In this document: piece by piece, positions 1 to 64,000 of the stretch | Numbering within the stretch: the first letter of the stretch is position 1 | Layout: each line of letters opens with the position of its first letter | Assembly (NCBI GenBank): GCA_015060705.1 | Contig: SUXY01000006.1 | Span: 1-64,000 of the forward strand | Reading direction: 5' to 3' | DNA: 64,000 nt | Source: Bacteroides sp. | GTDB lineage: Bacteria > Bacteroidota > Bacteroidia > Bacteroidales > Bacteroidaceae | Program-made: the position numbers and the translations under genes | The notes under the pieces: model-generated | Databases searched by the model: none | What the model saw: only the letters and a program-made list of their open reading frames with translations | What the model was told of the DNA's origin: nothing

Positions 1-219
1 GACTGGAAAATGGAAACCCTCCGCCAGCAAGTGTTAGATAGTGTAAAGTTATTGGACGAACGCCGAGGCATCCTTCACGTACGTCGTCATTTGGCGAACT
101 CGCCGATGTTCAAGGGGATTCCTAATTTCAAAGAAACCCGTATCAACATGCTCCGTGCAGAAACGGTGAAGGACCTTTTCAGCATTCTGGATTATATTAA
201 AGGCAATTATGCCATTTAA
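1..219 (+). CDS. tRNA-dihydrouridine synthase, C-terminal fragment (5' end outside window)
   Basis: The frame is open from the first base (Asp-Trp-Lys precede the first Met at base 10), so this is the last 72 codons of a gene that begins before the window. The stretch with ERRGILHVRRH followed by FKGIPNFKETRI and MLRAETV matches the C-terminal helical domain I recall for Bacteroidales dihydrouridine synthases, which reduce uridine to dihydrouridine in tRNA using FMN. The FMN-binding barrel itself is not visible here, so the assignment rests on the tail alone. Its stop codon overlaps by 4 bases the stop of the convergent gene at 216-1079. Confidence 0.7.
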   Translation, partial: DWKMETLRQQVLDSVKLLDERRGILHVRRHLANSPMFKGIPNFKETRINMLRAETVKDLFSILDYIKGNYAI

Positions 220-1079
220 TCAATTTTGTTCAATCCCTTCTTTGGGTGATAGTCGATGTATTTGGGCGTACCTTTGTAGTTCACGCTTCCGGTACTGGAA
301 GTCGTAGCGTCCAATGTCTCCACCACATAACAAGTAATGTCACCCGCCGAACTGGCATTCGCTTTGACTGCATCCGCCTTCAAATTCTTGGCTTCCACAT
401 CACCACTGCTGGATGCCGAGAATTGAGCAGAGCGGCACACTCCTGCCAACTTAACATCTCCCGAAGAGCTAGCTTCGGCATCCACCGATTCGGCTCTCAA
501 TTCCTTGATAAGCACATCACCCGAACTACTAGATTCCACGTCCAAAGAAGTACATTCCACTTTTATCAAATTGATATCACCACTACTGGAAGCCTCTGTT
601 ACCAAAACATCGCATACCACGTTTCCACCTTCAATATCACCACTGCTGGATGATTTCATGTTCACTTTTCCCTTTGTCTGAAGCCCGTTCTTCAAGATAA
701 TATCACCACTACTAGATGCACGGAAAGTATGAATCGCTGGAGCCGAAACACGTACTTCTGTCTTGTGCTTGCCATTTATATTGATTCCCTCCTTCGAATC
801 CTTTGCCCTAAAACGTATCTTCAGCATTCCATTTTCTTCATCCACTTTCACATATTCCATCAAATTGTCCGGTGCATAGATTTCAATGTTCTGACTACCC
901 GATGTCTGAGTATACAGCACATCGATGGATGTCGCAGTCGAGATACCATCAAACTTTCCGACTTTCACTTTCTTTGTCACGTAATTCTTACTCGGTACGA
1001 TGCTTTTCTGAGCGGTCATACAAGATGTAAAGGCCGACGCAACCAATGCCATAGCTAAAATAGAAATGTTCTTTTTCAT
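216..1079 (-). CDS. DUF2807 'head GIN' domain lipoprotein with SSSGD repeats
   Basis: 287 residues. A signal peptide ends in a lipobox (FTSC, Cys20), so it is probably a lipoprotein. The rest is a putative auto-transporter adhesin head GIN domain (DUF2807), in which short strands alternate with the turn SSSGD. Eight such turns (SSSGD, then SSAGD and SSTGS near the end) recur every 19-23 residues from about residue 120, as expected for a right-handed beta-helix. Proteins of this type are common in Bacteroidetes envelopes; their function is not established. It has no obvious partner. A hairpin terminator of the upstream PAP2 gene separates the two, so it is probably transcribed alone. I could not find a TAnnTTTG box upstream. 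Confidence 0.85.
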   Translation of the reverse strand: MKKNISILAMALVASAFTSCMTAQKSIVPSKNYVTKKVKVGKFDGISTATSIDVLYTQTSGSQNIEIYAPDNLMEYVKVDEENGMLKIRFRAKDSKEGININGKHKTEVRVSAPAIHTFRASSSGDIILKNGLQTKGKVNMKSSSSGDIEGGNVVCDVLVTEASSSGDINLIKVECTSLDVESSSSGDVLIKELRAESVDAEASSSGDVKLAGVCRSAQFSASSSGDVEAKNLKADAVKANASSAGDITCYVVETLDATTSSTGSVNYKGTPKYIDYHPKKGLNKID

Positions 1080-1208
1080 AAATATATCATTTTGTGTTCA
1101 TATATTCATTAGACGTAAAAGCCAAGCGAACCGTTACACCCGATTGGCACTATTTATACAACAAAAACCATGCCAAAGAGAAACATTCCTCATTATCAGG
1201 TAGATATC

Positions 1209-1238
1209 AAAAAAAGGGTGACCGATATCGGACACCCT
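1209..1238 (-). terminator. Rho-independent terminator after the PAP2 gene
   Basis: On the minus strand a near-perfect hairpin (arms 1215-1226 and 1227-1238, one mismatched pair) is followed by a run of T residues (A-run 1209-1214 on the plus strand). It lies 30 bases past the stop of the gene at 1268-2248. Confidence 0.75.
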
Positions 1239-1267
1239 ATATCAAAATCGAACACCTAAACGGACAA

Positions 1268-2248
1268 TCAACGGTTTAACACCAACCGGAAATACCTGGA
1301 AGCAAACCACTTCTTATACATCCAAGTGGAAAGGATATAAATACCTATAGCCGAAATCCAACCGGCAAAAACGTCGATGAGATAATGTGCTTGAATGTAT
1401 ACCGTAGCACAACAAAGCAAGACATAAAAAGGTGCCAAGCCATAACACAATTTCTTGTTGACACGCCAAGCCATAATCATCAAAATTGTAGAAATGCCCA
1501 CATGCGAACTAGGGAAAGCCGCCGTCGGACGTTCACCCACTTCCTGGGATGCTTCTACCAGTTCAAAGAACAACCCTTGCTCAAAACCTGGACCCGGCAA
1601 AAGAATATCGTTATGATTGAAATAATCGCCGATTGACAAGAAATTACAAGCCGTTACATTATCCATTCCAATAGCCGGAAAATAGAATTGAGGACCAGCT
1701 ACCGGCACAAAAATATAAATCAAATAATAAAGGAAGAATGATGTAACAATCACAAACGATGCCTTCTCAAACAAATCAAAGCGGAAGACAAAATAATAAA
1801 TAGCCACAATCGCAATCAACGGATAGTAAGCGAAATACCCAAGGTTAAATGGCTCACTGAACCAAATATCCGGACATAGCTTACTGAATTCCACAGAAGG
1901 CTGACAACCGAACAAGAACTGTTCTGCAGAAGCAAAGAAACAATCCAGATTCGGGAACAAACGATTGAACTCGAACGTATCGGGATACCAATAAGCCAAA
2001 AATGACATCTGCACTATCATACGTATAAATGCCGACAAACGGCAAGGATACTTCTGATACAGATAGATTAATCCAAAAGTAATGGCTACAATACCGGCAC
2101 GCTCCAAAAGCATGATACCCGGATGATCCATACGAGTATACAACAACACAATCAAAATGGTTGTGATTGCATTATATACCAGACTGATACGTTCCACCGC
2201 AAACAGTCCTTTCGATGATTCTACTTTTTTAAACCAGTCTAAAGCCAT
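1268..2248 (-). CDS. PAP2-superfamily membrane phosphatase / phosphotransferase
   Basis: 326 residues and strongly hydrophobic with about six to eight membrane spans. The PAP2 signature is present: ERPTAAFPSSH (Arg-Pro followed by the PSxH motif) and then QAHYLIDVFAGW, with the His and Asp of the last motif. The spacing between motifs resembles the PAP2_3 / inositol-phosphorylceramide-synthase-like branch, so the substrate is likely a lipid-linked phosphate at the membrane surface, but this cannot be told from sequence. Its start overlaps the end of the upstream epimerase gene by 10 bases, so the two are translationally coupled. Together they suggest lipid or glycolipid modification; that link is inference. 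Confidence 0.85.
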   Translation of the reverse strand: MALDWFKKVESSKGLFAVERISLVYNAITTILIVLLYTRMDHPGIMLLERAGIVAITFGLIYLYQKYPCRLSAFIRMIVQMSFLAYWYPDTFEFNRLFPNLDCFFASAEQFLFGCQPSVEFSKLCPDIWFSEPFNLGYFAYYPLIAIVAIYYFVFRFDLFEKASFVIVTSFFLYYLIYIFVPVAGPQFYFPAIGMDNVTACNFLSIGDYFNHNDILLPGPGFEQGLFFELVEASQEVGERPTAAFPSSHVGISTILMIMAWRVNKKLCYGLAPFYVLLCCATVYIQAHYLIDVFAGWISAIGIYILSTWMYKKWFASRYFRLVLNR

Positions 2249-3252
2249 CCTTCTTTCTTATACCACGCCATGGTTTCCTTCACTCCCCTTTCCAACAAGT
2301 ATTCAGGACAGAATCCCAATTCATTGATCAAAGGTGAAATGTCGCAACGCCAATTGCGCTGTTTCATAATATGATATTTGTCTCTATTCAACGTGCTGGA
2401 CTTGCCCATACACTTTGCCCCAAGCTCTGCCAAAATAGATATACCTTTTAACAAAAATAACGGGCATTTGATGCGGAGCAACCATGGATTTCCCAATTCT
2501 TTTTGAATCAAGTCCGAAAAAGCACGGCTTTCGTACACTTCTCCATCACTTACAAAATAGGCTCGACGCAAAGCTTCAGGCTTAGCACCAAGGTAAACAG
2601 CCTGCACCAAATCCTTTACATAAATGAAAGTGATGTCCTGACGTTTGAACCCAGCTGCAAAATCCACATGTTGCTTAATGCTTTGTGCCATCAAGAAATA
2701 ATCCCGTTCACGAGGACCATAGACGCCCGTCGGGCGATAAATTACATACGGAAAATCAGTCAAAGACTGCAAATATTTTTCCGATTTCAGCTTGCTTACC
2801 CCATAAGCCGTATTGGGTTGAGCCTCATCCTTCTCACTGATAGGATGATAGTTGTCTTCATGAATCGGGCCAAAGATGCTCAAAGAACTGATGTACATGA
2901 AACGTTCCGGAACCATGTCGAGTTCTTTCAACGCTTCTACGAAATGGACGGTAGCTTGATAGTTTCCCTTATCGAAATCTTCCTTGTGTAGACATTTGGT
3001 TACTCCTGCACAATGAATGATATAATCCCAACCGTCGTGTTCCTGTTTGTGTGCTTTCAGTTGTTCCTTCAACTGATTCTTGTCGCCGAAATTCAGTTCT
3101 GCAAACCGGATGCGTTCGTCCTGCAAATACTTGCGGCTACTGGTACGACGAATACCGGCCCAGGTCTGCATCCCCCGTTCCAAACCGCCTTCCACTAGAA
3201 AACTGCCAATGAATCCGCTAGCTCCAGTTACCAATACTTTTTTTCCTTCCAT
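2239..3252 (-). CDS. NAD-dependent epimerase/dehydratase (extended SDR family)
   Basis: 337 residues. The N-terminal Rossmann motif GASGFIG (residues 10-16) binds NAD(P), and the catalytic Ser...Tyr-x3-Lys set is visible as ISSLSIFG and YGVSK. RPTGVYGPRERD is typical of extended SDR sugar-nucleotide or sterol-type dehydrogenases. The C-terminal substrate-binding part gives no clear substrate. It is the first gene of a two-gene unit with the PAP2 protein. A Bacteroides -7 box (TATCTTTG on the minus strand, 3278-3285) lies 25 bases before the start. Alternatives within the family include NAD-dependent 4-epimerases, dehydratases and 3-beta-hydroxysteroid-type enzymes. Confidence 0.88.
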   Translation of the reverse strand: MEGKKVLVTGASGFIGSFLVEGGLERGMQTWAGIRRTSSRKYLQDERIRFAELNFGDKNQLKEQLKAHKQEHDGWDYIIHCAGVTKCLHKEDFDKGNYQATVHFVEALKELDMVPERFMYISSLSIFGPIHEDNYHPISEKDEAQPNTAYGVSKLKSEKYLQSLTDFPYVIYRPTGVYGPRERDYFLMAQSIKQHVDFAAGFKRQDITFIYVKDLVQAVYLGAKPEALRRAYFVSDGEVYESRAFSDLIQKELGNPWLLRIKCPLFLLKGISILAELGAKCMGKSSTLNRDKYHIMKQRNWRCDISPLINELGFCPEYLLERGVKETMAWYKKEGWL

Positions 3253-3277
3253 TCCTTAAAAAATCTTGAATAAGCCG

Positions 3278-3285
3278 CAAAGATA
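3278..3285 (-). promoter_or_regulatory. -7 promoter box of the epimerase/PAP2 operon
   Basis: Minus-strand TATCTTTG matches the Bacteroides TAnnTTTG box. It lies 25 bases upstream of the ATG at 3252, leaving a short leader. The same intergenic region holds a near-consensus TTACTTTG on the plus strand (3330-3337) that may serve rnr. Confidence 0.6.
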
Positions 3286-3366
3286 CGGGAAAATCGTCAT
3301 TGAATCTACATAAACTCAAAAATAATTGTTTACTTTGTAAATAGAAATATAAAAACAAACAACACC

Positions 3367-5511
3367 ATGACGAAGAAAAAAGAAAAGAAAGCTGGCAAGC
3401 ACATGAGAAAAAGCGAATTGGCTGAAAAGCTAATGACTTGGATGCAAATGCGTCCAGGCGAAGATTTTGCTACCAAACAAATATTCAGGGGATTGAATCT
3501 TACTACTCATCCTTTGAAAATGCTTTGTATGGATATCCTGCATGACATGGTGGAGGACGACTTTTTGCAAATTGTAGAAAACGGACATTATAAATTGAAC
3601 AATCATGGCATCATTCTGACCGGTATGTTCCAACGCAAGAGCAATGGAAAGAATACGTTTGTACCCGATGATGGTAGCGAACCTATCTTCATTGCCGAAC
3701 GGAAGTCCGGACATGCCATGCATGGCGATAAGGTAAAGATTGCCCTTAGCGCCAAGCGAAAAGGACGAAAAGTAGAAGGCGAAGTGATAGAAATCATTGA
3801 GCGTTCGAAAGAAACATTTGTGGGTACCCTGAAAGTGGATAAGTTTTATGCATTTTTGCTCACTGAAGACCGTAACCTTGCCAATGATATCTTCATTCCA
3901 CGTGACATGCTGAAAGGTGGAAAGAATGGCGATAAAGCTGTCGTAAAAGTCGTAGAATGGCCTCAAGATGCCAAGAACCCTATAGGTAAAGTGGTAGATA
4001 TTCTAGGACAAGCAGGCGACAACACCACTGAAATGCATGCTATTTTAGCAGAATATGGATTGCCGTATGTCTACCCAAAGAATGTGGAAGCTGCAGCAGA
4101 CAAAATTTCAGACATCATCACCCCTGAAGATTATGCCGAACGCGAAGACTTCCGCGAAATCACCACCTTTACCATCGACCCGAAGGATGCAAAGGACTTT
4201 GACGATGCCCTTTCCATCCGGCCACTCAAACCGGGTTTGTGGGAAGTGGGCGTACACATTGCCGACGTGACACATTATGTCAAGGAAGGAAGCTGTATCG
4301 ACAAGGAAGCAGAAAAGAGAGCTACTTCAGTGTATTTGGTAGACCGTACCATTCCAATGCTCCCGGAACGGCTTTGTAACCTACTTTGCTCGCTCCGTCC
4401 AAACGAGGAAAAATTGGCTTATTCCGCCATTTTTGAAATGAACGACAAAGCGGAAGTGAAGAATGCACGTATCGCCAAAACCGTTATCAAGAGCGACCGT
4501 CGTTTTACCTACGAAGAGGCACAAGCTATCATCGAAACGGGTGAAGGAGAATTCAAGGACGAAATCCTGAAGCTGAATGAAATGGCTCAGATTCTCCGTA
4601 AAAACCGAATGGCCTCAGGTGCCGTCGATTTCGACCGGGTGGAAGTACGCTTCGAGATCGATGAGAAAGGAAAGCCATTGAGTGTCTACTTCAAGGAATC
4701 GAAGGAAGCGAACAAGCTCATCGAAGAGTTCATGTTGCTGGCCAACCGTACTGTGGCAGAATGTATTGGCAAAGTGCCTAAGAATAAGAAAGCTAAGGTA
4801 TTCCCTTACCGTATCCACGATCTACCCGATCCGGAAAGACTAGAAAACCTGAACTGGTTCGTCAACCGTTTCGGATACAAGATTCGTACCTCAGGGAGCA
4901 AGTCGGAAGTGTCGAAATCACTCAACAAACTGCTCGTTGAAGTGCGCGGCAAGAAAGAACAGAACCTCATCGAAATGGTCTCGCTGAAGGCTATGCAGAA
5001 GGCCAAGTATTCCACCCACAACATCGGACACTATGGTTTGGCTTTCGATTACTATACTCACTTCACATCGCCTATCCGTCGATTCCCGGACATGATGGTG
5101 CATCGCTTGTTGGCACGATATTTGGCGGGGGGACGTACTGCCATGGAGGCCAAGTACGAAGACCTTTGCGACCATAGCTCGGCTATGGAACAGATTGCCG
5201 CCAATGCAGAACGGGCATCCATCAAGTACAAGCAGGTGGAATTCATGAGCGAACGCATGGGGCAGGAATTCGAAGGAACCATTTCGGGAGTTACCGAGTG
5301 GGGACTCTATGTTGAAATCAACGAGAACAAGTGCGAAGGAATGATTCCGATGCGTGAACTTGACGATGATTACTACGACTTCGATGAAAAGAGCTATTGC
5401 CTCACCGGACGACGTTATCACAAGAAGTACAGCTTGGGTGATCCCGTCCGTATCAAGGTAGTGCGGGCGAATCTGGAACGCAAGCAGCTGGATTTTGCTT
5501 TAGTAGAATAA
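3367..5511 (+). CDS. rnr: Ribonuclease R
   Basis: 714 residues. RNase R is a processive 3'-5' exoribonuclease that degrades structured RNA. The order is: basic N-terminus, winged-helix segment (about residues 15-80), cold-shock/OB domains, RNB catalytic domain, and an S1 domain at about 627-712. The catalytic motif starts at Thr269; Asp271, Asp277, Asp279 and Asp280 have the spacing of the four metal-binding aspartates of the RNase II/R family. TSPIRRFPDMMVHR near residue 570 is the usual RNB signature. It is somewhat shorter than the E. coli enzyme, as is common in Bacteroidetes. It reads divergently from the epimerase, and the next gene starts 16 bases downstream. Confidence 0.96.
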   Translation: MTKKKEKKAGKHMRKSELAEKLMTWMQMRPGEDFATKQIFRGLNLTTHPLKMLCMDILHDMVEDDFLQIVENGHYKLNNHGIILTGMFQRKSNGKNTFVPDDGSEPIFIAERKSGHAMHGDKVKIALSAKRKGRKVEGEVIEIIERSKETFVGTLKVDKFYAFLLTEDRNLANDIFIPRDMLKGGKNGDKAVVKVVEWPQDAKNPIGKVVDILGQAGDNTTEMHAILAEYGLPYVYPKNVEAAADKISDIITPEDYAEREDFREITTFTIDPKDAKDFDDALSIRPLKPGLWEVGVHIADVTHYVKEGSCIDKEAEKRATSVYLVDRTIPMLPERLCNLLCSLRPNEEKLAYSAIFEMNDKAEVKNARIAKTVIKSDRRFTYEEAQAIIETGEGEFKDEILKLNEMAQILRKNRMASGAVDFDRVEVRFEIDEKGKPLSVYFKESKEANKLIEEFMLLANRTVAECIGKVPKNKKAKVFPYRIHDLPDPERLENLNWFVNRFGYKIRTSGSKSEVSKSLNKLLVEVRGKKEQNLIEMVSLKAMQKAKYSTHNIGHYGLAFDYYTHFTSPIRRFPDMMVHRLLARYLAGGRTAMEAKYEDLCDHSSAMEQIAANAERASIKYKQVEFMSERMGQEFEGTISGVTEWGLYVEINENKCEGMIPMRELDDDYYDFDEKSYCLTGRRYHKKYSLGDPVRIKVVRANLERKQLDFALVE

Positions 5512-5527
5512 TATTAATCTTTAAATA

Positions 5528-7942
5528 ATGAATCACATGAGAATCACAACATTCATCGTATCTTGTCTGTTGGCATGCCTATCGCTTTCAGCACAGGAGA
5601 ACAGTTATCAGAGACCTCCAAAGGTGATTGAAGAAATGGCATTAGCCCCTCTCACACCTGCAGTAGAATTCAATGGAGACTATACACACATGATGCAACT
5701 TCATGGCTTCTCGTATACTCCGCTCAGCGAATTGGCACAACCGGAACTTCGTTTGGCTGGTGCTCGTATCAATCCGAATACTTACAGCGTATCACGCCGT
5801 CCGGGTTATAATAAGATTGTCATTGTCAACTTGAAGGACAATGCCGAAATGACCATCAGCGGACTACCGGCAGAAAGCATCATCTGGAGTGCAGAATGGT
5901 ATCCTACAGGCGACCGTATCCTCATTGCCAACAAGGAAAAGGATGGTGTATATTTGTATGCTGCTTCATTGGACGATGGTAAGGCTAGCCGTATCAGCAA
6001 CCGCCGTATGAATGCTACCTTGAGCAACAGTGTTTATTGGCTGAACAATACCGACTTTCTATTCAAGGCGGTACCTGCCAGCAACCAAGGTGCTCCAGCC
6101 AAGAACCAAGTACCTACCGGTCCGGTAGTACAAGAAAACTTGGGTAAGTCTGTACCGGCACGTACTTATCAGGACTTGTTAAAGAATGGTTACGATGAAG
6201 CGTTGTTCGAATACTATTTCACTTCCCAATTGGTGAAGGTGACTGCCAATGGCGAACAAGAAATCGGTCAACCAGCTATCTACAGCCAGATTTCATTGTC
6301 TCCAGACAAGACTTTGATGTTGACCAACACCATTCAAAAGCCTTATTCATACACCGTGCCTTATCGTAGCTTCCCGACACACACCAACGTAACCGACCTC
6401 AACGGCAAGCTCGTGAAGGAATTGGCCAAGACTCCAACCGTAGTGACCGCTATGGGTTATGACACTACTTCTCCTTATCCACGTCAGTTTGCTTGGCGTC
6501 CGGACAAGGCTGCTACCATTTATTGGGTAGAAGCTCAAGACGGTGGGAACCCTAGAGGCAAGAAGCTTGAATATTTGGACGTTGTTTATCAACAGGAAGC
6601 ACCATTTACAGCCGAAAAGCAAGTAGTGGTTAAAACTGAAAAGCGTTATGGTGGTATCCAATGGTGTGACGACACTTTCGCTTTAGTTAATGAAAGTTCT
6701 CGCGCTACCCGCCGACGCATCACATCCAGTTTCGTACCGGGCAGCGATGCCAAGCCAGTCGTGATTTTCGACCTCAGTACCGACGACCGTTACAACGATC
6801 CAGGTCGCCCTGTGATGACCAAGAATCAGTTCAAACGTGATGTACTTTACACCAACAAGAAGCATACCGAACTCCTCATGACCGGTACTGGTGCATCTCC
6901 TGAAGGTGACATGCCGTTCTTGAACCGTTACGACATCGCCAAGAAAAAGAGTACCACCTTATGGCGTTGCGAAGCTCCTTACTACGAATATGTATATGAA
7001 ATGAAGGACCCTGCCAAGTTGCAGTTCATCACTTCACGCGAATCGCAGAACATTCCTGCAAATTTCTACTTGAAGGACTTGAAGAAAAAGAAGGAAACTG
7101 CTCTCACCGCTTTTGCCAACCCGTATCCAATGATGGAAGGCGTAAGCAAAAAAAAGATCAAGTATAAGAGAGCTGACGGTATTGACCTCACCGCTACCGT
7201 TTACCTCCCTGCCGGTTACGACAAGGAAAAAGACGGACGCTTGCCGGTCTTGATGTGGGCTTATCCACGTGAGTACCGTAATGCCAAGGATGCTGCACAG
7301 GTACGTGGTTCACAATACAACTTCTCCATCATCAAGTACGGCTCGCCTATCTTCTGGGTGACTCAGGGCTATTGCGTGATGGAAAATGTAGAAATGCCGA
7401 TCGTAGGTACAGAAGATAAGGAACCGAACGATACATACATCGAACAATTGGTGATGGATGCCGAAGCAGCTATCAAGGTAATTACCGACATGGGTGTAGG
7501 CGACCCTGACCGTGTAGGTGTAGGTGGTCATTCTTACGGTGGTTTCATGACTGGCAACTTGCTTACTCACACCAAGTTGTTCAAGGCGGGTATTGCCCGT
7601 AGCGGTGCCTACAACCGTACCTTGACTCCATTCGGTTTCCAAGCCGAAACACGTACTTATTGGGAAGCTCCTGAAGTATACAATGCCATGTCTCCGTTCA
7701 TGTATGCCAACCAATTGAGCGGCGCCTTATTGCTCGTTCATGGTGAGCTGGACAACAACACAGGTACCTTCCCTATCCAGAGTGAACGTTTCTATCAAGC
7801 ATTGAAGGGACACAAAGCTACCGTTCGCTACGTGGTTCTCCCATTGGAAAGCCATAGCTACTCAGCCAAAGAAAACATTCTTCATCTGTTGTATGAAGAA
7901 AATGCATGGTTGGAAAAGTATGTAAAAAACGCAGGTAAGTAA
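5528..7942 (+). CDS. Secreted S9 prolyl-oligopeptidase-family peptidase (glutamyl-endopeptidase-like)
   Basis: 804 residues with an N-terminal signal peptide ending near LSAQE. A second ATG at 5537 gives a more typical signal peptide start. The N-terminal half resembles a beta-propeller and the C-terminal third is an alpha/beta hydrolase. The nucleophile elbow GGHSYGG places the serine near residue 669; the acidic residue is likely in HGELDNNTGT and the histidine in ESHSY. Overall it resembles the S9D glutamyl-endopeptidase-like branch rather than classical DPP IV. It probably degrades peptides in the periplasm. It follows rnr by 16 bases and ends in a strong bidirectional hairpin. Confidence 0.88.
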   Translation: MNHMRITTFIVSCLLACLSLSAQENSYQRPPKVIEEMALAPLTPAVEFNGDYTHMMQLHGFSYTPLSELAQPELRLAGARINPNTYSVSRRPGYNKIVIVNLKDNAEMTISGLPAESIIWSAEWYPTGDRILIANKEKDGVYLYAASLDDGKASRISNRRMNATLSNSVYWLNNTDFLFKAVPASNQGAPAKNQVPTGPVVQENLGKSVPARTYQDLLKNGYDEALFEYYFTSQLVKVTANGEQEIGQPAIYSQISLSPDKTLMLTNTIQKPYSYTVPYRSFPTHTNVTDLNGKLVKELAKTPTVVTAMGYDTTSPYPRQFAWRPDKAATIYWVEAQDGGNPRGKKLEYLDVVYQQEAPFTAEKQVVVKTEKRYGGIQWCDDTFALVNESSRATRRRITSSFVPGSDAKPVVIFDLSTDDRYNDPGRPVMTKNQFKRDVLYTNKKHTELLMTGTGASPEGDMPFLNRYDIAKKKSTTLWRCEAPYYEYVYEMKDPAKLQFITSRESQNIPANFYLKDLKKKKETALTAFANPYPMMEGVSKKKIKYKRADGIDLTATVYLPAGYDKEKDGRLPVLMWAYPREYRNAKDAAQVRGSQYNFSIIKYGSPIFWVTQGYCVMENVEMPIVGTEDKEPNDTYIEQLVMDAEAAIKVITDMGVGDPDRVGVGGHSYGGFMTGNLLTHTKLFKAGIARSGAYNRTLTPFGFQAETRTYWEAPEVYNAMSPFMYANQLSGALLLVHGELDNNTGTFPIQSERFYQALKGHKATVRYVVLPLESHSYSAKENILHLLYEENAWLEKYVKNAGK

Positions 7943-7954
7943 TAGTCGTTACAT

Positions 7955-8001
7955 AAAAAAGAAAAGGGTGCTCCCAACAGATGGCAGCACCCTCTTTCTT
8001 T
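7955..8001. terminator. Bidirectional terminator between convergent genes
   Basis: Arms GAAAAGGGTGCT (7961-7972) and AGCACCCTCTTTC (7986-7998) form a stem flanked by A- and T-runs on both sides. It separates the plus-strand S9 peptidase from the minus-strand lipoprotein whose stop begins at 8000. Confidence 0.8.
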
Positions 8002-8527
8002 ATTTCATTGGATTCCGTTTTAGCTGAATGGTTTTGGAATATTCATATTTGGTGTAATACTCCTTTTTCTCCAGAACTTGTCTTTCACCCAATTCACTGG
8101 AAATAAGACGCTTTACTAAAAATTCACCATCATTGGCTTCGCCGTCGATATCGTGAAGCGCTACCACCAAGTCCTTATCGTCCATAGCAATCGTGCGGAG
8201 GGAAGCAAACTTTCCGTCTTTGTCAGTGTAGGTTGTATCGGGAATGAGCTTATTTGTTATGGAGTCTCGACCATAAGGTTTTTCATTTTCATCCAAGTAA
8301 ACATATGCTCTAGGGTTATCGATGATTACCTGAATGTCCTTCAGCGGCTTCCCGTCCTCGTCGGTCACCATACCCAGTACCCTATAGTCCATGGTATTCA
8401 CCGGAGCACCATACAACGAAGGCTGTTCAGGAAAATCATCGCCGTCACCGCTACATCCGGCAAATCCCAACAAAGCCAAAGCCCCGGACAACAAGCTACT
8501 AACTTTCCATCTGTATTTCTTATTCAT
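8000..8527 (-). CDS. Radical SAM-associated putative lipoprotein, copy 1
   Basis: 175 residues. It starts MNKKxRWKVSSLLSGAL and has the lipobox GFAGC (Cys25). After a short acidic spacer comes a LYGAP element and then a carboxypeptidase-regulatory-like (transthyretin/Ig) fold: YRVLGMVTDEDGKPLKDIQV, later YTDKDGKF and DIDGEANDGEF, ending in a basic tail with YSK. This is the family I know as the lipoprotein of the 'rSAM/lipoprotein system' of Bacteroidetes, whose function is unknown. It lies 3 bases downstream of the radical SAM gene, so the two are co-expressed. It is the most diverged of three copies in this window; it lacks the Asn-Gly-Gly-Glu-Phe form seen in the other two and has a different central loop. 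Confidence 0.88.
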   Translation of the reverse strand: MNKKYRWKVSSLLSGALALLGFAGCSGDGDDFPEQPSLYGAPVNTMDYRVLGMVTDEDGKPLKDIQVIIDNPRAYVYLDENEKPYGRDSITNKLIPDTTYTDKDGKFASLRTIAMDDKDLVVALHDIDGEANDGEFLVKRLISSELGERQVLEKKEYYTKYEYSKTIQLKRNPMK

Positions 8528-8530
8528 ATG

Positions 8531-9610
8531 CTATTTGGTTTTCAATCGTTTCAAATGACAATAATACAATTCTCCCTGCTCGTTGCGTAGGTGCATGCCG
8601 TTGCCCTTGCAATATCGGAAATACTTGCATTCGGCACAGTCGCCCGTACGCATCCATTCGCGATTGCGATAGGGGTGGAACTTGTTTTCCCACACCTCCA
8701 TGAAGTCGTCTTCGTAGATGTTCCCCTGATGATAGTCGGAGCGGATGCTGGAGCAGGACGAGATGGAGCCGTCTATCAGCACGGAACCCACTGTGATGCC
8801 TGCCTGACAAGCGTAGAAATGGTTGCGCACTTCGCCCTCGTAGTTGCCCAGAAAGCCCTCGCAGCCGTAGTCCAGGCGGATGCGTCCTTCGCGTCGGGTG
8901 GCTCGGATGAACTCCATCACGCTTCGGAAATCGTCGTTGGAGAGGTGCAGTTCGGGGTCGGTGGCGGCGCGTCCCATGGGCACGATGGTGGCTATCCGCC
9001 AGCGTTTCAGACCGATGTGTATGAGGAATTCCTTCAGTTCCTGCAGCCGGGGGAGGCTGTGCTTGTTCACGCAGGTCACCACATCGAACACCAGTCCGGG
9101 GGTGTCGGCCATCATTCGGATGGCGTTCACGGCGCGGTCGAAGCTGTGCGGATTGCCTCGCATCCAGTTGTGGTCGGTGGCGAATCCGTCGAGGCTGACG
9201 GTGGCGGTATGCAGTCCGGCTGCCATGAGGGCATCCAGCCGTTCGCGGGTGAGGAAGAGTCCGTTGGTCACCATCCCCCACGGGAATCCGCGTTCGTAGA
9301 TGGCGCGTCCGCATTCCTCCAGGTCGTTGCGCATCAGGGGTTCTCCTCCCGTCACCACCACGAATACCTTGTGCGGGTCGGTCTTGGCGGCCACGCTGTC
9401 CAGCACGCGCAGGAAGTCTTCCTTCGGCATGTCGGGGGTGTGTGCGGTCTTCTTGCAGTCGCTTCCGCAGTGCCGGCAGTTCAGGTTGCACCGCAGGGTA
9501 CACTCCCAGAAGAGCTGCCTCAGTGGGTGCTCCTTCACGCGCTTGTTCTCGATGTGGCGGGCGATTTCCAGTGCCAGCTTCCGCCGTAGGGTCAATGGTT
9601 CTGTTTTCAT
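8531..9610 (-). CDS. Radical SAM/SPASM enzyme of the rSAM/lipoprotein system
   Basis: 359 residues. The radical SAM cluster motif is CNLNCRHC (Cys41, Cys45, Cys48), followed by VTGGEPL and TVSLDG. The C-terminal part carries a SPASM domain for auxiliary FeS clusters: YACQAG, SCSS, then CAECKYFRYCKG and a last Cys in YYCH. SPASM enzymes usually modify ribosomally made peptides or proteins; the partner lipoproteins next door are the obvious candidate substrates, but that is inference. It lies between lipoprotein copy 2 (90 bases upstream) and copy 1 (3 bases downstream), all on the minus strand. Its GC content is clearly above its neighbours: a 60-base line counted by hand at 9061 is 60% G+C, against 45% at 6001. 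Confidence 0.9.
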   Translation of the reverse strand: MKTEPLTLRRKLALEIARHIENKRVKEHPLRQLFWECTLRCNLNCRHCGSDCKKTAHTPDMPKEDFLRVLDSVAAKTDPHKVFVVVTGGEPLMRNDLEECGRAIYERGFPWGMVTNGLFLTRERLDALMAAGLHTATVSLDGFATDHNWMRGNPHSFDRAVNAIRMMADTPGLVFDVVTCVNKHSLPRLQELKEFLIHIGLKRWRIATIVPMGRAATDPELHLSNDDFRSVMEFIRATRREGRIRLDYGCEGFLGNYEGEVRNHFYACQAGITVGSVLIDGSISSCSSIRSDYHQGNIYEDDFMEVWENKFHPYRNREWMRTGDCAECKYFRYCKGNGMHLRNEQGELYYCHLKRLKTK

Positions 9611-9700
9611 GTTTCCTGGTTTTTTGTTGATGATTGGAGTTCAGCAACCAAATCCGTGTCTAAAACACCTTATGACACATCTTCATTGGCGAAACGGATA

Positions 9701-10213
9701 TCACTCTCCTTTCCGTTTCAGCTTCACGGACTTGGAGTATTCTATTTTCCCGGCATAGAAGAAACTGCCTTCCTCCAATAGTTTCCATTCGAGTTCATTG
9801 CGGCTGAAGCGCTTCAACTGGAACTCGCCGCCATTGGCTTCGCCGTCGATGTCCTCGAATCCCACGACCATCTTGGTATCGCTTAATGCTCCCGTCCAAT
9901 GCGACTCGAATTTTCCGTCCTTGTCCGTGTAGACCGTGTCGGGAGTTAGTTCACCGGTTTCGTTCTTGGTCTTGACGGGGTTTCCTGCATCGTCGAAGTG
10001 CGCATTCGCATAAGGATTCTCCACTACTACCTGAATGTCCTTCAGCGGTTTCCCATCCCCGTCGGTCACCGTACCTACGACCCGATAAGATACCGACGGA
10101 GTGCCATAAAGCTCCATCGGGTATTCTTCATTGTCGCTGCATCCGGCAAATCCCAACAAAGCTAGGGCTCCGGACAGCAGACCGCTGACTTTCCATCTGT
10201 TTTTCTTGTTCAT
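9701..10213 (-). CDS. Radical SAM-associated putative lipoprotein, copy 2
   Basis: 170 residues from the ATG at 10213. A longer frame to 10273 exists, but the conserved MNKKNRWKV start and lipobox GFAGC fix the start here. It has the same layout as copy 1: lipobox, LYGTP, a TTR/Ig-like domain with DGDGKPLKDIQV, YTDKDGKF, DIDGEANGGEF and a basic C-terminus. It is closer to copy 3 than to copy 1. It is the first gene of the unit copy 2 - radical SAM - copy 1. The upstream 39-bp block at 10241-10279 is nearly identical to that of copy 3. Confidence 0.88.
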   Translation of the reverse strand: MNKKNRWKVSGLLSGALALLGFAGCSDNEEYPMELYGTPSVSYRVVGTVTDGDGKPLKDIQVVVENPYANAHFDDAGNPVKTKNETGELTPDTVYTDKDGKFESHWTGALSDTKMVVGFEDIDGEANGGEFQLKRFSRNELEWKLLEEGSFFYAGKIEYSKSVKLKRKGE

Positions 10214-10240
10214 ATATATTCGTTTTTTGGGCTGTTTCAC

Positions 10241-10279
10241 TCTATAAATACAAAATACGTGAAAATATTGCATGGGAAA
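10241..10279 (-). promoter_or_regulatory. Conserved upstream block shared by lipoprotein copies 2 and 3
   Basis: This 39-base block matches 13838-13876 with only a few differences. It includes, on the minus strand, CCCATGCAATATTTTC and TTTGTATTTATAGA. It ends about 28 bases before the ATG of copy 2. It contains only a degenerate TAnnTTTG-like box. It may be the promoter carried along when the gene duplicated, or the site of a shared regulator. Confidence 0.55.
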
Positions 10280-10345
10280 ATGAAAAATTTCATGTTTTTA
10301 TGAAAAAAGTGGTATTTTCGGTGCAATGTTTGGGGCTTTTCCCTA

Positions 10346-10376
10346 TTTATGGGGTGTAAGACGGATTCATTAACCG
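10346..10376 (+). promoter_or_regulatory. Promoter-like motif shared with the ECF sigma gene (site 1)
   Basis: TTTATGGGGTGTAAGACGGA (10346-10365), followed 5 bases later by TAACCG. The same motif with two changes precedes the sigma-factor gene at 11363-11382, followed by TAACGG. It lies 29 bases before the ATG of the lipoprotein at 10406. A duplicated motif directly upstream of a sigma gene and its neighbour suggests an ECF-type promoter. Confidence 0.5.
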
Positions 10377-10405
10377 TTTGAAAAGTGAAAAGAACAATCA
10401 TTCCA

Positions 10406-11353
10406 ATGAAAAACAACATGAAAAGACTGACCGTGTTTTGGGTGAGTCTCGTGGCGATAGTCATGGGATTCACGGCTTGCAACAACGATGCGGATGAACC
10501 TGACAACGGCTCGCGTTTCGCATTCGATGCCGACAACAGGTGCTATCTGCCCGGTGTCAAGACCATCACCTATGATGAGTTTCTGAAATATGCTGCCGGA
10601 AACGGATGGGATCATGTGTCGACTTACGAAATCAACAAGGACGGAAGCGTGAAGGAAACGGAGTATTACACAGGCATGGATGGAGTAGTTCCGAGTGACT
10701 ATTATTTCGTGGAGGATAGGCTGGCCTACCGGTATGTGTCGCTGCCTGAAGGAGTCGGGTTCGAAGAGATTCCGTACATCTACCACGAAGACGGAAACCG
10801 TCTGGGATGGAACGACCGTCTGGATGACTCGTTCTTTACCCAATTCCAAATCCTGACCATCAGCGAGAATGAGTTCAAGGCCGTGGAATATTTGGCTTAT
10901 CGTGCCGGAGAGAACGGTGGGCATATCTACGGACTGGCTACCTATGCCAAGATGGACGAGAAACAGCGCGAGGGATTCCTGGACGGTTATCGCGACTACA
11001 TGTCTATCCATGCCGTGGAACCCATGGTCTTGGCATACAGCGTCGAGAAGGGTGTCCTCGAGATTAGAATCCTCAATTTTACCGTCGATTGCGGTGCGGA
11101 AAGCGTGGAATACGAATTCAAGCATCTGGACAACGGGAAGGTACAAGTCAATGTCGTCGAAGTGGGAGAAAACTCGGCCGATTGTTTCGATATCGTCGAT
11201 CTCAAATTCACAGTCCCTGACGTGAAGGTGGGCGAAACCTATACGTTTGACATCTACAGGAAATACTTGGCGGGCGGACATCTCGCTCCTTACTTCGAAG
11301 GTGTTTCCATCCGTGTGACGGAAGGGGGCAGCGGAATCATCCCGAGGGAATAA
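10406..11353 (+). CDS. Lipoprotein of unknown function next to the ECF sigma operon
   Basis: 315 residues from ATG 10406; a GTG further upstream is less likely. The signal peptide ends in a lipobox (MGFTAC). I do not recognise a family. The sequence is acidic, rich in Tyr and Gly, and looks mostly beta-stranded towards the C-terminus. It is monocistronic or weakly linked to the sigma gene, which begins 52 bases after its stop. It shares a 20-bp upstream motif with that gene, so it is a candidate member of the sigma factor's regulon. It is GC-richer than the housekeeping genes around it. Confidence 0.75.
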   Translation: MKNNMKRLTVFWVSLVAIVMGFTACNNDADEPDNGSRFAFDADNRCYLPGVKTITYDEFLKYAAGNGWDHVSTYEINKDGSVKETEYYTGMDGVVPSDYYFVEDRLAYRYVSLPEGVGFEEIPYIYHEDGNRLGWNDRLDDSFFTQFQILTISENEFKAVEYLAYRAGENGGHIYGLATYAKMDEKQREGFLDGYRDYMSIHAVEPMVLAYSVEKGVLEIRILNFTVDCGAESVEYEFKHLDNGKVQVNVVEVGENSADCFDIVDLKFTVPDVKVGETYTFDIYRKYLAGGHLAPYFEGVSIRVTEGGSGIIPRE

Positions 11354-11362
11354 ATGAGTCTG

Positions 11363-11395
11363 TTTATGGGGTATAAGACAGAGATTATGTAACGG
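11363..11395 (+). promoter_or_regulatory. Promoter-like motif in front of the ECF sigma gene (site 2)
   Basis: TTTATGGGGTATAAGACAGA (11363-11382) followed 7 bases later by TAACGG. It is 18/20 identical to the block at 10346-10365. It lies 23 bases from the sigma start at 11406. The position and duplication fit an autoregulated ECF promoter; no known consensus was available to compare with. Confidence 0.5.
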
Positions 11396-11405
11396 AAAAC
11401 AATGA

Positions 11406-11981
11406 ATGCTTTTTCTTTGGAAAGATAAAGAAAGACACATCGTGGACTTGATGCGGAAGGGCGAACCATCCGCCATGGACAAGTTCTACCAGGAATACGC
11501 CGATTACTTGACCGGTGTATGCGCCCGTTACATCTCCGACGAAGACACCCTGAAGGACGTGATGCAGGAAAGCCTTGTCAAGATATTTACCCAGTTCCAT
11601 CAGTTCGAATATCGGGGGAAGGGCTCGCTGAAGGCTTGGATTACAAAGGTTTCGGTCAACGAGGCACTGATTCAGCTCCAGAAGGAGAAGCAGACGTACA
11701 TCGCCCTGCACGGTCCGGATATCGAGAATCTGCCCGACGAGGAAGGGGAAGAGCCGGACACGAACGGAGTGGACACGGGAACGCTACTCGCCTTCGTGCA
11801 GAAACTGCCGCCCGGCTATAGGGCGGTGCTCAACCTCTTCGTCGTCGAGGGGAAGAGCCACAAGGAGATAGCCGAGATTCTCCAGATACAGCCCGGCACC
11901 TCGGCCTCGCAATACCTGAGAGCGAAGAAGATGCTGGCGGAAATGATAAGAACGTATAAACAGCAAACGGAAGACAGATGA
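11406..11981 (+). CDS. ECF-type RNA polymerase sigma factor
   Basis: 191 residues. Region 2 is visible as EYADYLTGVCARYI...DTLKDVMQESLVKIF and KGSLKAWITKVSVNEAL. An acidic linker (EEGEEPDTNG) follows, then region 4 with LPPGYRAVLNLFVVEGKSHK and EIAEILQIQPGTSASQ, the -35-binding helix-turn-helix. Its stop overlaps the start of the next gene (ATGA, 11978-11981), the usual coupling of an ECF sigma factor to its anti-sigma partner. An upstream motif duplicated in front of the preceding lipoprotein gene hints at autoregulation. The gene is GC-rich: 62% in a hand-counted 60-base line at 11761. Confidence 0.9.
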   Translation: MLFLWKDKERHIVDLMRKGEPSAMDKFYQEYADYLTGVCARYISDEDTLKDVMQESLVKIFTQFHQFEYRGKGSLKAWITKVSVNEALIQLQKEKQTYIALHGPDIENLPDEEGEEPDTNGVDTGTLLAFVQKLPPGYRAVLNLFVVEGKSHKEIAEILQIQPGTSASQYLRAKKMLAEMIRTYKQQTEDR

Positions 11982-13234
11982 AAAAGCAGTGGAAACAAGA
12001 CATGCATGACCGGTTGAAGGACTTTCCGAAGAAAGCCCCCAAAGGTCTGTTGGACGATGTCAAGGCGGAAATGCTCCGTCGGGGCCTGTCGCCTGTGCCT
12101 ACCCCTCGCCGTCGCACGGTGTCGGGTGTATTTCTCCGTGTGGCTTCCGTAGCTGCCGTGATAGCCTTGCTGTTCGGGCTGAGCCATTGGTTCCAGCGCG
12201 AAGAGAACGCCATCGTCTTCCCCGAAGTGGAAAGCAGCCTCCCCGTGAAGGTAGATGAAGCTCCCGTCCTTCCCAAGGAAGAAGCCGCAGAAAATCCTCC
12301 CACAGCCATCCCGCAAGCGAGTCGTTTGCTGGCCAAGGCCATCGTGAGAACCGATACTTTAGCAGTGTCCTCGGAGGAAGAAACCTTTGTTGAAGAAAAA
12401 AACGAAGCCGAAAAGGAAGAGCCGGATACCATCACCCTACAAACACCTGCATCCACCAAGCCTGTAGAGGTATCACCCAAGCGAAATCAATGGGCGTATG
12501 TCCCTTCGCGCAAGAAGCATGCTTCGTTCGATGTCGGAGTTTATTATTCGGGAGTGGTAGCAAAAACTAATCCGATAAATATAGTAGAATCATTAGGTGA
12601 CGCTATAACTTCTCCTTCCCCCGATAATAGTCAAACAAACAATCCCGATTCCACCTCTACAGACAGCCGTAGCCTTGGCCGTGCAGCCAGCCGTTCGTTC
12701 AGCCGTAAGAAGCATGCCGAAAAGGCCAAGCATCACATCCCTATACGATTGGGTATTTCTTTGCGATATTACTTGAACGAACGTTGGAACCTTCAGAGTG
12801 GGCTGACATACAGCTACTTGGCATCCGATTTGTCGTACACCGGTCCTACTCCCTACGAGACCAAGCAGAAGCTACACTACATCGGCATTCCGCTCCAGGT
12901 GGGTGTACGCATCTGGAAGAGCGAGCGTTTCCGTGGCTACCTGTCCGCCGGCGGACAAGTGGAGAAGCTGGTCAGCGGAAAGGCGACCACCCGTTATACC
13001 GACGAGAACCAACGGCCAGGCACATTGGTGGAAACCGTCAGCGACAAGAAGCCGTTGTTCTCCGCCCTGGCCTCCATCGGTGCCGAATACATGCTGGGCA
13101 AGGACCTGAGCCTCTATGCCGAGCCGGGCATCCACTACTATTTCAAGAACGGCAACGGTCTGAAAACCCATTACAACGAGAATCCGCTGAACTTCAACAT
13201 CACCATCGGGTTCCGGTTCCATTGGGAGAAATAA
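11978..13234 (+). CDS. Membrane anti-sigma-like protein fused to an outer-membrane beta-barrel domain
   Basis: 418 residues. The first 45 are basic and helical (HDRLKDFPKKAPKGLLDDVK), as in Bacteroidetes anti-sigma proteins. One membrane span follows at about 49-70 (FLRVASVAAVIALLFGLSHW). A long low-complexity, Glu/Ser/Thr-rich linker (about 75-235) leads to a C-terminal domain with alternating strands (LGISLRYYLNERWNLQSGLT, later YIGIPLQVGVRIW and FNITIGFRFHW). That looks like a small OmpA/PorT-type beta-barrel. Such a protein could couple an outer-membrane state to an inner-membrane sigma-binding domain. It overlaps the sigma gene by 4 bases. Anti-sigma function is inferred from position and layout. 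Confidence 0.8.
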   Translation: MKKQWKQDMHDRLKDFPKKAPKGLLDDVKAEMLRRGLSPVPTPRRRTVSGVFLRVASVAAVIALLFGLSHWFQREENAIVFPEVESSLPVKVDEAPVLPKEEAAENPPTAIPQASRLLAKAIVRTDTLAVSSEEETFVEEKNEAEKEEPDTITLQTPASTKPVEVSPKRNQWAYVPSRKKHASFDVGVYYSGVVAKTNPINIVESLGDAITSPSPDNSQTNNPDSTSTDSRSLGRAASRSFSRKKHAEKAKHHIPIRLGISLRYYLNERWNLQSGLTYSYLASDLSYTGPTPYETKQKLHYIGIPLQVGVRIWKSERFRGYLSAGGQVEKLVSGKATTRYTDENQRPGTLVETVSDKKPLFSALASIGAEYMLGKDLSLYAEPGIHYYFKNGNGLKTHYNENPLNFNITIGFRFHWEK

Positions 13235-13239
13235 AACAA

Positions 13240-13270
13240 TAGGTGGATGTGTTTTATGCACACCCACCTA
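13240..13270. terminator. Hairpin terminator between the anti-sigma gene and lipoprotein copy 3
   Basis: TAGGTGGATGTG (13240-13251) pairs with CACACCCACCTA (13259-13270) with one mismatch, between two convergent genes. Confidence 0.7.
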
Positions 13271-13299
13271 CTGCCATCGGGTAATCAGTAATCAAAACT

Positions 13300-13809
13300 C
13301 TATTCTCCTTTCCGCTTCATCTTAAAAGACTTGGAATACTCAAATTTTCCAGCATACCAAGTATCGCCTTTCTTCAGCTGTTTTGATTCGAGTTCGTTAC
13401 GAGTGAAGCGCTTCAACTGGAACTCCCCACCATTGGCTTCACCATCGATGTCTTCAAATCCCACTACCAACTTGGAATCGCTGAATGCTTCTGTCCAATG
13501 CGATTCAAATTCTCCATCTTTGTCGGTATAAAGTGTGTCGGGAACTAACTCTCCTGCCTCGTATTTACTTTTAATGGGTTTTCCCTCATCATCAAAATAC
13601 GTCCTTGCATAAGGATTCTCTACCACTACCTGAATATCCTTCAGTGGTTTTCCATCCTCATCGGTCACCGTACCTACGACCCGATAATTCACCGACGGAG
13701 AACCATACAACAAAGGTTCAGGTTCATCACTACTACATCCAGCAAAGCCCAACAAAGCCAATGCTCCGGACAACAAACTGCTGACTTTCCATCTGTTTTT
13801 CTTGTTCAT
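13300..13809 (-). CDS. Radical SAM-associated putative lipoprotein, copy 3 (orphan)
   Basis: 169 residues with the same layout as copies 1 and 2: MNKKNRWKVSSLLSGAL start, lipobox GFAGC, LYGSP, TTR/Ig-like domain with DEDGKPLKDIQV, YTDKDGEF, DIDGEANGGEF, and a tail ending KRKGE as in copy 2. It stands apart from the radical SAM gene by 3.7 kb, with the sigma unit between, and has its own copy of the shared 39-bp upstream block. If the lipoproteins are substrates, this copy would have to be served in trans. Confidence 0.87.
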   Translation of the reverse strand: MNKKNRWKVSSLLSGALALLGFAGCSSDEPEPLLYGSPSVNYRVVGTVTDEDGKPLKDIQVVVENPYARTYFDDEGKPIKSKYEAGELVPDTLYTDKDGEFESHWTEAFSDSKLVVGFEDIDGEANGGEFQLKRFTRNELESKQLKKGDTWYAGKFEYSKSFKMKRKGE

Positions 13810-13837
13810 ACACGAATCTGTTTTTATTCCTTTTCAT

Positions 13838-13876
13838 TCTATAAATACAAAGAATGGGAAAATATTGCATGGGAAA
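13838..13876 (-). promoter_or_regulatory. Conserved upstream block of lipoprotein copy 3
   Basis: Near-identical to 10241-10279. It sits 29 bases upstream of the ATG at 13809. See the entry for copy 2. Confidence 0.55.
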
Positions 13877-13887
13877 CTGTTATTTTT

Positions 13888-14013
13888 TCACTTCACTCTC
13901 CGATTCAGCTGATTGTTCGCTTTCTCCGGTTTCGACTTCCCTACTCGCTTTCCGCTGGATTTCTTCTTTCCTTGTTGTTTGGCCTTATAGGCAAATGGAT
14001 TCTTACTTGGCAT
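13888..14013 (-). CDS. Small basic protein (41 residues), unknown function
   Basis: Starts MPSKNPFAYKAKQQGKKK and ends NNQLNRRVK; about a third of the residues are Lys or Arg and there is no signal peptide. The frame runs ATG to TGA and fills the gap between lipoprotein copy 3 and the divergent methyltransferase operon. The composition suggests a nucleic-acid or ribosome-associated peptide, but I do not recognise a family. It could be a chance frame, though the codon choice (AAG/AAA Lys, no rare strings) looks like a gene. Confidence 0.5.
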   Translation of the reverse strand: MPSKNPFAYKAKQQGKKKSSGKRVGKSKPEKANNQLNRRVK

Positions 14014-14060
14014 AACTCATTCTTTTGCTGCAAAAATAAAGTAAATTCCTAATAAATTCG

Positions 14061-14068
14061 TATTTTTG
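14061..14068 (+). promoter_or_regulatory. -7 promoter box of the RlmL-to-znuA operon
   Basis: TATTTTTG matches TAnnTTTG and lies 37 bases before the ATG at 14105. It rules out a start upstream of this point for the methyltransferase, because the TTG at 14066 lies inside the box. Confidence 0.6.
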
Positions 14069-14104
14069 TCCCATCAATTGAAATTACGTAATTATCATAC
14101 CCTT

Positions 14105-15481
14105 ATGAAGGAAGAATTCGAGTTGGTTGCCAAAACCTTCCACGGCCTGGAAGAAGTCCTGGCAAAAGAACTTACTGAGCTGGGCGCCAGTAACATTGAG
14201 ATTGGAAACCGTATGGTGGCTTTTACCGGCGACAAGGCATTGATGTACAAGGCTAACTTCTGTCTACGTACCGCCATCCGTATCTTGAAACCTATCAAGC
14301 ATTTCAAGGCCAATACTGCCGATGAAGTGTATGACAACATCAAAGCCATCCCATGGGAAAATTACCTGGACAACTCCAAGAGTTTTGCCGTAGATGCCGT
14401 GGTGTTCTCCAATGAGTTCCGCCACTCCAAGTTTGTGGCATATAAAGTGAAGGATGCCATTGTGGACTACTTCCGTGATACCACCGGTGAACGTCCTTCT
14501 GTCCGCATCAATAATCCGGATGTCTTATTGAATATCCACATTGCCGAAGACCGATGCACCTTGTCGCTTGACAGTTCGGGTGAATCCCTCCATCGCCGTG
14601 GCTACCGTCAGGAAGCTGTAGAAGCACCACTGAACGAAGTATTGGCTGCCGGTATGATTCTGATGACCGGTTGGAAGGGTGAATGTGACCTTATCGACCC
14701 GATGTGTGGCTCGGGTACCATTCCTATCGAAGCTGCTCTCATTGCACGAAACATTGCTCCAGGTGTTTTCCGTAAGGAATTTGCTTTCGAGAAGTGGGTA
14801 GACTTCGATCAAGATTTGTTCGATTCCATCTATAATGATGATTCTGGAGAACGAGAATTTACCCATAAGATTTATGGTTATGACAACAATCCGAAGGCCA
14901 ACGAAATTGCTACTCACAATGTAAAAGCGGCCGGCTTGAGCAAGGACATCGTGTTGAAACTTCAACCGTTCCAACAGTTCGAACAACCGAAGGAAAAGAG
15001 CATCATCATTACCAACCCACCGTATGGAGAACGTATCTCAACCGACGACCTCCTGGGCTTGTATAAGATGATTGGCGAACGCTTGAAGCATGCTTTTGCT
15101 GGAAACGATGCTTGGATCTTGAGCTATCGTGACGAATGTTTTGACCAAATCGGTTTGAAGCCTTCTATCAAAGTAGAACTCTACAACGGTGCATTGGAAT
15201 GTCAATTCCGCAAATATCAGTTGTTCGACGGTAAATACAAAGCTTTCCGACAGGAAAACGACGGAAAAGAATTCAAGCCTCGCCGTGACGATGTACGTTC
15301 ACGCCGCAGTTCCGGTGACCGTCCGGAAAGAGGCAAGCGTTTCAACGGGGAACGTAAGTTCGAAGGAAAGCGCTTCGAAGGTGGTAAACGTTTCGAAGGA
15401 AAACGTGAAGACCGCCGTTTTGATGGGAAAAAGGATTTCAAAAGTCCTCGCAAGTTTGACTCTAGAAAAAACAATGAATGA
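14105..15481 (+). CDS. THUMP-domain class I SAM-dependent RNA methyltransferase (RlmL-like)
   Basis: 458 residues. An N-terminal ferredoxin-like/THUMP region (about 1-160) is followed by a Rossmann methyltransferase with DPMCGSGTIPIEAALIA (SAM binding) and the catalytic TNPPYGERI, typical of N2-guanine methylation. By family it modifies 23S rRNA, like the N-terminal half of E. coli RlmL/RlmK. The last ~70 residues are a basic, repetitive tail (KRFEGGKRFEGKRED and variants), probably RNA-binding and common in Bacteroidetes. I start at ATG 14105 because an upstream TTG start would fall in the promoter box. It overlaps the next gene by 4 bases and heads a long operon. Confidence 0.88.
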   Translation: MKEEFELVAKTFHGLEEVLAKELTELGASNIEIGNRMVAFTGDKALMYKANFCLRTAIRILKPIKHFKANTADEVYDNIKAIPWENYLDNSKSFAVDAVVFSNEFRHSKFVAYKVKDAIVDYFRDTTGERPSVRINNPDVLLNIHIAEDRCTLSLDSSGESLHRRGYRQEAVEAPLNEVLAAGMILMTGWKGECDLIDPMCGSGTIPIEAALIARNIAPGVFRKEFAFEKWVDFDQDLFDSIYNDDSGEREFTHKIYGYDNNPKANEIATHNVKAAGLSKDIVLKLQPFQQFEQPKEKSIIITNPPYGERISTDDLLGLYKMIGERLKHAFAGNDAWILSYRDECFDQIGLKPSIKVELYNGALECQFRKYQLFDGKYKAFRQENDGKEFKPRRDDVRSRRSSGDRPERGKRFNGERKFEGKRFEGGKRFEGKREDRRFDGKKDFKSPRKFDSRKNNE

Positions 15482-17631
15482 TGAAAAGAATACTTAATCT
15501 ACTAGCAATCATCCTTATGACTACGTCCGTGATGATGGCACAAGACAAGAAAAGCTTCACATTGGAAGACTTGATGCCGGGAGGAAATAATTACTTCAAC
15601 CTCCAGCCAAACAATTTGCATGGCCTCGCTTGGTGGGGCGATTTGTGTATCAAACCCGAAATGAGAGAGGTAAAGACCATCAATCCGAAGAACGGAGAAG
15701 AAAGTGTACTCTTTACCCTTGAAGCAATGAACAAGGCATTGGAAGCTGCCGGTATCAATCCGGTACGTGCACTCTATACCCTCAGTTACCCATGGGCGGA
15801 CAAGACCGAAGTACAACTTCCCAAAAGCCAAGGCTATGCCGTATACAATTGGGTAACCGGAGCGGTAACTACTCGTGACGACTTGCCAAAGGAACCATAT
15901 GCCAACGTGGATTTGAATGCTGCAAGCGGAAACATCGCTTACACTATCGGCAACAACTTCTATGTAAACGGACATCAAGTAACTGACGAACCGGAAGGCG
16001 TACTCTGTGGCCAAAGCGTTCATCGTAACGAATTCGGTATTAACGGAGGTATCTTCTGGAGTCCGAAGGGTAACTTGGTAGCTTTCTACCGCATGGACCA
16101 AAGCATGGTGACCGACTATCCGCAAGTGAATACATCGACTCGCATCGCTACCCTGGAACCAGACAAGTACCCGATGGCAGGTATGACTAGCCACAAAGTA
16201 ACCGTAGGTGTTTACAATCCGGCTACCAAGGAAACCATCTACTTGAAGGCAGGTGACCCGACCGATAGATATTTCACCAACGTAAGTTGGAGTCCAGACG
16301 AAAAGAGCATCTACATGTTCGAATTGAACCGCGACCAGAACCATGCCCAATTAATGAAATACAATGCCCAAACCGGCGAAAAGGAAGGTATGCTTTACGA
16401 AGAAAAGCATCCGAAGTATGTGGAACCACAAAACCCTATCACCTTCTTGCCATGGGACGAAAACCAATTCATCCTCCAAAGCCAACGCGACGGATACAAT
16501 CACTTGTATGTATTCGAAACCGGTAAGGATGGAGAATTGACACACCGTCAGCTCACCAGTGGTGAATGGATTGTAAAGAGCATTGTAGGCTTCAACGAAA
16601 AGGCGAAGGAAGTCATCATCATGAGTACCGAAATTTCTCCACTCCAAAGCAATGCCTATGCCGTAAATGTAAAGAACGGCAAGCGCCGTTTGATTGGTGA
16701 AGGAGAAGGCGTTCATCGTGTACAACTTTCCCATAGCGGAAAATACGTCATCGACAATTATACCGCCCACAACGTAGCACGCAACATCAGCCTCCTTTCT
16801 ACACAGAAAGGCAAGCCAGTCAACTTGCTTTCGGCTAGCCATCCGATGGAAGCATACAACGTGCCGGAAATTACCCTCGGAACCATCAAGGCTGCCGACG
16901 GAAAGACCGATTTGTACTACCGTCTCGTGAAGCCTGTTGACTTTGATGCCAGCAAGAAGTATCCGGCTATCATCTATGTATACGGTGGTCCTCATGCACA
17001 GAACATTACCGATACATACAACTATGGTGTACGCGGATGGGACCTCTACATGGCTCAGAAGGGTTATGTGATGCTAACCGTTGACAATCGCGGAAGTTCC
17101 AATCGCGGTTTGGAATTTGAAAACGTGACACACCGCCAATTGGGCGTAGAAGAAATGAAAGACCAGATGAAGGGTGTGGAACTCTTGAAGTCCCTCGGCT
17201 ATGTAGATGCTAACCGCATCGGTGTACATGGTTGGAGTTTCGGTGGCTTCATGACTACCAACCTGATGCTGACATACAACGATGTATTCAAGGTAGGTGT
17301 AGCCGGTGGTCCAGTTATCGACTGGAAGTTATACGAAGTAATGTATGGCGAACGCTACATGGATACTCCGCAGGACAATCCGGAAGGTTATAAGAATTCA
17401 GATTTGACTCAACGTGCCGGTGACTTGAAAGGCAAGTTGCAAATCATTATCGGAGCTAACGACCCGGTTTGTGTGCCTCAGCATAGTATAGCATTCCTCC
17501 GTGCTTGTATCGATGCTGGCACTCATCCTGATTATTTCATTTATCCAGGCGATGGTCACAACATGGCTGGACGCGACCGTGTACACTTGCACGAACGCAT
17601 CACACAATATTTTGAAGACTTCTTGAAATAA
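15478..17631 (+). CDS. Dipeptidyl peptidase IV (S9B), secreted
   Basis: 717 residues with a signal peptide ending at VMMAQD. The N-terminal eight-bladed propeller region is followed by an alpha/beta hydrolase with GWSFGGF (Ser near 587), GANDPVCVP (Asp) and GDGHNM (His). It removes X-Pro or X-Ala dipeptides from peptide N-termini in the periplasm, feeding peptide uptake. Two adjacent ATG codons (15478 and 15481) could start it; the first gives the ATGA overlap with the methyltransferase. Twelve bases separate it from purD. Confidence 0.93.
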   Translation: MMKRILNLLAIILMTTSVMMAQDKKSFTLEDLMPGGNNYFNLQPNNLHGLAWWGDLCIKPEMREVKTINPKNGEESVLFTLEAMNKALEAAGINPVRALYTLSYPWADKTEVQLPKSQGYAVYNWVTGAVTTRDDLPKEPYANVDLNAASGNIAYTIGNNFYVNGHQVTDEPEGVLCGQSVHRNEFGINGGIFWSPKGNLVAFYRMDQSMVTDYPQVNTSTRIATLEPDKYPMAGMTSHKVTVGVYNPATKETIYLKAGDPTDRYFTNVSWSPDEKSIYMFELNRDQNHAQLMKYNAQTGEKEGMLYEEKHPKYVEPQNPITFLPWDENQFILQSQRDGYNHLYVFETGKDGELTHRQLTSGEWIVKSIVGFNEKAKEVIIMSTEISPLQSNAYAVNVKNGKRRLIGEGEGVHRVQLSHSGKYVIDNYTAHNVARNISLLSTQKGKPVNLLSASHPMEAYNVPEITLGTIKAADGKTDLYYRLVKPVDFDASKKYPAIIYVYGGPHAQNITDTYNYGVRGWDLYMAQKGYVMLTVDNRGSSNRGLEFENVTHRQLGVEEMKDQMKGVELLKSLGYVDANRIGVHGWSFGGFMTTNLMLTYNDVFKVGVAGGPVIDWKLYEVMYGERYMDTPQDNPEGYKNSDLTQRAGDLKGKLQIIIGANDPVCVPQHSIAFLRACIDAGTHPDYFIYPGDGHNMAGRDRVHLHERITQYFEDFLK

Positions 17632-17643
17632 AAAAGATTAGAT

Positions 17644-18912
17644 ATGAAACTGTTACTTTTAGGATCAGGCGGACGTGAACACGCCTTGGCATGGAAGATT
17701 GCCCAAAGCCCGAAAATCGAGAAATTGTACATTGCTCCAGGTAATGCTGGTACCCGCAATGTAGGCGAAAACGTAGCCATCAAAGCAGACGACTTTGAAG
17801 CTATCAAAACATTCGTTATAGAAAACGGCATTAATATGGTAGTGGTAGGCCCAGAAGACCCATTGGTGAAAGGTGTCTATAACTTCTTCAAGGAAGACGA
17901 AGCCTTGAAGGACATCCCGGTTATCGGTCCAAGCCGTACAGGTGCTGTATTGGAAGGTAGCAAGGAATTTGCCAAGGAATTCATGATGCGTCACAACATT
18001 CCAACTGCTGCTTACAAGAGCATTACTGCAGAAAACTTGGAAGAAGGTCTCGCTTTCCTCGAAACCCTCGAAGCTCCTTATGTATTGAAGGCCGATGGTC
18101 TTTGTGCCGGTAAGGGTGTACTCATTCTCCCGACTTTGGAAGAAGCCAAGAAGGAGCTGAAGGAAATGTTGAATGGTATGTTCGGTGGTGCATCGGCAAC
18201 CGTTGTGATTGAAGAATTCTTGAGCGGTATTGAATGTTCAGTATTCGTATTGACCGATGGCAAGAACTACAAGATTCTTCCGGAAGCCAAGGACTACAAA
18301 CGCATCGGTGAAGGCGACAAGGGCTTGAATACCGGTGGTATGGGTAGTATCTCCCCGGTTCCGTTTGCCGACAAGGAATGGATGCAGAAGGTAGAAGACC
18401 GAATCATCCGTCCGACTGTAGAAGGTTTGGCTACTGAAGGTATCGATTATAAGGGGTTCATTTTCTTCGGATTAATTAACGTGAAGGGTAACCCGATGGT
18501 TATTGAGTATAATGTACGCATGGGCGACCCGGAAACAGAAAGCGTCATGCTTCGTATCAAGAGCGACTTGGTGGAACTCTTCGAAGGGGTAGCCGCCGGC
18601 AATCTGAATGAAAAAACATTGGAAATCGATGAACGTGCTGCTGTCTGTGTAATGCTCGTATCGGGTGGTTATCCAGAAGCTTACGACAAGGGTTATGCCA
18701 TCTCCGGTTTGGACGAGGTAAAAGACAGCATCGTATTCCATGCCGGTACTGCTGTCAAGGACGACCAAGTAGTTACTAGCGGCGGCCGTGTCATTGCTGT
18801 AAGCTCTTATGGAGCCAACAAGGAAGAAGCATTGGCACAATCGTTTGCTAATGCCCAGAAGATTAACTTCGACAAGAAGTATTTCCGTTCTGACATCGGT
18901 TTCGACCTCTAA
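17644..18912 (+). CDS. purD: Phosphoribosylamine--glycine ligase
   Basis: 422 residues, the usual length. GARS joins phosphoribosylamine and glycine with ATP, the second step of purine synthesis. The N-terminal [13 protein letters not shown] and the ATP-grasp segment with [11 protein letters not shown] and [10 protein letters not shown] are diagnostic, as is YNVRMGDPE with metal-binding residues. It sits in the middle of an operon of otherwise unrelated genes, with gaps of 12 and 10 bases on either side. Confidence 0.97.
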
Positions 18913-18922
18913 TTAACTGAGA

Positions 18923-19855
18923 ATGAGTTTTAACAGGTTTCAGATAGAAGTGGCAACGGGAAGGTTCACCCTTCCCGTTGTTATCCTTGTATGCCTGTTA
19001 TTGTGGGGAGTTTCTTTCCAAGGATGGAACGAACTGATCAGTTTGGGAATTACAACCATCATTGGCTATGTCTTGATTGAAACCAATACCGCCTTCAACC
19101 TGATTCGTACCCGCACTACGATGCCGGTATGCATTTATTGGCTGATTGCTAGCGCCTTGTTCTTCCTTCATCCATTTGAATGGACCAACTTGGTTCCATT
19201 GATTTATTTGTTAGCCACTTACCAGCTTTTCGTCAGTTACGAATCCCCTTCGTTGTCTCCTCCTATCTTTCATACGTTCCTGCTCGTCAGTTTGGGAAGT
19301 ATGGTCTTCCCCCCATTCTTATACATCGTTCCTCTTTTATGGGGCAGCATGATTCCATTCCGTGCCATGAACGGGAAAAGTTTTTTAGCCAGTTGGATTG
19401 GTCTAATTACCCCCTATTGGTTTCTATTCGGCTATGGAGTTTATTTCGATGAAATGCACCTGCTGCTAAGACCTTTGCAGGAAGCGCTTCATTTTCATCC
19501 CATAGACTATCGTTGCCTGACAATCAACGAAATAACATCTTGGGCATACATTACGGTTCTATTGTTGATCAGCGGTATCCATTATTGGCAAATCGCCTAC
19601 ATGGACAAAACCCGTACACGCATCTTCCATTCATTCTTGGCCACTGCTGGAATATGGGTGACCGTATGCAGTATCTTGCAACCCGTGTATGTACGCGAAT
19701 GGATGTCTATCCAACTCGTTTGTACCGCTTTTTTAAGTGGGCATTTGTTTACTTTAACACGAAACCGGTTCTCGGGTATCTTTTTCATTGTTACATTTGT
19801 ACTATACATTCTACTAATGTCATTTAATTTATGGATGCAATACTTCAATTCATGA
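18923..19855 (+). CDS. Polytopic membrane protein of unknown function
   Basis: 310 residues with roughly eight to ten hydrophobic segments and short polar loops. There are no catalytic motifs I recognise. It is aromatic-rich (WGVSFQGW, FGYGVYF). It lies between purD and a YqaA-type protein and overlaps the latter by 25 bases, so the pair is translationally linked. A transport or envelope role is possible but unsupported. Confidence 0.8.
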   Translation: MSFNRFQIEVATGRFTLPVVILVCLLLWGVSFQGWNELISLGITTIIGYVLIETNTAFNLIRTRTTMPVCIYWLIASALFFLHPFEWTNLVPLIYLLATYQLFVSYESPSLSPPIFHTFLLVSLGSMVFPPFLYIVPLLWGSMIPFRAMNGKSFLASWIGLITPYWFLFGYGVYFDEMHLLLRPLQEALHFHPIDYRCLTINEITSWAYITVLLLISGIHYWQIAYMDKTRTRIFHSFLATAGIWVTVCSILQPVYVREWMSIQLVCTAFLSGHLFTLTRNRFSGIFFIVTFVLYILLMSFNLWMQYFNS

Positions 19856-20295
19856 TTGAGTGGGGCTATTTAGGCATGTTTCTTTCTGCCTTGATAGCCG
19901 GTACAGTGGTCCCTTTCAGTTCGGAAGCGGTACTGGTAGCTTGCATCAGCATGGGATTGAACCCCGTAGGATGTGTTTTGGCGGCTACTGCCGGAAACAT
20001 GATTGGAGGTATGACCTGCTATTGGTTAGGTACATTAGGGAACATGAAATGGATCGAGAAATATTTCGGAGTCGACCAAAAGAAGCTGGAACGTGCCGAA
20101 CGTTTTGTCAAAGGGCGTGGAGCCTGGATGGCTTTCTTCATGTTCATACCTTTTTTGGGGGAAGCGATTGGAGTCGTTCTTGGACTGATGCGTGCCAATG
20201 TATGGATTACTTCCCTATCCATGTTCCTCGGAAAATCGTTCCGATACATCGCCATTGCTGCTACGGCATTGGGACTGACCACTTTATTTGCTTAA
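19831..20295 (+). CDS. YqaA/DedA-family membrane protein
   Basis: 154 residues. SALIAGTVVPFSSEAVL near the N-terminus, GNMIGGMTCYWLG and RGAWMAFFMFIPFLGEAIGV fit the YqaA branch of the SNARE-associated/DedA family, linked in other bacteria to lipid-carrier flipping. Here it is compact, with four to five spans. It overlaps the preceding gene by 25 bases; the next gene's ATG is 5 bases past its stop. Confidence 0.85.
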   Translation: MDAILQFMIEWGYLGMFLSALIAGTVVPFSSEAVLVACISMGLNPVGCVLAATAGNMIGGMTCYWLGTLGNMKWIEKYFGVDQKKLERAERFVKGRGAWMAFFMFIPFLGEAIGVVLGLMRANVWITSLSMFLGKSFRYIAIAATALGLTTLFA

Positions 20296-20299
20296 ACTT

Positions 20300-20965
20300 A
20301 TGAAACTAGAACAAACAGCCGACGGAAGCTTTACCCTCTACGTACCCGAACTCGACGAACACTATCATTCGGTAAAAGGAGCCTTGACTGAATCGCAACA
20401 TATCTTTATTGATATGGGGTTGAAACATTCTACGGTTACAGAACCTCGTATCCTTGAAATCGGACTGGGCACAGGACTGAACTGCTTCCTGACCTTGATG
20501 ACGGCCGAAGAAACCCAACGGAAAGCACATTATACGGGTATCGAACGATTCCCTCTAGACATCGAAACGATTAGCCAACTGGACTACCCTTCCATCATCG
20601 GTAAGGGACACGAGGAAGACTATCTGGCCATCCACCAAGCACCTTGGCAAGAAGATGCCGTATTGTCGCCTTGGTTTACTTTGCACAAAATTGAAGGGGA
20701 TTTCACTCATTATACCTTCAACAAAGGATATGACATCATCTACTTCGATGCTTTCGCACCGGAAAAACAACCGGAAATGTGGGAGCAATCCTTATTCGAT
20801 TCCTTGTACCACGTATTGAATGAAGGGGGAATCTTGACCACTTATTGTGCCAAAGGAGTCGTAAGAAGAATGCTACAAGCTGCCGGCTTCGTCGTAGAAC
20901 GATTGGCTGGCCCTCCGGGAGGTAAAAGAGAAATATTACGAGCAACCAAACCTATTTCTGAATAA
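20300..20965 (+). CDS. mnmD: tRNA 5-methylaminomethyl-2-thiouridine methyltransferase (MnmD)
   Basis: 221 residues from ATG 20300; a TTG at 20288 overlaps the previous stop and is unlikely. EIGLGTGLNCFLTLM binds SAM, and YFDAFAPEKQPEMW is the hallmark of the MnmC N-terminal domain/MnmD family. The protein has only the methyltransferase half, without the FAD-dependent MnmC2 domain. It completes the mnm5 modification at U34 of certain tRNAs. Its stop directly abuts the znuC start. Confidence 0.88.
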   Translation: MKLEQTADGSFTLYVPELDEHYHSVKGALTESQHIFIDMGLKHSTVTEPRILEIGLGTGLNCFLTLMTAEETQRKAHYTGIERFPLDIETISQLDYPSIIGKGHEEDYLAIHQAPWQEDAVLSPWFTLHKIEGDFTHYTFNKGYDIIYFDAFAPEKQPEMWEQSLFDSLYHVLNEGGILTTYCAKGVVRRMLQAAGFVVERLAGPPGGKREILRATKPISE

Positions 20966-21727
20966 ATGAATCCTATTATCCAAATCAACGGACTTTGTGC
21001 CGGATATGACGGCAAGACCGTACTCAACCAAGTGGATTTGGCAGTGTATGAAAAGGACTTCTTGGGTATCATTGGCCCCAATGGAGGTGGCAAGACTACG
21101 CTCATCAAATGTATTTTAGGATTACATCATCCGCTTCAAGGACGCATCCGCTTTTACAAGAATGGTGAGGAAGTGTCTGAGATAACGATGGGATATCTGC
21201 CTCAATACAACAGTATCGACAAGAAATTCCCCATATCGGTATACGAAGTGGTGCTTTCCGGCCTCAGCAAGCAAAAGTCCCTCTTTCGCCGATACAGCAA
21301 GGAACAACACGAACAAGCCCGCCAAATGATTGTCCGCATGGGACTGGAAGGTCTGGAAGAACGCTCTATCGGTAGTCTGAGTGGGGGACAACTTCAACGG
21401 GCCCTGCTGGGACGAGCCTTGGTTTCGAATCCGGAAGTGGTTATCCTCGATGAACCGAATACGTACATCGACAAACGTTTCGAAGCCAAGCTTTATTCGT
21501 TATTGGAAGAAATCAACCAAGAACGGGCGATTATCTTGGTCAGTCATGATATTGGTACGGTATTGAAAAATGTCAAGACCATTGCCTGTGTGAACGAAAC
21601 GGTTCATTATCATCCGCACACCGAGGTGCCTACCGAATGGTTGGAAGAACATTTCGGATGCCCGATTGAGATGTTGGGACACGGCACATTCCCACATCGT
21701 GTATTGAAGTGCCACCACGACCATTAA
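20966..21727 (+). CDS. znuC: Metal ABC transporter ATP-binding protein (ZnuC-like)
   Basis: 253 residues. Walker A is GPNGGGKTTL, the signature LSGGQLQRALLGRAL and Walker B VVILDEP, with the switch His in VSHD. The chain resembles zinc/manganese importers (ZnuC/AdcC/TroB). It stands directly before a zinc-binding periplasmic protein gene, which supports zinc, but no permease gene is present in this unit. Start chosen at the ATG immediately after the mnmD stop. Confidence 0.85.
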   Translation: MNPIIQINGLCAGYDGKTVLNQVDLAVYEKDFLGIIGPNGGGKTTLIKCILGLHHPLQGRIRFYKNGEEVSEITMGYLPQYNSIDKKFPISVYEVVLSGLSKQKSLFRRYSKEQHEQARQMIVRMGLEGLEERSIGSLSGGQLQRALLGRALVSNPEVVILDEPNTYIDKRFEAKLYSLLEEINQERAIILVSHDIGTVLKNVKTIACVNETVHYHPHTEVPTEWLEEHFGCPIEMLGHGTFPHRVLKCHHDH

Positions 21728-21737
21728 CACTAGAAGA

Positions 21738-22592
21738 ATGAAGAAACTGATATACATCCTTATCTTATTGGTTTGTTGCGCATGTGGAAATACAGCGCAA
21801 AAGGACGAAAAGCCGATACTGACCGTCACCCTCGAACCCCTCCGCTATTTCACGGAAGCCATAGCGGGCGACCATTATCAAGTGGTAAGTATGGTACCAA
21901 AGGGAAGTAGTCCGGAAAGTTATGACCCTACCCCTCAGCAATTGGTCAACCTCAGCCGAAGTCAAGCTTATCTACGCATCGGTTATATCGGCTTCGAACA
22001 AGCTTGGATGAAAAGGTTGGAAGAAAACAACCCCGACATGAAAGTATTCGATACCTCCCAAGGAGTGGATTTGATTCGGGGAGAAGGTCATTGGCACGGA
22101 GACCATTTTCATGAAGGAGGGGTAGAACCACACATCTGGAACTCTACCCGCAATGCTAACGTCATAGCCAACAATATCTATACGGCTCTTTGCGAACTGG
22201 ATGCTGCTCATGAGGCCGATTACAAGCACCGTTTGGACTCCTTGAAACAAATCATTAACCAAACCGATGCAGATGTCCGCACGTCTTTGGAAAATGCGGA
22301 TAGCACTTTTCTCATCTATCATCCGGCGCTCAGTTATTTTGCACGAGATTATGGATTGAAACAGATTAGCATTGAAGAAGGAGGAAAAGAGCCTTCACCA
22401 GCCCAACTGAAAGCCTTGATTGAGGCTTGCCGGAAGGAGAATGCTCATACCATCTTTGTTCAGCAGGAATTCGACCAACGAAATGCCCAACTCATCGCTG
22501 ATGAATTGGGCGTAAATGTCGTTTCTATCAACCCATTGAGTTACGACTGGCCAGAAGAAATGCTTCGTGTAGCACAAGCCTTGAAACGATGA
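21738..22592 (+). CDS. znuA: Zinc ABC transporter substrate-binding lipoprotein (ZnuA-like)
   Basis: 284 residues. The signal peptide has lipobox CCAC and the protein belongs to cluster A-I metal-binding proteins. A His-rich loop (GHWHGDHFHEGG, about residues 117-128) is typical of ZnuA, and metal-ligand regions around EPHIW and YHPALSY are visible. It captures Zn(II) in the periplasm for the ZnuC transporter. It is the last gene of the long operon; the intergenic region after it holds a long inverted repeat. Confidence 0.9.
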   Translation: MKKLIYILILLVCCACGNTAQKDEKPILTVTLEPLRYFTEAIAGDHYQVVSMVPKGSSPESYDPTPQQLVNLSRSQAYLRIGYIGFEQAWMKRLEENNPDMKVFDTSQGVDLIRGEGHWHGDHFHEGGVEPHIWNSTRNANVIANNIYTALCELDAAHEADYKHRLDSLKQIINQTDADVRTSLENADSTFLIYHPALSYFARDYGLKQISIEEGGKEPSPAQLKALIEACRKENAHTIFVQQEFDQRNAQLIADELGVNVVSINPLSYDWPEEMLRVAQALKR

Positions 22593-22596
22593 GAAG

Positions 22597-22702
22597 TTCA
22601 CCACAGAGTACACAGAGTTCCACCGAGATTCTTCGCTTGCTCTAAATGACAATAAGTGTTAACAGATAAAACTCCGTGAGACTCTGTGTACTTTGTGGTG
22701 AA
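22597..22702. repeat. Long imperfect inverted repeat, REP-like element 1
   Basis: The outer arms 22597-22618 and 22681-22702 are complementary over 22 bases with one mismatch. The inside contains GAGATTCTTCGCTTGCTCT and AATGACAAT, which recur at 52141-52170 and in part at 59103-59160. It lies between convergent znuA and ahpF and may also terminate both. Confidence 0.65.
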
Positions 22703-22707
22703 AATAA

Positions 22708-24273
22708 TTAAATCACTCCACGTACTCGATCGTCGAATGCGGTAAGAGCTGCCTTGGCTCCTTCGCCCATAGCGATGATAATCTGCTTGTAAGGCACGGA
22801 GGAAACGTCACCGGCTGCATAGACACCTGGCAGATTGGTACGGCAATGAGCATCAATCACGATTTCACCGATGCGAGTTTTTTCCAACTCAGCGAATGGC
22901 TGACTATTGGCACTGAGGCCAATTTGTACGAATACACCATCCAATGGCAATTCGTGAAGTTCTTCTGTCTGACGGTTCTTCAACTGGAGAGCCGTTACCT
23001 TATCGCCATTGCCCATTACCTTCATCGTCTGTGTCGAAGTAAAGATTTCCACATTCGGAAGACTCTTTGCTTTGTCTTGAAGAACTTGGTCGGCCTTCAA
23101 GCTATCCATGAACTCAATAACCGTTACCTTCTTGCAGATACCCGCCAAGTCAATCGCAGCTTCGATACCCGAGTTGCCACCTCCTACTACGGCTACTTCC
23201 TTGCCCGCATAGAACGGACCATCACAGTGCGGACAGAACGCCACGCCACGACCGATGTATTCGGCTTCGCCTTCCACATTCAACCGACGCCAACCGGCAC
23301 CTGTTGCAATGATAACTGCCGGCGCACTGAACACTTCGCCCCCCTTCACGGTCACTTGCTTTTCCTTACCTTGGAAATCGGTTGACTCAATGCGGCGGTT
23401 CTCGAACAATTCAATCGGATAGTGAGTCAAGTGCGTACGGAGATTGTCCGCCAATTGGCTACCCGTAGTATAAGGTACGGAAATCAAGTTCTCGATACCC
23501 ACAGTTTCTTTCACTTGCCCACCGATGCGTTCCGCCACCATCGCCACCTTCAATCCTTTACGGGCCGAATAGATAGCCGCTGATGCCCCGGCAGGGCCAC
23601 CACCCAACACTACCACATCAAACGTACGATGGATAGGAGTATGGTCTTCGTTTTCAGTTTCTCCGGAAGACGGATAGGCTACCTCCAGCTTCTCCAACAG
23701 TTCTCCCAATGATCCACGACCTACATGAAGCATCTTACCTTCGGCAAACACCGCCGGTACGGCTTGAACACCCAACTTATCCACTTCGTTTTGGAAGAGG
23801 GCACCGTCCACCATCTCGTGACGGATATTCGGATTCAGCAAAGCAAAGATGTTGAGGGTTTGCACCACATCCGGACAGTTGGTACAGGTAAGCGATACAT
23901 AGGTCTGCAAGCGGATGTCGCCCTTCAAGGCACGGACACGTCTGGCTACCCCCTCATCAGGCAGGTTCTTTCCCTTGCCATCGGCATTCAGTACGGCCAG
24001 CAAGAGCGATGTAAACTCGTGTCCGTTCGGAATACCCCGGAAGGTAATGCCCGTTTCTTCACCGTTCTTCAGCAATGTGAAGGCCAAGGTATCGCCATCG
24101 GCTTCATGGATTTCGACCTTGAGATGCGGTGAGGTACTTGCAAAATCATTGAGAAACTCTATCAGCTGACTGCTCTCCTCACGCAGAGGAGACTGGCTGA
24201 TACGGAATGTATAATCGGCTTCCAGATTGCGGAAGATTTCAGTTACTTGTTGGAGGATAGAGGTTTCTAACAT
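22708..24273 (-). CDS. ahpF: Alkyl hydroperoxide reductase subunit F
   Basis: 521 residues. AhpF is a flavoprotein that passes electrons from NADH to AhpC. The tandem thioredoxin-like N-terminal domain carries CTNCPD (Cys130, Cys133). The FAD motif is GGGPAGA (224-230), the second disulfide CPHC (Cys347, Cys350) and the NAD motif [12 protein letters not shown]. The length equals the standard enzyme. It lies 59 bases downstream of ahpC, with a C/G-rich palindrome between them that may attenuate or process the transcript. Confidence 0.97.
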
Positions 24274-24299
24274 AGTTGTGATGAGTTTTTAAGTGATTA

Positions 24300-24324
24300 T
24301 TTTCCCCCTTATGAAGGGGGAAAA
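24300..24324. repeat. TTTTCCCCCTT/AAGGGGGAAAA palindrome between ahpC and ahpF
   Basis: An 11-base perfect inverted repeat with a 3-base centre. Similar CCCCCTT/AAGGGGG palindromes occur at 35293-35319 and 44592-44616. Within the ahpC-ahpF transcript it would form a stable hairpin and may act as a partial terminator or processing site. Confidence 0.55.
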
Positions 24325-24332
24325 TTGTTCTT

Positions 24333-24899
24333 TTAGATTTTACCTACAAGGTCAATGCTAGGCTTCAATGTTTCAGCGCCTTGTTTCCACTTAGCAGGAC
24401 ATACTTCACCCGGATGGTTCGCTACGAAGAGAGCTGCTTCTACCTTGCGGACAAGTTCGTCTGCATTACGGCCGATGCTGTTGTCCTGGATTTCGGCAAT
24501 CTTTACCTTGCCTTCCGGATTCACGAGGAAAGTACCGCGATACGCCATACCGTCTTCTTCAATCATTACACCGAAACCACGGCTAAGAACGCCTGTCGGG
24601 TCTGCCAACATCGGATACTTAATCTTGCGGATGCTTTCAGATGCATCGTGCCATGCCTTGTGAACGAAGTGTGAGTCAGTACTTACAGAGTACACTTCAA
24701 CGCCGAGGCTCTGAAGCTTTTCATACTTTTCGGCGAGGTCTACCAATTCGGTCGGACACACGAAAGTAAAGTCTGCCGGGTAGAAGAAGAAGATGGCCCA
24801 CTTGCCTTTTACATCGTCGCTAGATACGGTGGTGAAGTTACCATTGTGATATGCCTGTACTTTAAATTCAGGAAGCTGAGAGTTGATAATTGGTGTCAT
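24333..24899 (-). CDS. ahpC: Alkyl hydroperoxide reductase subunit C (peroxiredoxin)
   Basis: 188 residues, a typical 2-Cys peroxiredoxin. The peroxidatic Cys48 is in FTFVCPTEL and the resolving Cys167 in GEVCPAKW. It reduces H2O2 and organic peroxides with AhpF as electron donor. It is the first gene of the ahpCF unit. A TAnnTTTG box at 24951-24958 and an OxyR-like palindrome at 25011-25027 lie upstream, and oxyR itself ends 157 bases upstream on the same strand. Confidence 0.98.
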   Translation of the reverse strand: MTPIINSQLPEFKVQAYHNGNFTTVSSDDVKGKWAIFFFYPADFTFVCPTELVDLAEKYEKLQSLGVEVYSVSTDSHFVHKAWHDASESIRKIKYPMLADPTGVLSRGFGVMIEEDGMAYRGTFLVNPEGKVKIAEIQDNSIGRNADELVRKVEAALFVANHPGEVCPAKWKQGAETLKPSIDLVGKI

Positions 24900-24950
24900 A
24901 ATCGTTTTCTTTATTTAATCGTTAATACTATTTGTTTTCTTTTTCTGCTA

Positions 24951-24958
24951 CAAAAATA
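24951..24958 (-). promoter_or_regulatory. -7 promoter box of ahpC
   Basis: Minus-strand TATTTTTG, 51 bases upstream of the ahpC ATG. The OxyR-like site at 25011-25027 is about 60 bases further upstream, a position suited to activation. Confidence 0.6.
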
Positions 24959-25010
24959 TAGCAAATTTTCCGACTAAAACAAGAAAACCGATTGAATGGT
25001 TTTATATGGG

Positions 25011-25027
25011 TATAGACCTTATCTATA
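25011..25027. promoter_or_regulatory. Candidate OxyR-binding palindrome upstream of ahpC
   Basis: TATAGAccttaTCTATA is a perfect 6-base inverted repeat. It contains ATAG-N7-CTAT, the spacing of one half of the E. coli OxyR site. No clear second half 22 bases away could be seen. It lies between oxyR and ahpC. Confidence 0.5.
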
Positions 25028-25056
25028 AGCTTTGTTAATCCATTGATTATCCGATA

Positions 25057-25986
25057 CTAAACCAACACTTGACCAGCTCCGAGCTTCCACATCGCTTTCG
25101 GTACACCGGCTTGAATTTCCTTCACCAACACCTCCAACAAGCTTTGACGGATGAAGTTGCGGTTGGTAATCATAATCAACTGACGGGTAGGTACAGGAAT
25201 GGCAAACGGACGCACCAGTTCTTTCTGCGAGTCACAGAGCTGCATGGCGGCCAATTCCGGAATAAACGTGATACCCATGCCGCTCTCTACCATGCGCATG
25301 AATGTCTCCATGCTGCCCAGATTGTAAGCCAACTGGCTGGTTTGTGAAGACTTCATCTGACAGAAGCGTACCATCTGGTCGCGGAAGCAATGCCCTTCAT
25401 CCAACAACCAAAGCTGACTGCTTTGTGCCACATCGGCCGTACGAATCACTTCTTTTTTAAATAAGGCATCTTCGCGCGATACATATCCCACATACTTTTC
25501 ATAGAAGAGCGGAGTCTGCGAATACTCTTCCAGTCCTTCAATCGTAGCCAGGATACCAGCATCGATGTCCCCTTGAATCAAGGCTTCCTTGATTTCGTGC
25601 GTCTTCATTTCCTGCACCCGGATATCGAGTTTCGGATAGCGCTTCATCAGTTGAGGGAAGAACCGGGGCAACAGATAAGGAGCAATGGTAGGCAAGATGC
25701 CGATACGGAACATCCCTTCCAAGGACTGCTTTTCTTCCTGAACGATATCCTTGATACTATCGGCTTGCGAAAGCACCTCACGAGCCTGACGAACCACCTT
25801 CTCCCCTACCGGCGTAGGACAAATGGGCTGACGGTTACGATCGAACAGTTTTGCACCGATTTCTTCTTCCAACTTACCAATCATGGCGCTCAGGGTAGGT
25901 TGGGTCACGTTACAAGCATCGGCTGCCCGTCCGAAGTGTCCATGTCGGGCTACAGCCAAGATATATTCCAGTTGTTGCAGAGTCAT
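25057..25986 (-). CDS. oxyR: Hydrogen peroxide-inducible LysR regulator OxyR
   Basis: 309 residues. The N-terminal winged HTH (about 1-60, with AADACNVTQPTLSAMI) is of LysR type. The redox-active cysteines are in DEGHCFRDQMVRFC: Cys200 and Cys209, equivalent to Cys199 and Cys208 of E. coli. Oxidation to a disulfide would switch on peroxide-defence genes. Its neighbours ahpC and ahpF are classic targets. A -7 box (TACCTTTG, 26014-26021) lies 27 bases before the start. Confidence 0.95.
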   Translation of the reverse strand: MTLQQLEYILAVARHGHFGRAADACNVTQPTLSAMIGKLEEEIGAKLFDRNRQPICPTPVGEKVVRQAREVLSQADSIKDIVQEEKQSLEGMFRIGILPTIAPYLLPRFFPQLMKRYPKLDIRVQEMKTHEIKEALIQGDIDAGILATIEGLEEYSQTPLFYEKYVGYVSREDALFKKEVIRTADVAQSSQLWLLDEGHCFRDQMVRFCQMKSSQTSQLAYNLGSMETFMRMVESGMGITFIPELAAMQLCDSQKELVRPFAIPVPTRQLIMITNRNFIRQSLLEVLVKEIQAGVPKAMWKLGAGQVLV

Positions 25987-26013
25987 CTTAAAGGGTTGTT
26001 TGAGTTATGTGTT

Positions 26014-26021
26014 CAAAGGTA
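26014..26021 (-). promoter_or_regulatory. -7 promoter box of oxyR
   Basis: Minus-strand TACCTTTG in the 61-base gap between the HTH-protein gene and oxyR, with a short leader. Confidence 0.55.
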
Positions 26022-26047
26022 ATGATTTCCTTTGAAACAAGCAACGG

Positions 26048-27061
26048 TTACACCAGTCTGTCCAGGAATTTTGTCAAACTATCTTCTTTGTCGATGCCCA
26101 ACTTCTCTTTCAGGCGGAGTTTCCTCCGGCTCACCGAATTACCGCTGATGCAATAAATCTGCGACAGGTTCTGGAGGCTCATGTGGATTTTCACCAAACA
26201 ACAGAAGTTGATGTCCTTCTCCGTCAGTGCCGGAAATTCCCGCTTCAACTTTTGTGTAAAGTCCGGATAAGCGCTGTCCAGCATCAGCTGAACATCTCTC
26301 CAGTCCACTTCCGAGAGCAGGATGCGCCCCTCATTGCCTTCCAGTTTCTCCAGCACATGGATGCGTTTCAGCAGTTCCTCCCGCATCAAGGCATTCTTTT
26401 CGCGGAGCATCGCCTCCTTCATGCGGAGCGAAGCCATTTCTTCCTGCTGTTTCAATGCCAAGTTCCTCCGATGGAAGAAATGGACCATCCCTGCTCCTAC
26501 CAGCAGAATGATGAATACCGACAGCCCCAATATCAGGATGATGTGGTGTTGCCTTTCCATCTGAAGCTCGTTCAGCTTGTTTTTCTGTTTCAAGGCAAGG
26601 TAGTCGTTCTGGTCCTTCTGAATCAGGATATCCTTGAACAAATCGTTCCGTGTATCTGCCTCCTCCAGCCACTTCCCCATCCTTTCGTAAGCCAGGAGAG
26701 CCAAATGTCTATCCGGACCGTCCGCCACTATCTGATAATGCTTCATAGCCGAATCCGGCTGATGCAGATGCATCCGGATATCCCCTTCTATCAGATTGAC
26801 AAAAGGCACATCCTCTCGGGTCATCACCTGGCGGAGCTTCTTCAGATAGGCTTGAGCCAACTCGGTATCTTTCACTTGTGCCAACAAGTCCACCATCCGC
26901 GAAGCATAGAGGAACACTTCCTTGTCCGTACCCTTTTCCAGGATACGGTAATAATGTGCCAACAATGAATCGGGAGGCAGGCTATCGGTATTCTTCACCT
27001 GTCCTTGCACAGTCCCTACCATTGCTCCCAGCATCAGGAGCCAATAGACCAGTCTTTTCAT
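26048..27061 (-). CDS. Membrane-anchored HTH protein with TPR-like periplasmic part
   Basis: 337 residues. A signal peptide (1-20) is followed by a helical TPR-like region (about 28-150), one membrane span (about 172-195), a charged coiled coil (196-245) and a C-terminal HTH-like domain (about 277-325, PALTEKDINFCCLVKIHMSL then ISGNSVSRRKLRLKEKLGI). The C-terminal domain resembles LuxR-type DNA-binding domains and should be cytoplasmic. The design suggests a one-component sensor with a periplasmic input and DNA-binding output. It overlaps the upstream propeller lipoprotein gene by 4 bases, so that protein may be its sensing partner. It is a candidate regulator of the motif shared by the three propeller promoters. 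Confidence 0.82.
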   Translation of the reverse strand: MKRLVYWLLMLGAMVGTVQGQVKNTDSLPPDSLLAHYYRILEKGTDKEVFLYASRMVDLLAQVKDTELAQAYLKKLRQVMTREDVPFVNLIEGDIRMHLHQPDSAMKHYQIVADGPDRHLALLAYERMGKWLEEADTRNDLFKDILIQKDQNDYLALKQKNKLNELQMERQHHIILILGLSVFIILLVGAGMVHFFHRRNLALKQQEEMASLRMKEAMLREKNALMREELLKRIHVLEKLEGNEGRILLSEVDWRDVQLMLDSAYPDFTQKLKREFPALTEKDINFCCLVKIHMSLQNLSQIYCISGNSVSRRKLRLKEKLGIDKEDSLTKFLDRLV

Positions 27062-28263
27062 TTTCTTGTCCGATGTTTTCCGTAGATGATGTAATTATTG
27101 TCATTCCTGTCGATGGTCGCTTTCAGTTCCAGCAGCCTTTGCTTTCGGGGCGTATCTCCTTCGGGACACTCTTTCAGGAATCCTTCTATCCGTTCCAATA
27201 ATGCACCGGGCAGGATGTTCTCCGTGTAATATCCACCGAAATCTGTCAGCATTTCTATCGGCTCATCGCACATCCAGTCGTTGTAGATGCGGCAGAAACC
27301 TCCCTTCAGTGTCTCCTTGTCGATGATGAAATACCGCTCCTGGTCAGACATGTACGAATCTTCCGTCATTTGTTTGGAAGTGGCCACCCTTCCGTAGAAG
27401 TACAGAGGCAGTTCCCGATAATTGTGCAGACAGATGGGCTTTTCGCCGAAGTCTAGGGTAAAGTAAGGTACCGGATCCGCATCCTGCAAGTTCCACAGAT
27501 AGAGGGTGTCCTTTCTCAACTCGAAGAAAGGCGACACATGGAAACTCCATTGCCCTATTTCTTTCCGGAAGACAATTTCATTGCTGAAGTTCGGTTTCAG
27601 CTTCAGGTGACGGGGCGGTATACTCATACAGAGGTTTCCCTCCAGGTCCTGCACCCATGCCATGTTCGGCAGATAGCTGAAAGGAAGCGAAAGCACCGCC
27701 ACCCGGTTCTTTTCCACATCCACTTGGAATACGCCCTTGGGGACGTACATCTTCGGATGGGGCAGATGCAAGGGGATGCTCCCCTCGTACTTGCCTTCCA
27801 GATTATAGGACAGGATTTCACGGGTTCCCTGCTGCAGCAGATAGATTCGTCCGTTCTTTTCGTCTATCTGCACATCGTATATCCACTTATATTCGTCCGT
27901 ACCCAGACCGATGTTTCCCACCTTGCACACGAAGGTTCCATCCTTGCGGAAGAGTTTGCAAGGAGTCTTCCAATTGACTACCAACATGTAATTGTCGGAC
28001 ATACAGACATAGCCCGGTTCCACCAAGGCCTCCTCCCGATTTTCCAAGCGGACTATCTGTAGCTCTTCCACCAAAGCACTGAGCGGAAGATTCATCGTAT
28101 CTTTCAGCAGGTCGAGACTGGCGACAGTGAGTGGATGCCCGTTCACCGTTTCCATTCTTGCCACTACGGGCATATCTTTCCATGCCGGATGCCGCTTTCC
28201 TGTGGGCGAACAAGCCGTTCCCAGTAGGATTATCAGCAGAAGTATCAGTTTTATGTTTTTCAT
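27058..28263 (-). CDS. 6-bladed beta-propeller lipoprotein
   Basis: 401 residues from ATG 28263; a longer frame upstream would run through the promoter. Signal peptide with lipobox GTAC. It shows repeated propeller-blade sequence such as FRKDGTFVCKVGNIGLG and YDVQIDEKNGRIYLLQQGT. It belongs to the Bacteroidetes 6-bladed propeller (DUF4934-like) group and is clearly homologous to the N-terminal half of the protein at 29701-32115 (same MPVVA start and DVQIDEKxGRIY). Function unknown; likely surface or periplasmic ligand binding. It is co-transcribed with the membrane HTH protein. Confidence 0.82.
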   Translation of the reverse strand: MKNIKLILLLIILLGTACSPTGKRHPAWKDMPVVARMETVNGHPLTVASLDLLKDTMNLPLSALVEELQIVRLENREEALVEPGYVCMSDNYMLVVNWKTPCKLFRKDGTFVCKVGNIGLGTDEYKWIYDVQIDEKNGRIYLLQQGTREILSYNLEGKYEGSIPLHLPHPKMYVPKGVFQVDVEKNRVAVLSLPFSYLPNMAWVQDLEGNLCMSIPPRHLKLKPNFSNEIVFRKEIGQWSFHVSPFFELRKDTLYLWNLQDADPVPYFTLDFGEKPICLHNYRELPLYFYGRVATSKQMTEDSYMSDQERYFIIDKETLKGGFCRIYNDWMCDEPIEMLTDFGGYYTENILPGALLERIEGFLKECPEGDTPRKQRLLELKATIDRNDNNYIIYGKHRTRK

Positions 28264-28313
28264 TCTCACGTGCAAATTTCTATCTTTCGTCCTATAGGTA
28301 TGTAATGAACTTA

Positions 28314-28431
28314 CAAAGTTAGAGTTTAAATTTAAGTCTGCCAAAAAACGGATATGGACATTTTCGCTTTTTATCGTTTGTAACATGCTGATAATCAAGG
28401 ATAGTTAAAATATCCATGTGGACATTTACAT
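28314..28431 (-). promoter_or_regulatory. Propeller promoter 1: -7 box plus two TGGACATTT cores
   Basis: -7 box TAACTTTG on the minus strand (28314-28321). Plus-strand cores TGGACATTT at 28355-28363 (A) and 28419-28427 (B). Core A begins 34 bp from the far edge of the -7 box, exactly as in the other two propeller promoters, and core B 98 bp. Confidence 0.65.
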
Positions 28432-28527
28432 GAAGATATTCGATTCCAGAGAAATTTCAGATAAGAATATGCACTTTTTACCGTATAAGAAGACTCATAA
28501 CCGTTCCATCTTGAGAGACCTTTACCG

Positions 28528-28610
28528 CAAGAATTCACTCAAAACTCCTTGCACTCCTGCAACCGGAATTTAATGGTTTGTGAATCAGAATGAAATCGGT
28601 GGCAGGAGTG
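28528..28610. repeat. Intergenic repeat R, copy 1, with inverted arms
   Basis: Bases 28528-28566 match 33492-33530 with one difference. Arms CACTCCTGCAACCG (28552-28565) and CGGTGGCAGGAGTG (28597-28610) form an inverted repeat with one mismatch. It lies about 265-350 bases upstream of the propeller gene start at 28263. The rest of the 377-base gap holds the propeller promoter. Confidence 0.6.
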
Positions 28611-28640
28611 CTGTAACTTCAATGTTGCCCCTGCCATTGT

Positions 28641-29279
28641 TTATTGCAAGCAATTCTTGATGAAAGTTTCTATGTCTTTAGAAGTGATGTGATAAATAGG
28701 ATTTAATTGTTCGAAATGTTCGTCGCGCACAAAGCGATTCCCATTGGTAAGCATAGCCAACAGATTTTTGGTTTTCAGTCGATGACCGGAATAAGTTAAG
28801 GCCAAACTTATCATTTCCTGAATTGGAATTCCTGTCTTTAATATGGAATAGATGTCATAATAGTCTCGGAAATTACTACGTCGCATCATTACTTCCATTT
28901 TCATAGCACCGATAGACTTGACATCTGCCAATTTGAGATTGTTCAAATAAGGAATTGCCTGGTTGACTGGAGAATACTTTGGAGAAGCATAAAATGAGAA
29001 TTTCACCCCTTCTACTAAAAATTCTACATGGTCTATATCTAAAATGTCACGATGTTGTATTTCGCCGATTGTGGATAATTCTTTTTCTATCTGATACCAA
29101 GCTACTTCCTGCTTATCTGTTTTGGAAGTTCGCCATGTCATAAAGTCCAAATCTTCGCTTTGGCGAGTATTAATTTGTAGTGACAAAGCTGTACCGCCTA
29201 CCAAAAGGTAGGGTTTGATACATTCCAAAGCAGATACAGCTTCGAAGATGTGTGATGTATGTGGTGCCAATCCTTTCAT
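28641..29279 (-). CDS. AbiEii-like nucleotidyltransferase (toxin family)
   Basis: 212 residues. The minimal nucleotidyltransferase motif is LLVGGTALSLQ followed by SEDLDFMTW, with the paired acidic residues of the catalytic site. KLADVKSIGAMKMEVMMRRS and RDYYDIYSIL are typical of the AbiEii/AbiGii toxin family (DUF1814). These enzymes can act as toxins of type IV toxin-antitoxin systems or in phage abortive infection. Its start overlaps the upstream small gene by 4 bases, as a toxin-antitoxin pair would. The cognate AbiEi-type winged-helix antitoxin is not present; the partner is a different small protein. Confidence 0.85.
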   Translation of the reverse strand: MKGLAPHTSHIFEAVSALECIKPYLLVGGTALSLQINTRQSEDLDFMTWRTSKTDKQEVAWYQIEKELSTIGEIQHRDILDIDHVEFLVEGVKFSFYASPKYSPVNQAIPYLNNLKLADVKSIGAMKMEVMMRRSNFRDYYDIYSILKTGIPIQEMISLALTYSGHRLKTKNLLAMLTNGNRFVRDEHFEQLNPIYHITSKDIETFIKNCLQ

Positions 29280-29605
29280 ACAAACATTTTGTTGAAGTGA
29301 CGGGTTGCCATGGATTTGATATAAGCATCAGGGCATTTTGCCTTGAAGTAGTACCATGCCAAGAAACGGTTCAATGAATATAGATATTCTTCTTGCGGTA
29401 TCAAGTGTTCCAACCATACTTGCTTGATGGTACGATAAGGGTAAATTTTAAACAGTAAGTCTATTTCTGCCAAATCGAGGTGCAATAACGTTTTCTCAAT
29501 CAAGATTTCGTCTGAAATATCCTTGATTGATTCTTCGTTATAAGACCAGAAACAATGTTCTTGCTTTAACTTCGACAACAACTCTGACTTGATAGCATTT
29601 ATCAT
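29276..29605 (-). CDS. Small protein paired with the AbiEii-like toxin, probable antitoxin
   Basis: 109 residues from ATG 29605. A TTG at 29626 lies inside the promoter box and is rejected as a start. The sequence FWSYNEESIKDISDEILIEK, then EIDLLFKIYP and LNRFLAWYYFKAK is of a type I have seen beside AbiEii-like genes in Bacteroidetes (DUF6922-like; assignment from memory and uncertain). It is not related to AbiEi. It reads first and overlaps the toxin by 4 bases, the usual antitoxin-toxin order. The -7 box TAAATTTG at 29624-29631 leaves a very short leader. Confidence 0.72.
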   Translation of the reverse strand: MINAIKSELLSKLKQEHCFWSYNEESIKDISDEILIEKTLLHLDLAEIDLLFKIYPYRTIKQVWLEHLIPQEEYLYSLNRFLAWYYFKAKCPDAYIKSMATRHFNKMFV

Positions 29606-29623
29606 ATACCTTATTTTCTTCTG

Positions 29624-29631
29624 CAAATTTA
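29624..29631 (-). promoter_or_regulatory. -7 promoter box of the AbiEii-like pair
   Basis: Minus-strand TAAATTTG, 18 bases upstream of the ATG at 29605. It sets the start of the small partner gene. Confidence 0.55.
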
Positions 29632-29700
29632 CGATATTTTGTGCAGAAAAACAATCATTCGTTACGTTTTGTCATATCCCTCATCGCTTCCAACAAAGCT

Positions 29701-32115
29701 TTATTCAAATATGACCATCACCCATTCGTTTTCTTTCAACGCTTCTACACCTTTTATCTGCTTCTGCAATGCCGGGGTCAATGCCTTGGAAGAATAATAT
29801 CGATACATTTTGCCGTTTCCATAGGCTTGGGGCCACCAATCCAAGCCTCCCAACAAATCGCCATCCAGCATCGCATCCGTCAGTTCCTTGGGTTGCGGCA
29901 GGGTGAAGAACTCGCCCGTTTCCTTGTTATATACCAACGAATAGAGCTTGACGGCCTTCTTCTCGCGGTTAATCGGACTGTCGTGTCCTTGAGACATACG
30001 GATGAAGATGAACTTGTCCGTCTCTATCCATCCTTCTATCAGATAAGCACGGTCGATGTTTGCCCCACTGATAACTTCTTTTCCCGTGGCATAATGCAGG
30101 CTTCCGAAGTCCAACTGATACACGGCTTGAAGCGTATGGTTATCGACCAACCGATACACCGTATCATCGTAAGGAAGGCGGACGAAGTGCTGCCCGTCCA
30201 ACGAATAGGCCGAAATGCTTTCGCCATTGCGGTAGTCAGCCGTAGGCAGATAGTCGGGCATCAACTCAAAGCGACAAAGGGTATCGCCCCTGAAGGTATG
30301 CGTATAAAACTTCCCGGTATTCTTCTTGTAAGTAATGAATGCATCGGAAGTGAACAACAAAGGATACACTTCGGGCGACAAGCTTTGATAGTCCTGCGTA
30401 TGCAAGACCGAATCACTTTGCATCAGTTTTTCCAAGGAGAAGGTAGCCATTCCGCCACCCTCATAACGTGCCCGGAATTGGCATTGTACGATTCCTTTTT
30501 CCTCATCGACACGAAGCGGCTTGCAAAGGGTGTATTTATAAGTATAGGCATACGCCTTTTCATAAAGCTTATAATGACACACATTCTTCACCAGCATCCG
30601 TTTCTTGTGATAAGCACTGTCCAACAGATACAGACCCTCCGTATCGAGGAACAGATAGCCATCCTTATACGGCTGAGGAAAACTTAAATCCACCGCCCAA
30701 AGCGGAACCATCTTTACCGAGCTTCCCACTTCACTCATCTTCATCGGACGGACATTCTTTAATGCTTGCTCGATGTCCAGACGGACACCACCCTCGTTCT
30801 TGACCACCGCTTCGTAACGGATGCCCGGCACTACGATGTCCTCTTCCTTCAAGGTAGCAGCCTTCACTTCTTCTGCCTCCTTTTGGAACTCCGGTTTCAC
30901 GAAAGTCCGAGGCATCGATGGCGGAGGAGTAAGCTTGCCCACGAATACGTAATTATTCTCATCCTCATCGATGGAGGCTTTCATCTCTTCCAGCTTCTTG
31001 CGACGTTCGGCATCGAGGGAAGTATTTTCTTTCAGCACTTTCTCCAAGAGATCGAGCAAATCGGCAGGTTCGATGTTCAGCGTATAATAGCCATCCAATC
31101 CTTCCAACCAAGACACGGGAGCATCTCCCAACCAATCGTTGTACAACCGATAGAAGCATCCCTTCCCTGTCTGCTTATCTACCAGATAGTGTTTAGGGTC
31201 GGTCGAAGTCGTCTGTCGTTCATTGATTTGCAGGATGGTAGCTATTGTCCCAGCGTAATGATAAGGATATTCACTATAACTATGTATTTGAAGTTCCTTG
31301 CTACCTTTATCTACCCAATAGACAGGTCTCAGACTTCCCTTGTCCATATCCAGATGATGAATGGGGGCATCCTTCAATCCGGTAATCTGCACACTCAGCT
31401 CATCCGTGGCTTTTAAGGAAAGCACCTCATTGCTGAAGTCGGGCACCACCTTGAAATGCTCCGTTGAAGTCTCGCTGATGAAGTTCCCTTCCATATCCTG
31501 CACCCAAGCCACCACCGGCAGATAGTCGAACGGAAGCAACACCACCCCAATGCGGTTGTTCTCGGCATCCACCTTGATTCGTCCTTTCGGCACACGGAGC
31601 TTCTCGTACTTCTTGTTCAGCGGAATGTTCTTCTCAAACTTCCCCTGCAAGTCATACACCAGGATGGAAGTGGCATTCCAAGGCAACATATAGATTCGTC
31701 CGCTCTTCTCGTCTATCTGCACATCATAAACCATCGTGTATTCACCGGGACCTTGGCCGATACTTCCCATCGTACCCACAAACGTACCATCCCGACGGAA
31801 GAGCTTGTAAGGAATATGACTATCGGAAGCGACCAAGAGATAATTCTCGGAAACGGACACACGCCCTTTTCCCACCAAGGCTTCATCCCGATTGTCGAGT
31901 TTCACCATTTGCAGGTCTTCCACGAAATAACTCAAAGGGAGGTCGATGGTATCTTCTATCAGTTCAAGGTTACAGACAGTCAGCTCTTGTCCATCCCTTA
32001 CTTCCTGATGCGCCACCACCGGCATATCTTCCAGCGAGACTGTCTTCCGATTTCCTCCCGAACAGGCAGCCAATGCTATCGCCATCACTGCTAAACATAC
32101 TTGCTTTGCTTTCAT
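29701..32115 (-). CDS. Large double-propeller lipoprotein (6-bladed propeller family)
   Basis: 804 residues. Signal peptide with lipobox LAAC (MKAKQVCLAVMAIAL start). The first ~390 residues are homologous to the propeller lipoprotein at 27058-28263; the rest, from about residue 420 (PSMPRTFVKPEFQK onward), is a second propeller-like module that may correspond to a DUF4933-type domain. It is twice the usual length, so it appears to be a fusion. The first 69 bases of the gene region are nearly identical to those of the upstream gene, which shows a recent duplication or conversion of the leader-peptide segment. It overlaps that gene by 4 bases. Confidence 0.8.
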   Translation of the reverse strand: MKAKQVCLAVMAIALAACSGGNRKTVSLEDMPVVAHQEVRDGQELTVCNLELIEDTIDLPLSYFVEDLQMVKLDNRDEALVGKGRVSVSENYLLVASDSHIPYKLFRRDGTFVGTMGSIGQGPGEYTMVYDVQIDEKSGRIYMLPWNATSILVYDLQGKFEKNIPLNKKYEKLRVPKGRIKVDAENNRIGVVLLPFDYLPVVAWVQDMEGNFISETSTEHFKVVPDFSNEVLSLKATDELSVQITGLKDAPIHHLDMDKGSLRPVYWVDKGSKELQIHSYSEYPYHYAGTIATILQINERQTTSTDPKHYLVDKQTGKGCFYRLYNDWLGDAPVSWLEGLDGYYTLNIEPADLLDLLEKVLKENTSLDAERRKKLEEMKASIDEDENNYVFVGKLTPPPSMPRTFVKPEFQKEAEEVKAATLKEEDIVVPGIRYEAVVKNEGGVRLDIEQALKNVRPMKMSEVGSSVKMVPLWAVDLSFPQPYKDGYLFLDTEGLYLLDSAYHKKRMLVKNVCHYKLYEKAYAYTYKYTLCKPLRVDEEKGIVQCQFRARYEGGGMATFSLEKLMQSDSVLHTQDYQSLSPEVYPLLFTSDAFITYKKNTGKFYTHTFRGDTLCRFELMPDYLPTADYRNGESISAYSLDGQHFVRLPYDDTVYRLVDNHTLQAVYQLDFGSLHYATGKEVISGANIDRAYLIEGWIETDKFIFIRMSQGHDSPINREKKAVKLYSLVYNKETGEFFTLPQPKELTDAMLDGDLLGGLDWWPQAYGNGKMYRYYSSKALTPALQKQIKGVEALKENEWVMVIFE

Positions 32116-32119
32116 ATCT
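32051..32119. repeat. 69-bp direct repeat (copy 1) covering a lipoprotein signal sequence
   Basis: Nearly identical, with two differences, to 33214-33282. Each copy spans the start codon and signal-peptide codons of one of two adjacent propeller lipoproteins whose mature parts are quite different. Confidence 0.85.
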
Positions 32120-33278
32120 GATGTGTTTTACATTTTATCATTACCAATACTTGATTATCATCTTCCTTTACCCGATACTTCTTGGCGAATTCGTCGGGAC
32201 ACGCATCCGCACCGGCCACACCTATCAACAAATTCGGATAAACACAAGCCAAAAGAGTAAAATCGGGGCCACCCCAATCATTCGTTATTTTCTGTTCTCC
32301 ATTCTCATCGAACACATTGAAGAACTCTCCCGTTTCCTTGCGGAATGCTCCCAACAAAGGACCGCCTTGCACACTCGATGTACACATACATTTATAATTA
32401 AAGAAAAGGTATTGAGGGGTATCGTAGATGTAACTGATACGCAATCCGTGAGCCATATCCAGAACTTCTTCCCAAGTCTGTTCGAGGTCCAGACGATGGA
32501 TGCCCGGATGGATGGAAGCATAAGGAACAGGCTGCAACGAACCGGAAGGGAAGTAATACAAGGAATCATTGTATGCCTCTTTGTAGGCCGTAGGATATTG
32601 TGAGGAAAATTCATTCTCCACCCAATAGTTCTGCACCGGTTTCTTCTCGCGCCAAGCATTCGTATCTATGCAAGTCAAGGAATCACCCTCGGCATCCAGC
32701 ACCAACCAACTGTATGCATCTTCTTTCTTGGGGAACTGGTCGTCACTGATATAAGCCGCCAACTTGCCATCTTTCAAGGCCAACAAACGATAAGGTTGCT
32801 TGGTCAGTTTGATGTCTTTTATCCAATTCCCTTCCCAATCATACTTCTTGATCCGATTGAGCATATCGAGAATGTAAAGACTTCCATTATCAACAACCAA
32901 CTGATAGCACCAATAAAACTCCTTGGGCCCGTTACCCTTGTTTCCAATGTTACGCAAGAACTTCCCTTTGTCGGAAAACACATATACGGTCTTGGAGTAA
33001 TCGTCCATCACATAAAAGGTACTATCTTTATAGCGGAAGTGGTCGAACTTCTCAGCCAAGACACATTGAGGGGTTGTTTCCAAAGGAACATACCACACCG
33101 AGTCCGCCAATTCACTCAACTTCAACTCCCTTTGGGAAGCCAGCAAATCATCCGGCATCGGATAGGTAATGAACTTGCCTTCTTCCTGCTTACGTTCATC
33201 GCCATACGATTGCTTTCCTCCCGAACAGGCAGCCAATGCTATCGCCATCACTGCCCAACATACTTGCTTTGCTTTCAT
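32112..33278 (-). CDS. 6-bladed beta-propeller lipoprotein
   Basis: 388 residues. The lipoprotein signal (lipobox LAAC) is almost identical to that of the next gene. The mature part has LSELADSVWYVPLET, FSDKGKFLRNIGNKGNGPKE and LYILDMLNRIKKYDWEGN, the usual start and blades of Bacteroidetes 6-bladed propeller (BF-type) proteins. Function unknown. It is the first gene of a two-gene unit with the double-propeller protein (4-base overlap). It is driven by the second of the three matching promoters. Confidence 0.83.
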   Translation of the reverse strand: MKAKQVCWAVMAIALAACSGGKQSYGDERKQEEGKFITYPMPDDLLASQRELKLSELADSVWYVPLETTPQCVLAEKFDHFRYKDSTFYVMDDYSKTVYVFSDKGKFLRNIGNKGNGPKEFYWCYQLVVDNGSLYILDMLNRIKKYDWEGNWIKDIKLTKQPYRLLALKDGKLAAYISDDQFPKKEDAYSWLVLDAEGDSLTCIDTNAWREKKPVQNYWVENEFSSQYPTAYKEAYNDSLYYFPSGSLQPVPYASIHPGIHRLDLEQTWEEVLDMAHGLRISYIYDTPQYLFFNYKCMCTSSVQGGPLLGAFRKETGEFFNVFDENGEQKITNDWGGPDFTLLACVYPNLLIGVAGADACPDEFAKKYRVKEDDNQVLVMIKCKTHQI

Positions 33279-33282
33279 ATCT
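33214..33282. repeat. 69-bp direct repeat (copy 2) covering a lipoprotein signal sequence
   Basis: Partner of 32051-32119; see that entry. Confidence 0.85.
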
Positions 33283-33295
33283 TTATCTTTTGGTA

Positions 33296-33425
33296 CAAAG
33301 TTAAGGACTAAAAATGGAAGTACAATGAAAAGGTGATGTACATTTTTAAATCTTAAAAAATCTTTAATTGTTTAATTTCCAACGATTTAATCATAAGCAT
33401 GTATTGACCATGATGGACATTTCAT
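33296..33425 (-). promoter_or_regulatory. Propeller promoter 2: -7 box plus TGTACATTT and TGGACATTT cores
   Basis: -7 box TAACTTTG on the minus strand (33296-33303), 18 bases from the ATG. Core A (TGTACATTT, 33337-33345) begins 34 bp from the far edge of the -7 box. Core B (TGGACATTT, 33414-33422) lies at 111 bp. Confidence 0.62.
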
Positions 33426-33491
33426 TTTGTGGGTAACCATTAAACGCCTAAAATTCCCCAAAGCTTGTCTTTTCATTGAATATGCATACAT

Positions 33492-33575
33492 CAAGAATTC
33501 GCTCAAAACTCCTTGCACTCCTGCAACCGGGAGTTAATACCTTAATGTACTAAAGCAAATGCGGTGGCAGAAGTG
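33492..33575. repeat. Intergenic repeat R, copy 2, with inverted arms
   Basis: Bases 33492-33530 match 28528-28566 with one difference. Arms at 33516-33529 and 33562-33575 repeat the inverted structure of copy 1. It lies about 215-300 bases upstream of the propeller gene start at 33278, similar to copy 1. Confidence 0.6.
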
Positions 33576-33615
33576 ACCAGAAGCAGCTCCATACGTGACT
33601 ATAAGCGTGAGGCAG

Positions 33616-33699
33616 TCCCATTAGCTGGAACCATTTTTCCCATTAGCTGGTACCAAAAGTTCCACTTAGTGGGACAAAAAGTTCCAATAGGTGGAAAAG
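33616..33699. repeat. Four-unit 22-bp tandem repeat with palindromic cores
   Basis: Units begin at 33616, 33638, 33660 and 33682 (the last shortened). Each has a core of the type CCxnTTAGnTGG; unit 3 holds the perfect palindrome CCACTTAGTGG. The exact 22-base period puts all cores on one face of the helix. The surrounding 661-base gap (33279-33939) holds no convincing gene; it contains the promoter, repeat R and this array. Confidence 0.7.
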
Positions 33700-33939
33700 T
33701 TGGAACTAAATTTTGTTGGATGAGGAAGGACGATGCTTTGGTGACAGAAAGGTGACAGGAGAATCCGGTCCTTGCACCATAACACACTGAGAATCAATAA
33801 GTGTTGAAGGAGTGACAGATATTTTGACGCAAATTAAATTCGATGGGTTTTTGAGGCTTTGGGGATGCCTTGAACTTATATAAAATCCCGATGAAAGAGC
33901 GATTTTTGCCCATTTCATCGAGATTTCGGTTTCTAATTC

Positions 33940-35097
33940 TTATTTCTTGAACTCAATCACCATCAGCACCGGATTGTCTTCCTCGTGCAACTTCTCGGCA
34001 ATGCTTTGGAGAGTGCCTTTCAGCTTTCCTTCTGCCAACGCTTCCTTCAGCTTGAAGGCTTCCATCAAGAGGAAACAGCGATTGGAACTACCTGCACATT
34101 GCTTCAACTTATCCAAGGTAATGTTCAGCGAAGGATAGTCGCTATGGATGAAAGTAGGCTGAAGGATGGACTTCTGCTTACGATCGTACGCCACAAAGGT
34201 ACTTTTCGTATCAGTAGCAGCATTGCCTTTGAATTCGAGTAAGGCTTGTTGGCGCTTGAAGAAATAATAACGGGCATTGGCACCGGTTATCACCAAAAAG
34301 TAATCCTTGCCGACAGCTTCCTGATAGGAAGGAGTGCGCTGGACAAGGGGAGTCAAGGCATCCGACTTTTCTATCCGATAGATGACATCAGCGGTGACTT
34401 CGTTCACATAGACTTCATCGCCCAACTTATAAAGCGAGCTGACATGCTTTGCATTCAACTTCATATCACCAAACGGCCCTCCCGTCGCTTTCACAATGTT
34501 TTCGTCCGTCTTGGTAAAAGGAAGGGAAGTGGCGCTTCCGTCCTTCTTCGAGAACAATGTCACCGGTTGGTAAGGAGCGAATTGACGGCCATCCGGGTTC
34601 TTGTAATAGATAAGGTGCGTGTCCGAATAGTGGTACATATCGCCTTCACGCATCGTTCCCTGGGAGTTGAGGGTACGAAGATAGGTTCCGTCCGGAGCGT
34701 AAATACGAATTTTCTGACGGAAATTGTCCTGTACATAGACTTCGCCTTGCTTCCAGTCCACATCCAGATGATAGATTTGGGGATAATCCTGCGGTCCTTG
34801 TCCCAAATGATTGAACGAACCAACGACCTTACCGGCTCCATCGAACACCAGAATGTCGCCCTCCTTCTTGTTGAATCCGGCTATCCCTTCATCGGAGAGA
34901 TGGACTATCTTGCCATTGAAGAGCACATCGTCCGTTGTACCCAAAGGAATATAGCGGACGCTTGCCACCTCGTCCAACCGAATGGTCTTTTCCGGATATA
35001 CCTTATTCATATCCACGCAAATGTCTTGAGCGAATGCTCCCGTCTGCCCCACCGCTGCTATCAGCAATGAAGCAATCCATGTAGTTTGTGTTTTCAT
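33940..35097 (-). CDS. Secreted 6-bladed beta-propeller protein
   Basis: 385 residues with a standard signal peptide (ending GAFAQD), not a lipobox. IRLDEVASVRYIPLGTTDD, then FDGAGKVVGSFNHLGQGPQDYP and VDWKQGEVYVQDN are typical of the 6-bladed propeller family, with blades continuing to about residue 320. It is probably a periplasmic binding protein; ligand unknown. It is monocistronic and has the third copy of the propeller-type promoter upstream. Confidence 0.82.
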   Translation of the reverse strand: MKTQTTWIASLLIAAVGQTGAFAQDICVDMNKVYPEKTIRLDEVASVRYIPLGTTDDVLFNGKIVHLSDEGIAGFNKKEGDILVFDGAGKVVGSFNHLGQGPQDYPQIYHLDVDWKQGEVYVQDNFRQKIRIYAPDGTYLRTLNSQGTMREGDMYHYSDTHLIYYKNPDGRQFAPYQPVTLFSKKDGSATSLPFTKTDENIVKATGGPFGDMKLNAKHVSSLYKLGDEVYVNEVTADVIYRIEKSDALTPLVQRTPSYQEAVGKDYFLVITGANARYYFFKRQQALLEFKGNAATDTKSTFVAYDRKQKSILQPTFIHSDYPSLNITLDKLKQCAGSSNRCFLLMEAFKLKEALAEGKLKGTLQSIAEKLHEEDNPVLMVIEFKK

Positions 35098-35126
35098 GAC
35101 TTGTTATTTTATTAAATTAGCATATA

Positions 35127-35254
35127 CAAAGATAAGAAGACTCAACGAGAAGACCATAAAATCGATATGGACAAAACGTCTTTGCAGATATTTATAAACA
35201 ACTGATTTGCAGCGATGTAAGTTTTGTCCACATGGACATTTACATATGGACATG
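35127..35254 (-). promoter_or_regulatory. Propeller promoter 3: -7 box plus TGGACA cores
   Basis: -7 box TATCTTTG on the minus strand (35127-35134). Core A (TGGACAAAA, 35168-35176) begins 34 bp from the far edge of the box. Core B (TGGACATTT, 35233-35241) lies at 99 bp, with a further TGGACAT at 35247. Confidence 0.65.
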
Positions 35255-35292
35255 AGATTTCATAATTATTTCATATTAATTTCGCATCATAA

Positions 35293-35319
35293 TCCCCCTT
35301 GTAAAGGAGGCAAGGGGGA
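35293..35319. repeat. TCCCCCTTG/CAAGGGGGA inverted repeat
   Basis: Nine-base arms around a 9-base loop in the 338-base gap between divergent genes. It is related to the palindromes at 24300 and 44592. The gap also holds two promoters and no gene. Confidence 0.5.
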
Positions 35320-35392
35320 AGATTTACGTTGACAAACAACAAGAATAACACTAAATAACACACACATATCCATCCATTTCATCTAAATTTAC

Positions 35393-35400
35393 TATCTTTG
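35393..35400 (+). promoter_or_regulatory. -7 promoter box of the GT117 gene
   Basis: TATCTTTG, 35 bases before the ATG at 35436. Confidence 0.6.
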
Positions 35401-35435
35401 CCCCCAATTGAACGTTAACGAACAAAACAGATTTC

Positions 35436-38400
35436 ATGAAACAGTACAAACTTGTGAACAATCTGGTGGGTTGGATTGCTTTCGTGGTGGCTGCCATTAC
35501 CTATTGCAGCACCGTAGAACCTACCGCCAGCTTTTGGGACTGCCCGGAATTCATCACCACGGGATACAAACTCGAAGTAGGACACCCGCCCGGCGCACCG
35601 TTCTTTATGCTCGTAGCCAATCTTTTCAGCCAATTTGCCAGCGACCCTACGCAGGTGGCTTATTGGGTAAACATCATGAATGCCTTGATGAGCGCCGGCT
35701 GTATCCTGTTCCTGTTCTGGAGCATCACACACCTGGTGAAGAAGCTCGTTTGTCCCGATGATGAACAAATGAACCTCAGCAAGCTCATTACCATCATGGG
35801 TTCCGGTTTGGTAGGTGCCTTGGCCTATACTTGGAGCGATACCTTCTGGTTCAGTGCCGTGGAAGGCGAAGTGTATGCCTTCTCCAGCCTCTTTACCGCC
35901 GTGGTATTCTGGCTTATCCTGAAATGGGAGAACGTGGCGAACGATGCCCATAGCGACCGTTGGTTGATTCTGATTGCTTACCTCACAGGTTTGAGTATCG
36001 GCGTACACTTGCTGAACTTGTTGTGCATCCCTGCCATTGTACTGGTTTATTATTATAAGAAGAACCCGAATGCCGACTTGAAGGGCAGCTTGCTCGCTTT
36101 GGCTGGCTCGGCAGTGCTGGTAGCTGTAGTGCTCTATGGCATCGTGCCGGGTGTAGTGAAAGTAGGCGGATGGTTCGAATTGCTGTTTGTCAACAGCTTC
36201 GGCATGCCGTTCAATACGGGTGTCATCGTCTACATTCTATTATTGGCAGCTGCCATCATCTGGGGTGTCTATGAAAGCTATACCGAAAAGAGCCGCAAAC
36301 GCATGAACATCTCCTTCCTCGTTACCATTGCCATGCTGGGTATTCCTTTCTATGGACATGGATTCGGAAGCATTGTCATCGGCCTCATCGTACTCGGTGC
36401 CTTGGGAGCTTACTTGTTTGCCAAGCTCGATGCCAAGTGGCAAATCAGTGCCCGTACACTCAATACCGCCTTGCTCTGCATCATGATGATTATGGTGGGT
36501 TATTCTTCGTATGCGCTAATCGTGATTCGTTCGGCAGCCAATACCCCGATGGACCAGAATTCACCGGAAGACATCTTTACCTTGGGTGAATACCTCGGTC
36601 GTGAGCAATACGGTACCCGTCCATTGTTCTACGGACAGACCTATGCATCGAAACCGGCACTAAAAGAAGTGGACGGTGGATGTGTATATGATGTCATAGA
36701 AGGTGCTCCGGTATACCAACGCAAGGAAAAGGAATCGGCGGACGAAAAGGACAGCTACGAAGTAGTACGTCACAAGACCGACTACAAGTATGCCCAAAAC
36801 ATGCTTTTCCCTCGTATGTATAGCGAACAGCATACCCAATATTACGAAGACTGGTTGGGTGGCATCGAAGGCCGCACCGTTCCTTACGACCAATGCGGCG
36901 AAATGCTGATGGTGAAGATTCCTACCCAATGGGAAAACATCAAGTTCTTCTTCTCCTATCAGGTGAACTTCATGTACTGGCGTTACTTCATGTGGAACTT
37001 TGCCGGACGTCAGAACGACATCCAGGGGCAAGGAGAAATCGAACACGGCAACTGGATTACCGGTATTCCGTTTATTGACAATATGCTCATCGGCAATCAA
37101 GAATTCTTGCCGAGCGACTTGAAGAACAACAAGGGACACAACGTGTTCTTCTGCTTACCGTTGATTCTCGGCCTCATCGGTCTGTTCTGGCAGGCTTATA
37201 AGGGCGAAAAGGGCATCCAGCAGTTCTGGGTAGTGTTCTTCCTGTTCTTCATGACCGGTTTGGCCATCGTACTTTACTTGAACCAGACACCAATGCAGGT
37301 GCGTGAACGTGACTATGCGTATGCCGGTTCGTTCTATGCCTTTGCCATCTGGATTGGTATGGGTGTGGCTGGTATGGCCAGTTGGTTGGAAAAGAAGATT
37401 GGCGAAAAGCCGGCTGCTATCCTGGCTACCGTGCTTGGCTTGTTCGTGCCGGTACAAATGGTAAGCCAGACTTGGGACGACCATGACCGTAGCGGACGCT
37501 ATGTAGCCAGCGAGTTCGGACAGAACTACCTGAATACTCTTCAGGAAGAAGGCAACCCGATTGTCTTCACCAATGGCGACAACGATACCTTCCCATTGTG
37601 GTACAATCAGGAAGTGGAAGGAAACCGTACCGATGTACGTGTATGCAACCTCAGCTACTTGCAGACCGACTGGTACATCGACCAGATGAAGCGTGATTCC
37701 TACGACTCACCGGCCGTACCTATCGAATGGAGCCGTCTGGAATATGTACAGGGTCATAACGAAGCGGTAGCCATCCGTCCGGAAATGATGAAGACCATCG
37801 ACGAGTTCTACAAGCAGAACCCGACCGAAGCCGCCAAGGAATTTGGTGATAACCCATACGAACTGAAGAACATCCTTCGCCATTGGGTACGTGATCCGAA
37901 AATTGGTCAGCAGGTAATTCCGACCGATAGCGTGGTCATCAAGTTGGACAAGGAAGCCATCAAGCGTTCGGGCATGATGATTCCGGATTCGCTTCATGGT
38001 GAAATTCCTGAATACATGAGCATCTCGTTGAAGGGCAAGCGCATGTTGTACAAGAGCGAGCTGATGATGCTCGAAATGCTTGCCAATACCAACTGGGAAC
38101 GCCCAATCTACATGGCCATTACCGTGGGACAGGAAAATCACTTGAACTTGGGTGACAACTTCATGCAGGAAGGTTTGGCTTATCGCATCACTCCGTTCAA
38201 TACCACGAAGCTCAATGCCCGCATCGATAGTGAAAAGATGTACGACAACCTGATGCACAAGTTCAAGTTCGGAGGCATCGACAAGGACGACATCTACCTG
38301 GATGAAACCGTGATGCGTATGGCTCAGACCCATCGCCGCATGTTCGTACAAGTGGCTAGCCAACTCATCAAGGAAGGCAAGAACGAAAAAGCACTGAAGG

Positions 38401-38789
38401 CTTTGGACTATTGCCAACAAGTGATTCCAAGCAAGAATGTGGCACACGACTATATAATGAGCAGCTCCAAGGAAATGGCGGATGACTATATTGCCCTGGG
38501 CGAATATGCCAAGGCAGAAGCCATTCTCGACGAGTTAGGCAACAAGGCCGTGGAATACATTACTTGGTACATGAGTCTGGACGATGAACGCCTGGCACTC
38601 TCATACGACAATTGTATCCGTAACTTCTATATCTTGGATGAAATCAACAAGAGCCTGGAACGCATTACCGCCCTCAAGACCGGACAACCGGAAGGAGAAA
38701 TGACGGTTTCATCGGAAATGGAAGAACATTATGCAAAGAAGTTCAATGAACTATACGACATGTTCAATGTTCGTGTAGGAAGAAAATAA
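35436..38789 (+). CDS. DUF2723 membrane glycosyltransferase (GT117, TMEM260-like)
   Basis: 1117 residues. The N-terminal ~210 residues carry the DUF2723 signature: TVEPTASFWDCPEFITTGYK and GHPPGAPFF, with acidic residues near the first loop as in GT-C transferases. About a dozen membrane spans extend to about residue 660; the C-terminal ~400 residues are soluble with TPR-like helices near 970-1060. DUF2723 is homologous to human TMEM260, a protein O-mannosyltransferase (GT117). In Bacteroidetes such a protein may act in protein O-glycosylation from a lipid-linked donor; that role is inferred. It is followed after 6 bases by a polysaccharide deacetylase gene. Confidence 0.88.
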   Translation: MKQYKLVNNLVGWIAFVVAAITYCSTVEPTASFWDCPEFITTGYKLEVGHPPGAPFFMLVANLFSQFASDPTQVAYWVNIMNALMSAGCILFLFWSITHLVKKLVCPDDEQMNLSKLITIMGSGLVGALAYTWSDTFWFSAVEGEVYAFSSLFTAVVFWLILKWENVANDAHSDRWLILIAYLTGLSIGVHLLNLLCIPAIVLVYYYKKNPNADLKGSLLALAGSAVLVAVVLYGIVPGVVKVGGWFELLFVNSFGMPFNTGVIVYILLLAAAIIWGVYESYTEKSRKRMNISFLVTIAMLGIPFYGHGFGSIVIGLIVLGALGAYLFAKLDAKWQISARTLNTALLCIMMIMVGYSSYALIVIRSAANTPMDQNSPEDIFTLGEYLGREQYGTRPLFYGQTYASKPALKEVDGGCVYDVIEGAPVYQRKEKESADEKDSYEVVRHKTDYKYAQNMLFPRMYSEQHTQYYEDWLGGIEGRTVPYDQCGEMLMVKIPTQWENIKFFFSYQVNFMYWRYFMWNFAGRQNDIQGQGEIEHGNWITGIPFIDNMLIGNQEFLPSDLKNNKGHNVFFCLPLILGLIGLFWQAYKGEKGIQQFWVVFFLFFMTGLAIVLYLNQTPMQVRERDYAYAGSFYAFAIWIGMGVAGMASWLEKKIGEKPAAILATVLGLFVPVQMVSQTWDDHDRSGRYVASEFGQNYLNTLQEEGNPIVFTNGDNDTFPLWYNQEVEGNRTDVRVCNLSYLQTDWYIDQMKRDSYDSPAVPIEWSRLEYVQGHNEAVAIRPEMMKTIDEFYKQNPTEAAKEFGDNPYELKNILRHWVRDPKIGQQVIPTDSVVIKLDKEAIKRSGMMIPDSLHGEIPEYMSISLKGKRMLYKSELMMLEMLANTNWERPIYMAITVGQENHLNLGDNFMQEGLAYRITPFNTTKLNARIDSEKMYDNLMHKFKFGGIDKDDIYLDETVMRMAQTHRRMFVQVASQLIKEGKNEKALKALDYCQQVIPSKNVAHDYIMSSSKEMADDYIALGEYAKAEAILDELGNKAVEYITWYMSLDDERLALSYDNCIRNFYILDEINKSLERITALKTGQPEGEMTVSSEMEEHYAKKFNELYDMFNVRVGRK

Positions 38790-38795
38790 AAGAGT

Positions 38796-39407
38796 ATGCT
38801 GATAGAACAACCACCCAAGATACTCCGTTGGCTATATCCAGGCGCCCTTTGGCGCATGGATCCCAACGAGAAGGCCGTCTACCTAACCTTTGATGACGGT
38901 CCGATTCCCGAGATTACCCCTTGGGTGCTTGATCTATTGGACAAATACGGCATCAAGGCAACCTTTTTCATGGTGGGAGACAATGTACGCAAGCATCCCA
39001 AGGAATTCCAGATGGTAATAGACCGTGGTCATCGGGTAGGCAACCATACCTTCAACCACATCGGCGGATTCAGACACCTGAGTTACAACTATCTGGAAAA
39101 CACCAATAAAGCTGATGAGCTCATCAAGAGCAACCTGTTCCGTCCTCCTCATGGGTGGATGCGCTGGGGACAATACATCGTACTGAAACATCGCTATACC
39201 ATTGTGATGTGGGACCTCGTGACCCGTGACTACAGCAAGCGCCTCAACGGACGACAAGTGCTACGGAAAGTAAAGAAGTACGTGCGTAACGGTTCCATCA
39301 TCACCTTCCACGATTCCATCAAGGCAGAAAAGAACATGAAATATGCCTTGCCCCGAGCCATCGAATGGCTAAAGGAACAAGGCTATGAGTTCAAGGTATT
39401 CGACTGA
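38796..39407 (+). CDS. Polysaccharide deacetylase (NodB domain, CE4)
   Basis: 203 residues, nearly all NodB domain. Catalytic motifs: TFDDGP (metal and base Asp), NHTFNH (His ligands, with an N-H-T-x2-H form), RPPHG and TFHDS. It hydrolyses N-acetyl groups of a polysaccharide or peptidoglycan. No signal peptide is evident, so a cytoplasmic or membrane-associated substrate is possible. It is co-transcribed with the GT117 gene and meets the convergent GH16 gene with no gap. Confidence 0.9.
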   Translation: MLIEQPPKILRWLYPGALWRMDPNEKAVYLTFDDGPIPEITPWVLDLLDKYGIKATFFMVGDNVRKHPKEFQMVIDRGHRVGNHTFNHIGGFRHLSYNYLENTNKADELIKSNLFRPPHGWMRWGQYIVLKHRYTIVMWDLVTRDYSKRLNGRQVLRKVKKYVRNGSIITFHDSIKAEKNMKYALPRAIEWLKEQGYEFKVFD

Positions 39408-40184
39408 TTATTTCTGTTGGTAATGTCTTACCCAATCAATGGTCATCTCTACAGGTAATCCGGTTGGGTCAACCTCGCCTACCCAAGTACCTCCCAATTG
39501 CATGTCAATCAACAAATACTGAGGAATATCGAACGGGAACTGCCCTTCTTTGTCCGTATCAATCCGTGGATAGGTAAAGGTCTTGACACCATTGACATGG
39601 AATACCAGGCTATCCGGATAGAAATCCACTCCATAGACATTGAATTCATTCGGTCGGACGGAAACAATGGCACTGCTAGGTGGATTATCATCCTCATTCA
39701 GCGTATGCGTATAATAGGAATGGACGGTCTGATATACAAAAGTATCGTGATTCAATCGTTCCATGATATCGATTTCGCCTCCATGCAGCAAGCCTTTCAG
39801 GTGACTCTTGACAGGCAACATCCATATGGCAGGCCATGCACCTTGTACGCCTTCCATCTTGGCACGGATTTCGATTCTACCCCGCTTGAAGGATTGCTTG
39901 CCTTTCGTCCAAATGCCTCCCGTCAGATAAGCGGAAGAATCCTTTTGGAAATCTTCGTTCACAATGCCTCTAAGAATCAACAAGCCGTCGCGTATTTCAT
40001 AACAACGTTCATCGTAAGACACCGAACTTGGACGTTCAAATTCTTCCGGAGAAATCATGCTCCAAACAGATGTATCCAACCGTGCAGCATTGAAATCTTC
40101 TTCCCATACCAATTGCCATTGTTTCTGATGGTGACAAGCACTAAACAGAAGACCTGCGACCCAAAATAACCAGATTCTTTTCAT
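39408..40184 (-). CDS. Glycoside hydrolase family 16 lipoprotein
   Basis: 258 residues from ATG 40184; an upstream start 13 codons earlier precedes a poor signal sequence. Lipobox FSAC. The GH16 catalytic motif is GEIDIMERL, with nucleophile and acid/base Glu flanking Asp, followed by HSYYTHTLN. It probably cleaves beta-1,3 or beta-1,3/1,4 glucan; the exact substrate cannot be told. It is divergent from a membrane-spanning AraC-type regulator, which likely controls it. The -7 box TATGTTTG is at 40209-40216. Confidence 0.88.
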   Translation of the reverse strand: MKRIWLFWVAGLLFSACHHQKQWQLVWEEDFNAARLDTSVWSMISPEEFERPSSVSYDERCYEIRDGLLILRGIVNEDFQKDSSAYLTGGIWTKGKQSFKRGRIEIRAKMEGVQGAWPAIWMLPVKSHLKGLLHGGEIDIMERLNHDTFVYQTVHSYYTHTLNEDDNPPSSAIVSVRPNEFNVYGVDFYPDSLVFHVNGVKTFTYPRIDTDKEGQFPFDIPQYLLIDMQLGGTWVGEVDPTGLPVEMTIDWVRHYQQK

Positions 40185-40208
40185 ACCTTTTTCTTTTTGT
40201 TGACATTG

Positions 40209-40216
40209 CAAACATA
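40209..40216 (-). promoter_or_regulatory. -7 promoter box of the GH16 gene
   Basis: Minus-strand TATGTTTG, 25 bases from the ATG at 40184. A 184-base divergent region lies between this gene and the regulator. Confidence 0.55.
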
Positions 40217-40342
40217 CCGTCAATTTCGATGAAAAGGCTCAAAATGCGTACAAATGTCCTCCAATCTTATCCAAAGACATCAGATTTAGATAGATTTTGA
40301 GTCAAAAAACATCCAAAAGCAACACATCTTAAATAAAAACCT

Positions 40343-40350
40343 TATTTTTG
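40343..40350 (+). promoter_or_regulatory. -7 promoter box of the AraC-type regulator
   Basis: TATTTTTG. The TTG at 40348 lies inside it, so the start must be downstream at ATG 40369. Confidence 0.55.
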
Positions 40351-40368
40351 CATAAAATCTATCACATT

Positions 40369-43161
40369 ATGCCACGAATTTTATCACTAATCATCATTTC
40401 CATATGGGCTTTTCTGAATCTTTCAGGAAACAATGTACATTATTCATATACGCAGCTTTCTTTGGATAAAGGTCTTTCCCAAGCCAGTGTCCAGGCCATC
40501 CTTTTAGACAGCAAGGGCAACCTCTGGATAGGAACCCGAAACGGATTGAATCTTTACGCCCAACAGAAAATGACGAATTATTACCACTCCTTGAAAAACG
40601 TACATTCCATTCCCGACAATCAAATCACCCATTTGGCAGAAGATTCATTGGGTAATATCTGGATAGGTACCCCCAAAGGACTAGCTTTATACAACAAAGA
40701 AAAGAATGCTTTCGACATCACTACCCGAAGCCGCATCCAATCATCACTCTGTGTGGAAGGAGGTATCCTCTTCGGTGGAGACAATGTGATCTATTTCTAC
40801 AACTACCAAACCAAACAGTTAGAACATCGTACTCATCTCCAGCCGGAAGGTTCCCAAGTTCTTCCCATTCAATATCGAGTGGAAAAGATGATTCCTATGG
40901 AAGAAGGAAAAATCATGGTCGCTACCCGACGAAAAGGAGTGTTCATCTACCATTCCCAAACCGGACTATTCGAACCTTATATCACCGATCATCCCGATGT
41001 GCTATTGATTAGCATTTGTCGCACTGCTGACAAGCGTGTTTTTGCCTCTTTTTATACCAAAGGGGTTTATTGTTATGATGCACAAGGAAATAAAATGGAT
41101 TACTTCAACACCGACAACTCCCCTTTAACCAACAATTATGTCATGGATTTGCTCGAATACAAAGGCAAACTATGGCTGGCTACCGATGGCGGAGGTATTA
41201 ATTTGATTGATATGGAAAGCGGTGAGTTTACAATCCTGAATCATACCACAGGAAATCCGTCTTCCCTCCCCGTCAACTCCATCATCAAACTATACAAGGA
41301 CTATAATGACAATTTATGGATAGGAAGTGTACGTGGAGGTGCCATTAACGTGAAAGAAAGCTACATCCACACGTATCAGGATGTCCTTCTCAACCAACCT
41401 ATCGGACTAACAGAGAAAGCCGTTACCAGCCTGTATGAAGAAGAAGACGGACGACTTTGGATAGGTACAGACGGTGGCGGCATCAATTTATATCATCCTG
41501 AATCAGATACGTTTACCCATTATCCCATGACCTTCGGAGACAAAGTAATATCCATGACCAATCTTTCGGAATCGGAATTACTCATATCCATTTATACGAA
41601 AGGACTATTTACTTTCAATAAGCGGACAGGACAATACAGACGCTTTGTAGTAATGAGTGAACCGATCAACCGACAAGTATGCTTCAATGGATATGTCACC
41701 TTGGTCAATGAAGTGGCTAACGATAAAATCTATATCATAGGCTACGGCGGTTGGGTTTATCACAAAAAAGAAAATAAATTCAGCCCTTTACTACTTCCTG
41801 AACAATATCAGAAAACAATAGCTCCCCTCCAAATGGCATACGCCAATAGTGAGTTTTCATTGTTGAGACAAGGGAATGTTATCTTCATGGCCGATACTAA
41901 AACCGATAGTGTCCAAGTGTTGACTGAAGCTCCTATTGATGAGATAGTTGCAGCCATGACCTACGATAAGGAACAAAGAACCATTTGGATAGGTACCAAC
42001 CGAGGATTAAGTTACTATAACCTGGACGAAAAGGAATACAAGCACTTCTCTACCGGATTGTTCAGTACCGTTTCCCACCTCACGCTAGACACGCAAAGAC
42101 GATTGTGGATTTCGGCCAGGAACAAACTGTTCTCCTACTCTATCCGTAACAATAAGTTTACTTCATGGAATCAATCGGACGGCTATCTGCCCAACGAAAT
42201 CCAATCAAAATACCACACGACCCGCAACAAGGAATCTATCTATTTGGGAGGCTCCGAAGGATTGGTCAAAATTGCCGCTTCATTACCAATCCAACAAACG
42301 GATGAGCCTCACATTCATTTGTCCGACATTCATTACAACGGAAAGTCTGTCATCAGTCAGATAGACAACAAATGTTTCGAAGTTCCTTGGGATTATCACT
42401 CGCTTATGCTCACGTTTGGGGTAAAAAGCCAAGATATATTCCAAAAGTACTTACTGAAATACATCCTTCGAAGTTCCTCCGGTGAACACACGTTCGAATC
42501 TTATGAGCCCCAACTGAACCTGTCTTCTCTTTCACCTGATACATATGAAATTCTTGTTTCATGTTATACCAAGGACGGAAGCGAAAGTCAAGTCGTTTCC
42601 CTTTTAAAGCTTACCGTCAGTCCCCCTTGGTATAAAAGTACATGGTTCATAAGTATGCTGATATGCTTATTGATCGGAACAACCGCTAGTATTGGATATG
42701 GGATCTATCGGAAGAAAACCCGTCAGATGAAAGGAGATGTCGGTGAATTCCTGCAAACTGTGCTCCAATCATTAGATGAACCGGAAACGATGGAAACCGA
42801 AACAGCCAAACCTTCTTTGAGCGAAGCTGACCAAGCTTTCCTCGACAAGATGGATAAGCTGATACAAGACAATTTGTCGAACGATGAGCTTTCCGCCAAA
42901 TTCCTGACCGACCATTTGGCCATGAGCCGAGCTTCCTTATATAATAAGGTAAAGGCATTGACGGGTATGGGCGTGAATGACTACATCAACCGCATCCGTA
43001 TCGAACGCTCCGTATATCTGTTGACAAACACCAACCTGAGCATCAATGAAATTTCGTACGAAGTAGGATTCAGTTATCCACGTTACTTCAGTACCTCCTT
43101 CAAGCAGGTAAAGGGCATGACCCCCACCCGCTTCAAGGAAGAAAATAAAAAGAAAGAATGA
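40369..43161 (+). CDS. Membrane-spanning sensor with periplasmic propeller and cytoplasmic AraC HTH
   Basis: 930 residues from ATG 40369. After a signal anchor the periplasmic part has two-component-regulator propeller repeats (GNLWIGTRNGLNLY, GNIWIGTPKGLALY, GRLWIGTDGGGINLY, TIWIGTNRGLSYYN) and a Y_Y_Y-type Ig domain (about 645-740). A membrane span near 760-780 (WFISMLICLLIGTTASIGYG) leads to a linker and a C-terminal AraC helix-turn-helix (about 825-925). There is no histidine kinase or receiver domain, unlike classical hybrid two-component regulators. It probably senses a glycan in the periplasm. The divergent GH16 gene is the likely target. Confidence 0.88.
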   Translation: MPRILSLIIISIWAFLNLSGNNVHYSYTQLSLDKGLSQASVQAILLDSKGNLWIGTRNGLNLYAQQKMTNYYHSLKNVHSIPDNQITHLAEDSLGNIWIGTPKGLALYNKEKNAFDITTRSRIQSSLCVEGGILFGGDNVIYFYNYQTKQLEHRTHLQPEGSQVLPIQYRVEKMIPMEEGKIMVATRRKGVFIYHSQTGLFEPYITDHPDVLLISICRTADKRVFASFYTKGVYCYDAQGNKMDYFNTDNSPLTNNYVMDLLEYKGKLWLATDGGGINLIDMESGEFTILNHTTGNPSSLPVNSIIKLYKDYNDNLWIGSVRGGAINVKESYIHTYQDVLLNQPIGLTEKAVTSLYEEEDGRLWIGTDGGGINLYHPESDTFTHYPMTFGDKVISMTNLSESELLISIYTKGLFTFNKRTGQYRRFVVMSEPINRQVCFNGYVTLVNEVANDKIYIIGYGGWVYHKKENKFSPLLLPEQYQKTIAPLQMAYANSEFSLLRQGNVIFMADTKTDSVQVLTEAPIDEIVAAMTYDKEQRTIWIGTNRGLSYYNLDEKEYKHFSTGLFSTVSHLTLDTQRRLWISARNKLFSYSIRNNKFTSWNQSDGYLPNEIQSKYHTTRNKESIYLGGSEGLVKIAASLPIQQTDEPHIHLSDIHYNGKSVISQIDNKCFEVPWDYHSLMLTFGVKSQDIFQKYLLKYILRSSSGEHTFESYEPQLNLSSLSPDTYEILVSCYTKDGSESQVVSLLKLTVSPPWYKSTWFISMLICLLIGTTASIGYGIYRKKTRQMKGDVGEFLQTVLQSLDEPETMETETAKPSLSEADQAFLDKMDKLIQDNLSNDELSAKFLTDHLAMSRASLYNKVKALTGMGVNDYINRIRIERSVYLLTNTNLSINEISYEVGFSYPRYFSTSFKQVKGMTPTRFKEENKKKE

Positions 43162-44577
43162 TTATTTGCTAGTACACAAAATCTCACAAACCTTGTCCTG
43201 GAAAGTACGGGCTTGGCGAGATTTCATTACATTCTGATTGATAATGGAGAAAGCCAACTGATGTCCGTTCGGTGCCTTGGCATAACCAGCCAAAGAGCTG
43301 ACTCCAGTCACCGTACCGGTCTTGGCATGTACATTGTTATAGGCCTTGCCTTTCTTCATGCGATATTCCAATGTACCGTCTACACCAGCAATCGGCAATG
43401 CCTCATAGAACGGTTGAAAGATTTCGGCATGATAATAAGCATACTTCAAGTATTCCAACAAAAGACGAGGAGAAATATAATTGTACAAGGAAACACCGCT
43501 TCCGTCTACAATGTTATAATACTCCGGATTAAGCCCTAATGATTCCTTGATAAAGTGATTGATAGCATCCGAACCGTCATTATCACTTACCCGTTTGTGT
43601 TTGGCATGATTCATCGCCATGTGGTAAAACATGCTCTCTGCACAAAGGTTGTCGCTTTCCTTCATCATTTGAGTCAACACCTCTCCAATCGGTCGTTCCA
43701 AGGTAAACAAAGGAGTAACTACCGTCAAAGAATCATTCTCCGGACAATCGGCAAAAGCAGTCTGATTGAAACCAATACCCTTCGCTTTCAAACGATTCGA
43801 AAAGGTTTGGAAAAAGAATTCCTTGGAGTTATAGATACTCAAAGTTCGGGTTGTTTCCTTGGTTACATTACCCGAAATGTGTATCAGATTGCCATGATGC
43901 AACCAGTTACGCGTAATCTGCAATCTTCCCGCTTTTGAATTGTTGCTCACGCCATCATTATCCACCTGATAATAATCCGAAGCAGGCACACAAATCACCT
44001 GAGGCAGTGAATCCTTCTGAGTAGGAATGACCGTTACATCCACACATCCGCGATTCAGCATCAATGGAGACATGTAGGGTTGAAAGGAAGCAGGCACGTC
44101 GTCCCAAGACCAACCGGTTCCCCAATAAATGGAATCTGTCATCGAGACATCGGCAGCCAATGTATCTGCAATGTAACGGATACCGCTTTGAGCAATGATA
44201 TCCACCAACGAATCCAAGTCTTCGTCCATGAATTCAGGATCGAAACCTCCCACCAAGTAAAGGTTGCCTTTCAAGGTATCATTCTCTATCTTTCCCGTAT
44301 ATTGCAAACGAGTATTCATGGTATAGTCCGTACCCAATGTAGCCAAAGCCGAAACCGAAGTCACCACCTTTTCCGTAGATGCCGGACGATAAAGCTTTTC
44401 ATCTTGATACTGGAAAAGTTGTTCTCCCGTAGTAAGGTCGAATACCGAAATCCCCACTTCCGAAGTCTTCATCATCGGGTCATTGAACAATAAAGAGTCC
44501 AGTCGCTGTGCGAGCGACTGTGCATTTATACCGCTGCTCAAAAGTGCTAATAAAAGAAATAAATATAGTCTTTCCAT
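43162..44577 (-). CDS. dacB: D-alanyl-D-alanine carboxypeptidase / endopeptidase (PBP4, S13)
   Basis: 471 residues from ATG 44577; the frame extends further but the signal peptide starts here (MERLYLFLLLALLSSG). The three S13 motifs are visible: SxxK in ASTEKVVT, SxN in SDNLCAE and KTG in AKTGTVTG. It trims or cleaves peptidoglycan cross-links in the periplasm. Its stop abuts the stop of the convergent regulator. It lies 43 bases downstream of lpdA, with a C/G-rich palindrome in the gap. Confidence 0.93.
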   Translation of the reverse strand: MERLYLFLLLALLSSGINAQSLAQRLDSLLFNDPMMKTSEVGISVFDLTTGEQLFQYQDEKLYRPASTEKVVTSVSALATLGTDYTMNTRLQYTGKIENDTLKGNLYLVGGFDPEFMDEDLDSLVDIIAQSGIRYIADTLAADVSMTDSIYWGTGWSWDDVPASFQPYMSPLMLNRGCVDVTVIPTQKDSLPQVICVPASDYYQVDNDGVSNNSKAGRLQITRNWLHHGNLIHISGNVTKETTRTLSIYNSKEFFFQTFSNRLKAKGIGFNQTAFADCPENDSLTVVTPLFTLERPIGEVLTQMMKESDNLCAESMFYHMAMNHAKHKRVSDNDGSDAINHFIKESLGLNPEYYNIVDGSGVSLYNYISPRLLLEYLKYAYYHAEIFQPFYEALPIAGVDGTLEYRMKKGKAYNNVHAKTGTVTGVSSLAGYAKAPNGHQLAFSIINQNVMKSRQARTFQDKVCEILCTSK

Positions 44578-44591
44578 AAACAAAACAATAA

Positions 44592-44616
44592 TGCTCCCCC
44601 TTGCGAAGGGGGAGCA
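44592..44616. repeat. TGCTCCCCCTT/AAGGGGGAGCA palindrome
   Basis: A perfect 11-base inverted repeat with a 3-base centre, between lpdA and dacB. It is of the same type as 24300-24324. Confidence 0.55.
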
Positions 44617-44620
44617 ATAA

Positions 44621-45961
44621 TTAAAACTCTCTAAAGATTTCACCTGCAGTAGGATGTGGGAATACATAACGCTTCCAATCATCCACCTTCTTACCATCTT
44701 CTATCGCCAAACCAGCAATGATAATCAGTTCCGAAGCCGGATTACCCAACATGCTTGCTCCTAATACTGTACCATCTTCAGCAGCCAGGACCTTACAAAC
44801 ACCGTTCACACCTTCATTCTCAGCCACGAAACGACCGGAGTAAGCCATCGGAAGTTTTAAGGCCTGGTAAGCGATGCCCTGCGCCTTCAAAGCTTCTTCA
44901 CTCATACCTACCGATGCGATTTCGGGATTGGTATATACCACGCCCGGAATAGCCTGATAACTCATCTTGTCTTCCTTACCGATGATGTGATGAACTGCTA
45001 CCTCGGCCTCACGAACCGCTGTATGAGCCAAGAGAGAAACACCGTTCAAGTCACCGCAGACATACACACCCGGTACAGACGACTGAAGATGTTCATCTAC
45101 CTTGATACACTTGCGTTCGGTCAGTTCCAAATTCAGGTTTTCCAAACCCAAGCCCTTCATTACCGGACGACGGCCCACACTCATCAACAACTTTTCGGCA
45201 GTTACGCTACCCGGTCCTTCGGCATTTTCATAAGAAACGGTAATGCCTTCTTCTCCCTTCGAGAGACCAACCACCTTGGTGCTCAACAAGAATTTGATGC
45301 CTTTCTTAGCATATTCCGCACGAAGCATAGCCGAGAGTTCTTTGTCCATACCACCAAGGATTTCATCCATCATCTCGACAACAGTAACCTTCACACCCAA
45401 CGAGCAGAAGAACGATGCGAACTCCATACCGATGACACCACCGCCCACGATGGCCAACGATGCCGGTACCTCCTTGTTATCAAGTGCATCACGGTGAGTC
45501 CAGTAATCCACCTCTTCTACGCCCGGAATAGGCGGGATGAATGTATCGCTACCTGCACAAAGCAACAGGTTTTCGCATTCGTAAGTATCTTCACCGCATT
45601 TCACGGTATTCTTGTCGATTACAGTTGCCTCACCGGTCACGATATTCACGCCATGAGCCGTCAGCTTGGCCTTGATACCCAAGACCAGCTTGCGGACTAC
45701 CTTCTGCTTGCGGGCTACAATCTTACCCAAATCGAACGAAGCTTCAGGAACTGTCACTGCATACTTGGAAGCATGCTTTGCATAATCATACACCTTTGCC
45801 GAATAAAGCAAGGTCTTGGTCGGGATACAACCTTCATTCAGACACACACCGCCCAAGCTCTTCTTTTCGAACAACACAACACTCAAACCAGCCTTTCCGG
45901 CCGCTTCGGCAGCTGTATATCCCGCAGGACCGCCACCTATAATTGCCAATTGATATTTCAT
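44621..45961 (-). CDS. lpdA: Dihydrolipoyl dehydrogenase
   Basis: 446 residues, slightly short of the usual 460-475. FAD motif GGGPAGYTAAE, redox disulfide GGVCLNEGCIPTK (Cys40, Cys45), NAD motif VGGGVIGMEFASFF and the C-terminal HPTAGE with catalytic His-Glu. It oxidises dihydrolipoyl groups with NAD+. No 2-oxo acid dehydrogenase or glycine-cleavage genes are nearby, so its complex is encoded elsewhere. It follows a PH-domain membrane protein by 18 bases. Confidence 0.95.
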   Translation of the reverse strand: MKYQLAIIGGGPAGYTAAEAAGKAGLSVVLFEKKSLGGVCLNEGCIPTKTLLYSAKVYDYAKHASKYAVTVPEASFDLGKIVARKQKVVRKLVLGIKAKLTAHGVNIVTGEATVIDKNTVKCGEDTYECENLLLCAGSDTFIPPIPGVEEVDYWTHRDALDNKEVPASLAIVGGGVIGMEFASFFCSLGVKVTVVEMMDEILGGMDKELSAMLRAEYAKKGIKFLLSTKVVGLSKGEEGITVSYENAEGPGSVTAEKLLMSVGRRPVMKGLGLENLNLELTERKCIKVDEHLQSSVPGVYVCGDLNGVSLLAHTAVREAEVAVHHIIGKEDKMSYQAIPGVVYTNPEIASVGMSEEALKAQGIAYQALKLPMAYSGRFVAENEGVNGVCKVLAAEDGTVLGASMLGNPASELIIIAGLAIEDGKKVDDWKRYVFPHPTAGEIFREF

Positions 45962-45979
45962 TGTATATAGATTTAAAAG

Positions 45980-46411
45980 TTATTTACGATTGTCTATGTA
46001 ACTGATCTGTCCGTTCCGTTTCTGAAGCATCCTAACCATGTCTTCGCGGTTCTTGGGCGAGATACAGACGGACACAACCCACTTGCCTTTCCGAAAATAA
46101 ACCTCGATTCTGTCCAGCGACAAAGCCGGCGAACTGATTGGATTGAATTTCCGTTCAATCCGGACAATATCCGACAACGGAATCCGGACAGGTTTCAGGA
46201 ACTGAAGACCATATTCTATCACCAGCATATCGTCGGAGGTAACAATATAGCGCATACTTGTCAGCATCCGGATCATGAAAGAGGTAATCGCCATGAAAAT
46301 GAAAGCCACAATAATTTCCTTAATCCAGAACAAGTAAACCATCCAGCCACCCATGACAGCAATCAATACATAATACCACCAATCTACCTTGGAATAGAAT
46401 ATTCTGTTCAT
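45980..46411 (-). CDS. Bacterial PH-domain membrane protein
   Basis: 143 residues. Two adjacent membrane spans (about 12-50) are followed by a small soluble domain with YIVTSDDMLVIEYG and IPLSDIVRIER, typical of the bacterial pleckstrin-homology family (YdbS/DUF1200-like). Function unknown. It precedes lpdA with an 18-base gap and may be co-transcribed by chance. Confidence 0.82.
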   Translation of the reverse strand: MNRIFYSKVDWWYYVLIAVMGGWMVYLFWIKEIIVAFIFMAITSFMIRMLTSMRYIVTSDDMLVIEYGLQFLKPVRIPLSDIVRIERKFNPISSPALSLDRIEVYFRKGKWVVSVCISPKNREDMVRMLQKRNGQISYIDNRK

Positions 46412-46490
46412 CTTGTCTACATTTTTGCGTGCAAGATAATAATTTTATTAATTATTTTCATCAAAAAGCACAACGAAAAGAGGAATTTAT

Positions 46491-46498
46491 TAGTTTTG
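46491..46498 (+). promoter_or_regulatory. -7 promoter box of nadB
   Basis: TAGTTTTG, 20 bases from the ATG at 46519. Confidence 0.6.
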
Positions 46499-46518
46499 CA
46501 ATATAAAGAGTATTCATT

Positions 46519-48090
46519 ATGGTCAGAAAATTCGATTTCCTTGTTATCGGTTCAGGTATAGCCGGTATGAGTTATGCACTAAAAGTGGCTCACAAGGGTA
46601 AGGTAGCTTTGATATGTAAAGCCGGATTGGAAGAAGCGAACACCTATTATGCTCAGGGAGGAATCGCTTCCGTTACCGACTTAAAAGTAGACAATTTCGA
46701 GAAGCACATTGAAGATACAATGATTGCCGGTGACTGGATCAGCGACCGTGCAGCCGTTGAGAAAGTGGTGCGTGAAGCTCCGGCACAGATTGAAGAACTC
46801 ATAAAATGGGGCGTGGACTTCGACAAGAAAGAAAACGGTGAATTCGACCTTCACAAAGAAGGCGGACATTCGGAATTCCGTATCCTGCACCACAAGGACA
46901 ATACGGGTGCTGAAATTCAGACAAGCCTCATCGAAGCAGTAAAAGCTCATCCCAACATTACCGTTTTTACCAATTTCTATGCGATAGAAATCATTACCCA
47001 ACATCACTTAGGCATTATCGTTACCCGTCATATTCATGGTATCAAGTGCTACGGCGCTTATGTACTGAATGAAGCGACCGGCGAAGTAGACACTTTCCTT
47101 TCGAAATTGACCGTTATGGCTACCGGTGGATGTGAAGCTGTTTATGGACACACCACGAATCCATTGGTTGCTACAGGCGATGGTATCGCTATGGTCTATC
47201 GTGCCAAAGGTATCGTGAAAGATATGGAATTCATCCAGTTCCATCCAACCGCCCTTTACCATCCGGGAGACCGCCCCAGCTACCTGATTACGGAAGCCAT
47301 GCGTGGATATGGAGGTATCCTGAAAACCAAAGACGGAAAAGAATTCATGCAAAAATATGACCCACGCCTTTCATTGGCTCCACGCGATATCGTAGCCCGT
47401 GCCATTGACAATGAAATGAAAATACGTGGTGAAGAGCATGTCTATCTGGACGTAACCCACAAGGATCCGGAAGAAACCAAGAAACATTTCCCCAATATCT
47501 ATAAAAAGTGCCTCAGCATCGGCATAGATATTACCAAAGATTATATCCCGGTTGCTCCGGCTGCCCACTATTTATGTGGAGGTATTAAAGTGGATTTACA
47601 TGGACGAAGCAGTATCAATCGCCTATATGCCATCGGTGAATGTTCTTGTACCGGTCTTCACGGCGGTAACCGCTTGGCATCCAATTCACTGATAGAAGCT
47701 GTGGTGTATGCAGACGCCGCTGCCAAACATTCCTTGGAAGTGGTAGACCGCTATGAGTGCAATGAAGACATTCCAGAATGGGATGCCGAAGGTACCATGA
47801 AACCGGAAGAATTGGTGCTCATCACTCAAAGCATGAAGGAAGTGAACCAGATTATGGAAGCCTATGTAGGTATCGTAAGAAGCAATATCCGCCTCATCCG
47901 TGCTTGGAACCGTCTGGATATTCTATACGAAGAAACCGAACGATTGTTCAAGCGTTGTAAGGCATCCCGTGAACTATGCGAATTGCGTAACATGATCAAC
48001 ATCGGTTATTTGATTACACGTCAAGCGATGGAACGCAAAGAAAGCCGAGGCTTGCATTATACCATTGATTATCCTCACGCTAAGCAATAA
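46519..48090 (+). CDS. nadB: L-aspartate oxidase
   Basis: 523 residues. FAD motif GSGIAGMSYALK, then YYAQGGIA, the active-site HKEGGHSEFRILHH region and the conserved GGIKVDLHGRSS...ECSCTGLHGGNRLASNSLIE. It oxidises L-aspartate to iminoaspartate, the first step of de novo NAD synthesis. nadA and nadC are not adjacent. A peptidase gene begins 3 bases after its stop. Confidence 0.96.
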   Translation: MVRKFDFLVIGSGIAGMSYALKVAHKGKVALICKAGLEEANTYYAQGGIASVTDLKVDNFEKHIEDTMIAGDWISDRAAVEKVVREAPAQIEELIKWGVDFDKKENGEFDLHKEGGHSEFRILHHKDNTGAEIQTSLIEAVKAHPNITVFTNFYAIEIITQHHLGIIVTRHIHGIKCYGAYVLNEATGEVDTFLSKLTVMATGGCEAVYGHTTNPLVATGDGIAMVYRAKGIVKDMEFIQFHPTALYHPGDRPSYLITEAMRGYGGILKTKDGKEFMQKYDPRLSLAPRDIVARAIDNEMKIRGEEHVYLDVTHKDPEETKKHFPNIYKKCLSIGIDITKDYIPVAPAAHYLCGGIKVDLHGRSSINRLYAIGECSCTGLHGGNRLASNSLIEAVVYADAAAKHSLEVVDRYECNEDIPEWDAEGTMKPEELVLITQSMKEVNQIMEAYVGIVRSNIRLIRAWNRLDILYEETERLFKRCKASRELCELRNMINIGYLITRQAMERKESRGLHYTIDYPHAKQ

Positions 48091-48093
48091 TTT

Positions 48094-49725
48094 ATGAAAC
48101 ATTTACCTTATCTACTGATACTAACTCTACTGACACTGATTGCCTGTAACGCTACCCCAGACGGTGAAAAAGCCAAGAAAGTGGTAACTATAGATAATCT
48201 GAAAAAGCATGTAGAATACTTGTCGAGTGATCTTTGCGAAGGTAGAAAGCCTTTTTCAAAAGGTGCTGAGAGAGCCGTGGAATATCTTGCTCAAGAAATG
48301 AAATCCATCGGGTTGAAACCCATTCAGGGGGATTCATACTTGCAGGAAGTTCCTTTGGTGCTATCCCAAACACAGTGCTCGGAAGTGATGGCCATCAACA
48401 CTCCGAAAGGAAAACTCGACTTGAAACACAACGAAGGTTTTGTAGCATTCAGCAAGCGAATCGAAGAAGAAATCAGTATAGACAAAGCCGAATTGGTCTT
48501 TGCCGGTTATGGTATCGTTGCTCCTGAATATGGCAAAAACGACTATGCGGGTATAGAGAATCCAGAAAACAAAGTTGCCATAGTCATGGTGAACGACCCG
48601 GGCCTAGGAAGTACCGGACATTATTTCAAGGGAGATACCATGACTTATTATGGCCGCTGGACTTATAAGTTTGAGGAAGGCGCCCGACAAGGATTGAAGG
48701 GAGTACTCATCATCCACGAAGACCGCGGTGCAGGCTATCCATTCAGTGTACCTGTTGCATCAGCGGGTTCGAAATTGTATGTCAATAATCCGGACTATTC
48801 AAGCTATCATTGCGCCTTGGAAGGCTGGTTGTCCAACTCAGCCGCACGTGAACTTTTGAAGCAAAACGGTTACGACATGGATCAACTGATAGCCGAAGCC
48901 AAGAAGCCTGATTTCCAACCTTTCGATTTGAAATCGGATGTATCGGTCTCCATGAAAAATCGTTTTACTTACAATAGCAGCCCGAATGTAGTTGGCTATA
49001 TTGAAGGAAGTAAGCCCAACGAAGAAAACATTGTGTGCATCGCCCACTGGGACCATTTGGGCTATGGCAAACCGATCAATGGCGACAGTATCATCAACGG
49101 TACAACAGACAATGCTACCGCCATGGCTTGGTTGCTTGAAACTGCCCGAGCATTCAAAGCCCTTGACAAACAACCGGAAAGAAGCATCGTCTTCTTGGTT
49201 CCCACTTGTGAAGAAACTGGTTTCCATGGTACTACTTACTATGTACAGAATCCTATCTTCCCGATAGAAAAGACCATTTCGGTCATCAATCTGGATGTCA
49301 TACCTTTGTGGGGAGCCAACAACGACGTAACCATTACGGGCTATGGCCATTCTACATTGGACGATATGGTAACTCGCTTGGCTGCTAAATACAACCGCTA
49401 TGTAATGGCAGATCCCGAAGCCTTCAATGGTATGTTTTACCGTTCAGACCATTTCCCTTTCATGCAACAAGGCGTTCCTGCCATGTTTGCCAAAGGATGG
49501 AGCGACAACCGTCAGCATGGTAAAGAATGGGCAAGTGCCAAGATCAAGGATTATTGGGCAAATATCTACCACAAACCAACCGACCAATTGTATCCCGAAA
49601 CAGACAATTACGAAGGTTTGATGCAAGAAGTACACTTGTTCTTCGACTTGGCTTATGAACTGGTAACTACCGATGTCTATCCACAATGGAAACCGGCTTC
49701 GGAGTTTGCAAACATCAGAAAGTAA
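48094..49725 (+). CDS. M28-family metallopeptidase lipoprotein
   Basis: 543 residues. Lipobox LIAC (Cys18). The middle part (about 110-250) resembles a PA-type insert, with KTDYAGIE-like and LKGVLIIHE segments. The zinc ligands of M28 are visible: AHWDHLG (His), TTDNATA (Asp), TCEETGFHG (Glu pair), LDVIPLW (Asp) and YRSDHFPF (His). It is likely a periplasmic or surface aminopeptidase. It follows nadB by 3 bases and ends at a strong bidirectional terminator. Confidence 0.9.
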   Translation: MKHLPYLLILTLLTLIACNATPDGEKAKKVVTIDNLKKHVEYLSSDLCEGRKPFSKGAERAVEYLAQEMKSIGLKPIQGDSYLQEVPLVLSQTQCSEVMAINTPKGKLDLKHNEGFVAFSKRIEEEISIDKAELVFAGYGIVAPEYGKNDYAGIENPENKVAIVMVNDPGLGSTGHYFKGDTMTYYGRWTYKFEEGARQGLKGVLIIHEDRGAGYPFSVPVASAGSKLYVNNPDYSSYHCALEGWLSNSAARELLKQNGYDMDQLIAEAKKPDFQPFDLKSDVSVSMKNRFTYNSSPNVVGYIEGSKPNEENIVCIAHWDHLGYGKPINGDSIINGTTDNATAMAWLLETARAFKALDKQPERSIVFLVPTCEETGFHGTTYYVQNPIFPIEKTISVINLDVIPLWGANNDVTITGYGHSTLDDMVTRLAAKYNRYVMADPEAFNGMFYRSDHFPFMQQGVPAMFAKGWSDNRQHGKEWASAKIKDYWANIYHKPTDQLYPETDNYEGLMQEVHLFFDLAYELVTTDVYPQWKPASEFANIRK

Positions 49726-49742
49726 ACATCCCAACATACGAC

Positions 49743-49775
49743 AAAAAGGGTTCTCCATCATGGAGAACCCTTTTT
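49743..49775. terminator. Bidirectional terminator between M28 peptidase and GH92
   Basis: Perfect 15-base arms (49743-49757 and 49761-49775) with A- and T-runs at the ends and a 3-base loop. Confidence 0.9.
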
Positions 49776-49781
49776 ATTCCA

Positions 49782-52103
49782 TTACCTAGTAGTCAAAGAA
49801 TAAGGCTTGTCAACCAATTCCTGACCGCGTTTCTTATTGGGCGAAGCGCTCATCACGAATTCCAAGACTCCCCCCTTCAAAATATCACTATGGGTAATAT
49901 ACATCTTATGATAAGGAACTCCATTCAGACGGACCGATTTGACATAACGCTTCTTATCGCTTACACCCTCTGCCTTAATTTCAAATATTTTTCCATTCGA
50001 CAAAGATAATTTAAGGTATGGAAGATAAGGAGCACCCAACACGTATTGGTCAGTTCCTGGACAAACAGGATAAAAGCCCATGGCTGTAAACAAATACCAA
50101 GCCGACATTTGTCCACAATCATCATTGCCACTTAGTCCTCGAATATGGTTCTTATACATCCGATTCATCACTTCACGTACCCAATATTGCGTTTTCCATG
50201 GTTGAGAAGTCCAAGCATAAAGATAAGGAACATGATGGCTTGGCTCGTTTCCATGCACATATCCACCTATCAAACACTCAGAAGTTATGTCCTCATTGGC
50301 TTCATAATACTTCTCAGGCAGATGCATGGCGAAAAGTTCATCGAGCTTACGAAGAAACTCCCGCTCACCTCCCATCTGTTCCATCACACCAAAGACATCG
50401 TGTGGCACATGGAACGAAAAGTTCCACGAATTACCTTCAATGAAGCCTTCACCATGTGTCTGAAGTACATCGAATTCTTTCTTGAAGCTACCATCCTTAT
50501 AACGTGGACGAGCAAAACCGATTGCAGGATCGTAGATACGACGGTAGTTCAAGGCACGTTCCTTGTATTCACGGGCAAGGGCATCATTACCGGCATTCAG
50601 CGCTGTCTGATAGATGGTCCAATCGTCATAACAATATTCCAACGTAGTGGAAGCAGCTGTCGTGCTTACGTCAAAGGGAACATAGCCATACTTCATATAT
50701 TCAGCAATTCCATCCAGATAGCCTACTTTAGAAGTAGTAACCATGGCTTTCAAGGCCTCTTCCTTGTCAATATTTGCTCCCTTGGCTATGGCATCCGCTA
50801 AAACAGAAGTAGCATGATAGCCACTCATACACCAATTATCATTGGCCATGTGGCTCCAAATAGGCAAAAGACCATGTACACTCTGTTGTTGATGGCGAAT
50901 CATCGACAATACCATATTGCGAGCTTCTATCGGTTTCATCAGCATCAAAAAAGGATGTTCAGCACGATATGTATCCCAAAGAGAAAAGACCGTGTAGTTC
51001 GTAAAACCATCTGCTTGATGAATATTGTGGTCTACTCCCCGATAATTACCATCCACATCCATATAAACAGAAGGATTGATTAAGGTATGATAATACGAAG
51101 TGTAAAACATGGCTTTCTGATCTTCGGTTCCTTGTACTTCCAAAGAAGCAAGTTGTTTGTTCCAACTTTCAGAAGCTTCAGCCACAAGCGTATCAAACGA
51201 TTTATGAAGTGCCTCAGCTTGAAGGTTTTTCAAAGCACCTTCAGTACTAGTCGCTGATAATGCCACCTTTACTACCAATTCGGGAGTATCCGATGTATCG
51301 AATTCGAAATAGGATACAACCTTTCTGCCTGCCATTTCCGGGAAGTTGGTATTCACCGGAAACTTTCGCCAAAAACCTTTGTAATCTATTTTCTGCTTAT
51401 CTTTATAACCATAGTTACGGATTGGCTTTGACAATGAGATGGCAAAGTAAGTATAGTTGGTACGTGCCCATCCATTGGTAATTCGATATCCAGTGAGAAG
51501 GGTATCATTTTCAACCCGAATCTGTGCCCATAAAGTCTTTCCATCATAGTTATAAATACCATGATTCAAATCAAGAATCAATCGGCCTTGATCACCTTCC
51601 GGGAATATATAACGGTGTATACCAACCCGAGTTGTTGCTGTAAGCTGTGCCTTTACCTGATAATCATCGAGCATGACTTCGTAATAACCCGGAACTGCTT
51701 TTTCTGTATGATGAGAAAAGCGGGAACGATAACCATCTTCCGGATGATCGGCTGTACCAGGATTAAATTTCAGTTCACCGGTCGTAGGCATTATTAAGAT
51801 ATCGCCTAAATCGGAATGCCCCGTTCCATTGAAATGTGTATGGCTAAAACCTACAATCGTAGGATCATTGTATCGATATCCTGCACAATATTCATAGACT
51901 TTCTTCTGATAGACACCATCCAGATTGTGGGGAATGGTATCGGTATCAGGGCTAAGCTGCACAATTCCAAAAGGTACACAAGCACCAGGAAAGGTGTGCC
52001 CCATCCCGTCAGTTCCTATGATAGGATTAACGTATTGTACCTGTGCTACGGCTTGTGCTATACAGGCAATAAACCATAGAAGGGAATGGATTCGTTTTTT
52101 CAT
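49782..52103 (-). CDS. Glycoside hydrolase family 92 alpha-mannosidase
   Basis: 773 residues from ATG 52103 (MKKRIHSLLWFIACIAQAVAQ start; the ATG nine codons upstream is unlikely). The secreted protein opens with NPIIGTDGMGHTFPGACVPF and continues with the GH92 hallmarks GYSDH-like SGYHATSV, GNEPSHHVPYLY and SGNDDCGQMSAWY. GH92 enzymes are calcium-dependent exo-alpha-mannosidases, often alpha-1,2, acting on N-glycan or yeast mannan. No other mannan-use genes are adjacent. It lies downstream of the tricorn-like gene, separated by a 13-15 bp inverted repeat. Confidence 0.93.
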   Translation of the reverse strand: MKKRIHSLLWFIACIAQAVAQVQYVNPIIGTDGMGHTFPGACVPFGIVQLSPDTDTIPHNLDGVYQKKVYEYCAGYRYNDPTIVGFSHTHFNGTGHSDLGDILIMPTTGELKFNPGTADHPEDGYRSRFSHHTEKAVPGYYEVMLDDYQVKAQLTATTRVGIHRYIFPEGDQGRLILDLNHGIYNYDGKTLWAQIRVENDTLLTGYRITNGWARTNYTYFAISLSKPIRNYGYKDKQKIDYKGFWRKFPVNTNFPEMAGRKVVSYFEFDTSDTPELVVKVALSATSTEGALKNLQAEALHKSFDTLVAEASESWNKQLASLEVQGTEDQKAMFYTSYYHTLINPSVYMDVDGNYRGVDHNIHQADGFTNYTVFSLWDTYRAEHPFLMLMKPIEARNMVLSMIRHQQQSVHGLLPIWSHMANDNWCMSGYHATSVLADAIAKGANIDKEEALKAMVTTSKVGYLDGIAEYMKYGYVPFDVSTTAASTTLEYCYDDWTIYQTALNAGNDALAREYKERALNYRRIYDPAIGFARPRYKDGSFKKEFDVLQTHGEGFIEGNSWNFSFHVPHDVFGVMEQMGGEREFLRKLDELFAMHLPEKYYEANEDITSECLIGGYVHGNEPSHHVPYLYAWTSQPWKTQYWVREVMNRMYKNHIRGLSGNDDCGQMSAWYLFTAMGFYPVCPGTDQYVLGAPYLPYLKLSLSNGKIFEIKAEGVSDKKRYVKSVRLNGVPYHKMYITHSDILKGGVLEFVMSASPNKKRGQELVDKPYSLTTR

Positions 52104-52120
52104 AAAAATGTAATTAAAGA

Positions 52121-52172
52121 AAATTGTCATTCAGACGACCGAGATTTTTCGCTTCGCTCTGAATGACAATTT
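52121..52172. repeat. Inverted repeat, REP-like element 2
   Basis: Perfect 15-base arms (52121-52135 and 52158-52172) with the internal sequence GAGATTTTTCGCTTCGCTCT, related to the elements at 22597-22702 and 59103-59160. Confidence 0.7.
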
Positions 52173-52189
52173 ATAATAAAACCAAGAGA

Positions 52190-55100
52190 TTACTTCAATC
52201 CCAAATCTTTCATCAACGTATCTACCGCTGCTCTCAACTGAGAATCTTCACCCTTGACTACGGTAGCAGGATCGTTCAATACATGTACATCCGGTTCCAA
52301 TTGATCGTTTTCCAAGTAACCGCCATCAGCCTTGCGATAGCCCACTACTGGAATACCAAAAATCAAAGTCGGGTCTTGCATGGTTTCCCATGATACAGTT
52401 GTCATGGTACCCGGTACCGGAGCACCTACCAACTTACCCATTTCCTTGAACTTGTATACCCATGGAGTACCATGTGCATTACTATAATTGGCTTCACACT
52501 GAATCATGATGCTAGCCTTGTTCCAACGACGGCTCGGCATGTCGCATGATTCCTGACCACGAACTACCTGAGTGAGGTACTTCTTACCGCTAAACAAGAT
52601 TTCCACATCTTCGTGCAAGCGACCACCACCGTTGAAACGAGTATCAATTACGATACCATCGCAATGGTTGTACTTACCCAAAATATCCGAATAAACACCA
52701 CGGAAGCTAGGGTCACCCATCGACTGGATATGTACATAACCCAAACGGCCATTCGACCATTTTTCTACATCAGCAGCACGTTGCTTCACCCAACGCTTGT
52801 AAAGCAAGGCGTTGAATTGAGCTGAACCAATAGGCAATACCACTTCTTCCCAACGTTCCTTGGTCTGTGGGTTGTAAAGCGAAACAAGTGTCTTCTTACG
52901 TGATTGGTCGTTCAACAAAAGATTAGGATCTGTATCCGATGTAATTTCTACACCATTGATCTTTTCAATAATGACACCAGCCTTCATCTTACTACGTGAA
53001 TGATCGAATGGACTGTCTTCCACGACTTCGTCTACCTTCAGACCCTTGCCTTCGTAATCCCAATCATAGAACAAACCGAGGTTAGCAGTAGCATAACCGC
53101 TAGGAGCCGGACGATAACGACCACCTGTATGCGATACGTTCAATTCACCTAAAAGTTCGCTCAAGAGTTCTGCATAGTCGTAATTGTTGTTGATATGCGG
53201 CAAGAACTTACGATAAGCAGCACACATAGCATCCCAATCCACACCGTGCATATTCACATTGTAGAAACGCTTCTTCTGTTGTTGATATACATGATTAAAC
53301 ATGGCTTCACGTTCTGCAGCCAAATCCATTTCAAGGTTAGCGTTATAGCTAATCGGAGTAAGTTTGCCCGATGCGGCATCCATCTTCTGCATCTTTCCAC
53401 CCAAAAGGAAGATGTTCTTACCATCCTTGCTCATTTCAAAGTTAGCATAACCCACGTTCTTGGTAGCCAACTTCACCTCCTTCTTGCGGAGGTCGAGTTT
53501 CCAAAGGTCCATACCCTTTTCGAAAGAAGCAGTATAATAAAGTGTTTCCCCCTTCTTGTCGATGATAGCGCTACCCAAGCTAGAAGAGTTTGGAGTAAGA
53601 CGAACGATACGGTCTTGAATACCATCCAATTCCATCACGATATCCTTCACTGCATCCTTCTTGTCATCTTTCTTGGCATCGTCCTTCTTAGCATCCTTCT
53701 TGTCGGCATTCTTCTTCAGCTTTTCCTGTTCCTTTTCCACTTCCTTCAAGAGTTCATAATCTTCCTTGCTCAAGCGATACTTGTCGTATGCATCTTGATT
53801 GACGAAGCAAAGGAATACGTCTTCCATCGAACCCCAAGAAGCATGGTTACGCATGCCATAGCGTTCGCTGGTAAAGAGCACTGCATTGCCATCCATCACC
53901 CAACGAGGAGAACCGCTGGCATAACCACTGTTGGTCAAGTTAGTTATTTCACCACCTTGAGCCGATACAATACCTATATCATAATAAGGATCATGCTTGT
54001 TTCCTGTAAATGTGAGTGTAAACCACTTTCCGTCCGGGCTCCAATAATATTCGAAACCGCCTCCTGTGCTTGGCCAATAACTACCGTCTGTAATCTGACG
54101 AACCTTTTTAGTATCCAAATTGACTACCATCAACTTGCGACGGTCCTGAATGAATGCCAATTCCTTACCATCCGGTGAGAACGAAGGATAGCTACGTTCA
54201 ATCTTGTCCGAAGCAAGAAGTATTTCTTCCTTGACAAGTGTTGCATTGGCAAAATTCGGATCTTCTTTCCGTTCAATCTTGGCGATAACCAATTCCCAAT
54301 TACCATTGCGTTCGGTACCATAAGCCAAAGTACGGTTGTCCGGACCAAATACCACACCCTGCTCAGCTGCCGGTGTATGGGTAATCTGCTTGGTAGTAGC
54401 ATAATCGGTCGAAGTCACAAATACTTCACCACGATAAACAAAAGCAATCTGCTTGCCATCCGGAGAAACGGTAGCCGAACGAGCACCGCTCACCTTCAAA
54501 TCGGCAATCTGTTCGCTATCATCGCGAGTGATATCGATAGCCAACTTCTTGGCTTTTCCATTCGCTTCCTGGGTATAGATTTCACCATCATATGCATAGC
54601 AAAGTACCCCATTGTTGCTGACCGAAAGGAAACGTACCGGATGAGTCTTGAAAGAAGTAACCGACTTGATTTCTTTCGGACTATTCACATCCATCGAATA
54701 TACATTCATGGTACCCCCTTTACGTTCACTCAAGAAATAAACAGTCTTACCATCCGGAGCCAAAGAAGGATCACGGTCTTCCCCACCGATATTTGTCAAG
54801 TTGGTATGCTTACCGCTCTTGGCATCGTACAACCAAATATCACGGGTAACCGATGAAGTATGATGCTTACGCCATTCATCTTCCACGCCCTTGCGGTCTT
54901 GATAAAGAAATGACTTACCATCCGGCATGTAACATACTTGTTCGGCTGGAGTAGCAATGATTTGTTGAGTGCGTCCACCGGCTACAGGTACCTTATATAA
55001 TTCAGTCATGGCACCACTCGGGAAGAGTGCACTTTCGGCTGGGTCCTGAATGGAAGCCGAGAATACCACGTACTTGCCATCCGGAGTAAAAGATGAAGGT

Positions 55101-55435
55101 AATTCCGAAGCCGAATGCTTGGTCAGCTTCTTGGCGCTACCGCCATTGACAGACACAATATAAATGTCAAAATTACCATCACGATCGCTTGCAAAAGCAA
55201 TCTGCTTTCCATCTGGCGACCAAATTGGATTACAATCAAATGAACTTTGAGTAGTCAACTGCTTTGCAGTTCCTCCCTGAGCTGATACGGTATAAATATC
55301 TCCTTTATAACAGAAAGCCACGGCCGAACCATCCGGAGATACTTGTACATCACGTAACCAAAGCGGTGTAATTGCCTGGCTGGCAAGTGTCGCCATACCA
55401 AAGGCCATACAAGTGAGTAGTCTTTTCATATCCAT
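52190..55435 (-). CDS. Tricorn-like S41 protease
   Basis: 1081 residues; a second ATG at 55429 (MKRLLTCM) is an equally good start. Signal peptide, then two propeller regions (WD40/PD40 blades such as VQVSPDGSAVAFCYKGDIY and PIWSPDGKQIAFASDRDGNF), a Lys/Asp-rich low-complexity insert near 575-610, a PDZ-like part (about 780-850) and a C-terminal S41 peptidase domain with the probable catalytic Ser in ANYSNAHG and a Glu/Asp-rich C-terminus. Related to archaeal tricorn protease, but secreted here. It likely degrades peptides in the periplasm. The -7 box TAACTTTG is at 55458-55465. Confidence 0.9.
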   Translation of the reverse strand: MDMKRLLTCMAFGMATLASQAITPLWLRDVQVSPDGSAVAFCYKGDIYTVSAQGGTAKQLTTQSSFDCNPIWSPDGKQIAFASDRDGNFDIYIVSVNGGSAKKLTKHSASELPSSFTPDGKYVVFSASIQDPAESALFPSGAMTELYKVPVAGGRTQQIIATPAEQVCYMPDGKSFLYQDRKGVEDEWRKHHTSSVTRDIWLYDAKSGKHTNLTNIGGEDRDPSLAPDGKTVYFLSERKGGTMNVYSMDVNSPKEIKSVTSFKTHPVRFLSVSNNGVLCYAYDGEIYTQEANGKAKKLAIDITRDDSEQIADLKVSGARSATVSPDGKQIAFVYRGEVFVTSTDYATTKQITHTPAAEQGVVFGPDNRTLAYGTERNGNWELVIAKIERKEDPNFANATLVKEEILLASDKIERSYPSFSPDGKELAFIQDRRKLMVVNLDTKKVRQITDGSYWPSTGGGFEYYWSPDGKWFTLTFTGNKHDPYYDIGIVSAQGGEITNLTNSGYASGSPRWVMDGNAVLFTSERYGMRNHASWGSMEDVFLCFVNQDAYDKYRLSKEDYELLKEVEKEQEKLKKNADKKDAKKDDAKKDDKKDAVKDIVMELDGIQDRIVRLTPNSSSLGSAIIDKKGETLYYTASFEKGMDLWKLDLRKKEVKLATKNVGYANFEMSKDGKNIFLLGGKMQKMDAASGKLTPISYNANLEMDLAAEREAMFNHVYQQQKKRFYNVNMHGVDWDAMCAAYRKFLPHINNNYDYAELLSELLGELNVSHTGGRYRPAPSGYATANLGLFYDWDYEGKGLKVDEVVEDSPFDHSRSKMKAGVIIEKINGVEITSDTDPNLLLNDQSRKKTLVSLYNPQTKERWEEVVLPIGSAQFNALLYKRWVKQRAADVEKWSNGRLGYVHIQSMGDPSFRGVYSDILGKYNHCDGIVIDTRFNGGGRLHEDVEILFSGKKYLTQVVRGQESCDMPSRRWNKASIMIQCEANYSNAHGTPWVYKFKEMGKLVGAPVPGTMTTVSWETMQDPTLIFGIPVVGYRKADGGYLENDQLEPDVHVLNDPATVVKGEDSQLRAAVDTLMKDLGLK

Positions 55436-55457
55436 TAAATATTAAGATTAATATTGA

Positions 55458-55465
55458 CAAAGTTA
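55458..55465 (-). promoter_or_regulatory. -7 promoter box of the tricorn-like gene
   Basis: Minus-strand TAACTTTG, 22 bases upstream of the ATG at 55435. Confidence 0.6.
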
Positions 55466-55504
55466 AGAAAAAATCATCCAAAATCAAAAAAAAGTTCGGA
55501 AATA

Positions 55505-55536
55505 TTTGGAGGAAATGTAGAAAACCACTACCTTTG
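55505..55536 (+). promoter_or_regulatory. Promoter of tRNA-Gln (-33 TTTG, -7 TACCTTTG)
   Basis: TTTG at 55505-55508 and TACCTTTG at 55529-55536 with 20-base spacing, the full Bacteroides promoter layout. It lies 31 bases before the tRNA. Confidence 0.7.
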
Positions 55537-55566
55537 CATCGCTTTTCAAGGAAAGCACATAATGAT

Positions 55567-55637
55567 TGGACTATGGTGTAATGGTAGCACAACAGGTTTT
55601 GGTTCTGTTTGTCCAGGTTCGAATCCTGGTAGTCCAA
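55567..55637 (+). tRNA. tRNA-Gln (anticodon TTG)
   Basis: Acceptor arms TGGACTA and TAGTCCA pair fully. The D-arm (GTGT...GCAC), anticodon stem ACAGG/TCTGT with loop TTTTGGT (anticodon TTG) and T-arm CCAGG-TTCGAAT-CCTGG are all visible. CCA is not encoded. A strong hairpin terminator follows at 55641-55674. Confidence 0.95.
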
Positions 55638-55640
55638 CAC

Positions 55641-55674
55641 AAAAAAGCCCTGCAATTCGTTGCGGGGCTTTTTT
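55641..55674. terminator. Terminator after tRNA-Gln
   Basis: Arms 55641-55655 and 55660-55674 (one G-T pair) around a TTCG tetraloop, with A- and T-runs. It also lies just past the stop of the convergent anSME gene. Confidence 0.9.
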
Positions 55675-55683
55675 GTGTATATC

Positions 55684-56910
55684 TTATAACACTCCTGTTC
55701 GAATAGCTTCCATGACATTGGCTGGCGCACGTTCTGCCAACCATTCTTTCTTCATGAAATCCATATAAGGTGCCACATGCTGAAAGAATTGGAAATATCC
55801 CTTACACAAGTAATTCAAGCCCGGTTCTCCTTCGCTTGTACAGGCAAAACGATTCTTCGGGCACTCTCCATTGCAGGCAAAAAGGAATTCACATTCCTGA
55901 CATTGCTTGGGAAGAGTACGCTGCTTGTCCTGACCAAAAGCCAATTGACGCTCGCTATACATCATCTCCACCAATGTCTTTTCGTGGATATTGCCCAATT
56001 TAAACTCCGGAAATACAAAGTGGTCACATGCATAGACATCTCCATTGAATTCCATGACACCGGCATGACCGCATGTCTTGGCCATGGAACAAACACCCGG
56101 CTGCTCGCCTACCCAATTAGCCAAAGTCGAATCAAACAACTGAATGAAATAGGTTCCTACATCCTGACGGACCCACTCATCGAAAAGCGTACATAAGAAA
56201 TTGCCCCATTGCTCCGGAGTAACCGAAAAGTCAGCCAATTGATCACCTGGTTGAAGCGGAGTAGCCAGATAACGTCCGTCGGCATGTCGGTAAATACGTT
56301 CTACAATCGGAGCAAACTGGATATAATGACAACCTATTTCCTTAAAAAAGCGATAGAACTCCAATGGATAGTCAGCATTATAATCATTGACTACTGCCAT
56401 ACCATTCCATTCCACTCCATGCTTTTTCAATAAGTTGATTCCTTGCATTACTTTCACAAACGAAGGTCTTCCTTGACGATTACGGCGATATTCATCGTGA
56501 AATTCTTGCGGCCCGTCAATCGACACACCCACCAACCAGTTGTTAGCACGGAAGAACTCACACCATTCGTCAGTCAGCAATGTCCCATTCGTCTGAATAC
56601 AATTCTCGATCGTTCTTCCTCCTGCATACCGTTTCTGGAGTTCCACCACCCGCTTATAAAAAGCCAACGGACGCATCAATGTTTCACCCCCATGCCAAGT
56701 AAATATCACTTGTTGCATCGTTTGGGAGCCGATGTATTCTTGGATAAACTTTTCCAGAAGTTCATCACTCATCACTTGCTTGGGAGTACTTTTGTATAAA
56801 TGAGCCTTTTCCAAATAATAACAATAGTCACACGCCAAGTTGCACGCAGAACCTATCGGCTTTGACATGACATACAGCGGTTTGGCAAAAGGAGCTAATA
56901 TAGGTTTCAT
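55684..56910 (-). CDS. chuR: Anaerobic sulfatase-maturating enzyme (radical SAM/SPASM)
   Basis: 408 residues. The radical SAM motif is CNLACDYC (Cys23, Cys27, Cys30) with YYLEK after it, as in anSME. TWHGGETLMRP and VGVSIDGPQEFHDEYR (conserved Asp) follow, and the SPASM domain at the C-terminus has TCGHAG, YACDHFVFPE and CQECEFLFACNGECPK. It turns a Cys or Ser of sulfatases into formylglycine. The B. thetaiotaomicron homologue is called ChuR; the symbol is given by that similarity. No sulfatase gene is in the window. The -7 box TATTTTTG is at 56935-56942. Confidence 0.9.
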   Translation of the reverse strand: MKPILAPFAKPLYVMSKPIGSACNLACDYCYYLEKAHLYKSTPKQVMSDELLEKFIQEYIGSQTMQQVIFTWHGGETLMRPLAFYKRVVELQKRYAGGRTIENCIQTNGTLLTDEWCEFFRANNWLVGVSIDGPQEFHDEYRRNRQGRPSFVKVMQGINLLKKHGVEWNGMAVVNDYNADYPLEFYRFFKEIGCHYIQFAPIVERIYRHADGRYLATPLQPGDQLADFSVTPEQWGNFLCTLFDEWVRQDVGTYFIQLFDSTLANWVGEQPGVCSMAKTCGHAGVMEFNGDVYACDHFVFPEFKLGNIHEKTLVEMMYSERQLAFGQDKQRTLPKQCQECEFLFACNGECPKNRFACTSEGEPGLNYLCKGYFQFFQHVAPYMDFMKKEWLAERAPANVMEAIRTGVL

Positions 56911-56934
56911 TTTTTATCAGTTTTCAATTCCGCA

Positions 56935-56942
56935 CAAAAATA
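56935..56942 (-). promoter_or_regulatory. -7 promoter box of the anSME gene
   Basis: Minus-strand TATTTTTG, 24 bases from the ATG at 56910. The rest of the 306-base gap to 57217 holds a possible small transcript and the promoter of the next gene. Confidence 0.55.
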
Positions 56943-57178
56943 CGATTAATTTTGATGATATGAAAGAGTTATCCCTCACTCCGTTAAATATTCATAACAA
57001 GCGAACAATTTCTTTTACAACCATGCATCAGAATCTATTCTTATTTTGCATCTTTGTGCATTGAAAAACATTAGATTTTTTCATAGTTAAGGTTTAGGTT
57101 AAGAATAGGGGAAGACAGCTGTGAAGTTCTCTTCCTTTTTTTGTGTCCTTTTTATTGCATTTATAGGAAATTAATTTA

Positions 57179-57186
57179 TAACTTTG
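57179..57186 (+). promoter_or_regulatory. -7 promoter box of the small membrane protein / CoA-transferase unit
   Basis: TAACTTTG. The TTG at 57184 lies inside it; the real start is ATG 57217, 30 bases downstream of the box. Confidence 0.6.
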
Positions 57187-57216
57187 TCCTACTTCTCTTT
57201 AATAAAGAAAGGACAA

Positions 57217-57570
57217 ATGGAAGAAATCATACAAATATTGATTTTTGTCGGTGCCATGGTCATTGCCGTTATCGGGCAAAATGCCAAGAACAAAAAGAAG
57301 CCGACGACCACCTCCCCCCAAGAAGTGTTGGAAGACATGTTTCCTGAAATGACACTTCAAGGTGAAGGGGAAGCTATGGCCCCTTCCGTTCCTCCTCCAG
57401 CTCCTGTCCGCAGAAGAAAAACTAAGACTCCGCCACCGCCTCCACAGGCGCATCCGGTGCAGATGCCGACCAAGCCTTCCAAACAAGAGCAAAGAGTCAG
57501 CATCAAGAATCGCAAAGATGCTCGACGGGCATTTATTTATTCGGAAATTTTTAATCGTAAATACTCATAA
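57217..57570 (+). CDS. Small membrane-anchored proline-rich protein
   Basis: 117 residues from ATG 57217. One N-terminal span (about 4-22, IIQILIFVGAMVIAVIGQNA) is followed by a basic/proline-rich linker (PSVPPPAPVRRRKTKTPPPP) and a C-terminal helix KNRKDARRAFIYSEIFNRKY. No known domain. It precedes the CoA-transferase gene by 15 bases, so the two are probably co-expressed. The C-terminal segment resembles those of other small Bacteroidetes proteins that may act as membrane adapters, but this is not established. Confidence 0.72.
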   Translation: MEEIIQILIFVGAMVIAVIGQNAKNKKKPTTTSPQEVLEDMFPEMTLQGEGEAMAPSVPPPAPVRRRKTKTPPPPPQAHPVQMPTKPSKQEQRVSIKNRKDARRAFIYSEIFNRKYS

Positions 57571-57585
57571 AAAACATAGATCATT

Positions 57586-59082
57586 ATGGCATTTAACATC
57601 ATTTCAGCAGCAGAAGCTGCCAGCTATATCAAACATGGCTATAATGTAGGTCTCAGTGGATTTACTCCTGCAGGTTCTCCGAAAGCCGTTACTCCTGAAA
57701 TCGCAAAGATTGCCGAAGCTGAACATGCAGCAGGCCGTCCTTTCCAAATCGGTATCTTTACCGGTGCTTCTACCGGCGACTCTGCCGACGGAGCTTTGAC
57801 CCGTGCTAAAGCGATTCGTTACCGTGCCCCTTATACAACCAATGCCGATTTCCGTAAGGCTGTGAACCTTGGTGAAGTGGCTTACAATGATATCCACCTT
57901 TCTCAGATGGCACAGGAAGTGCGCTACGGATTCATGGGCAAGGTCGATGTAGCTATCATCGAAGCTTGTGATGTTACACCTGACGGCAAGATTTATCTGA
58001 CTGCAGGTGCAGGTATTACTCCTACCATCGCCCGCTTGGCCGACAAGATTATCATCGAATTGAATGCAGCTCACCGCGGTACTCAGTGCATCGGTCTGCA
58101 CGACGTTTACGAACCACTGGATCCTCCTTATCGTCGCGATATTCCTATCTACAAACCAAGCGACCGCATCGGTACAACTTATCTGCAAGTAGATCCTGCC
58201 AAGATTGTAGGTATCGTGGAAGTGAACCTCCCGGACGAAGCTCGCGGCTTTACAGCTCCAGACCCTATCACCGACAAAATTGGTCAGAATGTAGCCGACT
58301 TCCTTTTGGCTGACATGAAACGCGGCATCATTCCTTCCAGCTTCTTGCCATTGCAAAGTGGTGTAGGTAATATTGCCAACGCTGTATTGGGTGCCTTGGG
58401 CGGCGACAAGAACGTACCTGCTTTCGAAATGTATACCGAAGTATTGCAGGAATCGGTAGTGGATTTGATCCGTGCCGGTCGTGTGAAGTTCGGTAGTACT
58501 TGTTCATTGAGCGTAACCAACGAATGTTTGCAAGGCATTTACGACGATTTCGACTTCTTCAAGGATAAATTGGTTATCCGCCCGTCGGAAATCTCCAACA
58601 GCCCGGAAATTATCCGCCGATTGGGTATCATCGCCATGAATACAGCTATCGAAGCCGACATTTATGGTAATGTAAACTCTACTCACATTACAGGAACCAA
58701 GATGATGAATGGTATCGGTGGTTCGGGCGACTTTACCCGCAATGCTTACATCTCTATCTACTCTTGTCCGTCTGTGGCTAAGGAAGGTAAGATCAGTGCG
58801 ATTGTGCCGATGGTTTCTCACCATGACCAGACTGAACACGATGTGAACATCATCATCACCGAACAAGGTATTGCCGACCTTCGCGGAAAGAGTCCTGCTG
58901 AACGTGCCAAGGAAATCATCGAACATTGTGCGCATCCTGACTATAAACAATTGTTGTGGGATTACCTGAAGATTGCTTCAAAGGGACATACTTCTCATTG
59001 CATCCCTGCAGCACTCGCTATGCATGATGCTTTGTTGAAGAAGGGCGATATGCGCTTAGTAAATTGGGGCGATTATAAATAA
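57586..59082 (+). CDS. Acetyl-CoA hydrolase/transferase family (succinyl-CoA:acetate CoA-transferase type)
   Basis: 498 residues, the length of Cat1-type enzymes. GFTPAGSPKAV at the N-terminus, the catalytic Glu segment YTEVLQESVVD and GGSGDFTRNAYIS near the C-terminus are typical. It moves CoA between acyl groups, probably succinyl-CoA and acetate or propionate, in the fermentative end of metabolism. It follows the small membrane protein by 15 bases. The 119 bases downstream contain an inverted repeat and no gene. Confidence 0.93.
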   Translation: MAFNIISAAEAASYIKHGYNVGLSGFTPAGSPKAVTPEIAKIAEAEHAAGRPFQIGIFTGASTGDSADGALTRAKAIRYRAPYTTNADFRKAVNLGEVAYNDIHLSQMAQEVRYGFMGKVDVAIIEACDVTPDGKIYLTAGAGITPTIARLADKIIIELNAAHRGTQCIGLHDVYEPLDPPYRRDIPIYKPSDRIGTTYLQVDPAKIVGIVEVNLPDEARGFTAPDPITDKIGQNVADFLLADMKRGIIPSSFLPLQSGVGNIANAVLGALGGDKNVPAFEMYTEVLQESVVDLIRAGRVKFGSTCSLSVTNECLQGIYDDFDFFKDKLVIRPSEISNSPEIIRRLGIIAMNTAIEADIYGNVNSTHITGTKMMNGIGGSGDFTRNAYISIYSCPSVAKEGKISAIVPMVSHHDQTEHDVNIIITEQGIADLRGKSPAERAKEIIEHCAHPDYKQLLWDYLKIASKGHTSHCIPAALAMHDALLKKGDMRLVNWGDYK

Positions 59083-59102
59083 TATTGTCATTCAGATCGA
59101 AA

Positions 59103-59160
59103 CGAAGAATCTCGAAAACATCCACTAATACATCCACGTGAATGTTCTTGAGATTCTTCG
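59103..59160. repeat. Inverted repeat, REP-like element 3
   Basis: Arms 59103-59123 and 59140-59160 (first 11 bases CGAAGAATCTC perfect, then imperfect), preceded by ATTGTCATTCAGA as in element 2. Related to 22597-22702 and 52121-52172. Confidence 0.65.
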
Positions 59161-59201
59161 CTTTGTTTTTGTATTTATACACCCTTAAACCTCAAAAAAA
59201 C

Positions 59202-60419
59202 ATGAAAATCTTCTATTCCTTCCTTACATGCTTGTTCCTGTCCACCTTCCTCTTTTCTTGTGGAGGAAAAAACGGAGATGCTCCTGTCATCCCCGATGAA
59301 CCGGAAGGTCCAACCATTATCCAAGGAATAAATGCCCTAGTCAATCCCAGTGCATCCTTTGCCAAAGACGACGGTTCTACCACTTATGATTCCCCGACCA
59401 AACTGGTTGCCGACTTGTTGACAAAAGCGGGTCCGGAAATCATCAAGGGACTAGGATACATTACGATTACGGACAAAGAATATCAAGAAATCAAAGACTT
59501 TACCGACCAATTGGTCAAAGATGTGGAAAAACCTTTCGATATTTATAGCTTGATATTCAAATGGGTGGCTACAAATGTGAAATACACCAATGGAGTAAAC
59601 AACGATCCCTATCCGGTGTTCAAGAACCAGCAAGGAATCTGTCAAGGCTATGCGAATCTATTGACGGTGATGCTCCACTCCCAAAACATCCCTGTGTTCA
59701 TTGTCAACGGGATATTGAATCCTATCGGAGGGCATGCGTGGAACTATGTATACCTTGACCAATGGTATGTGAGCGACCCGACCAACAACGGGCATTTTCT
59801 CATGTCCGACCATTCAACATATGGTCATCTGATTCCTTTGCAACTGGATGCTAACTTGTTCGAAGACGAACAGTTCGTTTTCAATTTCAATGAAGGTCAT
59901 CTGAATCTTCGGGAAGTGAAAAAGAGCGACAAGCAACTTATTGTACCATTCAGCACCAACGGCTTCCAAATCACATCTTTCAATCCGAATACCGAACTTC
60001 CGTCCAATATCGAAGAAATATACATCGGAAAGAACATTCAGACGCTAGGAGAAAGCCTTATCGGACTGGAGAGCCATGCCCCAAGCGTGAAGCATGCGTT
60101 TGTGGATGCCGCCAACCCGAAAATGGAAAGCTACGGACAAGTGGTTTACCGCAATTCGTTCACTTATTATGTGCCCGCTTCTGCCACGATAATCCAGTTC
60201 AAGGATTATGCTACCTTGGACAAAAATATCCTGAAAAGCCATAAAAAGGTAGAAACCGTTGTCATTCAACAAGGAACCAAGAAGCTGGAAGCATACGCTT
60301 TCGAGGATTGTCCGAACTTGCAGAAGGCCTATATTCCGGAAGAAACGATTGTCGATACCAATGCCTTTTATGGAGTTCACAGCAACTTCAAGATCATTCG
60401 GGGCATTGTAAAGAATTAA
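59202..60419 (+). CDS. Transglutaminase-like lipoprotein with leucine-rich C-terminus
   Basis: 405 residues from ATG 59202; 20 extra codons upstream would start within the repeat element. Lipobox LFSC. The transglutaminase-like core shows GICQGYANL (Cys), GHAWNYV (His) and VSDPTNN (Asp), the papain-like triad. From about residue 270 the sequence turns into BspA-type leucine-rich repeats (LPSNIEEIYIGKNIQTLG, later YAFEDCPNLQKAYIPE). Likely a surface peptidase or protein-binding lipoprotein. Its stop overlaps the convergent thiamine pyrophosphokinase gene by 4 bases. Confidence 0.85.
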   Translation: MKIFYSFLTCLFLSTFLFSCGGKNGDAPVIPDEPEGPTIIQGINALVNPSASFAKDDGSTTYDSPTKLVADLLTKAGPEIIKGLGYITITDKEYQEIKDFTDQLVKDVEKPFDIYSLIFKWVATNVKYTNGVNNDPYPVFKNQQGICQGYANLLTVMLHSQNIPVFIVNGILNPIGGHAWNYVYLDQWYVSDPTNNGHFLMSDHSTYGHLIPLQLDANLFEDEQFVFNFNEGHLNLREVKKSDKQLIVPFSTNGFQITSFNPNTELPSNIEEIYIGKNIQTLGESLIGLESHAPSVKHAFVDAANPKMESYGQVVYRNSFTYYVPASATIIQFKDYATLDKNILKSHKKVETVVIQQGTKKLEAYAFEDCPNLQKAYIPEETIVDTNAFYGVHSNFKIIRGIVKN

Positions 60420-61027
60420 TAATTCAGAAAGACCAGATACTCCCCTTCCGCTTCGATGGTAAAGGAAGTATCCGTACATCTATTCAATGTGCCTTGCCAC
60501 CAACTCGTGAAATCATAGATCGGGTAGGCAAGGCCTTTTGATTGAAAGCCACGGGCCGTAAAGTTGAAGATAGACACCTGCTGACCTACTCGACACGCCC
60601 AAACGGACACATCCTTACAAGGAACGAATACCCCGTGATCCGTATACATGCGGACTTCCACCCCCATGCGCATATACTCCATAAGCAGGCTGATATTTCC
60701 CAAGGTGTGGTCTTCCCGCTTGCCGGTAGCTCCCACAATGGCAATGCGCTTCTTTCCTTGAGCCACCAAGAACTGAACAGCTTTGGTCTGGTCGTTTGTT
60801 TCCTGATCGGGATTGTGATGAATGAGCGAAGCATATTGCGTGCGGTTCTCCTCTGTCAACGAATCACCGTCGCCGATGATGACATCCGGCAGATAACCTT
60901 TTGCCAGATATTCATTCGCCCCTCCGTCACAACACACCACATAAGGTGCCTTCTCCAATACCTGCAAGGGTAGCGGAGCCGAAGGATAATCCCCATTCGC
61001 CAAGATGACTGCATCTATCTCTTTCAT
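60416..61027 (-). CDS. thiN: Thiamine pyrophosphokinase
   Basis: 203 residues. Motifs CCDGGANEYL, GDGDSL, QETNDQTKAV and GATGKREDHTLGN are those of thiamine pyrophosphokinase. It makes TPP from imported thiamine with ATP. It is the last gene of the riboswitch-controlled operon, overlapping pnuT by 4 bases. In B. thetaiotaomicron the equivalent gene has been called tnr3; the symbol thiN is used here by function. Confidence 0.92.
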   Translation of the reverse strand: MKEIDAVILANGDYPSAPLPLQVLEKAPYVVCCDGGANEYLAKGYLPDVIIGDGDSLTEENRTQYASLIHHNPDQETNDQTKAVQFLVAQGKKRIAIVGATGKREDHTLGNISLLMEYMRMGVEVRMYTDHGVFVPCKDVSVWACRVGQQVSIFNFTARGFQSKGLAYPIYDFTSWWQGTLNRCTDTSFTIEAEGEYLVFLNY

Positions 61028-61584
61028 TTCATTAGCTTCTTCCAGTTCAACCAGCCAAAGATAGCGATTATTGCATAAAGTGCATAGAGTCCGGACGTAA
61101 AATACAGCTCCTTATAGATATAAAGCCCTACGCAAACCACATCGACAACAATCCAAATCCACCATTGCTCCAAATACTTTCGGGCAAGCATCCACATGCC
61201 TACAATACTCAGCGCCGTGGTAAAGGCATCCCACCAAGGCACATCGCTATTGGTAAAGTTGATCAGTACCCAAGCAATGAAGAACTGTGCCACTACATAT
61301 ACCACCCCTGCCTTGAGCCAACTCCGTTGGGGCATATGGGTAATGGGCATTTCCGTTGCTCCGCCTTTCGAGCGATGGCCGAACTTCCACACCAGCCAAC
61401 CGTAAATAGCGGCTCCCAAATAATAGATGTTGATACCGAAATCGGCATACAGCCCTGCTTCGTAATACACGAAGATGTAGATAGCGGGCATGATGATACT
61501 CGCTATCCACAGATAGATACTGGCCCGATACTCCAACCAGAGATAGACCAGCCCTACAATGGTTCCTATGATTTCCAATGCCAT
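61024..61584 (-). CDS. pnuT: Thiamine transporter of the PnuC family (PnuT)
   Basis: 186 residues with about seven spans. Typical PnuC residues include VYLWLEYRAS, YYEAGLYADFG, WYGW-like IYGWLVWK and MWMLARKYLEQWWIWI. PnuC-type carriers take up vitamins by facilitated diffusion, trapped by the kinase encoded next. Its place between a TonB receptor and thiamine pyrophosphokinase under a TPP riboswitch identifies thiamine as the cargo rather than nicotinamide riboside. Confidence 0.92.
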   Translation of the reverse strand: MALEIIGTIVGLVYLWLEYRASIYLWIASIIMPAIYIFVYYEAGLYADFGINIYYLGAAIYGWLVWKFGHRSKGGATEMPITHMPQRSWLKAGVVYVVAQFFIAWVLINFTNSDVPWWDAFTTALSIVGMWMLARKYLEQWWIWIVVDVVCVGLYIYKELYFTSGLYALYAIIAIFGWLNWKKLMK

Positions 61585-61586
61585 AA

Positions 61587-63830
61587 TTAAAAACTCAAAC
61601 TAATATGTCCCAATACATTGGTACCCGCTTGTGCCGCATAACCGGCATAATTGTATCGTACCTTCTCACCACCATCGTAATAGAAACCACTTCCGGCATA
61701 ACCGTTGTTCTCGTACTCCTCGTTGAAAACATTGTACACGGTCAGCCCCACTTTTGCTGATTTTACCCAAGGCAACTTGAACGAATAGGAGAGGTTCAGG
61801 TTGCTCACGAAATAAGCATCCAGTACATGGTCTTCCTGATGGGCATTGCTCATGTATTGCTTGCTGACGTATTGCGATTGCAAAGATACTTCAAAATTCC
61901 GATACGCATAGCCGAAGCGGTTGTTCAATACCACATCCGGCGAAAAGGCTATCGGTGTATCCCCATGATGGATTTCCCAACGGTCGCCACTGGCATCCTC
62001 GTTCTCATAAAGCGTCTCGGTAAAGTTCTGGATACGGTTCCGGCTCCAAGTGGCATTTATATCCCAAGAGAAACCTACTTTCGTGCGGATACCCGCCATG
62101 AGTTCGATACCCATGCGATAACTGTCCGGCATATTGGCAGCCATAGGCTCACCGATTTCGTTCAACTCGCCCGTCAGTACCAATTGGTCCTTGTAATCCA
62201 TATAATAGAGATTGGCGCCCAAATTCAACCAGGAATTGGCATAGGTATATCCCAATTCATAATCAAACAAGCGTTCTTGCTTGGGATGCTCATAAAACTT
62301 CCCGTCGGTATAGTTGTTTCGGGTAGGCTCCTTGTGCGCCACACTGAACGAACCGAACAATCGCTGATGCTTGTCCATTTGCCACGAAAGCCCGACCTTG
62401 GGATTGAAGAAACCAAACTTCTCGTCGATGTCCAAGCGTTGCAATCCGTCATCGGTAACGGAGTTCCACTTGTCGTTGGTCCCTTCGATGCGATAGGTGA
62501 TGTGCCGGTATTGCATATCGGCATACATATTCAGTCCGTCGGCCAACTGATAATCGGCTTTCAGGTAAATATTTCCGTCGTTCTTGGTCCCCTTGTTCCG
62601 ATAGTATTCCTGGTTGGGAGAAAGCTCACCAACGTAGTCCTTCACCCAAAGCACCTGTCCGAAATGGTCTCCTTCGTAACGGTTGAATCCACCGCCCAAC
62701 GCAGCACTCAACCGATGGCTCTTATAGCTCACCGAGAAGATACCTCCACCGAAACCATTGTCCATGGCCTTCTTCCGCACCAAATCACTCCAAGCCACTT
62801 CCTCGCCATTCTGCATAAACGGCTTCAAGCCATATTCCACCAAAGTACGTCCGTCCTTGTATTCCTGATAATAACCGTCGCCCTTCGTATAGTGCAAGCC
62901 CAGATTCATGTTCCACTCGGAAGAAAACTGATGATTGAACAGCAATTGCCAGTTCTTCTGCACATAATTGTCCGTCTGATCGTCGTAGAAATGCATCTTT
63001 CCGTTCTCATCGGTAAACATATATCCGCACGAATTGTACCGTCTGCCATATTGTTCCATTTCCTCTTTCGACGCATAGTTCCACGCATGATAGGTGCGCT
63101 CCTTTCCGGCAAAGGTAATCAGCTTGATGGAAGTATGGTCTCCATAATAAGCCCCTTGCAGATAGTAGGAATTCAGTCCCACCGAAGCCCGGTCGATGTA
63201 TCCGTCAGTAGCAATATTCGAAAGTCGTGCATCGAACGCCCAATGGTCATCAATCAGTCCGCTTCCCACGTTCACGGTCTCCTTATGCGTATTAAACGAA
63301 CCATACGAGCCGTTGAAAGTCGCATACGGCTTCACCGAAAGTTCTCCCGTCTGCATGTTGATGCTCGCCCCGAAAGCACCCGCTCCGTTGGTCGAAGTGC
63401 CCGCTCCACGCTGCACCTGCATATCCTTCACCGAAGAAGCGAAGTCCGGCAGATTCACCCAGAACACGGTATGGCTCTCCGCATCGTTGATTGGAATCCC
63501 ATTGGCCGTCACATTGATTCGTGTCCCGTCGGTACCTCTCACCCGAATGGTGGTATAGCCGATACCTGCCCCCGCATCACTGGTGGTCACGGCACTGGGA
63601 GTCATGCTCAGCAGATAAGGCAAATCCTGCCCAAGGTTCTGCTTTTGGAGCTTCTCCTTATCGATGTTGGTAAATGCCACCGGAGTAGTACGTGTGGCAC
63701 GCGTTGAAACTACTTCGACCTCTTGCAAATTGATTCTCCACAAGCTGTCGGATACTGCACTCTGTTCTTGTCCACAGACAACGGATGCGCCTCCCACCGA
63801 GAGGAACATCATCATTGCAATCTTTTTCAT
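61587..63830 (-). CDS. TonB-dependent outer-membrane receptor, probably for thiamine
   Basis: 747 residues. Signal peptide (ending VVCGQ), a TonB-box-like start (LQEVEVVSTR), a plug domain (about 45-160, with TTIRVRGTDGTRINV) and a beta-barrel ending in ...HISLSF, the terminal Phe expected of outer-membrane barrels. No carboxypeptidase-like N-terminal domain and no SusD partner, so it is not a SusC. The TPP riboswitch and following pnuT-thiN make thiamine or a relative the likely substrate. Confidence 0.92.
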   Translation of the reverse strand: MKKIAMMMFLSVGGASVVCGQEQSAVSDSLWRINLQEVEVVSTRATRTTPVAFTNIDKEKLQKQNLGQDLPYLLSMTPSAVTTSDAGAGIGYTTIRVRGTDGTRINVTANGIPINDAESHTVFWVNLPDFASSVKDMQVQRGAGTSTNGAGAFGASINMQTGELSVKPYATFNGSYGSFNTHKETVNVGSGLIDDHWAFDARLSNIATDGYIDRASVGLNSYYLQGAYYGDHTSIKLITFAGKERTYHAWNYASKEEMEQYGRRYNSCGYMFTDENGKMHFYDDQTDNYVQKNWQLLFNHQFSSEWNMNLGLHYTKGDGYYQEYKDGRTLVEYGLKPFMQNGEEVAWSDLVRKKAMDNGFGGGIFSVSYKSHRLSAALGGGFNRYEGDHFGQVLWVKDYVGELSPNQEYYRNKGTKNDGNIYLKADYQLADGLNMYADMQYRHITYRIEGTNDKWNSVTDDGLQRLDIDEKFGFFNPKVGLSWQMDKHQRLFGSFSVAHKEPTRNNYTDGKFYEHPKQERLFDYELGYTYANSWLNLGANLYYMDYKDQLVLTGELNEIGEPMAANMPDSYRMGIELMAGIRTKVGFSWDINATWSRNRIQNFTETLYENEDASGDRWEIHHGDTPIAFSPDVVLNNRFGYAYRNFEVSLQSQYVSKQYMSNAHQEDHVLDAYFVSNLNLSYSFKLPWVKSAKVGLTVYNVFNEEYENNGYAGSGFYYDGGEKVRYNYAGYAAQAGTNVLGHISLSF

Positions 63831-63880
63831 TGCCTTTTCTATTTTTCATTAATAACACAGAAAAGGGGGAATTTTCTTCC

Positions 63881-63953
63881 GTTTCCCTACGCCAGCATTA
63901 CCTGGATCAGGTTATGGGTATGATCTCAGCCCGTCATATTAAGGCACCCCGCA
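63881..63953 (-). promoter_or_regulatory. TPP (THI-box) riboswitch
   Basis: On the minus strand the conserved elements appear in order: GGGGTGCC (63943-63950), GGGCTGAGATCATACCC, ACCTGATCCAGGTAATGC and GGCGTAGGGAAA, as in TPP aptamers. It lies 51 bases before the TonB receptor start. The downstream stretch GGAAGAAAATTCCCCC could pair to block translation or stop transcription when TPP is bound. Confidence 0.93.
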
Positions 63954-63969
63954 TATTGAAATCTAGGGA

Positions 63970-64000
63970 CAAATGTAATGGGTTGTAAGGAAATTTGCAA
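63970..64000 (-). promoter_or_regulatory. Promoter of the thiamine operon (-7 TACATTTG)
   Basis: Minus-strand TACATTTG at 63970-63977 with a TTG at the window edge (63998-64000) at the right spacing for the -33 element. The region ends with the window. Confidence 0.6.

What the first reader, a model, noticed from the sequence alone, without database searches (positions are those of the whole stretch)
28314..35254. Three propeller operons share a promoter architecture with phased TGGACATTT cores
Upstream of each of the three 6-bladed propeller transcription units there is a TAnnTTTG -7 box (28314-28321, 33296-33303, 35127-35134, all minus strand). A core of the type TGGACATTT / TGTACATTT / TGGACAAAA begins exactly 34 bp beyond the far edge of that box in all three (28355, 33337, 35168). 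A second core, TGGACATTT in all cases, lies at 98, 111 and 99 bp (28419, 33414, 35233). The surrounding sequence is otherwise different, so this is not simply duplicated DNA. The pattern is what an activator bound near -45 with an upstream partner site would leave. It marks a local regulon of unknown purpose.
Basis: seen in the sequence. Interest (0 to 1): 0.8.

Follow-up and report, generated by a model that had tools for sequence, protein, structure and literature searches.

The report
Membrane regulator's two-site promoter code
Several gut-bacterial operons for propeller-shaped surface proteins share a precisely spaced two-site control region that is probably read by a membrane-anchored regulator encoded beside one of them, and the same layout recurs in related bacteria beside relatives of that regulator.

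Summary
In the own genome, TGTCCA exactly 33 nt before TAnnTTTG occurs four times, each upstream of a DUF5128 propeller; TGTMYR gives 13 matches, 9 at propeller/regulator operons (reversed control 2). A two-site pattern occurs in 10 genomes of 393 (order) plus 61 (genus, overlapping); no control match. In the genus, 7 of 9 genomes encoding a regulator like window gene 26048-27061 carry it, and 1 of 52 others. That gene overlaps the P1 propeller gene and encodes a membrane-anchored protein with a GerE-type helix-turn-helix; longer relatives carry TPRs. In 60 loci fetched by regulator homology, 26 of 210 promoters have the core at 33 nt (mean 0.66 at other spacings); its 11 non-propeller cases lie beside the regulator gene. 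A second, same-orientation copy lies 55-59, 64-69 or 75-80 bp upstream, about 5, 6 or 7 helical turns. Likeliest: a TPR-TM-GerE one-component regulator family, not found described, with a shared promoter grammar. Binding and activation are inferred, not shown.

The parts
28314..28321 (-). P1 -7 box TAACTTTG
28342..28345 (-). P1 -33-type TTTG, 20 nt from the -7 box
   Evidence: sequence
28355..28360 (-). P1 proximal core TGTCCA, 33 nt from the box
28411..28424 (-). P1 distal site TGTCCACATGGATA (imperfect palindrome), 64 bp upstream of the proximal core
33296..33303 (-). P2 -7 box TAACTTTG
33337..33342 (-). P2 proximal core TGTACA, 33 nt from the box
33414..33419 (-). P2 distal core TGTCCA (TGTCCATCATGGTCA), 77 bp upstream of the proximal core
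35127..35134 (-). P3 -7 box TATCTTTG
35168..35173 (-). P3 proximal core TGTCCA, 33 nt from the box
35225..35238 (-). P3 distal site TGTCCATGTGGACA (near-perfect palindrome), 65 bp upstream of the proximal core; a further TGTCCAT at 79 bp (35247-35252)
28385..28385 (-). T 25 bp upstream of the proximal core (also 33367 and 35198), present in 37 of 42 promoters
27058..28260 (-). P1 operon gene 1: DUF5128 6-bladed propeller, lipoprotein-like N-terminus
26048..27061 (-). P1 operon gene 2, start overlapping the end of gene 1: candidate regulator (337 aa, shortened N-terminus, TM helix, GerE-type HTH)
32112..33278 (-). P2 operon gene 1: DUF5128 propeller, lipoprotein-like N-terminus
29701..32115 (-). 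P2 operon gene 2: 804-aa DUF5128 + DUF4933 protein, overlapping gene 1
33940..35097 (-). P3 gene: DUF5128 propeller protein

Best explanation
The cores are operator sites of a family of transmembrane one-component regulators (TPR sensor, presumably periplasmic; one membrane helix; cytoplasmic coiled coil and GerE/LuxR-type HTH). Its window member is 26048-27061, with close paralogues on contigs C49 and C110 and a relative on C114. Shown: the exact spacing, orientation bias, helical phasing, specificity and genome-level co-occurrence with the regulator family. Inferred: the HTH binds the proximal TGTCCAT site just upstream of the -33 element, partly as an 11-bp tandem repeat, together with a second copy on the same DNA face 5, 6 or 7 turns upstream. 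The bound proteins, tethered to the membrane, touch sigma-ABfr RNA polymerase and activate. Because the regulator lies in the P1 operon, it probably activates its own synthesis. Different cores probably belong to different paralogues: TGTCCATA to the C36/C49/C110 type, TGTACATC (P2, one C49 promoter) to the C114 type, TGTCCGCACC to the C78 type.
For: Own genome: N33 arrangement only at propellers for TGTCCA (4 of 4) and 9 of 13 for TGTMYR. In the 60 loci fetched by regulator homology, the core TGT[AC][CT][AG] stands at N33 in 26 of 210 deduplicated promoters (15 of 23 propeller, 11 of 166 other, 0 of 21 regulator), mean 0.66 and maximum 6 at other spacings; strict TGTCCA 16 of 210, mean 0.17. 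With own and relative stretches added: 32 of 280, mean 0.84. The 'other' positives sit next to the regulator gene, with varied products. A same-orientation distal copy stands in 31 of 37 positives against 26 of 243 negatives; reverse copy alone in 2 of 37 against 17 of 243. Distances are 55-59, 64-69, 75-80. Two-site pattern: 10 matches (9 promoters) in 3 of 393 order genomes, 17 in 8 of 61 genus genomes, no control match. In the genus 7 of 9 genomes with a regulator at E<=1e-40 carry it against 1 of 52 others. Of 22 distinct promoters, 17 precede a propeller. In 26 of the 27 loci with the nearest regulators both genes were called. HTH. Core sequence tracks HTH divergence better than flanks. 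TM segment in 40 of 40.
Confidence: 0.75

Rival explanations
1. The sites are bound by an unlinked or different regulator, for example the Reg_prop-AraC hybrid protein encoded at 40348-43161, and the TPR-HTH gene is just a fellow target.
For: An AraC-type DNA-binding protein lies 5 kb from P3, and unlinked operons also carry the sites.
Against: In the stretches fetched around the C49, C97 and C78 sites no ORF exceeds 520 aa, too short for such a hybrid (these ORFs were not all domain-scanned). In distant species the site lies beside the TPR-HTH gene with quite different targets. Genomes with the two-site pattern are nearly those with the TPR-HTH regulator.
Confidence: 0.1
2. The regulator binds these sites but represses, keeping propeller operons off until a ligand releases it.
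For: Palindromic distal sites with a second copy downstream would also suit a repression loop; DNA alone does not give the sign.
Against: The proximal core lies upstream of the -33 element and does not overlap the -7 box, a usual activator position (recalled). The regulator sits in the P1 operon that it would control.
Confidence: 0.12
3. Promoters share the pattern only because they are copies of one ancestral promoter; the spacing has no function.
For: P2 and C97 are recognisably similar, and a 23-bp repeat is shared above P1, P2 and C97. Three L142 promoters are near copies.
Against: Deduplicated promoters with different flanks and unrelated target genes keep N33 and the phase classes. Distal distance varies in steps of about 11 bp rather than drifting.
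Confidence: 0.03

Closest known systems
FimS/FimR two-component system of Porphyromonas gingivalis
   Same: FimS has a periplasmic sensor of multiple TPRs (PMC11053733, passages seen). The NCBIfam FimS model weakly matches the TPR part of a distant relative (L179, E 2.9e-7).
   Different: FimS ends in a histidine kinase and signals to FimR; here the sensor is joined through a TM helix directly to a GerE-type HTH.
Transmembrane transcription regulators (TTRs, one-component membrane regulators)
   Same: One protein with extracytoplasmic part, TM helix and cytoplasmic DNA-binding domain (PMC10269533, abstract start and passages seen).
   Different: The words TPR, tetratricopeptide and LuxR do not occur in that survey's main text, and the window protein hits no Pfam HTH model.
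NarL/FixJ/GerE DNA-binding domains (VraR, DosR, LiaR, NarL)
   Same: Fold of the C-terminal domain and profile match.
   Different: No receiver domain found by Pfam; membrane-tethered; core sequence of its own (comparison with NarL-type cores recalled, not tested).
BT3442 family protein (NCBIfam NF053779)
   Same: TPR architecture and C-terminal homology.
   Different: 42-107 bits against a cut-off of 940, so not members. The one held paper naming BT_3442 calls it a multi-domain TPR protein in a MACPF gene cluster (PMC2954219, passages seen); the word regulator does not occur in its main text.

Membership tests
Bacteroides sigma-ABfr-type promoter | -7 box TAnnTTTG | tested here: met
   consensus TANNTTTGY quoted in PMC12632263 (passage)
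Bacteroides sigma-ABfr-type promoter | -33 element about 19-20 nt upstream of the box | tested here: inconclusive
   TTTG in P1, ATTG in P2, TATG in P3 by eye; a loose TTTG-like set present in 89% of N33 propeller promoters, 33% of other N33 promoters, 27% of negatives
Bacteroides sigma-ABfr-type promoter | mapped transcription start | not testable with these tools
   no expression data
Transmembrane one-component regulator (TTR) | TM helix between extracytoplasmic and DNA-binding parts | tested here: met
   hydropathy: TM segment 90-240 aa before the C-terminus in 40 of 40 regulators over 90 bits and 300 aa, near-duplicates included; some also have an N-terminal hydrophobic stretch. Topology itself not tested
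Transmembrane one-component regulator (TTR) | DNA-binding domain | tested here: met
   hhalign to five own GerE domains E 9e-7; AlphaFold model matches GerE/NarL domains; DNA binding itself not tested
GerE/LuxR-NarL HTH | direct Pfam PF00196 hit in the window protein | tested here: not met
   one search listed none up to E 10 (HMMER filters drop most weak matches); two own paralogues on C86 do pass the PF00196 cut-off
BT3442 family (NF053779) | score over the curated cut-off (940 bits) | tested here: not met
   50.2 bits for the window protein
DUF5128 6-bladed propeller (genes served by P1-P3) | Pfam PF17170 over cut-off | tested here: met
   68-105 bits in four proteins, cut-off 22.9

The most novel reading that the evidence does not exclude
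An undescribed, widespread Bacteroidales family of TPR-sensing, membrane-anchored GerE-type regulators reads one promoter grammar. It has a TGTCCAT-class site exactly 33 nt above the sigma-ABfr -7 box, a same-orientation copy 5, 6 or 7 helical turns further up, a near-invariant T at -25 from the core and phased A/T tracts between. Paralogue-specific variants of the core keep parallel regulons apart, so regulons for surface and secreted proteins can be read from DNA alone.
Probability: 0.6. Interest if true: 0.75.

Novelty: new variant of a known kind. Interest (0 to 1): 0.66.

Why it matters
How gut Bacteroidales control their many propeller, DUF3244 and peptidase clusters is, as far as I know (recalled), largely open. 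A regulator family with a spacing-exact, paralogue-specific operator would let one assign regulons from sequence and test a membrane-tethered, helically phased two-site activation mechanism in laboratory commensals such as Phocaeicola vulgatus ATCC 8482, which carries a distant relative with the same promoter layout (L188).

Tried and rejected
IHF site between the two sites: WATCARNNNNTTR is enriched (10 of 37 positives, 3 of 243 negatives; 0 of 500 permuted patterns as good). But I relaxed the pattern after seeing the sequences, and its position and strand vary, so it is kept only as a lead.

One-residue specificity code in the recognition helix: residues L, Q, M, Y do not map one-to-one to cores. 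Only a clade-level correlation stands.

Generalising to all TPR-TM-HTH proteins: hold-out positive in only 5 of 29 loci; all 10 core hits there lie at N32-34 or N44-45 of the spacings 12-49 tried, and most of those proteins have other HTHs.

A fault of my own: the reverse-orientation expression was wrong and could not match. One search repeats the count correctly; 13 of 37 positives then show a reverse match, 10 of them the other half of a palindromic core (offset 1 or 7 bp), and 2 have only a reverse match (at 140-141).

First homology scan with propeller 3 found no relative. Sequence search of the HTH profile against PDB gave nothing significant. A full-length model of the regulator could not be run. 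Literature: searches for BT3442, TPR + propeller + regulator + Bacteroides (31), TPR/LuxR/DUF3244 terms (33), TAnnTTTG/TGTCCA (34), the DUF names (49, none), TPR domain + activator terms (50) and one-component + TPR terms (73) listed no title that describes this family; I read passages of four papers only (PMC2954219, PMC10269533, PMC12632263, PMC11053733).

Rows dropped: near-duplicate promoters were removed before counts (336 to 280, 41 to 36; by hand 22 to 14). The 42 promoters were not deduplicated further. The 280 include stretches fetched through the motif or through propellers; therefore repeats the count on the 60 homology-fetched loci alone. L147's regulator was not called by my ORF finder; L170, L172 and L201 had no gene flagged.
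Full report
OBSERVATION. On the transcribed strand the proximal cores read AAATGTCCA (P1), AAATGTACA (P2) and TTTTGTCCA (P3), each with exactly 33 nt before TAACTTTG, TAACTTTG and TATCTTTG. The distal cores lie 64, 77 and 65 bp upstream of the proximal ones; P3 has an extra distal copy at 79 bp. The distal sites of P1 and P3 are imperfect and near-perfect palindromes, and the C49 paralogue's is a perfect one, TGTCCATATGGACA. The P1 and P3 proximal sites are not palindromic; P2's TGTACA is by itself.

CHANCE. In the whole own assembly (2.95 Mb, 118 contigs, 88% complete) TGTCCA-N{20,50}-TAnnTTTG has 16 matches, not more than the reversed control (19), so the motif pair by itself is not enriched. 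The enrichment is in the spacing: 4 of 16 have N33, and all 4 are upstream of DUF5128 propellers: P1, P3, C49:48248 and C97:24000. With TGTMYR and N33 there are 13 matches against 2 for the reversed control. Nine lie at propeller or regulator operons: P1-P3, two on C49, one on C97, one on C16, and two on C78, of which one heads the regulator-propeller operon. The other four all lie inside long ORFs.

COMPARATIVE TEST. Sixty named loci were fetched by regulator homology, not by motif. The 27 loci with the best-matching regulators (L142-L168) carry a propeller in all 27 and both genes by my ORF calls in 26. The 33 weaker ones (L169-L201) have no propeller called. In these 60 loci, among 210 deduplicated TAnnTTTG promoters, TGT[AC][CT][AG] stands at N33 in 26 (15 of 23 propeller, 11 of 166 other, 0 of 21 regulator promoters) and at N32 in 4, with a mean of 0.66 and a maximum of 6 at other spacings; the strict core TGTCCA stands at N33 in 16, mean 0.17. 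With own and relative stretches added, some of which were fetched through the motif or propellers, the count is 32 of 280, mean 0.84. The next peaks are 7 at N44, an 11-bp tandem repeat, and 7 at N111, the distal site. The wider core was chosen after seeing promoters. The 'other' positives lie next to the regulator gene, one of them just upstream of it, and encode different things: DUF3244 proteins, a C39 peptidase, a Porph_ging protein, DUF1573 and an AraC regulator among them; a C10 peptidase gene removed as near-duplicate has the site too. What is conserved is therefore the pairing of regulator and site, not the target gene.

SECOND SITE. Of 37 positive promoters, 31 have a further TGT[AC][CT]A[TC] in the same orientation 80-119 nt from the box, against 26 of 243 negatives with one anywhere in 48-195 nt. 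A reverse copy without a forward one occurs in 2 of 37 positives and 17 of 243 negatives. On the 60 homology loci alone: 26 of 30 positives and 17 of 180 negatives forward, 0 and 13 reverse only. Core-to-core distances fall at 55-59, 64-69 and 75-80 with nothing between (36 promoters, 30 with a copy; Rayleigh R about 0.6 for periods 11-11.5). A T lies 25 bp above the proximal core in 37 of 42 promoters, with phased A/T preferences at about -35, -25, -15 and -5.

WHOLE-GENOME TEST. TGTCCAY-N{47,73}-TGTCCAY-N32-TAnnTTTG was found in 3 of 393 genomes of the order and 8 of 61 of the genus (own genome in both), 10 distinct genomes in all, and the reversed control in none. In the genus, 7 of 9 genomes with a match to the C49 regulator at E<=1e-40 have it and 1 of 52 others (Fisher 6e-7). 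In one of the seven, G016, the site lies beside a more distant regulator than the one found. The exception, G032, also carries a more distant regulator beside its site (L141, L262). In the order, the two non-own carriers, G058 and G197, hold the best non-own regulator matches among the 198 genomes. Of 22 distinct promoters, 17 lead into a propeller (16, plus L264), two lie beside a distant regulator (L261, L262), and three are unassigned (L252, L255, L256; L256 has a propeller further downstream). Their distances were 55, 64-68 and 75-79 only, although 54-80 was allowed.

AGAINST. A hold-out set chosen with a broad profile was positive in 5 of 29 loci. The single-site pattern in 56 relatives counted as without a close regulator gave 58 matches against 38 for the control, compared with 17 against 0 in four genomes with one (own, G009, G010, G031). 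Relatedness between promoters inflates all p-values.

MECHANISM. Shown: spacing, orientation bias, phasing, specificity and co-occurrence. Inferred: binding of the GerE-type HTH to the cores; cooperation of two bound positions on one DNA face; contact with polymerase next to the -33 element; activation; autoactivation through the P1 operon; a periplasmic peptide or protein ligand for the TPR sensor, by analogy with FimS (PMC11053733, passages seen). Core variants follow regulator clades (Mantel r 0.36 at the core against 0.01-0.24 in windows clear of it, 35 pairs), which suggests parallel regulons kept apart by core sequence.

NOVELTY. Parts are known kinds (sigma-ABfr promoter, GerE fold, membrane one-component regulators). 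The combination and the operator grammar were not found in the searches listed under Tried and rejected. I file it as a new variant of a known kind.

Noticed in passing
28538-28560 and 33502-33524 (also L056:8818-8840): A 23-bp exact repeat GCAGGAGTGCAAGGAGTTTTGAG lies about 200-220 bp upstream of the P1, P2 and C97 boxes, with an inverted GCACTCCTGC copy further upstream of P1; role unknown.
   Followed up: partly
28641-29626: An AbiEii-type nucleotidyltransferase gene (PF08843) with a preceding 116-aa ORF of no Pfam match sits between the P1 and P2 propeller operons, perhaps an inserted type IV toxin-antitoxin pair.
   Followed up: no
G000:C36:64197-64526, just beyond the window: A further homologue of the regulator HTH (31% identity) lies on the same contig.
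   Followed up: no
L057, L058, L068 (own contigs C60, C96, C48): Other propeller clusters carry BlaR1-type M56 proteins, with BlaI-type repressors on C60 and C96, suggesting a second, different control system for the same gene family.
   Followed up: partly
L178, L180, L183, L184, L188: Distant regulators neighbour DUF3244 or C39-peptidase genes (Pfam for L178, L184, L188) and, by eye, ABC-exporter-like genes, as in peptide export clusters.
   Followed up: partly
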